30,981 nucleotides of DNA from a virus, in IMG/VR virus record IMGVR_UViG_3300028558_000079, positions 1 to 30,981 of that record; one strand, 5' to 3'. The translations under genes and the position numbers were made by a program. The notes below the pieces were generated by a model. That model was not told the origin of the DNA, did no database searches, and worked only from the letters and a program-made list of their open reading frames with translations. Shown here in pieces: positions 1 through 30,981 of the stretch; positions within the stretch are counted from its first letter, which is position 1, and each line of letters begins with the position of its first letter.

Positions 1-1551
1 ACGACCTGCCAGGGATGGCGCGCCTGTCCCTTCACCGCTAAGTGCTTCGGTCCTTCCAACGAAGAGAACCCGACCTGCTTCAAGGAGGACAAGATCCGGG
101 AGCTCGGCACGTCCGCGCTTGCCTCAATGCCGGTCGATTCTCACCAGGAGCGGCACAACAAGTTAGTTGCCGAGCGTTGCGTAGCTGGTGATGACATCAA
201 CGACAGCGGGGTTTTCCTTAACCCCGAAGAGATCATCATCCAGATCCCTCCGAAGGCGAAGCATGACGCGGCTATCGAAATTGCCGTGAATGCCGACGGC
301 GAATACTGCTACGGGTACGACTTCAAAGTGAACGTTCCCAGCAGCATAGAGGGCTGCAGCGGTGCGCCGTCTATCTCGGGTCCGTTCTTTGCCAGCCGGG
401 AAGATGCGATTCTCGCGGCCCTGGCCTTCCTCACCACACGCTGGCCCAATAAGAAGATACCCGGCAGGAAAGTCGCTCTGGATTGCGTCAACGTCTACTA
501 TATGGAGATCGTCAAGCAGGCTGCTGAGGCTACCGCCGCATACGTTCCGTGCCAGACCCTTACCTGCGAGTTTAACAACCCTGGTGCACCCGATAGCTGC
601 AACGAGCCGGACCGGGAAGAAAGGCCGGTCGTCAGGTGCTGCGACTACACCTCCGTTCCGGTCAAGGAAAAAGTTGTGGCAGATTTGCCACAAAAAGAAG
701 AAGCGAAGCCCTACGTCCCCGAAGATTGCGACGACTGCGGTAACCGCGGCATTCTCGACGGCACCGACGATTACTGCAACTGCCCTCACGGCGTCCGCGC
801 AAGAAAGGCGGATCAGGCAGAGCTGGAGCGACGCAAGGAGAGGAAGGCAAGCCTTGCCGAAGTCGTCCAGGCAGACGAGCTGCAGCCCGCCACCTTCAAC
901 CCCCTCGATGAGCCCCTGGGCGATTGCGAATCCTGCATGGGATACGGCGTCGTTGAGGGCGAACTCTTCGGCGAAAGCTCTTTCATCCCCTGCAACTGCC
1001 AGGCTGGAAAGAAGGTTGCCGGGGAGAAGTGGATAATGCCCAGGAAAGATCTCACCCGCCAAACCTGCTGCAACGACTGCCAGATCGGAGACCCGGATTG
1101 TCACAGCTGCGATCTACCGAACCAGGTGGAAAGCGAAATGGTTGCCGACATGCTCTCCGGACTCACTACCGAGGAAAAGAACGCGGCCCCGGTCATCGAC
1201 CAGAACCGCACCTGCTGCATGCCTCCAGATCGCGACTGGGCCGAGACTCCGACTACGCGCATCCTCTACTGCCGAGTCTGCAACTTGATCCACCGTATGA
1301 CCGATGGCAAGGGCATCGATCTTCCGTTCAATATCGGCACTAAGTTCACCCCGGATGCCGCCATCATTCCCGAGGCCGTAACACCCCCCGCAGGCCTGAC
1401 CAAGCTGCAGCAGAAGTGCACGCACCCGACCGTCTTCAGGACTCCGGTGGAGGGTGGCTTCTATTGCAAGTGCTGTAAGCAGACCATCCTCTCCGGGGGG
1501 GGCAGGGACAGTCTGCCTTTCAGCTTAACCCCTCCGACCGGGTTTGAATAG
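1..1551 (+). CDS. Cys-rich multi-zinc-ribbon protein, 5'-partial
   Basis: The frame is open from base 1 with no stop before TAG at 1549-1551, so the gene starts left of the window; the Met at 127 is probably internal. At least 516 residues are present. The protein carries many Cys pairs: a CQGWRAC cluster at the left edge, CDDCGNRG...CNC near 720-785, a second copy CESCMGYG...CNC near 925-1000, CCNDC...CHSC near 1066-1110, and CRVC and CKCC near the end. The two CxxCG...CxC units resemble DnaJ-type or ribbon zinc-binding knuckles. A run of eight G (1495-1502) lies 16 codons before the stop. It heads the recombination gene cluster, so a nucleic-acid-binding role is plausible but not shown. No family is recognised. 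The long antisense frame at 163-1104 is a shadow. Confidence 0.6.
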   Translation, partial: TTCQGWRACPFTAKCFGPSNEENPTCFKEDKIRELGTSALASMPVDSHQERHNKLVAERCVAGDDINDSGVFLNPEEIIIQIPPKAKHDAAIEIAVNADGEYCYGYDFKVNVPSSIEGCSGAPSISGPFFASREDAILAALAFLTTRWPNKKIPGRKVALDCVNVYYMEIVKQAAEATAAYVPCQTLTCEFNNPGAPDSCNEPDREERPVVRCCDYTSVPVKEKVVADLPQKEEAKPYVPEDCDDCGNRGILDGTDDYCNCPHGVRARKADQAELERRKERKASLAEVVQADELQPATFNPLDEPLGDCESCMGYGVVEGELFGESSFIPCNCQAGKKVAGEKWIMPRKDLTRQTCCNDCQIGDPDCHSCDLPNQVESEMVADMLSGLTTEEKNAAPVIDQNRTCCMPPDRDWAETPTTRILYCRVCNLIHRMTDGKGIDLPFNIGTKFTPDAAIIPEAVTPPAGLTKLQQKCTHPTVFRTPVEGGFYCKCCKQTILSGGGRDSLPFSLTPPTGFE

Positions 1552-1559
1552 GGTGAGTC

Positions 1560-1823
1560 ATGGCAAAGGACCGGCGCAAGCTTACCCCTGAGGAACGCGA
1601 GTATAAGGCGTTCAGGACCGGCTACACCTACCACGAAGTTAGCGACATGCTCTGGCACCGGGAGGAATGGCACCCGGCACATCACACCAGGAGGCGTCAT
1701 TCAGTACTTGGCCTCTGGAAGCAGATCAAGCGGGAAATGTGGGACTACTACCAGCACATGCGGAGTTCTGAAGTAGAGCTGCCGATTCACATAGAGCCTG
1801 ACCATGAGCACATACCGTTCTGA
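1560..1823 (+). CDS. Small basic hypothetical protein
   Basis: An 87-residue, charged, His- and Arg-rich protein with no membrane segment or signal peptide. It starts 8 bases after the upstream stop, behind a gggtgag ribosome binding site. The N-terminus (MAKDRRKLTPEEREYKAF) looks helical and could bind nucleic acid. I recognise no family. Its place between the zinc-ribbon gene and the KTSC gene, with short gaps on both sides, puts it in the same early operon. Confidence 0.55.
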   Translation: MAKDRRKLTPEEREYKAFRTGYTYHEVSDMLWHREEWHPAHHTRRRHSVLGLWKQIKREMWDYYQHMRSSEVELPIHIEPDHEHIPF

Positions 1824-1831
1824 GGTCCAAA

Positions 1832-2356
1832 ATGACCGAACTTGAAAAGCAACTCACTGAAGCTTTGCAGACAATCGGCTGCCTCCCCCTGGAGTTCAAC
1901 GGGCGGGCAAGGGCAATTGCACAGAAATTCGTCACAGCTCCGGCAGGAGGGTGGAAAGATCACCTCTCACCGGAGCAGATCACTAAATTACTCAGCTGGG
2001 CCGGTGGGCCCACCAAGGAGAATACTTTGAGCACGACAACTAAAGAGACAGTCACGACAAGCGGACCAGTGACCGTCAAAGAAGAACCCCTTTTCCCGGT
2101 GAACCCGGCCGCCTACCTTCCGCCGGCAATCGAGATGATTCCGGTGGAGAGTTCCAACCCTAAGGGCTTCGGCCATGATGGCGAAAAGACTCTGCGCGTC
2201 TGGTTTCTGAATGGCACCAGCTACGATTACGTAGGCATTGAGGAGGGTGATTTCTTCGACCTGGTCAATGCTCCGAGTGCGGGGAAGGCATACGGCGCAC
2301 TGATGAAGCTTCGCGGCATTAAGGGCATCAAGCTGCAGCTGCAGGAGGTGGCCTAA
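1832..2356 (+). CDS. KTSC-domain protein
   Basis: 174 residues. The C-terminal part, about residues 103-170, reads IPVESSNPKGFGHD, then TLRVWFLNGTSYDYVGI and a final GKAYGALMKLRGIKGIKL. This matches the KTSC domain pattern (V-SS-I-x-x-x-G-Y-D, L-V-F-x-x-G-x-x-Y-x-Y-x-x-V). KTSC domains occur alone or next to lysyl-tRNA-synthetase-like or phage proteins and their activity is unsettled. The N-terminal 100 residues are unrelated and low in motifs. A gaggt sequence precedes the ATG. The stop overlaps the next start by one base (TAATG), so the downstream RdgC-like gene is probably translationally coupled. Confidence 0.65.
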   Translation: MTELEKQLTEALQTIGCLPLEFNGRARAIAQKFVTAPAGGWKDHLSPEQITKLLSWAGGPTKENTLSTTTKETVTTSGPVTVKEEPLFPVNPAAYLPPAIEMIPVESSNPKGFGHDGEKTLRVWFLNGTSYDYVGIEEGDFFDLVNAPSAGKAYGALMKLRGIKGIKLQLQEVA

Positions 2357-3519
2357 TGGGCATCCTCTCCAACACCGTCAGCATCTGCCACTTCAGAATA
2401 TTGGGCGAGCTGCAGAACCTTGACCTCTACGAAGAAGCACCGGCGCTGCTTGCGCGCCAGGCATTCACCCCCATCGATGAGAGCGCAGAGGAAGTCTCTC
2501 TCGGCTGGGTCCACCTCGAGGATCCGAAGGCGCACACCTTTGAGGCCTCCGTCTGCTGGCGCGAGCAGTACCTCATTTTCTCCCTGCGTCGGGATCAGCG
2601 GAAGGTTCCGGCGGCACTCCTGAAGGAACAGGTTGATAAGGCCTGCACGGCGTTCCTTGCTGAGAACCCCGGCTATACCCGCGTCCCGAAGCAGAAGAAG
2701 GAGGACCTCAAGGACGCCGTCCGCTCGAAGCTTCTCGCCAAGGCGCTCCCTGATCCGAAAGTTTATGACGTCGTGTGGGACACGCAGGCCAATCTGCTGA
2801 CCTTCGCCACGCTTTCCCCGAAGACCATCGAGATGTTCGAGGATCTCTTCAAGAAGACTTTCGAGGGGCTCAGGCTCGCCGCCTTCCATCCCTACGAGCG
2901 TGCCTATTCCGTCTTGGACGAGCTAGGCCGCCAGCGCCTGAAGGAAGCTAACCGCGCCGGCGGCGATAATTTCCTGGAGCTGATCAAGGAGAACCAGTGG
3001 CTGGGGACTGACTTCATGGGATGGCTGCTTTACCTCACCATGAACGAAGCGAGCGAGTATCGCGTCAACCAGCGCGGCCCGCTCCTTGAGAGCGAGCCCT
3101 TCGTCGCCTACATCAATGACCGCGTTGTCCTAGTCGGCGAAGGCGAGGGCGGCACGCAGATGATCACCGTCAACGGTTCGCAGGATCGTTTCAACGAGGT
3201 CAAGAGCGCGATGCAGTGTCGTAAGCTTATCACCGAGGCGACGATCCACCTGGAGAGCGGGGACTACCATTACTCGCTGGTTCTCAAGGGTGAGATGTTC
3301 CACTTCGCGTCCTTCAGTTCCCCTGGCGTCAAAGTGGAAAAGGATAGCACCGTCGACGAGCTGATGGAGCGCGAGGCGGTGTTCTTCGAGCGCATGCTCT
3401 TACTCGAGAAGGGGCTGCAGCTGCTCAACTCACTCTTCAGATCCTTTCTCGATGTTCGACTTGGCAACTGGCCCCACATGGAGATGGTCATTGCCGAGTG
3501 GATCCACGGAGACGCCTAG
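2356..3519 (+). CDS. RdgC-like recombination-associated protein
   Basis: 387 residues. The N-terminus (MGILSNTVSICHFRILGEL) followed by an F-x-P...GWV segment near residues 36-52 and an LIFSLRRDQRKVPAALLKEQV segment near 75-95 fits the RdgC family. RdgC proteins form DNA-encircling dimers and modulate RecA in bacteria. The protein is longer than E. coli RdgC (about 300 residues), with a divergent C-terminal half. It starts at the overlapping TAATG with a strong aggagg site upstream. The neighbours, a RusA-like resolvase and an ExoX-like exonuclease, support a phage recombination or repair role. Identity rests on pattern recognition, so a divergent relative is possible. Confidence 0.6.
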   Translation: MGILSNTVSICHFRILGELQNLDLYEEAPALLARQAFTPIDESAEEVSLGWVHLEDPKAHTFEASVCWREQYLIFSLRRDQRKVPAALLKEQVDKACTAFLAENPGYTRVPKQKKEDLKDAVRSKLLAKALPDPKVYDVVWDTQANLLTFATLSPKTIEMFEDLFKKTFEGLRLAAFHPYERAYSVLDELGRQRLKEANRAGGDNFLELIKENQWLGTDFMGWLLYLTMNEASEYRVNQRGPLLESEPFVAYINDRVVLVGEGEGGTQMITVNGSQDRFNEVKSAMQCRKLITEATIHLESGDYHYSLVLKGEMFHFASFSSPGVKVEKDSTVDELMEREAVFFERMLLLEKGLQLLNSLFRSFLDVRLGNWPHMEMVIAEWIHGDA

Positions 3520-3963
3520 ATGGTTTCCTTCTTCGTCCCGGGAACTCCTATTCCCAAAGGTTCGGCTAAGGGTTTTTACAACAAAGCCCTTGGCCGGGTG
3601 ATGATTGTCCAGGACAACAAAGAGAAACAAGCTCCCTGGGCGTCGATGATCGCTGTCGTCGCTCAGGGGCACTTTGTCAAACCCATCGAGGGGCCGGTAA
3701 TGATCAGCCTGGCCTTTAAGATGCCGCGGTTAAAGGGTCACTTCGGGAGCGGAAAGAATGCGGGTGCCTTGAAGTCATCCGCGCCGACCTATCACGTTTC
3801 AAAGCCCGACTGCGACAAGCTGCAGCGCTGCGTCTGGGATGCGCTTACCGGCATTGCCTGGAAAGACGATAGCCAGGTGGCCATCGTCACGCATGCCAGC
3901 AAGAAGTACAGCGACAAGCCGGGCGTACATATCAGGATCAGTGAAATCAAGGAGGCACTTTGA
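3520..3963 (+). CDS. RusA-like Holliday junction resolvase
   Basis: 147 residues, close to the usual 120-150 of RusA enzymes. The family core is visible: FFVPGTPIPKGSAK near the N-terminus, and KPDCDKLQRCVWDALTG followed by DD at about residues 96-117. Asp97, Asp99 and the Asp116-117 pair are the likely metal-binding acids. RusA resolves four-way DNA junctions by paired cleavage during phage recombination and before packaging. The start directly follows the RdgC-like stop, behind ggag. Its TGA overlaps the TTG of the exonuclease by four bases, so the two are probably co-translated. Confidence 0.88.
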   Translation: MVSFFVPGTPIPKGSAKGFYNKALGRVMIVQDNKEKQAPWASMIAVVAQGHFVKPIEGPVMISLAFKMPRLKGHFGSGKNAGALKSSAPTYHVSKPDCDKLQRCVWDALTGIAWKDDSQVAIVTHASKKYSDKPGVHIRISEIKEAL

Positions 3964-4622
3964 AAGCTTTGATTATCGACACCGAAACGACAACCGCCGA
4001 CGAAACAGCCGAAATCATCGAGGCCGCATGGATCGATCTCGAGGATGATTCGGAATACTGCGAGCGCTTCCTTCCCGCCGGCACGATCGCCTTCGGCGCC
4101 ATGGCCGTGCACCACATCATGCTCCACGATCTCACCGGCTGCAGGTCGGCCGCTGAGTTCGCCCTACCGGAAGTCGAGTTCGTCATCGGCCACAACGTCG
4201 ACTTCGACTGGCGCGTCATGGGCTCCCCCGAGGTAAAGCGCATCTGCACCCTGGCGCTGTGTCGCTATCTCTGGCCCGAGCTCGACAGCCACAAGCAGGG
4301 TGCCGTCATGTATTTTCTCTTCGGGGCTGATGCTCAGGACCAGGTGAAGGGCGCTCATAATGCTCTTTGCGACGTCCGGATGTGTCAGCAGATCTTCTTC
4401 TCCTGCGTCGGCGAGCTGGTGCAGCGCGGTATCTGCTGCGATACCCTGCAGGATATCTGGCAGGCCTCGGAGATTGCCCGGGTGCCGACCATCATGAGCT
4501 TCGGGAAACACAAGGGTATGGCAGTCAAGGATGTGCCGAGGGATTACATGCGCTGGTATCTCGGACAGGCTGAGACTGATGAGTACATGCGGAAAGCGTT
4601 TCTGCAGGTGATGCAGAGATGA
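3960..4622 (+). CDS. ExoX-like DEDDh 3'-5' exonuclease
   Basis: 220 residues, the same length as E. coli exodeoxyribonuclease X. Exo I motif is IIDTET (Asp7, Glu9), Exo II is HNVDFDW (Asp83), and Exo III is HNALCDV (His133, Asp138), giving the complete DEDDh set. The C-terminal segment MSFGKHKGMAVKDVPRDYMRWYL (about residues 179-201) is the FGKHKG domain found at the end of ExoX-type proteins. The likely role is trimming single-stranded DNA 3' ends in recombination or repair. The start is TTG at 3960, supported by aaggagg just upstream and the TTGA overlap with the RusA stop. It overlaps the next gene by ATGA. Confidence 0.85.
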   Translation: MKALIIDTETTTADETAEIIEAAWIDLEDDSEYCERFLPAGTIAFGAMAVHHIMLHDLTGCRSAAEFALPEVEFVIGHNVDFDWRVMGSPEVKRICTLALCRYLWPELDSHKQGAVMYFLFGADAQDQVKGAHNALCDVRMCQQIFFSCVGELVQRGICCDTLQDIWQASEIARVPTIMSFGKHKGMAVKDVPRDYMRWYLGQAETDEYMRKAFLQVMQR

Positions 4623-5710
4623 CTAAGCTCCCCGAGCTTTTCGAGTGTCACAGCCTGCGCGCCAAGATCACCGAGCGCCAGTGCAAACTCAACCGGGAAG
4701 GGTACCGCTCTCGCGGTATCAATTTTCCCTCAATTACTTCATGTCAGGGCTGCGCCGGCTTGGGAGAGTCGGCGCACGTTCCTGCACCAGTTCAGGAGGT
4801 TTCTGTGAAAAAGAAAAAGATAGAGTGCGGCCACTATGGCTGCGGATACGGAGTCAAAAAAGAGGGTGACTTCTGCAAGAAGCACCAGAAGCCTGAGACA
4901 AAGGCTGTCACATCTGAGAAGAAACTGACGGATGTGATAATCGACGCGCCCGCCGGGATCGGCTACGACGATGAGAATGAGAAGGCCGAGCTGGCCGGCG
5001 CGGCAATTGCGCTATCTGTGGCTGAGCCCCTGCATTTCGCCACCGATGGTGTATGTCTCACTGCGTGCGGGGTCGTAAGTTCTTCGAGGACCCTCTTAAC
5101 GGACAACTGGGACGCGGTGACTTGTGAGAACTGTCAGCTCTGGGCGCAGCTGAATGAAAACTCGACTGAGCTTGACCAGGTATCGGCTGGTTCGTCTGGG
5201 CCGGAATGGGTTCGCAATGACGAGATGGCACAGGCGATGCTGAGCCTGATCGGTTGTACTGTCGGTCTCGAGCTTCTTGCCGATCAGCCGGATGACCAGA
5301 TCCGAGCAGCAATGGATTTCGCCGGCGCCTGTCACCTCCAGGCAAGCGACAATGATGACGTAGGGCTCCCGCCCATGCCGTTCTTCCTGAAAGGGACGCA
5401 GACCCATGCGCCCGAGTCCCAAAATCAGCCTGTAGCAGGTACCCCCCCCAAAGAGCAGGTAGCGCCCTCCAAGGTGGTCAAGAAGGGCCTTGCTGCCCTG
5501 CTCAGTTCTCCGCCCGCACCTCCTGCACCTCCTGCACCTCCTGTTGGCCTCCACGTTCCTTTCTCCCTGGACGAAATAGCAATCCTGGAAGAGTTCGAGG
5601 TCACGCCCGATCACATCCGGCAGCTCGTCGTGATGGGGCTGGAAGGCCAGGTGTGCCCTTTGGATACTTCCGACCCTCTCGCAAAGAGCCGCGTGCATGC
5701 AGCTGATTAA
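4619..5710 (+). CDS. Hypothetical protein with Cys-rich N-terminus and Pro-rich linker
   Basis: 363 residues of unrecognised function. The first 45 residues carry four Cys (CHSL, RQCKL, SCQGC), and a second Cys/His group (CGHYGCGYGVK...CKKH) lies at about residues 69-88, suggesting two small zinc-binding modules. A low-complexity linker contains eight consecutive C bases (5442-5449) and three exact 9-base repeats coding Ala-Pro-Pro (5516-5542). The C-terminal LDEIAILEEFEVTPDHIRQL segment looks helical. The start overlaps the exonuclease stop (ATGA), so it belongs to the same operon. Confidence 0.6.
   Translation: MTKLPELFECHSLRAKITERQCKLNREGYRSRGINFPSITSCQGCAGLGESAHVPAPVQEVSVKKKKIECGHYGCGYGVKKEGDFCKKHQKPETKAVTSEKKLTDVIIDAPAGIGYDDENEKAELAGAAIALSVAEPLHFATDGVCLTACGVVSSSRTLLTDNWDAVTCENCQLWAQLNENSTELDQVSAGSSGPEWVRNDEMAQAMLSLIGCTVGLELLADQPDDQIRAAMDFAGACHLQASDNDDVGLPPMPFFLKGTQTHAPESQNQPVAGTPPKEQVAPSKVVKKGLAALLSSPPAPPAPPAPPVGLHVPFSLDEIAILEEFEVTPDHIRQLVVMGLEGQVCPLDTSDPLAKSRVHAAD
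5516..5542 (+). repeat. Three tandem 9-base repeats (Ala-Pro-Pro)
   Basis: The unit gcacctcct occurs three times in a row inside the preceding gene and encodes an APPAPPAPP linker. Length change by one unit would keep the frame. Confidence 0.85.
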
Positions 5711-5861
5711 GCCAGCAGAGTTTGTCCTTGGTCCTGGGCGCGTACTTCCTCCCGAGGAGGCCGCCCAGGTGGCGAAGACTGTTACCCCGGTCCACCTCAT
5801 CAAGAGCAGGACCTGCAAGCGTGAAGATGACAACGAGAAGTGGCGGCTGGGCAGGAAATAG
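5697..5861 (+). CDS. Small hypothetical protein, 54 aa
   Basis: A short frame starting ATG at 5697, overlapping the end of the upstream gene by 14 bases, and ending TAG at 5859-5861. The protein begins MQLIKPAEFVLGPGRVLPPE and ends in a charged tail. It fills the 173 bases between two clear genes in the same direction, which supports it, but the ribosome binding site is weak. No family is recognised. Confidence 0.45.
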   Translation: MQLIKPAEFVLGPGRVLPPEEAAQVAKTVTPVHLIKSRTCKREDDNEKWRLGRK

Positions 5862-5883
5862 AATGTGATTTAAGGGGTGGAGA

Positions 5884-6699
5884 ATGGCAAGAAAAGCAAA
5901 AGCGACAGTTGATTATTTCCCGCACGACTGCGACGCCAGCACAAAAAAGACCCTGTACATCATCGAGTCCAGGTACGGCAATGATGGCTTTGCTGTCTGG
6001 TTCAAAACCCTGGAAAAGTTAGGCCGGACCTCTGGTCATTTTCTGGACCTGCGGGATAAGGCAGAGCTCCACCTCCATGCCGCTACCTGTCACGTTGACC
6101 CCGATACTCTCGTTGAGATCCTTTCGGCCTTTGCTGAACTCAGTGCGATTGACGGTGATTTATGGCGTCATAAATGCGTTTTTTCCAGCGGATTTGTAGA
6201 AAGGATCGTTGACGCCTACCGCAGGCGGATAAATGACCTCCCGACTAAAGAAAAGATTCTTGCCGTCATAAATAGCGTTTGTGTCGTCAATATGTCGGCA
6301 GGAATGTCATTACTGCCGGAAGAAATGACACAAAGGGAAAGGGAAAGGGAAAGGGAAAGGGAAAGGGAAAGAAAGACTAAAGGCATGTCTGCAGGGCCGG
6401 CACCGGAAGCTCAGAGTGAGAAGTCCACCGAGCAGACCTTCACCGAAAAGCAGCTGCGGGCATGCATCGACAAAAGACGGAATTGGCTGGAAGCGAAATA
6501 CCCTCTCGCTGATGTCGACGTTGAGCTTGAGGAGATGGTGGCAAAATACCGCGACACCTCCATCGGGGCTGACCCCTTCCTGCTCGTCTCCAGGTGGTTC
6601 AAGAGGCTCAAGGATCAGGATGTCTATGATGATGGCCCTGACCCTCTCGACGCACGTCGTGCAGCCATAGCCGCACAGGAGGTAACCGATGCAGGGTAA
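5884..6699 (+). CDS. Replication initiation-like protein (Lin1244/Lin1753, DUF4373 type N-terminus)
   Basis: 271 residues. The N-terminus (residues 8-60: VDYFPHDCDAS...IIESRYGNDGFAVWFKTLEKLG) matches the DUF4373/Lin1244 domain of phage replication proteins related to DnaD/DnaB-type loaders. Six Arg-Glu pairs (about residues 151-162) come from a perfect six-copy GGGAAA tract. The C-terminal part (CIDKRRNWLEAKYPLADV, then FLLVSRWFKRL) looks like a helical DNA- or helicase-contact region. A gtggaga site precedes the ATG. Its position just before the terminase module and ahead of another small gene fits origin recognition or helicase loading, which is inferred. Confidence 0.65.
   Translation: MARKAKATVDYFPHDCDASTKKTLYIIESRYGNDGFAVWFKTLEKLGRTSGHFLDLRDKAELHLHAATCHVDPDTLVEILSAFAELSAIDGDLWRHKCVFSSGFVERIVDAYRRRINDLPTKEKILAVINSVCVVNMSAGMSLLPEEMTQRERERERERERERKTKGMSAGPAPEAQSEKSTEQTFTEKQLRACIDKRRNWLEAKYPLADVDVELEEMVAKYRDTSIGADPFLLVSRWFKRLKDQDVYDDGPDPLDARRAAIAAQEVTDAG
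6335..6370 (+). repeat. (GGGAAA)6 perfect hexanucleotide tract
   Basis: Six exact GGGAAA units in a row inside the replication-like gene, encoding alternating Arg and Glu. Whole-unit slippage adds or removes two codons and keeps the frame, so the charged linker length can vary without loss of the protein. Confidence 0.95.
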
Positions 6700-7240
6700 A
6701 TTGCTTTTGCAGCTTGTCGAGGAACTCCGCCTCAGATTCCTCCCGACGCCTGTTGTATGGAAAGGCTTCAACCGGGGGATAGACTCGATCTGGACGGAAC
6801 TGGAGCAGCAGGTCCATGACGGCGCCTACGAACCAGCGCTGAAGCGTCTCCGGATCGAGACCAACACCCTCCCCACGGTGGAGAGGGTCCGCTCCGTCCT
6901 CGAGGTCGAGGGCAAGAAGGCGATGCTCAAGGACTCGGATTATCGGGACCGCGAGTGGACCAAGACGAAAGAGCCGAATCCGAGGCGTGACAACAGCAAG
7001 CCGGGAGAGGCCCAGTTAACAGCCGTGCAGCTGATCGCTCGCGACGAACACGCAAAGCTTGCGATCCAGGGCTTTCTGATGATGCAGCGCAACGACAAGA
7101 CGCACAAGGAGAAGCTGGAGTTTTTCAAGCTGATGGCCAGTCGTTACCCTCACCTGGATTGGGCCAAGGAGGGGCTGGATTTGCAGAAGTGGTATCAGAA
7201 GCGAGATCTGCTAGCCCAACAAAAGGAGGCAAAACCATGA
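6689..7240 (+). CDS. Hypothetical protein, probable replication-module partner
   Basis: 183 residues, mostly helical and charged, with no signal peptide or nucleotide-binding motif that I can see. It overlaps the upstream replication-like gene by 11 bases, behind a caggagg site, which argues for coupled synthesis. A conserved-looking core is PVVWKGFNRGIDSIWTELEQ near residues 21-40. In phages, initiator-like genes are often followed by a loader or accessory protein, but nothing in the sequence proves that here. Its stop overlaps the lipoprotein start (ATGA). Confidence 0.55.
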   Translation: MQGKLLLQLVEELRLRFLPTPVVWKGFNRGIDSIWTELEQQVHDGAYEPALKRLRIETNTLPTVERVRSVLEVEGKKAMLKDSDYRDREWTKTKEPNPRRDNSKPGEAQLTAVQLIARDEHAKLAIQGFLMMQRNDKTHKEKLEFFKLMASRYPHLDWAKEGLDLQKWYQKRDLLAQQKEAKP

Positions 7241-7407
7241 GAGCAGTAATCGCGATTATCGTGCTGGTTCTGGCTGGATGCGGGGACCCGGGTTACGTGC
7301 AGCCCTCAGCGGCCAGAGTCGGTGTGCCGCACTACGGGAGCAAGCCCTGGTTTGAAAATGCCAGCACCTCATTCCAAAATCTGAGTACTCAGATGAGTAG
7401 ACGTTGA
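7237..7407 (+). CDS. Small lipoprotein, 56 aa
   Basis: The start at 7237 is chosen because it follows aaaaggagg and overlaps the upstream stop by ATGA; an in-frame upstream start at 7159 would bury the signal. The protein begins MRAVIAIIVLVLAGCGDPG: a short positive N-terminus, a hydrophobic stretch and a clean lipobox (Leu12-Ala13-Gly14-Cys15). It should be exported and lipid-anchored at Cys15. The mature part is only about 42 residues. Small phage lipoproteins include Rz1-like spanins and superinfection-exclusion proteins, but no Rz partner is nearby and the mature part is not Pro-rich, so the role is open. Confidence 0.65.
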   Translation: MRAVIAIIVLVLAGCGDPGYVQPSAARVGVPHYGSKPWFENASTSFQNLSTQMSRR

Positions 7408-7439
7408 CATTCTGACACTTTGGGAGTAATGAGCGAGAC

Positions 7440-8006
7440 ATGGCAAAGCTGACCGCGAAACAGCAGATTTTTGTGAAGGAATACCTGGTTGACTTGAACG
7501 CCACTCAGGCTGCCGTCCGTGCAGGTTACTCTGTGCGGACGGCAGAGTGGGTAGGCCCCAGGCTGGTCACGAAAAGTCACGTTGCTGTGGCGATTGAGGC
7601 TGCTGTGGCTGAGCGGGGCAAAAGCCTCGATGTTACCCAGGGCCGGGTGCTCTTGGAGCTTGCCCGCATCGCCCTGGGAGACAAGCGCAAGGTTGTGAGC
7701 TGGGGTCCCGCCGGGATCGAGATCAAGGCCAGCGATGACCTCACCGACGATGCGGCGGCCATGGTGTCCGAAGTCGTGGAGGAAGACACGAAATACGGTA
7801 CGCGCCGGCGGATCAAGGTCCATGACAAGGTCAAGGCGTTGGAGTTGCTTGGCAGGCATCTGGGACTCTTTACCGACAAGATCGTTTTCCCGGACAAGAA
7901 CGGTGATCCTCAAAACGTCGGTAACCGATTCGTGGGCATGACGCTGGAAGAACTGGAGCGCGAGATTGAACTTTGTAAACGTATCGAAGCCGCTACCGAG
8001 GGATGA
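7440..8006 (+). CDS. Terminase small subunit
   Basis: 188 residues. The N-terminal segment LTAKQQIFVKEYLVDLNATQAAVRAGYS is the typical helix-turn-helix of the Terminase_2 family, and the family's LLELARIALGD segment and KALELLGRHLGLF segment (about residues 139-151) follow in order. The subunit binds phage DNA to start packaging and recruits the large subunit. The gene overlaps the large terminase start by 41 bases, which is usual for the pair. A TTGACA at 7404-7409 upstream is not backed by a convincing -10. Confidence 0.9.
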   Translation: MAKLTAKQQIFVKEYLVDLNATQAAVRAGYSVRTAEWVGPRLVTKSHVAVAIEAAVAERGKSLDVTQGRVLLELARIALGDKRKVVSWGPAGIEIKASDDLTDDAAAMVSEVVEEDTKYGTRRRIKVHDKVKALELLGRHLGLFTDKIVFPDKNGDPQNVGNRFVGMTLEELEREIELCKRIEAATEG

Positions 8007-9588
8007 TGTCCTCCAGGCAGCCGGGACTATCCTGGAGGGTAAGCGCCAAAAGAGGATCAAGAAGGCTCAGGAAAGTTTCTGGGCCTTCTGTGTAGAAGAC
8101 TCACCCGATTTTTACTGTACTAAAAATTGGCACCTTCATCTCATCTGCGAAGTACTCCAAGCTCTCTACGAGCGGCGGCTCACCAAGTCATGGTTCAGAC
8201 AAAAATGTGAAGAGCTCGCCCCCGCCTGGTACATCGAGGCCGTCAAATGGGACCGGCTCAAAGACGACCACGTCTACACCAGCCTCATGCAGAATCTTCC
8301 CCCTCGAGTGGGCAAGAGCCGCACCCTCACGAACTTCTGCAAGTGGGTGCTCGGTAAGGACCGGACGAACCGGATCATAACCTGCTCTTACAACGACGAC
8401 CTGGCACAGTCGTTTTCCCGCTACACCCGCGATGGTATCACCGAAAAGAAAAACCTCCCCTCCCAGATCGTCTACAGCGACATTTTCCCCGAGTCCAGGA
8501 TCAAGGCCGGCAACGCCTCTTTTCAGGAGTGGGCGCTTGAGGGTCAGTTCTTCAACTACAAGGGCTCCGGGGTGGGCGGCTCGATCACTGGCAAGGGTGC
8601 CAACATCACGATCGTTGACGACCCGGTAAAAGACGCCGAGGTTGCCTTTAACGAGGCGGCGCTCGACAAGATCTGGCTCTGGTATACCGGGACCTTTTTA
8701 AGCCGCCTGGAGGACGGAGAGAGCGGAGGAATCGATATCGTCAACATGACTCGCTGGGCGAAAGGCGACCCGTGCGGGCGAATCCTCGACGGGCCCGACG
8801 CGGATCAGTGGTTCATCCTGGAGATGGAGGCCTACTACAAGGGCGCGGATCAGATGCTCAGCCCCTCGATCCTGAGCCGCACGAAGTACGAAAGCCTGAG
8901 CCGGCTTATGGAAGAGTCGATCTTCCACGCGAACTACCACCAGGTGCCCCTCGACCTGAAGGGTGTTCTCTACAAGTCGTTCAAGCTCTATGACCAACTG
9001 CCGGCAGATGCCAACGGCAACTCGCTAGCTGAGAAGATCATCGCCTACACGGACACAGCCGACGAGGGGAACGACTACCTGTGCTGCATCGTGGCTGCGC
9101 TTTATCAAAAGCAGCTCTACGCCCTGGACGTGCTCTACACGAAGGAAGGGATGGAGACCACCGAGGTAGAGACGGCGCAGATCCTGGTCACCAACAAGGC
9201 GACCGAGGCGAAGATCGAGAGCAACAACGGCGGCCGCGGCTTCGCGCGCAACGTCGAGCGGATCCTGCTCGAGAAGTTCAAGACTCGCCAGCCGACCGTC
9301 TCCTGGTTCCACCAGAGCAAGAACAAGGTGGCTCGCATCCTGGTCGGATCGACCTACGTGATGAACAACCTCTACTTCCCTCGCAACTGGCGCGACCGCT
9401 GGCCGGAGTACTACAAGGCGATGACCCAGTACCTGCGCGAGGGGAAGAACAAGAACGACGACGCACCTGATGCGACCACCGGCCTGGTGGAACTGGTGAC
9501 CGAGCCGGGGAACACGGGGCTGCTCGATTTCTACGCTCGGCAGGCCGAAGCGAAAAAAGAGATTGACAGCGGGAATATTAGAGCGTAA
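7966..9588 (+). CDS. Terminase large subunit (packaging ATPase and nuclease)
   Basis: 540 residues, a full-length TerL. The ATPase domain has Walker A LPPRVGKSRT (residues 111-120), Walker B ITIVDDP (214-220) and a coupling motif NMTRWA (260-265). The C-terminal RNase H-like nuclease shows acidic positions in YTDTADEGND (Asp363), KIESNN (Glu418) and NDDAPDATTG (Asp498-499, Asp502). It translocates DNA into the prohead and cuts the concatemer. The start is TTG at 7966, in frame with no better start before the conserved region, behind ctggag. A strong hairpin terminator follows the stop. Confidence 0.93.
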   Translation: MNFVNVSKPLPRDDVLQAAGTILEGKRQKRIKKAQESFWAFCVEDSPDFYCTKNWHLHLICEVLQALYERRLTKSWFRQKCEELAPAWYIEAVKWDRLKDDHVYTSLMQNLPPRVGKSRTLTNFCKWVLGKDRTNRIITCSYNDDLAQSFSRYTRDGITEKKNLPSQIVYSDIFPESRIKAGNASFQEWALEGQFFNYKGSGVGGSITGKGANITIVDDPVKDAEVAFNEAALDKIWLWYTGTFLSRLEDGESGGIDIVNMTRWAKGDPCGRILDGPDADQWFILEMEAYYKGADQMLSPSILSRTKYESLSRLMEESIFHANYHQVPLDLKGVLYKSFKLYDQLPADANGNSLAEKIIAYTDTADEGNDYLCCIVAALYQKQLYALDVLYTKEGMETTEVETAQILVTNKATEAKIESNNGGRGFARNVERILLEKFKTRQPTVSWFHQSKNKVARILVGSTYVMNNLYFPRNWRDRWPEYYKAMTQYLREGKNKNDDAPDATTGLVELVTEPGNTGLLDFYARQAEAKKEIDSGNIRA

Positions 9589-9638
9589 ACGAGTGAGTTA
9601 TTGGGCCACACAGTGAGTAACACAGACAGGAGCGCCAA

Positions 9639-9698
9639 AGGCCACCAAGAACAGCCGACTACCCGAAAGGGCTCGAAAGTAAAAGGTGGCCTCTTTTT
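9639..9698 (+). terminator. Hairpin terminator after terL
   Basis: aggccacc (9639-9646) pairs perfectly with ggtggcct (9685-9692) and is followed by ctttttat. The 38-base interior holds a smaller hairpin with the GAAA loop CCC-GAAA-GGG at 9662-9671. The outer stem plus T run fits an intrinsic terminator; the inner hairpin is extra structure. Confidence 0.75.
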
Positions 9699-9746
9699 AT
9701 GCTGAATCATTTCGCCCATTGGGCACCACCTGCAGAGGAGACGGAC

Positions 9747-9965
9747 ATGAGCATGAAAGCGAGAGTGATAAAGGTGGAGCGGCTGCGACTGGAGATGGTC
9801 GCCCCGGATGGTCACCCCGAGGCCGGCAAGGTCGTCCAGGTCGACAAGACCGTGATAGAGACGGACACCGGGACCATCATGCAGTTCGTCGGGACCAGCG
9901 AGGCGAAGCCCGGGGACATCATGCGCGTCACCTTCGGAGCGCCGGTGCTTGGGCTGGCGCAGTGA
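9747..9965 (+). CDS. Hypothetical beta-rich small protein, 72 aa
   Basis: The start at 9747 (MSMKARVIKVERL) is preferred over an in-frame ATG at 9699 because gcagaggag lies just before it and the longer form would begin at the foot of the terminator stem. The protein has alternating hydrophobic and charged residues (VVQVDKTVIETDTGTIMQFV) typical of a small beta-barrel or OB-like fold. No family is recognised. It overlaps the Com-like gene by GTGA. Confidence 0.5.
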   Translation: MSMKARVIKVERLRLEMVAPDGHPEAGKVVQVDKTVIETDTGTIMQFVGTSEAKPGDIMRVTFGAPVLGLAQ

Positions 9966-10066
9966 AAGAAGTCCGCTGTATCTGCGGCAAGCTGCTAGGC
10001 TGGATAGACGGTCGATACGAGATAGTCTGCACCAAGTGTAAAACGCTGAACAAGGGCAACGCCTAA
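9962..10066 (+). CDS. Com-like zinc-finger protein, 34 aa
   Basis: The GTG at 9962 overlaps the upstream TGA. The whole protein is one zinc knuckle: VRCICGKLLG, then YEIVCTKCKTLN, with Cys6, Cys8, Cys23 and Cys26. The pattern matches the Mu-type Com family, in which RC-x-C-GKLL and EI-x-C-x-x-C-x-x-x-N are diagnostic. In phage Mu, Com binds mom mRNA and frees its ribosome binding site. No Mom-type DNA modification gene is visible in this window, so the target is unknown. A terminator hairpin follows. Confidence 0.75.
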   Translation: MKEVRCICGKLLGWIDGRYEIVCTKCKTLNKGNA

Positions 10067-10096
10067 AACCCCATATCCACCCAGAGCTTCTTTGAG

Positions 10097-10132
10097 AGCC
10101 GTTCACGTCACCCGACGTCGAGCGGCTTTTTT
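10097..10132 (+). terminator. Hairpin terminator after the Com-like gene
   Basis: Outer stem agccg (10097-10101) with cggct (10123-10127), inner stem acgtc (10105-10109) with gacgt (10114-10118), and an accc loop, followed by six T. It lies 20 bases before the next ATG, leaving no room for a normal promoter after it, so downstream genes depend on read-through or anti-termination. Confidence 0.75.
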
Positions 10133-10152
10133 CGTTTCCACGGAGAGTAGAG

Positions 10153-10479
10153 ATGAACCGAGCGCTGGACCGTTTTTGTATCTGGCTCGCTGATCGGCTT
10201 GGAGCCAACTCCACGCTGGTCGTCTTCTCCGTGATCGCCTTTGTCCCCTTCTTTTTCCAGTTCCCGAAAAGCGTCCTGGAGTGGCAGAACTGGATCAGCC
10301 AAACCTGCATCCAGCTTATCGCCCTGAACGTGATCCAGAAGGGAACGCAGATCGAGAGCGCCAGGACCGGGGCGATCATCCAGGACATGCACGACCTGCT
10401 GCATCAGAAGCTCGACGACCACCACGCGGAGCAGCTGGCCGCGATCGATAGGGCCACCACCAAGGAGGAAACACCGTGA
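10153..10479 (+). CDS. Small inner-membrane protein
   Basis: 108 residues. One clear membrane segment (STLVVFSVIAFVPFFFQF, about residues 20-37) and a second weaker hydrophobic stretch (SQTCIQLIALNVIQ, about 49-62) are followed by a hydrophilic His/Asp-rich tail. It resembles small two-helix phage membrane proteins; a holin-like or exclusion role is possible, but no lysin is nearby. An ggagagtagag site precedes the ATG, and its stop overlaps the next GTG. Confidence 0.6.
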   Translation: MNRALDRFCIWLADRLGANSTLVVFSVIAFVPFFFQFPKSVLEWQNWISQTCIQLIALNVIQKGTQIESARTGAIIQDMHDLLHQKLDDHHAEQLAAIDRATTKEETP

Positions 10480-10838
10480 AAACATTTTTTGCCTTTGTCG
10501 CCATCATGCTGCTCTTGTCCATCGCTTGCCTGTCCCCCACTCCGCCCGCGCAGGCCGCCGCCTCGGTCGTCCTCAAGTTTCCCGCAGGGGTTACCTACTA
10601 CGTGGACCGGGACGGGAACGTCAAGACCCCCGACGCCTACGGCACCGTCACCCTCACCGACCTGAAGTACCTGCCCGACTACGAGCGCGCCGGCTTCATC
10701 GTGGCGCCTGTGCAGGCGGCGGTCAGCGGGACCTGCACGAAGAACGCGGTCAGCTACGTGGCCGACCATCTCACCGGGCATGGCACCCTTTACGGCTGCT
10801 ATTCCACCAACCTCCTGAAGCCTTTGATCGTTCACTAA
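10476..10838 (+). CDS. Sec-exported hypothetical protein
   Basis: 120 residues, starting GTG at 10476 (GTGA overlap) with aaggagg upstream. The N-terminus MKTFFAFVAIMLLLSIACL continues to PAQA/AAS, a good signal peptidase I site near residue 28; Cys18 inside the hydrophobic part is only a poor lipobox. The mature part has two separated Cys (CTKN and YGCY) that could form a disulfide. It was likely made for the periplasm or cell surface and sits just before the portal gene, an unusual place for an exported protein. No family is recognised. Confidence 0.65.
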   Translation: MKTFFAFVAIMLLLSIACLSPTPPAQAAASVVLKFPAGVTYYVDRDGNVKTPDAYGTVTLTDLKYLPDYERAGFIVAPVQAAVSGTCTKNAVSYVADHLTGHGTLYGCYSTNLLKPLIVH

Positions 10839-10850
10839 CGAGGTTGCACC

Positions 10851-13800
10851 ATGGCTGAACGCGGGCAGGGTAAAGCAGCAATGGCGACGACTCAGGGGGC
10901 GAAGACTTCCGACCTGAGTCTGAAAAGCCGGATGATCCAGGCGCTCAAGATCGTGATGGGTAAAGAGCCCATCACGAACCTTGACCCCAATGAGGCGCCC
11001 TTCGGCCCGCTGCAGCCGCTGCAGCCCGCGTACCAGGAGGAGATGAAAGGCCGGCAGCTCGACTACCTCCCCGGCTACAACCTCATCTACGAGCCGCGCG
11101 CCGAAGAAGCCACCTCATTCAAGACGCTGCGTGGCTTTGCCGACACCTACGACCTGCTCCGCCTGGCCATCGAGACCCGCAAGGACCAGCTGTGCCGCCT
11201 CACCTGGAGTGTCCGCTACAAGGAGAAGGACAAGGACCCTGACGACCGGTGCAAGAAGGCGCGGGCCTTTTTTGAGTTCCCGGACGGTGCCAACGACTGG
11301 GCCACCTGGCTGCGCATGCTCGCGGAAGAGGTCTTTGTCACCGACGCCCTGACGATCTACCCCCAGGTGAACAAGGGCGGCGATCTGCTCTCCCTGGAAG
11401 TGATGGACGGCGCGCTGATCAGCCGCAAGATCGACGCATCCGGCCGCACCCCTGCCCCGCCCGATGTCGCCTATCAGCAGATCATCAAAGGGCTGCCCGC
11501 GGTCGACTACTGCCGCCTCGACCTTTCGGAGAACCCGGTTGCGGTCCCCGGGAGCGAGCTGATCTACGCCCCGCGCAACCCGCGCGCCTGGAAGTTCTAC
11601 GGTTTCTCTCACGTAGAGCAGATCATCATGACGGTGAACATCGCTCTTCGCCGGCAGGTTCACCAGCTCCAGTACTACACGGAAGGATCGATTCCCGACA
11701 GCATCGTGAGCTGCCCGCCGGAATGGACCGCCGACCAGGTCGCGCACTTCCAGGAGCTCTTTGACACGATGCTATCCGGCAACACGGCCGAGCGTCGCAA
11801 GATGCGTTTCATCCCAGGTGGAACTGGAACCCACATTTTCGACACCAAGGAGAAGGCGCTCAAAGACGAGTTTGACGAGTGGCTGGCCAGGGTGATCTGC
11901 TACTGCTTCAGCCTTCCTCCCACGGCCTTCGTGAAGCAGAACAATCGCGCCACCGCGGACAACGCCAAGGAGGCCGCAGAGGAAGAGGGCAACGCCCCGA
12001 TGATGATCTTCATCAAGTCGACCATCGACCGCATCCTCACCCGGTTCTTTGGTCGCGACCTGGAGCTGGCTTGGGACGAGGAACGCGATATTGACCCGCT
12101 TATACAGGCACAGATCGATGCGATTTACCTCGGCGGGGGAGCTTCGAACAGCGTCGCCGTCGTTACCGCCGACGAGGTCCGGAACGAACTCGGGAAAAAG
12201 GGTTCGGCACCGGAGCCCCCGCCTCCTGTGGTAGTGGCGCCGGCAAATGGAGAGGCTGATGATCCTGTCAAGGGCGGAAACAAGAAGACTGCGGGCACTG
12301 CTGCAGTCGGGGCCAATGGCAATAAAGGTGGTGCCGCTAAGCCAAAGTCAGGCAGCACAACTGCCAAGGCTAAACCTGCCGCCGGCTCAAAAAAAAAGCC
12401 TCCAGTGACCAAGACAGCGGAGCCTGACGTGGTGAGAGCGAAAAAGGAAATCCCCTCGATAGATCGGGAGCGCGACGAGATCACCAAGGCGCGCAAGGAA
12501 CTCATCAAGGTTCTGGAGAAGTTCTTCGCTTCCGAGGCTGCGGCGGTCGCTGACTATGTGTCCGAGGTTTACGACTTCGCCAGCATCGCCCCCGAGGATG
12601 TGGCCGCCACGGTCGACCGGATCATGGCCGGCCTCGACATGAGCCGCTGGGCTACCCTCATTGACCCGACCGAGGAAGCTCTCGCGCGGATCTACCAGGA
12701 CGGGACCGTCGTCGCATTTCAGCAGATCGACTTTGCACCGACCGACAAGATGACCAGTCTGATGAGCGAGCGGGCCAAGGCCTACGCTGAGAAGAGATCG
12801 GCTGACCTGGTCGGGATGAAGAACATCGGCACCAAGGCAAATCCCGAGTGGGTCGTCAACAAGGGGTTCCAGGAAGACGGCACGGCGTGGGCGATCACCG
12901 ACACGACCAGGACCAACGTGCAGAAGATCGTCACCGAATCCATCGAGAATAACCACAGCGTCAACGAGCTGCGCCAGACGCTGATGGATTCCGAGTCGTT
13001 CAGCGCCTACCGGGCGGAGATGGTCGCACGGACCGAGCTCGCCTTCGCCGACGTCGCCGGGAATATGGACGCCTACCGGCATTCGGGGATCGTGACGGGT
13101 AAGGAGTGGATTCTCGGGAGCGAGCATGATGACGATGACGATTGTGACGCCAATGCGGACGCGGGCGTGATCGGGCTGGATGATGCTTTCCCGAGCGGGA
13201 CCGACGCACCGCCGGACCACCCTAACTGCCTAATCGAAGGTGCTGTAGTAGCGGCCGCTGGTGTCACGAAGCACTTTAAACGCTGGTTTGGAGGGGAAGT
13301 GGTCACTTTGAGCATCGCAGGCATGGACGATTTGACCATCACTCCAAACCACCCGGTACTGACGGATGCAGGATGGATTGCGGCTGGTCATCTCAAGCAA
13401 GGAGATAACCTCCTTTTCTGCAACAGGCCATCCGAGGTCGCGGCCTTTCTGGACCCAGACGATCACTACGTGGAAACCCGCATCGAGCAAATAGCGGACA
13501 CGCTTCTCGTGGCGGGCGGCATGTCTACCTACAGCGTGCCAGCTTCCGCCGAAGCATTCCACGGCGACGGTACCATTGACGGCGAAGTCGAGGTTGTAAA
13601 TACCACAGGCTTTCTGGTGGACGACGGAGAAGCCCTTGCTGATCAGCGCATCATAGATGTCCTGCTCAGTGTGGGGCATGGGGCGCCCAGCACGCTCGAC
13701 ACCGAGGGCGCGGCTTGTGAGGTCGTCCACGGTTCGCTTCATGCCACGAACAGCATCATGGGCAGCGGCAGCGCGAGCCTGACGGGCATCCGGAGAAATG

Positions 13801-14093
13801 CGAGCGGCCTGGACGATGTGGGCATCACTCCCGTCGCGAACAGCCAAACCCAGCTTGTGGAAACGATTCCTGAGGGTGGAGCTATGGCACCCGACTCGCC
13901 TAGCAATATCACAAGTCGACTCGCCGGCCTCGTACGCCTCGTGAAACTCGACAATATCAGCCGTGGTAAATATCTTGGACATGTCTATAACCTCCAAACG
14001 AAAGATAGCTTCTATGTAGCACATAACCTGATTGTACACAACTGCGTCTGCGACGTTTTGCCGGTGCTGATGGACCAGGAGGACGACCAGTGA
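10851..14093 (+). CDS. Portal protein fused to MuF/gp7-type minor head protein, with intein
   Basis: 1080 codons including a 272-residue intein (codons 793-1064); the spliced protein would be 808 residues. Residues 1-450 are a portal: LDYLPGYNLIYEPR, the stem and crown regions, then VTADEVRNELG. A Pro/Ala/Lys linker (about 455-530) contains nine A bases in a row. Residues about 533-792 plus the last 16 are a MuF/SPP1 gp7 domain with ARTELA near 726 and the terminal HPN-CVC motif. The intein splits this motif between Asn792 and the Cys that becomes +1. Portal forms the DNA gate of the head; MuF proteins act in head assembly. They are commonly separate genes, so this fusion is notable. The start ATG follows gagg. 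Confidence 0.88.
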   Translation: MAERGQGKAAMATTQGAKTSDLSLKSRMIQALKIVMGKEPITNLDPNEAPFGPLQPLQPAYQEEMKGRQLDYLPGYNLIYEPRAEEATSFKTLRGFADTYDLLRLAIETRKDQLCRLTWSVRYKEKDKDPDDRCKKARAFFEFPDGANDWATWLRMLAEEVFVTDALTIYPQVNKGGDLLSLEVMDGALISRKIDASGRTPAPPDVAYQQIIKGLPAVDYCRLDLSENPVAVPGSELIYAPRNPRAWKFYGFSHVEQIIMTVNIALRRQVHQLQYYTEGSIPDSIVSCPPEWTADQVAHFQELFDTMLSGNTAERRKMRFIPGGTGTHIFDTKEKALKDEFDEWLARVICYCFSLPPTAFVKQNNRATADNAKEAAEEEGNAPMMIFIKSTIDRILTRFFGRDLELAWDEERDIDPLIQAQIDAIYLGGGASNSVAVVTADEVRNELGKKGSAPEPPPPVVVAPANGEADDPVKGGNKKTAGTAAVGANGNKGGAAKPKSGSTTAKAKPAAGSKKKPPVTKTAEPDVVRAKKEIPSIDRERDEITKARKELIKVLEKFFASEAAAVADYVSEVYDFASIAPEDVAATVDRIMAGLDMSRWATLIDPTEEALARIYQDGTVVAFQQIDFAPTDKMTSLMSERAKAYAEKRSADLVGMKNIGTKANPEWVVNKGFQEDGTAWAITDTTRTNVQKIVTESIENNHSVNELRQTLMDSESFSAYRAEMVARTELAFADVAGNMDAYRHSGIVTGKEWILGSEHDDDDDCDANADAGVIGLDDAFPSGTDAPPDHPNCLIEGAVVAAAGVTKHFKRWFGGEVVTLSIAGMDDLTITPNHPVLTDAGWIAAGHLKQGDNLLFCNRPSEVAAFLDPDDHYVETRIEQIADTLLVAGGMSTYSVPASAEAFHGDGTIDGEVEVVNTTGFLVDDGEALADQRIIDVLLSVGHGAPSTLDTEGAACEVVHGSLHATNSIMGSGSASLTGIRRNASGLDDVGITPVANSQTQLVETIPEGGAMAPDSPSNITSRLAGLVRLVKLDNISRGKYLGHVYNLQTKDSFYVAHNLIVHNCVCDVLPVLMDQEDDQ
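12389..12398 (+). promoter_or_regulatory. A9-G slippery tract between portal and MuF domains
   Basis: Nine A then G, read as TCA AAA AAA AAG. Both A AAA AAA and A AAA AAG (the heptamer used by E. coli dnaX) are in the right phase. The -1 frame stops at TGA 12425-12427 and the +1 frame at TGA 12406-12408. Either event would release a portal of about 518-525 residues without MuF. I see no strong downstream stem-loop, so transcriptional slippage on the A run is at least as likely as ribosomal frameshifting. Confidence 0.5.
13230..13982 (-). CDS. Antisense Vsr-like (EDxHD-type) homing endonuclease with N-terminal HTH
   Basis: 250 residues, read opposite to the intein. The start at 13982 (MSKIFTTADIVEFHEAYEAG) is chosen for its GGAGG site 8 bases upstream; the frame stays open to 14039. 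Residues 8-45 form a helix-turn-helix (CDIARRVGCHSSTLRNRFHKLGL). Residues about 104-196 have the Vsr/EDxHD nuclease layout: TEQDIYDAL (Glu106), YNLDFAV (Asp132), VAVECFGGSWH (Glu142, His149), RHEKRVRYLLDAGFHVVIVWV. I-Bth0305I is a characterised member of this nuclease class. The stop is TAG at 13232-13230, the reverse complement of intein codon 2. The gene is the only convincing minus-strand gene here and probably cuts the intein-free allele to drive homing. Confidence 0.85.
   Translation of the reverse strand: MSKIFTTADIVEFHEAYEAGESTCDIARRVGCHSSTLRNRFHKLGLAVRDGSDAHIVQAARISPDARQARAAAAHDAVRGMKRTVDDLTSRALGVERAGRPMPHTEQDIYDALISKGFSVVHQKACGIYNLDFAVNGTVAVECFGGSWHAVGRHAARHEKRVRYLLDAGFHVVIVWVQKGRDLGWPVAEKEVISLLEMTSRNPSCIRQYRVVWSDGQIVHACDAQSDHFPSKPAFKVLRDTSGRYYSTFD
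13991..13995 (-). promoter_or_regulatory. Ribosome binding site of the antisense endonuclease
   Basis: On the minus strand GGAGG stands 8 bases before the ATG at 13982. On the + strand the same bases are part of the codons for the intein block F residues Asn-Leu-Gln. This site decides the endonuclease start. A possible weak promoter further out (TTGTGT, 17 bases, TACATA on the minus strand, about 14012-14041) is not convincing. Confidence 0.65.
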
Positions 14094-17000
14094 AAAAGCT
14101 CATCATCGTAATCCTGATCCTCCTTTGCTCCGCTCCGGCATGGGCAGCCGATTATATCGTCTACATCGATTCCACGGCTAGTGCCGGCGGCAACGGCACC
14201 ATCGGGACGCCCTGGAACGCCTTCAGCTCCATCAACTGGACGACCGCCACCAGCGCGATCACCGCCGGCAGTGTGGTCAATATCAACCTGAAGCGCGGGT
14301 CTCTATTCCGGACCAACCTAGCCATCGGTGCATCGGGGGTAGCAGGACGACCACTGGTGGTGCAGGCTTATGGCACAGGCAACAAGCCGGTCATCAACGG
14401 CGCGGATATCGTCACGTCCTGGTCAGCTTCCGGCGCAGGCCTGGGATCGACTTGGCAGGCAACTTGCGGGGCCACCGCGGGCGCTATCTTCCTTGTGAAC
14501 GGCACTCCTTTCATTCTCGGGGCCAGTGCCACCACCCTGAACGACCAGGAATATTTCCAATCAGGCACTACCCTGTATTTCAGGAATGATGCAGGGAACC
14601 CCACGACGCTGGGGCTCGTGACGGAACTGTCACAGCGTGACCCGGTGACGAATAACAACCACCCCTACGTGACGTTCTCCAACATCGAGTTCAGGAACGC
14701 CAATGCGAACGCTATTGCATTCTCCAACGTGGTCAACAACCAGACGGTAACCGATAGCGACTTTTACGATTGTGCCCAGTCCCTTTCCTTCAACACCGGA
14801 GCTAATACGGTCGCCCGATGCCGGTTCATTCGTGGTGGAACGGCTCAACAGGTAGCTCTTGGGGCCACGGGTGTAAGCGCCGACATTTCATATTGTCTGT
14901 TTAAAGACTCGACTTCGAGGGGGGTAAGGTCGCAATACGGCACTACCCTGAGCCTAAGCAACTGCACATTTTACGGCATGCACGGCGCGTCCTATGACAA
15001 CTCTTCTGCGGCTATGACTGCGACGCTCACCAACATAATCATTGCTGGCGGCGGTTCTGACAGCAATGGGAATATTTTGCAGTCGACCGCCGGGACGGTA
15101 AGTTTGTCCAATTCCGTTCTGACTGTCTCCCGGGATGGTTCAGGCCCAACTGGCGTAACCATCGGGTCAAATGTGACTTATGCCGATCCCTTGGTCACCA
15201 ATCGAGGATTTACAGGACTGCTCAGCTGGTCCACCGATGACGGTGACTACATCTATTGGAACAGGATGGGAACAGTGCTCAGGGGAGTTTTCGGAGCTAC
15301 CGGAGCTACCCTAGCGGATTACAGCACCACTCAGCACTCCGCGCCCCAAATAGCCGCCATGCAAGCCGCCGTAGCTGCGGGGGATGAAGTTGCCGGCCAC
15401 ACCAGGAATGGTGTTGGCAATGTGGTTGTTCTCACCGCGTTCAAGATTTACGGGGCAACCTGCGGTACGTCCACAGCTACTGTGAGGGTTGCCAGCAACC
15501 ATCTTATCGTGAAGGTGGACGGCTCGGACCAGTACGACCTTGACCTGACGAACGTCTCTTATGACGCTTTGGGGGAAGTCACCACCTATCTGAACAGCAA
15601 GGCATGCACCGGTGGGGGAACTATTAGCATAACCACCGATGCAGATACCGCCAAGGCTAACACTAAGTCGGCGTCGTTGGCTGATCTGGCGGAAACCAGC
15701 TTCAGGGTGGCGTCCGGTTCTGCACTGCAACTTTCCTTCGATTCCACCAAATACTGGACTGAGGAAATCGTCAATTCCAGAACGGACATTGAAACGTTCA
15801 TTGGCGGAGGGTATACCGCACCGGTGTTCATTTACCCGCAAGGTGGGTATAGCGCAGGTTTAATTTCATTTTTGATCGCAAATGGTTTTACTGGCGCAAG
15901 GGTAGTTTATACAGCAGCATCGTTTTCAACTCAGCTAAAAAAACTTAACCAATATCAGACTGTTGGGATGACCTCCACTACAGCCCAAGGTATGCTGGTT
16001 CATATTTCAATGTATAACGCTTTAACTGATTCAATCGGTGGACAGACTTTTACTGGAACAAACCTTGGCTCTTATGTCACACAGCAGTATGGCAGGCTTC
16101 CGGTTGATTTTTATGGTGCAGCTACCTTTAATGGTACCACTTCAAGAGCGTCAAGAACTTCCATAACCGGCCTTGACTATACCACGGCAGACTGGTCCGT
16201 TGGCATGATGGCTCACCCGGTAGCATTGACTGGCAACCATACTCTTTGGTACCACGGGGATGCCAGCGGCGCATCCAACTACTCGAAGCTGTGGATTTCT
16301 TCTGATGGTGCAGTTCATTTTACCATTATTGCTGGAGGGTCAGCAGTTGTCTCCCTCTCAACCGCAGCAGGAGTCATGACGGCTGGAAATACGAAGGCCG
16401 TAGGTGTGCGACAGCAGTTAGGCTCCATCGACATAATGGTAGGAAGTAACTACTGCACCAGCACAAGCGACTACGTAGTAGCGGATACCGTGGGTGCAAC
16501 GACAGTGACCTCAGTCGTTCCGGGAGCGGGATCGGCAAGTTACGGCGGTGCCATGTACCTCGGTGCAAGCTATGACGGCACCACGTACTCCGATTACTAC
16601 AACGGGCATATGAACTCATTCTATATTGCTAAGAATACCGCAAGATTGGCGATAGGAATGGCGAATGCGGTTACGTCGAATGGTGGCTTATATGTCACTT
16701 TCATGCATCATGCCGATGTGCCTTACGATGTCATAAGGAACTATGCGGATGCCATCAAGTGGGCGCAGAACCATGGCGCAAATGTCCTGGTCAAGACACA
16801 CAAGGACGCTTACGCCTACATAACGACTCAAGGTTACAAGTCTTCGGATGGGGCCTATCTCTCATGGAAACAGACTGATGCTTCAAATTATGTTCCACAA
16901 GCTACATCCCCAGCAGTCGATACCGGGACCAACCTCGGTTATTCGACAGACTTGGCAGGGACAGCTGTTCCTTACAACAGCATCCCTGACATGGGGGCTT

Positions 17001-18142
17001 ATGAATATTTCCCGACGACAGTAAACGGGGCCTGCGGGACGAACAACACCGGATCATTTGACACCTTGACTAGTGCGACAGCCAATGATTGCGCTACGGG
17101 CACCGTCACCAGCTTTACCACTGGGTCTGGCCCATGGACTTGGCAATGCGTAGGTAGCGGGACGGGGCATACGGATTCAGGGACCTGCAGCGCGAGCGTC
17201 AACAGTTACGCCGTTTCGACGACCGGGGCAAACGCAACCTTTACGCCATCCTCGGCCTCGGTGAACTTCGGAGGAACGACAACCCTAGCCGTCGCGGCCG
17301 TCACGAATTACAGCATCACAGCGGTCTCTGGATGCAGCGGCTCCTGGAACAGCGGCACCGGGATTTTTACGACCGGGACCATGTCAGCGAATTGCACCGT
17401 AACGGCAACGGCGGCCATCAACAGTTTTACGGTCAGCACTGCCGGAGCGAATGCCACGTTTACGCCCAGTTCGGCGTCAGTGAATTATGGGAGCACTACC
17501 ACGATCAGCGTCGCGCCGGCAATAGGGTATGCCATATCCGGAGTCACTGGATGCGGTGGTTCTTGGAATAGCGGCTCTGGAGTCTTCACCACGGGGGCGA
17601 TTACCGGTGCATGCACTGTGACGGCGGCGACGAGCATCCTCCAGGAAACGGCGACGCCGAGCGCCGGTGCGAACGGATCACTCGGACCGGCGACAGCACA
17701 AACGGTGAACTACGGGGCCACGGTGGCGTTTACCGTCACCCCCGCGGCCTGCTATAGCATAGGGACCGTCACCGGCTGCAGCGGCACCCTGGTCGGAAGC
17801 ACCTACACCACCGGGGCCATGACTGCGAACTGCACCGTCAGCGCGACCTTTACCAGTAGCGGGACGACATACACCGTCACCCCGAGCACCGGCGCGAACG
17901 GGACGATCAGCCCGTCGAGCCCGCAGACCATTGCCTGCGGGAGCCCGGCGACGTTCACCGTCACCCCCTCGACAAATTATTGGGCCTCGGTAGGAGGGAC
18001 CTGCGGGGGAACCCTGGCGGGGACAACCTACACCACCGGAGCGATCACCAGCGCCTGCTCAGTTTCGGCAACATTTGCGGCGATTTCCACTGGCACAAAC
18101 CCTTATGGGCTCGGCTACGCCCTTGACTTTAACTGGTACTGA
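14090..18142 (+). CDS. Large exported mosaic protein: beta-helix, NodB-type deacetylase, LamG-like, InlB-like repeats
   Basis: 1350 residues, GTG start overlapping the portal stop (GTGA) behind aggagg. A signal peptide ends at APAWA/AD (after residue 19). Residues 20-370 look like a right-handed beta-helix. A polysaccharide deacetylase follows: DDGD at 383-386, GDEVAGHTRN with His437, YPQGGYS near 582, and HHADVPYD near 873. A LamG-like sandwich (about 665-860) sits inside it. The beta-helix-type ending DMGAYEY (near 970) comes after the deacetylase, so deacetylase and LamG seem inserted in the beta-helix. Then come a Cys-containing VNGACG module and four InlB-like repeats to the end. It probably binds and modifies cell-surface polysaccharide. 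A bacterial-style Sec signal on a phage late-operon protein suggests cargo rather than a virion part. Confidence 0.75.
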   Translation: MKKLIIVILILLCSAPAWAADYIVYIDSTASAGGNGTIGTPWNAFSSINWTTATSAITAGSVVNINLKRGSLFRTNLAIGASGVAGRPLVVQAYGTGNKPVINGADIVTSWSASGAGLGSTWQATCGATAGAIFLVNGTPFILGASATTLNDQEYFQSGTTLYFRNDAGNPTTLGLVTELSQRDPVTNNNHPYVTFSNIEFRNANANAIAFSNVVNNQTVTDSDFYDCAQSLSFNTGANTVARCRFIRGGTAQQVALGATGVSADISYCLFKDSTSRGVRSQYGTTLSLSNCTFYGMHGASYDNSSAAMTATLTNIIIAGGGSDSNGNILQSTAGTVSLSNSVLTVSRDGSGPTGVTIGSNVTYADPLVTNRGFTGLLSWSTDDGDYIYWNRMGTVLRGVFGATGATLADYSTTQHSAPQIAAMQAAVAAGDEVAGHTRNGVGNVVVLTAFKIYGATCGTSTATVRVASNHLIVKVDGSDQYDLDLTNVSYDALGEVTTYLNSKACTGGGTISITTDADTAKANTKSASLADLAETSFRVASGSALQLSFDSTKYWTEEIVNSRTDIETFIGGGYTAPVFIYPQGGYSAGLISFLIANGFTGARVVYTAASFSTQLKKLNQYQTVGMTSTTAQGMLVHISMYNALTDSIGGQTFTGTNLGSYVTQQYGRLPVDFYGAATFNGTTSRASRTSITGLDYTTADWSVGMMAHPVALTGNHTLWYHGDASGASNYSKLWISSDGAVHFTIIAGGSAVVSLSTAAGVMTAGNTKAVGVRQQLGSIDIMVGSNYCTSTSDYVVADTVGATTVTSVVPGAGSASYGGAMYLGASYDGTTYSDYYNGHMNSFYIAKNTARLAIGMANAVTSNGGLYVTFMHHADVPYDVIRNYADAIKWAQNHGANVLVKTHKDAYAYITTQGYKSSDGAYLSWKQTDASNYVPQATSPAVDTGTNLGYSTDLAGTAVPYNSIPDMGAYEYFPTTVNGACGTNNTGSFDTLTSATANDCATGTVTSFTTGSGPWTWQCVGSGTGHTDSGTCSASVNSYAVSTTGANATFTPSSASVNFGGTTTLAVAAVTNYSITAVSGCSGSWNSGTGIFTTGTMSANCTVTATAAINSFTVSTAGANATFTPSSASVNYGSTTTISVAPAIGYAISGVTGCGGSWNSGSGVFTTGAITGACTVTAATSILQETATPSAGANGSLGPATAQTVNYGATVAFTVTPAACYSIGTVTGCSGTLVGSTYTTGAMTANCTVSATFTSSGTTYTVTPSTGANGTISPSSPQTIACGSPATFTVTPSTNYWASVGGTCGGTLAGTTYTTGAITSACSVSATFAAISTGTNPYGLGYALDFNWY

Positions 18143-18154
18143 CAGGAGATTTCC

Positions 18155-18565
18155 ATGAAAAACCTTTTGATCGCAGCAGCCCTGGTCCTTTTAGCCGCAG
18201 GCGCCGCGCAGGCGCAAAGCTCCATCGTTTTCGTCGTCAATTCCAACGCTAAATATTTCCAGGTTTCCGGCTGCACCTCCGGAGATTTCCAGGCCCAGGC
18301 CCGGCCGCAGAGCTTGCCGAACAGCCTCGGCGTCCAGGGGACAGTCCAGGGCTTCGCTCCTGACCCGTACCTTTCGGTGACGGTACCTAACACCGGGTCG
18401 GTGGTTTTCCCGCTTACCCGCGGGGTCATGCCGATCACCGGGAATCCGGTCCCTGCGTCCGGAATAGGTATTTTCAAATTCACGAACAACGGGACGGGAA
18501 CCTGCTCCGGGCGCATCATGGGGGATTCGACCCTCACGAACTGGCCGCAGTTCACGATTCAGTAG
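18155..18565 (+). CDS. Sec-exported hypothetical protein
   Basis: 136 residues with a clear signal peptide (MKNLLIAAALVLLAAGAAQA/QS) behind a strong acaggaga site. The mature part is Ser/Thr/Gly/Asn-rich and beta-prone, with two Cys (SGCTSG and GTCSG). It directly follows the large exported protein and probably shares its transcript and destination. No family is recognised; it could be a surface partner of its neighbour. Confidence 0.65.
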   Translation: MKNLLIAAALVLLAAGAAQAQSSIVFVVNSNAKYFQVSGCTSGDFQAQARPQSLPNSLGVQGTVQGFAPDPYLSVTVPNTGSVVFPLTRGVMPITGNPVPASGIGIFKFTNNGTGTCSGRIMGDSTLTNWPQFTIQ

Positions 18566-18611
18566 CAGCACAGGCAGAAAACCGAATAGCAACATCACAG
18601 AGCCCCTAGAG

Positions 18612-18647
18612 AGCCGCCACAGTCGAAAGACAGTGCGCGGCTTTTTT
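18612..18647 (+). terminator. Hairpin terminator before the protease gene
   Basis: agccgc (18612-18617) pairs with gcggct (18637-18642); cac and gtc continue against gac and gtg with one A-A mismatch and one bulged C; the loop is GAAA (18625-18628). A run of six T (18642-18647) follows. It closes the exported-gene block. The next start lies 17 bases downstream, so read-through must supply the head genes unless an unseen promoter exists. Confidence 0.75.
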
Positions 18648-18663
18648 ATTGGAGAACGAGGCC

Positions 18664-20136
18664 ATGGCCAGCAAGCAACCCACATTTTACGTTCCCATCC
18701 AGCGCATCGATGAAGAGCAGCGCACCATTCACTGCTACGGCACGCGGGGCGATATCAAGGACTCCTACGGCACATTCATCGACCTCGACAGCGCCGTCAA
18801 GTGCATGGACGACTACATGGAGTTCCCTGCCCTTCGCGAGATGCACCAGCCGATCGCAGCCGGAAAGGCCGTGGAATATGAGGTTGACGACAAGGGGATC
18901 TTCCTCTCCGCGAAGGTGGTTGATGACGACGCCTGGAAGAAGGTCAAGGAGGAGGTTTACCGCGGGCTCTCCATCGGAGCCAGTGAAGATTATACGGTGA
19001 GGGCCGGGGAAAACCTCGGGCGCATTGGCTCCAAAAAGTGGCAGGACGGCGATGTCATCCACTTGTCATCCATAACAGAATTCTCCTTGGTCGACAGCCC
19101 ATCAAACAGAGGATGCGGGGACATGGTCCACCGCATAGGAGGTACCAACATGCTGAAAAAGTTCACCGCAGAAACCGACATCCGGAGGTACGCCGGTGAG
19201 GAGATCAACGACGTGCAGTCGGCGTGCTATGCCCTCTCCAGCATCCAGGCCCTGCTCAACAAGGAAAAGGGAGAGTCCGACGAACCGGCGGGCGCTGAGC
19301 AGATCACAGCGCTTACGGCCGCGATCACCGCGCTCAAGGCGTTTATCACCTCCGAGATCCAGGAGGACACCAGCACCGAACCGAACCGGGATAGCAACTA
19401 CTACTGGAGCGCGATCGGGGACCTGTGCAGGGGCGAAGCGACGCGCGAGGATTCGGTTACCCGTCTGTCTGATCTCGGATTCTCTCCGGTCGTTGAACTG
19501 GCCGCGCAGGAGGTGGAGCGCAAGGGCGCATCGATCAGCGCAGAGAACGGCAAAAAAGTCCAGGCCATTCACGATCACGCCTGCGACATGGGCGCCAGGT
19601 GTGCGAGCTCGGACGTCAAGAAGGCTGCAGAGGTCTCTGCGGCAGGCGGGGTAATCAGGATCATCGGCGCGGTAGACGACGCGAGCGTCACCCGGATGGT
19701 GGCCCTGCTCGGCGCTGCTGGGATGAAGCATGAGATCGTCGAGGCCATCGAGCGCGCGGACGATCTCCCCGACCTGATCCGGATCGCCGGGGCCTTCGGG
19801 ATCGATACCGAGGATGAGGATGTGGCCAGGGCCCTCACTTTCGACAACATCATCGAGCGCGTGGCGAAGGACCGCATGACCCTCACGGCGGAGATCGCCA
19901 GGCTGAATGCGATCCCCGCGGCCCCCGGGGGAGACGGCAAGCAGGTACTTCGGACGGTCGCGGTCCCCAAGGATGAGGACACCGGTACCAAGGCGGTCAC
20001 CCGCGTCGAAGACACCGACGAATTCAAAAACGGTTCATCGCAGGACCAGGCCTTCTTGCTCGCCAGGGCCGCAATGCAGGAGCCGCTACTGGTCCAGGGC
20101 GGAATGCAATCCGCAAGACCGCTGGCCAAACGCTAG
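18664..20136 (+). CDS. Prohead protease, XkdF-like/S78 type, with long C-terminal extension
   Basis: 490 residues from ATG 18664, chosen because ggag lies 9 bases before it; an in-frame TTG at 18649 would start on the ribosome binding site. The protease part is residues 1-160: REMHQPIAAGKA (His61), then VYRGLSIGASEDY (Ser103) and SSITEFSLVDSPSN, the usual His...Ser layout of the capsid maturation protease family (XkdF-like). The remaining 330 residues are helical and acidic with no known motif and may serve as scaffold, as in other protease-scaffold fusions. It lies directly before the capsid gene. Confidence 0.78.
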   Translation: MASKQPTFYVPIQRIDEEQRTIHCYGTRGDIKDSYGTFIDLDSAVKCMDDYMEFPALREMHQPIAAGKAVEYEVDDKGIFLSAKVVDDDAWKKVKEEVYRGLSIGASEDYTVRAGENLGRIGSKKWQDGDVIHLSSITEFSLVDSPSNRGCGDMVHRIGGTNMLKKFTAETDIRRYAGEEINDVQSACYALSSIQALLNKEKGESDEPAGAEQITALTAAITALKAFITSEIQEDTSTEPNRDSNYYWSAIGDLCRGEATREDSVTRLSDLGFSPVVELAAQEVERKGASISAENGKKVQAIHDHACDMGARCASSDVKKAAEVSAAGGVIRIIGAVDDASVTRMVALLGAAGMKHEIVEAIERADDLPDLIRIAGAFGIDTEDEDVARALTFDNIIERVAKDRMTLTAEIARLNAIPAAPGGDGKQVLRTVAVPKDEDTGTKAVTRVEDTDEFKNGSSQDQAFLLARAAMQEPLLVQGGMQSARPLAKR

Positions 20137-20173
20137 CCACCACAGACCGTCGCGGGGACAGGGCGGAATTAAA

Positions 20174-20185
20174 GCCGGAAACGGC
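20174..20185 (+). promoter_or_regulatory. GAAA-loop hairpin before the capsid gene
   Basis: gccg-GAAA-cggc, a perfect four-pair stem with a GNRA loop, 22 bases before the capsid ATG and just upstream of its caggagg site. No T run follows, so it is not a terminator. It may protect or position the capsid message. Confidence 0.4.
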
Positions 20186-20207
20186 AAAAGGACAGGAGGA
20201 ACGACAG

Positions 20208-21749
20208 ATGGACTTCGGTATTTCTCAGGCAACACTCGACCTGGCCCGCGCAGCATGGGGCGCCACCATTCCCGCGAGCGACATTCAGCGGGCATTCACT
20301 TCGCCGGCGTCGGCGACCCAGGGTCTGATCGCCTATGACCTTGAGGCACCGAGCAAAAAGCTCTACCCGCTGCTCACCCCGCTCAGGAACAAGATCGCCC
20401 GCCGCGCGGACGGTTACTCCATCCAGAGCAACTGGGAAGTGGTGAACGGGATCAACATCACGAACCTCGATATCGGCGTTTCCGAGCGGAACCGCGGCGG
20501 GGTCATCAACCAGAGCACCGCGCGCTACATGGCGGCATTCGTCGAGTGCGGGCTCGAAACCTACGCCACCTGGAAAGCAGATTTGGCGTCCAAGAACTAC
20601 GAGGACGTCAAGGCCCTCGCGCAGATCCAGCTGCTGCAGAGCTGCATGATCCAGGAAGAATTCCTGGACCTGGGCGGCATGGCCACCATCCCCATGGGGC
20701 AGACCCCTACCCCGACCGTCACCGACGCCGGCGCGGCCCTGGGCACCCTGCTGCACAGCCAGGCGTACTACGTCGGCTGCGTCGCGCTGAACTTGAAGGG
20801 CTACCAGCAGCTGGCCGGCTGGAACATGGGGATCACCGGGCAGAGCATGAGCCTGACCACGGCCCTGGTTCAGCAGATCACCCGGGCGAACGCAGACGGC
20901 AGCTCCGACACCTACGGCGCCGGCGTCGCTATTCCCTCCGCAGCCTGTGGGACCGTCACCACCGGTACGCAGAGTTCTAGCGCAGACACCCATGCCATCA
21001 ACGCGACCGTCACCCCGCTCAATGGCGCAGTAGGTTACGCCTGGTACATGGGGACCTCGGCCGCGACCGCAGCACTTGTCGCAGTCACCACCACCGGTTC
21101 GGTTACGATCACCAGTCTGCCGGCCGCCGGCGCGCAGCTGTTCAGCGCCCTGGCCGCAACCGACTACTCCTGCAACTCGCTCGTCTATGACGGCATGCTG
21201 ACCCAGCTCTACAAGGCAGGATCGGGTGCCACCATCAACACCCTGGCGAACGGCGCGAAGCTCACCTCCAACGGCTACGGCGGGATCACCGAATTTGACA
21301 CCGTCTTCACCAACATGTTCAACCTCTACCGGACCGGCCCAGATGAGATCTACGTCAACATTCAGCAGCTGATGGACATTAACGCCCTGGTCATCTCCGG
21401 CGGCGGCGCTCCGCTGTTCAGGTTCAACCTGGACGGGAACAACCCGGGCAACATCGACGCGGGGATCGTGGTCGGCTCGATCCTCAACCCGGCAACGAAC
21501 CGCAAGGTTCAGATCCTGGTGCACCCGAACATGCCCCCGGGCACCATCATGTTCTGGTCGAACAGCGTCCCCTACCCGCTGAACGATATCGGCTCGCTCG
21601 TACTGAAGCATCTCCGCCGCGACTACTACGCGATCGAGTGGCCCTTCACCAAGCGTTCCTACGATTACGGCGTGTATTTCGACGGCGTCCTGAAAAACTA
21701 CTTCCCGCCGGCTTTCGCGATCGTGAACAACATCACCCAGGGCCACTAA
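20208..21749 (+). CDS. Major capsid protein
   Basis: 513 residues, behind a strong aggagga site and directly after the prohead protease. The protein has the size, composition and final segment of HK97-fold major capsid proteins: PNMPPGTIMFWSNSVPYP, then RRDYYAIEWPFTKRSYDYGVYFDGVLKNYFPPAF. Residues about 240-320 (TVTPLNGAVGYAWYMGTS and around) look like an Ig-like beta-sandwich inserted in the shell domain, which would be displayed on the capsid surface. The long opposite-strand frame at 20169-21929 is a GC-driven shadow. Confidence 0.82.
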   Translation: MDFGISQATLDLARAAWGATIPASDIQRAFTSPASATQGLIAYDLEAPSKKLYPLLTPLRNKIARRADGYSIQSNWEVVNGINITNLDIGVSERNRGGVINQSTARYMAAFVECGLETYATWKADLASKNYEDVKALAQIQLLQSCMIQEEFLDLGGMATIPMGQTPTPTVTDAGAALGTLLHSQAYYVGCVALNLKGYQQLAGWNMGITGQSMSLTTALVQQITRANADGSSDTYGAGVAIPSAACGTVTTGTQSSSADTHAINATVTPLNGAVGYAWYMGTSAATAALVAVTTTGSVTITSLPAAGAQLFSALAATDYSCNSLVYDGMLTQLYKAGSGATINTLANGAKLTSNGYGGITEFDTVFTNMFNLYRTGPDEIYVNIQQLMDINALVISGGGAPLFRFNLDGNNPGNIDAGIVVGSILNPATNRKVQILVHPNMPPGTIMFWSNSVPYPLNDIGSLVLKHLRRDYYAIEWPFTKRSYDYGVYFDGVLKNYFPPAFAIVNNITQGH

Positions 21750-21775
21750 GCCCGGGAGCAACCTTTGACGAGAGA

Positions 21776-21797
21776 GCCCGGCGGGAAACCGCTGGGC
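21776..21797 (+). promoter_or_regulatory. Strong GAAA-loop hairpin after the capsid gene
   Basis: gcccggcgg-GAAA-ccgctgggc, a nine-pair stem (one G-U) with a GNRA loop, followed by cttcc rather than a T run. It could limit transcription from the capsid gene into the tail genes, or act as an RNA stabiliser at the capsid mRNA 3' end. Confidence 0.55.
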
Positions 21798-21818
21798 CTT
21801 CCATGACAGGAGCCAGAC

Positions 21819-22151
21819 ATGAGCAACGTCAGCATGAAACACCCGACCGCAGGCGCAGGAACGTCCGTGGTCGAGCACGAAGGGCGGCGCTACCCGATGA
21901 GCGGCGGCGTCGCGAGCGTCCCGCCTCACATCGCGGAGAACCTCAAGAAGAAGGGCTGGAAGGAAGTCAAGCCCGAGGCAGCGCCGGGGACCGATGCGGC
22001 AGCACTCGAAGCTGCCAAGGCCAAGGTTGCCGAGCTGGAAGCGACCATCGCAGAGATGGAAACTGCCGCAGAGGAAGGACGCACCGTGATTACCGACCTG
22101 CAGGCCAAGGTTGCCGAGCTGGAAGCGAAACTCACCCCGCCCGCGGCATAA
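21819..22151 (+). CDS. Hypothetical coiled-coil phage protein
   Basis: 110 residues. The N-terminal half (VVEHEGRRYPMSGGVASVPPHIAENLKKKGW) looks like the small domain often found between capsid and connector genes. The second half is a coiled coil in which KVAELEA occurs twice, from a 26-base exact repeat. It follows aggagccagac. Possibly a head decoration or head-completion factor; the role is unproven. Confidence 0.55.
   Translation: MSNVSMKHPTAGAGTSVVEHEGRRYPMSGGVASVPPHIAENLKKKGWKEVKPEAAPGTDAAALEAAKAKVAELEATIAEMETAAEEGRTVITDLQAKVAELEAKLTPPAA
22019..22128 (+). repeat. 26-base direct repeat, 84 bases apart
   Basis: Positions 22019-22044 and 22103-22128 are identical and code for AKVAELEA in the coiled coil. 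The 84-base offset is 28 residues, exactly four heptads, so the duplication keeps the coiled-coil phase. Confidence 0.9.
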
Positions 22152-22166
22152 CAGAGGTACCGGCCC

Positions 22167-22730
22167 ATGGCAGCGAACGACCTGACAGATCTGGCAACAG
22201 TTAAGGCCTGGCTCAAAATCCCCACACTCGCGACAACTGACGACGCGCTCCTGGGGAAGCTGATCACGTCAGCGTCGGCCTTCCTTCTCTCGACGCTTGA
22301 CCGCTCCTTCACCCTGGAGTCCGTAACCGAGCAGCGGAACGGGAAAGGCACGGCGGCCATGATGACCAAGGATTATCCGGTCTACTCGGTCACCAGCGTG
22401 AAGATCGGAAACCAGCTCATTCCGCAGGCGGCAGACTCGACACAGCCCGGGTTTCTCTACTCGGACAAGACGATCTACCTCAACGGGTACTGCTTCCCCC
22501 GGGGAGCGCAGAACGTGCAACTGGTTTACGTGGCCGGGTATGCAGCAATCCCTGCCGAAGTGAGCCAGGTAGCGATTGACCTGATCGCGAAGAAATACAA
22601 GCAGCGAGACCGCATCGGTCTCCGGAGCGAAGTGCTCCAGGGGCAGACGGTCTTTTTCGACCTGACCGACATCAACGACGAAATCATCAGCATCCTGAAG
22701 CAGTACCGCAAGGTGGTACCCGTCACATGA
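22167..22730 (+). CDS. Head-tail connector protein, gp6-like
   Basis: 187 residues. LTDLATVKAWLKIPTLATTDDALLGKLITSASAFLLSTLDR is the typical N-terminus of the gp6/YqbG-like connector family, with a beta part around the PVYSVTSVKIGN segment and a later helix (EVSQVAIDLIAKKYKQRDRIG). It forms a ring under the portal. The order capsid, small protein, connector, gp10-like and terminator-like genes is the standard siphophage order. Its stop overlaps the next start (ATGA). Confidence 0.82.
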   Translation: MAANDLTDLATVKAWLKIPTLATTDDALLGKLITSASAFLLSTLDRSFTLESVTEQRNGKGTAAMMTKDYPVYSVTSVKIGNQLIPQAADSTQPGFLYSDKTIYLNGYCFPRGAQNVQLVYVAGYAAIPAEVSQVAIDLIAKKYKQRDRIGLRSEVLQGQTVFFDLTDINDEIISILKQYRKVVPVT

Positions 22731-23227
22731 TCAAAGCCGTCATCGTAGGAAAAGAGTCGACCATCGCCAGCTTCAGGGCGATACCCGCGCGCGCATCCGA
22801 GGCGCTTTATCGGACGCTCGAGCGGCTGGCGATCTCCCTCACCCGCAAGGTGAAAGAGGAAAAGCTATCCGGTCAGGTGTTGAAGAATCGGACCGGGACT
22901 TTGCGCCGCTCGATCAACTACCGGATCGAGGGGACCGAGACGAGGATGACGGCGCTCGTCGGGACCAACGTGGCGTATGCGGCAATCCATGAATACGGCG
23001 GGGTGACGAAGCCCCACGTCATCGAGCCTAAGAACGGGAAGTGCCTGGCCTTCATCGCCCCCTGGGGGCCAGGGAAAGGCCAGGGAGGGAAATCATTTTT
23101 CGCCCGGGTGAACCACCCCGGCTCGCACATGCCGGAGCGATCCTTCCTGCGGTCAGCTCTCACGGAAATGCAGGGTGAGATCCGGAGCGAGCTCGGGGCC
23201 GCAATGAAAAACCTCGGGAGGCCGTAG
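22727..23227 (+). CDS. HK97 gp10-like tail completion protein
   Basis: 166 residues. Key segments are NRTGTLRRSINYRI, ALVGTNVAYAAIHEYGG (about residues 75-91) and PERSFLRSALTEM near the C-terminus; these mark the HK97 gp10/virion-morphogenesis family used in neck and tail joining. It overlaps the connector stop by four bases and is followed directly by the tail-terminator-like gene, as expected for the neck module. Confidence 0.82.
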   Translation: MIKAVIVGKESTIASFRAIPARASEALYRTLERLAISLTRKVKEEKLSGQVLKNRTGTLRRSINYRIEGTETRMTALVGTNVAYAAIHEYGGVTKPHVIEPKNGKCLAFIAPWGPGKGQGGKSFFARVNHPGSHMPERSFLRSALTEMQGEIRSELGAAMKNLGRP

Positions 23228-23665
23228 ATGAACAGGGAGACGATCTACAGCGCGGTCTTCACAAAATGGCAGGCGCTCCTGACCAACGGCGCCGGGTTCG
23301 TCACCGTCTCCAGGCGCCTCGACAACTTCGCCAACGTCCCGGCCATCCTGCAGCCGGCGCTTTACCAGTTGCAGGCACAGGAAAAGACTGCGCCGGTCCG
23401 GGGCGTTCCCCCAAAGAGAACGCTCTCCCTGGAGCTTTTCGTTTATGCCACCAGTGCGGATCCGGCTGTAGCACCTTCCTCAGTCTTGAACCCGCTCCTT
23501 GACGCCGTCGATGCGATCCTCGCACCGGACCCCGTTACGCAAGTCCAGAATTTCGGCATAGCGGGAGTGCAGCACATCTGGATCGAGGGCGTCACCAAGA
23601 TCGCAGAGGGCGTCCTGGACAACCAGGCGGTCGCAGTCATCCCGGTTGAAATTCTCATAGCATAA
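23228..23665 (+). CDS. Probable tail terminator protein
   Basis: 145 residues. The start is immediately after the gp10-like stop, with cgggagg upstream. The layout, an N-terminal helix (TIYSAVFTKWQALL), central strands (RTLSLELFVYAT), the conserved-looking LNPLLDAVDAIL helix and a terminal strand (VAVIPVEILIA), fits the gpU/tail-terminator-like fold, and the position between gp10-like and tail tube genes supports it. Sequence similarity alone is weak. Confidence 0.62.
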   Translation: MNRETIYSAVFTKWQALLTNGAGFVTVSRRLDNFANVPAILQPALYQLQAQEKTAPVRGVPPKRTLSLELFVYATSADPAVAPSSVLNPLLDAVDAILAPDPVTQVQNFGIAGVQHIWIEGVTKIAEGVLDNQAVAVIPVEILIA

Positions 23666-23676
23666 GGAGCCACGCA

Positions 23677-23841
23677 ATGGATAAGGACCAGATCAAGCAT
23701 CTCATCAACGAGTGGTTCGTCGACCACTTTTACAACAGGGGGCTCGACACCGAGGCCTTCAACCATGCTCAGCAGGGGCGGGCCGACCTGATGAACCGGA
23801 TTGACGACGCCTTCGCTGCCGAGGCTCCCAAGGAGGATTGA
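23677..23841 (+). CDS. Small hypothetical protein, 54 aa
   Basis: ATG at 23677 sits 8 bases after ataaggag, and the stop TGA at 23839-23841 is three bases before the tail tube ATG. The protein (MDKDQIKHLINEWFVDHFYN...) is acidic and helical with no Cys. It fills the only gap between two tail genes and carries the next gene's aaggagg site in its last codons. No family is recognised; it could be a tail-assembly factor. Confidence 0.6.
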   Translation: MDKDQIKHLINEWFVDHFYNRGLDTEAFNHAQQGRADLMNRIDDAFAAEAPKED

Positions 23842-23844
23842 CCC

Positions 23845-24579
23845 ATGTATGTTTTCGGACCCGGCGCCTTATTCGGCACCAATGCCGCCGCCAATTCCAC
23901 CCCGCGCAGGTTCGGCGGACTCCAGGACGTGAGCTGCGAGTTTTCTTTCACCGTGAAAGAGCTCTACGGTTCTTACCAGTTCCCGCTCGCCATTGCCCGC
24001 GGCCAGGGGAAGATCAATCTCAAGGCCAAGATGGCCTCCCTCAACGGAGCCACGCTGAACGACTTGTTCTTCGGCCAGTCCCTGGCATCCAGCGGTTTCG
24101 ATACCGTTGCCATCGACGAGGCCGGGACGGTCCCGGCATTGACCACCTACACCGTCACGGTTGCCAACGGCGCGACGTGGGTCTCTGACTTGGGTGTCAC
24201 CTACGCCGCAACCGGGATCGCGCTTGCCAAGGTGGCCACCGTCACCGCAATAGGACAGTACTCCGTGGCGGCCGGCGGCGTCTATACCTTCTATTCCGGC
24301 GACGCCAGCGCCGCGGTCAAGCTCAATTACGTCTACACCGTCGTCACGGCGCTGAAGCAGATCGCCGTCACGAACCAACTGATCGGTACCACCCCGCTCT
24401 TCGCCGCCGTCTTCCAGTCCACCTTCCAGGGGAAAGCGGCCACCATGATGTTCAACCGGTGCACGAGCTCCAAGCTGAACTTTTCCGGGAAGCTGGACGA
24501 TTACACCATCCCGGAGTTCGATTTCTCCGCCTTCGCAGATGACGGCGGGAACATCGGCACCCTGACGTTCGCCGACTAG
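23845..24579 (+). CDS. Major tail tube protein
   Basis: 244 residues, strongly beta-rich, with a Thr/Val-rich middle region (TYTVTVANGATWVSDLGVTY) and an ending (DDYTIPEFDFSAFADDGGNIGTLTFAD) typical of siphophage tail tube proteins. The place after the terminator-like gene and before the G/GT chaperones is standard. The ribosome binding site is aaggagg. A middle insertion (about residues 95-160) may be an extra surface domain. Confidence 0.72.
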   Translation: MYVFGPGALFGTNAAANSTPRRFGGLQDVSCEFSFTVKELYGSYQFPLAIARGQGKINLKAKMASLNGATLNDLFFGQSLASSGFDTVAIDEAGTVPALTTYTVTVANGATWVSDLGVTYAATGIALAKVATVTAIGQYSVAAGGVYTFYSGDASAAVKLNYVYTVVTALKQIAVTNQLIGTTPLFAAVFQSTFQGKAATMMFNRCTSSKLNFSGKLDDYTIPEFDFSAFADDGGNIGTLTFAD

Positions 24580-24672
24580 CCGACAGCCCTCATGCAATGG
24601 GTCGCGGTCCTTTTCGTCTCCTTTGTGGGGGCCGCGGCCAATTTTTTAACGCAAAGGATAGGGAGAGAGACC

Positions 24673-24996
24673 ATGAAACGCCTCAAGATTGAAACCGCAG
24701 ACAAGATCTATTACGCGAAGCCGCTCACGCTTGGGCAGCTGGAAGAGAACGAAGTCCTGATGAACGAGATTTTCTCGGAGTCCGGAACGGGTGTAAACCT
24801 CACCAAGACGCTCCCGCTCACCCTGCTGAAGAAACAGGGGCAGATCGTGCTGATCGCGCTACAGAACCACGATAAAGACATCAGCGAGACCGTCATTTCC
24901 GGCTTTTCCTATGCGGAAGTCGTGCAGGCCTTCGCGGAGCTCATGTCCGGTTCCGGCCTGGAGGAAGTTCCCGAGGGGGAAGCCGGGGCGCGGTAG
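24673..24996 (+). CDS. Tail assembly chaperone, G-type
   Basis: 107 residues from ATG 24673, chosen because gggagagagacc precedes it; an in-frame ATG at 24592 would add an unlikely hydrophobic leader. KIETADKIYYAKPLTLGQLEENE is typical of the N-terminal chaperone part. It sits between tail tube and tape measure genes, where lambda-like phages make G and, by a rare -1 frameshift, GT. The next frame is the -1 frame and is open back to 24876, giving a 121-base overlap. Confidence 0.72.
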   Translation: MKRLKIETADKIYYAKPLTLGQLEENEVLMNEIFSESGTGVNLTKTLPLTLLKKQGQIVLIALQNHDKDISETVISGFSYAEVVQAFAELMSGSGLEEVPEGEAGAR

Positions 24997-25022
24997 ATTG
25001 GGGGGAACTCTTCGCCTACCTC

Positions 25023-25271
25023 GTGGCGGCCACCGGCTGGACCCATGAGGAGGTGGAGAGCCTCACGTTACCGCGCCTGAGGGAACTCAACCGGCACTGG
25101 GCCACCTATCCGCCGGCGCACATCAGTATTTCACGCATCTTCAACGCGCTCACCGGCTATAAGCCACCGGCGATAGCATCGAAATCTGAGCCGGTAAAAA
25201 CGCTTGAGGATTTCATTGGAGACTTTGTAGCGCAGGGCGGCCAGATCGAGGTCAAGGGGCAGTCAAGATGA
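25023..25271 (+). CDS. Tail assembly chaperone T-part (probable -1 frameshift extension)
   Basis: The -1 frame relative to the G-type gene, open from 24876 to the stop at 25269-25271. A GTG at 25023 could start a separate 82-residue protein, but the conserved-looking segment VDWGELFAYLVAATGWTHEEVESLTLPRLRELNRHW begins before it, which favours frameshifted GT. The best site inside the overlap is a five-G run (24975-24979, g-ggg-gaa), not a canonical heptamer. The stop overlaps the tape measure ATG. Confidence 0.62.
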   Translation: MAATGWTHEEVESLTLPRLRELNRHWATYPPAHISISRIFNALTGYKPPAIASKSEPVKTLEDFIGDFVAQGGQIEVKGQSR

Positions 25272-27844
25272 GCGACGAGAGAGTAGAAGTAGGGATTGGC
25301 GCTGACATCAAAGAGCTTGAGGCCGGCACTCAGGAAGCTACCAGCGTCATAGAGCAGGCTACGAGCTCCTGGACTTCGAAGTTCCAGGCCATGTTCGGGC
25401 GCGTCTCCGAGTCTGCCACCCAGATGACCAAGCATGTCGCTAAAGAAGCTCACGAAGCCGGTGAAAGCCTGGAGGGTTTCAACAAGAAGATTGAGAAGGT
25501 CCGCGGCACCATGCAGCTGCTTGCCGAGGTGGCCGTCTTCGGCTGGATCGGTGACAAGATCTGGGAGTTGGCCGAGAAAACCGCCGAGTATGCCCATGAG
25601 GTAGAGACGGCCGCACAGAAAACAGGGATGTCCACCGACCGGCTGCAGGGCTGGGGAGTCGCCGCGCAAATGGCCGGCGGGAGCATGGAGGGAATGCTCA
25701 AGGGCATCCGGAAATTCTCCCAGGAACTGATCGGCGCGCAGGAAGGCTCTGAGGCTTCGGTCAAGGCATTCCAGAAGCTCGGTATCTCCGGAGAAGAGTT
25801 GAAGGGCGCGCAGCTCGACGAGACCATGCTCAAGGTCGCGGACAGCTTCAAGGAGCATGCTGACGGCGCCGGGAAGGCGGCGCTGGCTCAGCAGCTATTC
25901 GGGCGCGCAGGTCAAACCCTTATCCCCATCCTGAACCTCGGACGTGAGGGTGTTGAAGCCTACATGAAGACGGCCAAGGACGTTGGCGCCGTGATGAGCA
26001 AGGAGGACGTTGAGGGCGCGGCCAACTTCAAGCAGCATCTGGAGTTGCTGGGGATCAGCGTTTCGGGCATGGGCCACAAGGTCGGGACTGAGCTCATGCC
26101 GTCCCTCGCGGGACTCGTTGTAGCTTTCCAGAATTCGGTACAGAAGGGAGGCCAGCTCAACGAGCTGATGCACATCCTGCCGGCCGGGATCAACATGGTT
26201 GCCAAGGTGGTTTCATATGCAGCCGAGGGATTCCAGATGATGGGCCACCGGCTGGCCGCCGTGGCGGCAATCGTTGATGCTGTGCTTCACGGGAACCTTG
26301 CCGGGGCGAAAGCGATCGCCTCGGAGTTCAACAAGGATTTTGCTGCGATCAAGAAAGGTGCCGAAGACTTCCGTGCCGGCCTCGATAAACCGATCAATCT
26401 CCCGAAGATCATCAAGGGGGAAGAGGAAGGCGGCAAAAAGAAGGATTTCGCGGTCATCCCAAAGAACGAAAAAGACGACCAGGGCGAGAGCCGGGTTTCT
26501 TCCTGGGAGGCTGATCTTGACCGGATCAAGACGGTGAACAAGGAGTTTTACGCTGAAGACCTCGCTGGCGATCGGGAGTACTGGGCCCAGGTACTGGCGT
26601 TCGACGATCTGAGCGCGAACGAAAGGATCTCGATCGGCAAGAAGGTTTTCGACCTGGACAAGCAGATCGCCCGGGAAAAGGTCGCGGTCCAGATGGACGC
26701 CTTGAAGGATGATTCCTCCCTGGCGAAGGCCGGCAGTCTGGAGCGAATCGATATCGCGCGCCAGGAGTCCGCGCTCCTCAAATCGACCTACGGCACCAAC
26801 TCCAAGGAATACGCCAACAGCCTACGTGAGATCGACAAGGAGATGAAGGCCTATTCCGATCTGCAGGACAAGGAGGCTCAAGAACGATCCGCCATAGCGA
26901 TTGAGCGCACGAAGACAACCTCCCTCCTCATGCTCGACATCGAGGCGGAGAAGATCAAGCAGTCGCTGGAGATGGGGGAGATCAGCGAAGAGGAATCCAT
27001 TGCTCAACTCATCGAGCTCGAGAACAAGCGGTACGAGGTCGAACGTCAGGCCCTGCAGAAAAAGGCCGAGCTCTATCAGGACGACGTCAAGCAATTCCAG
27101 GAAGCCCTCGCCAAAATGCAGGAGTTGGCGATCAAGCACCAGCTCGCTCTCCTGAAGATCGACAAACCGCTCCCGAACCCCTACGACAAGGTGTTCGACC
27201 AGATGACCAAGGGTTTCGACAAGGCGCTCGACGGAATGTTGCTCAAACACACGACCTTCAAGCAGTCGCTGGAGCAGGGGTGGAACCAGATGGTGCTCAG
27301 CTTCGCTCACATGGGCGTCAAGATGGTCGCAGACTGGGCGAAGCACCAGCTCACCCAGTTGACCATGACTCAGGCTACCAATGCAGCCAAGGTGGTAAGC
27401 GACCAGGAGGCGGCTGATCAAGGGCTGCTTGTCACGCTTTGGGCCAATATCAAAAAGATTGCCTCCAGCGCAGCTGCAGCCGCAGCCGGCGCCTACCAGG
27501 CTGTGGTCGGGATACCCTATGTCGGTCCGGTCCTGGCTCCGATAGCGGCCGGTGTCGCGTTTGCCGGCGTCATGGCCTTCAGTGCCATGGCTTCGGCCTC
27601 AGGTGGCTATGACATCCCCACCGGGATAAACCCAATGACGCAGCTCCACCAGGAAGAGATGGTCCTCCCCGCGAACATTGCCAACCCGCTGCGGGACATG
27701 GTATCGGGAGGCGGCCCCGGGGGCGGCAGTGCGACCTACAACGTCAAGGCCCTGGACGCCAAATCGTTCAGGCAGTTCCTGGGCAACAACAAAAAGGCCC
27801 TTAGCGGCCTGCACAGGGATTTCGGTTTCGTGGGGGGCAGATGA
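25268..27844 (+). CDS. Tail tape measure protein
   Basis: 858 residues, the longest tail protein here. The N-terminal half is helical with a hydrophobic stretch (LLAEVAVFGWIGDKIW) and the segment SVKAFQKLGISGEEL, a recognisable tape-measure pattern, then QLFGRAGQTLIPIL. The middle (about residues 415-640) is long charged coiled coil. The C-terminal part has Ala-rich membrane-like helices (VVGIPYVGPVLAPIAAGVAFAGVMAF) and a GGYDIPTGINPMTQLHQEEMVLP ending seen in many tape measures. Its length sets tail length. It overlaps its neighbours by four bases at each end. Confidence 0.9.
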   Translation: MSDERVEVGIGADIKELEAGTQEATSVIEQATSSWTSKFQAMFGRVSESATQMTKHVAKEAHEAGESLEGFNKKIEKVRGTMQLLAEVAVFGWIGDKIWELAEKTAEYAHEVETAAQKTGMSTDRLQGWGVAAQMAGGSMEGMLKGIRKFSQELIGAQEGSEASVKAFQKLGISGEELKGAQLDETMLKVADSFKEHADGAGKAALAQQLFGRAGQTLIPILNLGREGVEAYMKTAKDVGAVMSKEDVEGAANFKQHLELLGISVSGMGHKVGTELMPSLAGLVVAFQNSVQKGGQLNELMHILPAGINMVAKVVSYAAEGFQMMGHRLAAVAAIVDAVLHGNLAGAKAIASEFNKDFAAIKKGAEDFRAGLDKPINLPKIIKGEEEGGKKKDFAVIPKNEKDDQGESRVSSWEADLDRIKTVNKEFYAEDLAGDREYWAQVLAFDDLSANERISIGKKVFDLDKQIAREKVAVQMDALKDDSSLAKAGSLERIDIARQESALLKSTYGTNSKEYANSLREIDKEMKAYSDLQDKEAQERSAIAIERTKTTSLLMLDIEAEKIKQSLEMGEISEEESIAQLIELENKRYEVERQALQKKAELYQDDVKQFQEALAKMQELAIKHQLALLKIDKPLPNPYDKVFDQMTKGFDKALDGMLLKHTTFKQSLEQGWNQMVLSFAHMGVKMVADWAKHQLTQLTMTQATNAAKVVSDQEAADQGLLVTLWANIKKIASSAAAAAAGAYQAVVGIPYVGPVLAPIAAGVAFAGVMAFSAMASASGGYDIPTGINPMTQLHQEEMVLPANIANPLRDMVSGGGPGGGSATYNVKALDAKSFRQFLGNNKKALSGLHRDFGFVGGR

Positions 27845-28440
27845 GCAACGCAATTTTCCCTGATTTGCCGGGGCTCAAATTCGACAGAGTCAAGAAGCCC
27901 ACATGGAGCACCCTGATTAAAACCGCCGTCTCAGGGAAGGAGTCCAGGGCCGCACTCTGGACCTATCCACGCTACCAGTACGACCTTTCGTATGACGTCC
28001 TGAGGCTGAGCTCTGCCTACCAGGAACTGGCCACGCTGATGGGCTTCTACTTGGCTAGGCAGGGGGCCTTCGACTCCTTCCTCTACCTCGACCCTTCCGA
28101 CAGTCAATGTGTTGGCCAGGAAATTGGGATAGGTGACGGGGTCGCCTCAAGTTTCCGGCTCATCAGGGGCTTGGGAGGTTTCCTCGAAGCGACGCCGAAC
28201 CCTATCGAAACGACGGCGGTCTACCTGGACGGTGTCGCTCAAACTTCGGGCTGGTCTGGGGGCGATCTGGCGTCAGCGGGGGTCGTTACCTTCGTGACGC
28301 CGCCGACTATCGGGGTGACGGTCACCGCAGACTTCTCCTACTACTTCCGCTGCAGATTTTTGGATGACTCTGTCGATTTCAGCAACTCCATGTACCAGAT
28401 CTGGGAGCTGAAAAAATTGTCATTCATCACGGTGAAATAG
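27841..28440 (+). CDS. DUF2460 tail tip protein
   Basis: 199 residues. FPDLPGLKFDRVKKPTWST near the start, then RYQYDLSYDVLR and GFYLARQGAFDSFLYLDPSD, and the ending CRFLDDSVDFSNSMYQIWELKKLSF identify the DUF2460 family of siphophage and gene-transfer-agent tail tips. The internal beta module GIGDGVASSFRL...VTADFSYYF (about residues 98-178) recurs in the next gene. It overlaps the tape measure stop by ATGA. Confidence 0.85.
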   Translation: MSNAIFPDLPGLKFDRVKKPTWSTLIKTAVSGKESRAALWTYPRYQYDLSYDVLRLSSAYQELATLMGFYLARQGAFDSFLYLDPSDSQCVGQEIGIGDGVASSFRLIRGLGGFLEATPNPIETTAVYLDGVAQTSGWSGGDLASAGVVTFVTPPTIGVTVTADFSYYFRCRFLDDSVDFSNSMYQIWELKKLSFITVK

Positions 28441-28442
28441 AA

Positions 28443-29675
28443 ATGATTTCTGTCTCGGCACCTCTACAGGCTTTATTCGATAGCTCAACCGAGTTCGTAA
28501 TGGCGGATCTCTACACGCTTACGCTCGGCAGCGGAACGGTGCTCCGGTACACCAGCACGGACATCGACGTGCTAATTGAAGGGAATCTCTTCAGCTCGGA
28601 CCTGGTGATCAAACGGGACCGGATAAAGGTCATGACCGGCCTCGAGGTGGACAGTCTTGACGTGACGGTCTACCCCGACAGCTCAACCGTCATAGATGGC
28701 ATCCCCTTCACCACTGCGGTCAGGATGGGCGCTCTGGACGGGGCGATTTTCCTCCTGGAGCGCGCTTTCTTCACCCCGGTGGACTGGGATGCGATCGGGG
28801 TGATACTGGCGGCGGCCGGCGGCGACATCCTTATGGACTCCATGGGTGCGAGTCTGTCGACCGGCATCGGCCGACTGCCTGTTCCGACCTACGTCGGAAA
28901 GATCACGCGGTTCCTGGGTGTGGTCTCGGACATCGACCAGTTCACCGGCACGGAAGTGCCGATCACGGTCAAGTCCTACCTGCAACTGCTCGATATCGGG
29001 ATGCCTCGCAACCTCTACCAGCCGACCTGCAGAAGGACCCTATTCGACGCCGGGTGTGCTCTCTTGAAGAGCTCCTGGATCACCACCGGCTTAACCGTGA
29101 GCGCCGGCAGCACCAAGAGCCTGATCATGGCCACCTTGCCGAGTAGCGCAGGGAGCGTCAACGGCAAGTTCGCCGGCTACGCATTCGGAACGGCTGACGG
29201 GACCCTGACGGACTTCTCCGTGGTGCTCCCCCACGCTCCATCCGGGGTGACCGCCGTCTATTTCAACGGAAGCACCGACCTGACGGTCACCGTAGGCGGA
29301 GCGCCGCAGACGATCGGCTATGGCCAGGTCATCACGGGGGTTGACGTCACGATCAGCTTCGATCTACCCCCCGATCCGGGCACCGTCATCACTGTCGATC
29401 TGCCCTATGTCATCTCCGGATATTATGACCTCGGCACAGTCACTTTCACCTCAGGGCTTAACACCGGGGTGTCCAGGGCCGTCAAGTTGTTCACTTCCGG
29501 CACTCCGGCCACACTCGCCTTCGCCCTGCCGTGGCCCAATGCCGTGGCCCCGGGGGACAGATTTTCCATATGCCCCGGCTGCGACAAGCAGGCGGATACC
29601 TGCACGGCCAAGTTCAGCAACCTGGCCCATTTTTCCGCTGAGCCCTACGTGCCAGCGCCGGAGACCGCGTACTGA
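28443..29675 (+). CDS. DUF2163 / BR0599-type baseplate hub protein
   Basis: 410 residues. The N-terminal part (ISVSAPLQALFDSSTEFVMADLYTLTLGSG...) is DUF2163, and the C-terminal part (GRVSRAVKLF-like segment, then FSICPGCDKQADTC, FSNLAHFSAEPYVPAPE) is the BR0599 ending with its three-Cys group. In gene-transfer-agent-like tails this protein carries the hub with the following peptidase. Between the two lies an inserted beta module (about residues 247-321) like that of the preceding gene. It ends one base into the next ATG. Confidence 0.83.
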   Translation: MISVSAPLQALFDSSTEFVMADLYTLTLGSGTVLRYTSTDIDVLIEGNLFSSDLVIKRDRIKVMTGLEVDSLDVTVYPDSSTVIDGIPFTTAVRMGALDGAIFLLERAFFTPVDWDAIGVILAAAGGDILMDSMGASLSTGIGRLPVPTYVGKITRFLGVVSDIDQFTGTEVPITVKSYLQLLDIGMPRNLYQPTCRRTLFDAGCALLKSSWITTGLTVSAGSTKSLIMATLPSSAGSVNGKFAGYAFGTADGTLTDFSVVLPHAPSGVTAVYFNGSTDLTVTVGGAPQTIGYGQVITGVDVTISFDLPPDPGTVITVDLPYVISGYYDLGTVTFTSGLNTGVSRAVKLFTSGTPATLAFALPWPNAVAPGDRFSICPGCDKQADTCTAKFSNLAHFSAEPYVPAPETAY

Positions 29676-30103
29676 TGAACGAGCTCGAGCAACGGCAAAT
29701 GGTAATAACTGAGGCGCTGACATGGCTCAACACCCCCTACCACCTCAACGCGAAGATCAAAGGTGTGGGAGTGGATTGCGGCACGCTCCTGATGGCCTGC
29801 TTCGAAAACACGGGGCTGATCGAGCCGGCGAGCCTCGGCACCTTCACCCCCGACTTCCACCTGCACCGCGGGGATGAGGTCTACATCAACTGGCTCAAGA
29901 AGTACTGCCACCCGGTCAAGGAGGCCTCCTCGGGGGACATCATTGTGTATCGGTTCGGCAGGATCTTCGCCCATGGCGCGCTGGTGATCGAGTGGCCAAA
30001 AATGATCCATTGCTATCTGCACCGCGGGGTAATTTTCGGAGACGCAACCGATACGGCGCTGCAGGGCAGGAAAGCGGAAATTTGGTCATTCTGGGGGAAT
30101 TGA
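29675..30103 (+). CDS. NlpC/P60-like tail cell-wall peptidase
   Basis: 142 residues. TPYHLNAKIKGVGVDCGTLL holds the catalytic Cys35 and FAHGALVIEW holds His100, the usual Cys/His pair of NlpC/P60 enzymes; IHCYLHRGV gives possible third residues. The enzyme likely cuts peptidoglycan during DNA injection. The size and the place directly after the DUF2163 gene match the phage cell-wall peptidase of gene-transfer-agent-like tails. It starts at TGATG. Confidence 0.85.
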   Translation: MNELEQRQMVITEALTWLNTPYHLNAKIKGVGVDCGTLLMACFENTGLIEPASLGTFTPDFHLHRGDEVYINWLKKYCHPVKEASSGDIIVYRFGRIFAHGALVIEWPKMIHCYLHRGVIFGDATDTALQGRKAEIWSFWGN

Positions 30104-30104
30104 G

Positions 30105-30287
30105 ATGTTTGGATCGTCGGGGGCACAGGGGCAGCAGCCAGTAGCGATCAAGGGAATCAGGATACAGTCGTCGACCTACGGAGTGGCCCAGCCGCTCATC
30201 TACGGTACAACCAGGGTGACGGTTAACCTGATCGACTACACCGATTTTTACTCAGTCACCGTCAGCAACGGCGGAGGGGGCAAGTAG
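30105..30287 (+). CDS. N-terminal fragment of host-specificity tail protein
   Basis: 60 residues. IKGIRIQSSTYGVAQPLIYGTTRVTVNLIDYTDF is the characteristic opening of the large GTA/J-type tail hub protein. The frame stops at TAG 30285-30287 after GGGGK, and the rest of the family sequence resumes in the -1 frame. It is either a true split gene, a frameshift product or a 1-base sequence difference in the G5 run 30276-30280. Confidence 0.65.
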   Translation: MFGSSGAQGQQPVAIKGIRIQSSTYGVAQPLIYGTTRVTVNLIDYTDFYSVTVSNGGGGK

Positions 30288-30981
30288 TGTTTGGGAGCAA
30301 CGGTTCAAGCACCACAACCACATATTACGCGGCCATTGTCGCGGCCCTCGGGTCGGGCCCAATCGCAGGGGTTGGGAAGGTCTGGAACAACAAGGATAAG
30401 ACATCCTTGTTGAACATTGGGCTTACTCTCTACCTCGGGGACTCCGGGCAGACTGCCTGGGGATACATGACAAGTAAGCACCCTGAGCAAGCTTTTGTTT
30501 ATCCCGGGCTGGCCTACGTATGCGCCCCGTCATTCCTGTTGGGCTCCAATGCGGAGCTGCCTAACCTCTCCTTCGAGGTGTACGGGAAGTTCATGGCCAA
30601 CGTCGGGACCAGCGGCGACGTCAACTTTCAGTCCAGCAACGGCACGCTGGACGTGAACCCCAAGGACGTGATTGTCGACTTTATCCAGAACCCGCTCTAT
30701 GGTGCCGCGCCGAGCCTGCCGCTGGCCGACTTGACCAATTTCAGCAACTACTGCCTTGCTGCCAACCTGCTCGTCTCCCCCGCATTTGCCGAACAGAAGT
30801 CGGCGGCCAGTCACCTTTCCGACCTTATGCAGTGCTGCCACTCAGAGTTCGTCTGGTCGGCGGGGCAGCTGAACATAGTCCCCTACGGCGACGCGACCCT
30901 CACCGGCAACGGTGTGACCTGGGTGCCAAACCTCACCCCGCAGTTCGATCTCACGGAAGACGACTTCATCGTCCTGAACAA
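30287..30981 (+). CDS. Host-specificity tail protein (GTA/J-type), main part, 3'-partial
   Basis: The frame runs open to the right edge of the window from GTG 30287, which shares one base with the TAG before it; ggaggggg gives it a ribosome binding site. The first residues FGSNGSSTTTYYAAIVAALGSGPIAGVGKVWNNKD are the second block of the tail hub family (the Y-Y-x-x-F/I-x-x-AL-x-x-GPI-x-x-x-x-x-VW pattern), then LYLGDSGQTAWGYM and a putative-phage-tail domain around SHLSDLMQCCHSEFVWSAG. These proteins bind the host receptor at the tail tip. The rest lies beyond the window. Confidence 0.78.
   Translation, partial: MFGSNGSSTTTTYYAAIVAALGSGPIAGVGKVWNNKDKTSLLNIGLTLYLGDSGQTAWGYMTSKHPEQAFVYPGLAYVCAPSFLLGSNAELPNLSFEVYGKFMANVGTSGDVNFQSSNGTLDVNPKDVIVDFIQNPLYGAAPSLPLADLTNFSNYCLAANLLVSPAFAEQKSAASHLSDLMQCCHSEFVWSAGQLNIVPYGDATLTGNGVTWVPNLTPQFDLTEDDFIVLN

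Follow-up and report, generated by a model that had tools for sequence, protein, structure and literature searches.

A phage intein whose opposite strand carries a putative Vsr-like homing-endonuclease gene

The window analysed here is a 30,981-nucleotide stretch of viral DNA (IMG/VR record IMGVR_UViG_3300028558_000079, positions 1 to 30,981). It contains a portal-MuF fusion gene that is interrupted within the MuF domain by an insert of 272 codons, running from C1 to HN/C without a stop (Table 1). Profile searches matched the insert to solved inteins (best E 1e-11), and the top Foldseek match to the predicted sense structure was the Mtu RecA intein (E 3.9e-4). Only the Hint parts folded in the AF2 model. 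The sequence and structural criteria for a class 1 intein, namely a Cys nucleophile, a block B T-x-x-H, a C-terminal Asn followed by Cys, a Hint fold and empty homologous sites, were all fulfilled. Judged by its sequence and predicted structure, the insert is a contiguous class 1-type intein, with splicing activity inferred. A split-intein fractured gene was rejected, as a single unbroken sense ORF crosses the intein in the window and in its relatives.

Table 1. Features of the intein-interrupted gene and of the opposite strand. Fractions are counts among 66 aligned members.
Feature	Position	Strand	Basis
Host gene, portal-MuF fusion, intein-interrupted	10851..14093	+	PF04860 aa 108-399, PF04233 aa 689-793
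MuF domain, N-extein side, ending ...PPDHPN	12915..13226	+	domain match; intein-free L116 aligns across junction
Intein, 272 aa: C1, block B T39-x-x-H42, block F GHVYNLQ, H271-N272, +1 Cys	13227..14042	+	PF14890 E 1.5e-6
Intein N-terminal Hint part, residues ~1-95	13227..13511	+	AF2 pLDDT mostly 81-98; Foldseek top match Mtu RecA intein 2imz
Sense linker opposite nuclease, intein residues 129-223, predicted disordered	13611..13895	+	AF2 pLDDT <50 nearly throughout
Intein C-terminal Hint part, residues 230-272, blocks F and G	13914..14042	+	AF2 pLDDT 87-97
C-extein CVCDVLPVLMDQEDDQ	14043..14090	+	sequence
Antisense homing-endonuclease gene (HEG), 250 aa + stop	13230..13982	-	ORF; PF18741 MTES_1575 E 2.5e-9
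Shine-Dalgarno GGAGG, opposite intein block F codons	13991..13995	-	8 bases before ATG
ATG start, opposite intein His252 (CAT)	13980..13982	-	conserved start in relatives
N-terminal helix-turn-helix (HTH), residues 7-43	13854..13964	-	HTH_38 E 3.6e-4; GcrA DNA-binding domain Z 7.1
Conserved AAHDAVRGMKRT motif, HTH-nuclease interval	13731..13766	-	H75 61/66, R79 62/66, G80 64/66
Nuclease fold of Vsr/DUF559 type, residues 101-223; its C-terminal hairpin lies opposite Hint block B	13314..13682	-	fold comparison, AF2
Putative catalytic Glu106 codon	13665..13667	-	E 63/66, D 3/66
Putative catalytic Asp132 codon	13587..13589	-	66/66
Putative catalytic Glu142 codon	13557..13559	-	65/66
Putative catalytic His149 codon	13536..13538	-	60/66; missing in some members

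The HEG covers 753 of the 816 intein bases on the opposite strand and is, codon by codon, exactly reverse-complementary to the intein. The preliminary description of this DNA had placed the intein and the antisense ORF at the positions given in Table 1, had recognised intein codon 2, in reverse complement, as the HEG stop, and had noted a good ribosome binding site and the residues E106, D132, E142 and H149. All of these were found as described, the stop being TAG against CTA at 13230-13232. The same description held that even the maximal open frame ends inside the intein. This is correct for the farthest start, at 14039, but the stop-to-stop frame reaches 14099, which is 57 nt beyond the intein, and it extends further still in many relatives. 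The HEG is therefore delimited by its conserved start and not by a stop. Upstream of its start, the HEG showed no sigma-70-like promoter on its own strand.

The antisense protein was predicted with a mean pLDDT of 92.7. In the fold comparison, Vsr (1cw0) gave the best match (Z 10.5, rmsd 2.5 over 114 residues, spanning residues 101-223), followed by the DUF559-type protein 3hrl (Z 9.5) and I-Bth0305I (Z 9.2). Profile searches also matched 3hrl (E 5.7e-8) and I-Bth0305I (E 1.6e-4), and MTES_1575 was matched individually in 56 of 66 members. Assignment to the Vsr/DUF559/MTES_1575 superfamily was based on profile and fold together with the acidic residues and His, all of which were present. On alignment to 3hrl, no conserved counterpart was found for the terminal Asp of EDxHD, which precedes a conserved Arg. 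Since the strict EDxHD motif is not met, the nuclease was classed as Vsr-like rather than as EDxHD proper. Searches for free-standing relatives of the nuclease returned only weak matches (E 3-10), for example to homing endonucleases of Campylobacter phages and to a DUF559 protein from a Bacillus phage, and a search of genome contigs found none.

Relatives were collected by similarity to either the nuclease or the Hint-N part. Both frames were kept, in identical codon phase, in all 90 distinct loci found through the nuclease and in all 69 found through the sense Hint-N profile. Overall there were ~150 distinct members, none with a sense stop. The antisense frame was thus open in close and distant intein homologues alike, with the putative catalytic residues largely retained (Table 1). 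Broken frames, lost residues or the absence of a nuclease hit in structure searches had been named beforehand as grounds for refutation, and the interpretation withstood each of these tests. No intein relative lacking the HEG was found in the Hint-N search; since similarity decided what entered either set, HEG-free relatives at greater distance cannot be ruled out. Phage records from Klebsiella, Edwardsiella and Pseudomonas and that of the Mycobacterium phage Sejanus were considered as HEG-less candidates and were rejected when the profile detected the HEG in all of them. The record of GE_vB_HIL looked broken and is marked UNVERIFIED.

Among 86 members, the HEG start was ATG in 70 and GTG in 7; a start codon opposite block F was absent in eight, and an SD-like sequence was present in 73. 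The block F Leu codon was CTC in 63 of 77 members, compared with a background of 26%. For His, the background was 125 CAT to 195 CAC, against the CAT that lies opposite the HEG ATG. The His and Leu codons of block F are biased toward those that form the HEG start and Shine-Dalgarno sequence.

The codons TTA, CTA and TCA did not occur among 5,015 Leu and Ser codons of 140 HEGs, and on the sense side there were 41 among 6,177. Where mapped, the antisense stops arising from those 41 fell within the last ~30 residues of the HEG. In the eight members with GC below 0.45, the sense frame used these codons at 5 of 378 Leu and Ser positions, where local usage in the N-extein, with such codons at 43% of Leu and 33% of Ser positions, would predict ~140. 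A chance origin of the antisense frame is excluded by this avoidance, which includes the low-GC members. Substitutions were compared over eight independent pairs, omitting most Jersey-group pairs so that one lineage was not counted repeatedly. Immediately upstream of where the HEG begins, differences at sense position 3 and position 1 stood at 71:13; the ratio was 94:152 within HEG residues 2-60 and 174:270 within residues 61-190. The N-extein control gave 346:185, from which the two HEG regions differed (p 2.8e-12 and 5.5e-16). In the aligned sequences, changes thus pile up at the nuclease third position opposite the HEG body and at the intein third position just upstream of its start. In the tail of the nuclease, which faces Hint blocks A-B, the ratio was 112:63, equal to the control (p 0.78), and all rates were lower there; dual constraint on this part is only suggested.

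These data bear on whether the antisense ORF is merely a by-product, given that coding poor in TTA, CTA and TCA yields long antisense ORFs and that intein similarity would be mirrored on the other strand. The exact coincidence of codons, in the phase where mirror ORFs arise most easily, and the GC-richness of most members fit such an origin. The codon-position test already contradicts it, however, with the substitution pattern inverting at the HEG start, and antisense stops are much scarcer in the low-GC members than local codon usage would predict. The sense product is moreover predicted to be disordered exactly opposite the conserved, well-folded antisense region. Nucleases were also matched independently by Pfam, by HMM and by fold, and there is the codon bias at the SD; the by-product explanation was considered virtually untenable. 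That the sense insert is a retained Hint-like domain rather than a splicing intein was judged very unlikely. Fourteen of 51 aligned members do carry Ser as the penultimate residue, and in Rhodococcus phage REQ3 the C1 position is occupied by Ala. Against this, C1, T39, H42 and N272 were each found in 51 of 51 aligned members, the +1 Cys was present in the window and in the listed junctions of relatives, and the insertion is in frame at a conserved motif for which empty homologues exist.

A query made of the joined flanks, representing the empty site, was at least 80% covered at one place in 330 phage records, so that empty sites exist in hundreds of relatives. Exact intein-free junctions were found in L116 and SalM-TTS6, and L116 aligned straight over the insertion junction. 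Between Snoke and BPS11Q3 the inteins were 95% identical and the N-exteins 67% identical. The genomic criterion for a homing endonuclease, a gene inside its element combined with the existence of empty alleles and with horizontal movement, was therefore fulfilled, site-specific cutting of the empty allele and transfer by repair being inferred. It remains possible, though unlikely, that the antisense protein is real but domesticated, for example as a MuF regulator or a phage-interference nuclease, with homing lost: free-standing phage homing nucleases may have other roles, and the element has been retained across many lineages. Its patchy presence in one subfamily, the exact empty sites, the recent horizontal movement and the intact catalytic residues all speak against domestication.

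The locus is very probably an intein/homing-endonuclease element whose single DNA segment encodes one protein on each strand. The two frames, their conservation, the position-specific selection, the predicted folds, the empty sites and the horizontal movement were observed; expression, cutting and splicing are inferred. The fully overlapping two-strand element proposed at the outset is supported to this extent, protein production and cutting of the empty allele being inference. Read with the host gene, the segment would give an intein that should splice from the MuF domain. Its other strand would give a separate nuclease that combines an HTH with a Vsr-like domain and has an SD, a start and a stop of its own. 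In co-infection the nuclease would most likely cut intein-free MuF alleles at the conserved HPN/C site, and repair would then copy the whole intein, so that the antisense gene would drive spread and splicing would keep the host protein from harm. Opposite the nuclease, the sense polypeptide would be a linker without structure, its frame maintained solely to connect the two Hint halves.

Split-intein 'fractured genes' with EDxHD-type nucleases, the nuclease gene lying between the intein halves, are said to have been described by Dassa et al. in 2009. They likewise pair a phage intein with a separate Vsr-like nuclease gene, but the intein there is split, whereas here it is contiguous and fully overlapped. 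The intron-encoded I-Bth0305I, with other Vsr/DUF559-type nucleases, shares the catalytic-domain fold, the E/D/E/H residues and a separate DNA-binding part; I-Bth0305I differs in its DNA-binding modules and in its strict EDxHD motif, the last Asp of which is not conserved in the antisense protein. The canonical inteins that bear a homing endonuclease (HEN), for example PhoVMA, TliVMA and Mtu RecA, also occupy a conserved site of an essential protein and have Hint split around a nuclease between blocks B and F, but as an in-frame domain; the present nuclease is a separate opposite-strand gene that also overlaps the Hint halves. All nested HEN domains lie at one conserved insertion site (PMC6801210). 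The ShiLan domain, a phage insertion open in the host frame that hides an HNH homing endonuclease in another frame, is similarly dual-frame with a sense linker predicted to be unstructured, but it is on the same strand, has no splicing domain or detectable RBS, and is known from few examples (PMC11855218). An insertion of this type was rejected because of the opposite-strand location, the Vsr-like fold and the presence of Hint. Homing-endonuclease genes antisense to the host gene are known in nuclear group I introns (PMC9548176). These too are opposite-strand nuclease genes inside a self-splicing element, but they overlap a ribozyme intron and not a second protein.

The literature search found no description of an antisense nuclease in an intein; Gorbalenya 1998 and the Gosselin et al. 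2025 bioRxiv preprint, which reportedly concerns actinobacteriophage inteins with 'non-canonical architecture', lay outside its coverage. The family is probably an undescribed phage intein lineage with a wholly antisense HEG, and the one codon phase throughout points to a single origin. With the start and SD built into block F and the nuclease fold overlapping Hint block B, one DNA segment would specify two enzymes from opposite strands. This would be a third pairing of intein and homing nuclease, the other two being in-frame fusion and fractured genes. Long antisense overlapping gene pairs for which each strand has a demonstrated function are rare, and they are disputed. In the present family, dual-strand coding becomes directly testable through many natural replicates and a clear predicted function for each strand. 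Nuclease genes may be hidden in many annotated 'head morphogenesis' genes, missed by gene finders because full overlap is disallowed. In accessible coliphages and Gordonia phages, a natural nuclease-plus-intein pair is available for homing experiments.

The intein and the nuclease gene encoded antisense to it occupy the same DNA of the 30,981-base virus record. On re-checking, the coordinates and numbers of the preliminary description were correct for both. The frames coincide exactly, codon for codon, and intein codon 2, reverse-complemented, is the TAG stop of the nuclease. The limit of 14039 placed on the antisense frame stands as the last possible start codon, but the stop-free frame extends to 14099. 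The portal-MuF fusion and its intein lie in a single ORF, and sense ORFs of similar size (1050−1071 codons) were seen at the relative loci L016, L021 and L027.

Coordinates of the features in the window and in Salmonella phage PK1
Feature	Coordinates	Strand	Remarks
Host gene ORF	10851-14093	+	Portal domain PF04860 joined to MuF domain PF04233, intein inside
Intein	13227-14042	+	Inserted between ...PPDHPN and CVCDVLPV
Antisense nuclease ORF, 250 aa	13982 down to 13230	-	ATG start behind TTTGGAGGTTATAGAC, TAG stop
1350-aa ORF	14090-18142		Directly behind MuF gene; signal-peptide-like start; no Pfam match up to E 1
ORF with repeat tract	5884-6699		(Arg-Glu) repeat tract, RERERERERERERER
PK1 antisense ORF	2926-3735		Annotated as hypothetical protein
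PK1 nested ORF	3212-3658		Annotated as hypothetical protein

The two-strand arrangement is that of a family and not a single case. In IMG/VR, 14 loci were found by the nuclease search and two more by the intein search, and in every one the same DNA encoded both proteins, one on each strand. A profile-like search gave 384 relatives, of which 80 were fetched. Among isolated phages, the nuclease was matched by tblastn in 86 records, chiefly Salmonella phages (Jerseyvirus and related genera) but also phages of Gordonia, Vibrio, Escherichia, Shigella and Pantoea. The intein led to further phages, of Klebsiella, Edwardsiella, Pseudomonas, Mycobacterium and Rhodococcus, in which the nuclease was present by HMM; two of these lacked a tblastn match despite the HMM match. 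The sense ORF was uninterrupted in all 90 distinct nuclease-bearing loci, with intein ends recognisable in nearly all. By an independent route, with only the sense N-terminal Hint part as query, 69 distinct loci were obtained; all 69 carried the antisense nuclease, in the same phase. A broken antisense frame in homologous inteins would have refuted the preliminary description; the frame was kept open by either route (90/90 and 69/69). That every member has the one codon phase suggests that the overlap arose only once, an inference from sequence. Members were picked by similarity to this nuclease and intein family, and distant nuclease-free inteins are not excluded.

Nuclease length varied from 231 to 344 aa (L003, L006, L016, L049 and other loci), apparently through extra HTH-like modules of ~50 residues each, across which both frames are open. 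In Rhodococcus phage REQ3 (L114) the nuclease match was partial (profile 69−218) and intein Cys1 was replaced by Ala, possibly indicating a decaying or class 3-like member. At another locus, L125, the profile match was divided over two frames, by a frameshift or sequencing error.

The antisense protein was modelled by AlphaFold2 with 66 family members as input (mean pLDDT 92.7, pTM 0.75). Ranked by Z score, the nearest solved folds were Vsr (10.5), 3hrl (9.5) and the catalytic domain of I-Bth0305I (9.2), and the N-terminal helix-turn-helix was GcrA-like (Z 7.1). Foldseek E-values were weak (best 0.024, I-Bth0305I). Independently of the fold, the sequence profile matched 3hrl (E 5.7e-8) and I-Bth0305I (E 1.6e-4), and Pfam MTES_1575 matched 56 of the 66 members, in agreement with the proposed Vsr-like identity. 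The sense intein model, whose best structural match was the Mtu RecA intein, was confident in the Hint parts only (pLDDT 81−98 in most blocks), falling to 65−70 around residues 91−128 and below 50 across nearly all of 129−223.

The nuclease start site is conserved. The strand opposite intein block F (GHVYNLQ) supplies the Shine-Dalgarno stretch and the start, the CAT codon of His252 being read as ATG. Among 86 members, the start codon at this site was ATG in 70, GTG in seven and TTG in one, and an SD-like stretch was found in 73. The block F Leu codon was CTC in 63/77 compared to 26% in N-exteins (the host-gene sequence upstream), and the His codon was CAT in 70/77, where the background had 125 CAT and 195 CAC.

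Selection acts on both strands, at the expected places. Differences at sense positions 3 and 1 were counted in eight phylogenetically independent pairs, giving 346 vs 185 for the N-extein control and 71 vs 13 for the C-terminal stretch of the intein immediately upstream of the nuclease start. The pattern was inverted at nuclease residues 2−60 (94 vs 152) and 61−190 (174 vs 270). Opposite Hint blocks A-B the counts were 112 vs 63, and the middle position had changed seldom (25 times in 459 codons), consistent with both frames being constrained; since the position ratio by itself was no different from that of the control (p 0.78), a double constraint in this stretch is likely, but not proven. 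Codon choice supports a putative dual-strand constraint. The 5,015 Leu and Ser codons of 140 full-length nuclease genes included no TTA, CTA or TCA. The sense frames had 41 among 6,177, and the resulting antisense stops were, where mapped, at the nuclease C-terminus. Eight low-GC members had five such codons in the sense frame vs ~140 predicted by local usage.

For empty sites, the two flanks of the intein in a Jerseyvirus were joined into a 540-base query. There were matches in 389 phage records, with at least 80% of the query covered at a single place in 330; among the matches listed, the covered stretch was contiguous, as at an empty site. The exact empty junction was seen in SalM-TTS6 (...CATCCTAAC/TGCCG..., the slash marking the insertion site), and the MuF of the window itself could be aligned straight across the junction with a relative that lacks the intein. 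Among intein-bearing phages the intein was more similar than its surroundings, as for Snoke (Kagunavirus) and BPS11Q3 (Jerseyvirus), with 95% identity in the intein and 67% in the 700 bases upstream. This contrast, known from sequence alone, would be the trace expected of homing; other recombination routes are not excluded.

The working scheme as a whole is probable, by inference. The sense mRNA would yield MuF with the intein, which would then splice out, and translation of an antisense transcript, beginning at the block F start, would produce the nuclease. A promoter for this transcript was looked for and none was found. The nuclease would cut intein-free MuF alleles at HPN/C, and repair would copy the element. 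The MuF site may also safeguard the element against loss, as imprecise loss would damage a capsid protein.

In fractured genes the nuclease sits between split intein halves, whereas here the intein is contiguous. Canonical inteins carry the nuclease as an in-frame domain (PMC6801210), in contrast to the fully antisense nuclease here. Nuclear group I introns are alike in having antisense homing genes (PMC9548176), but without a contiguous intein, and the out-of-frame HNH genes of phage methylases (PMC11855218) share the hidden second frame, but without splicing. The combination of contiguous intein and fully antisense nuclease is found in none of these systems. The main risk to its novelty is a 2025 preprint on actinobacteriophage inteins, to which PMC11855218 refers for overlapping reading frames in this phage group.

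Parts of the arrangement are already visible in records, since some Jerseyvirus entries, such as PK1, list the antisense ORF as a 'hypothetical protein' and the Snoke record annotates the intein itself; they are not combined in the literature found. In OQ507916, MZ560703 and MT677934 the intein-bearing head protein is named 'NAD+--asparagine ADP-ribosyltransferase', probably a transferred annotation.
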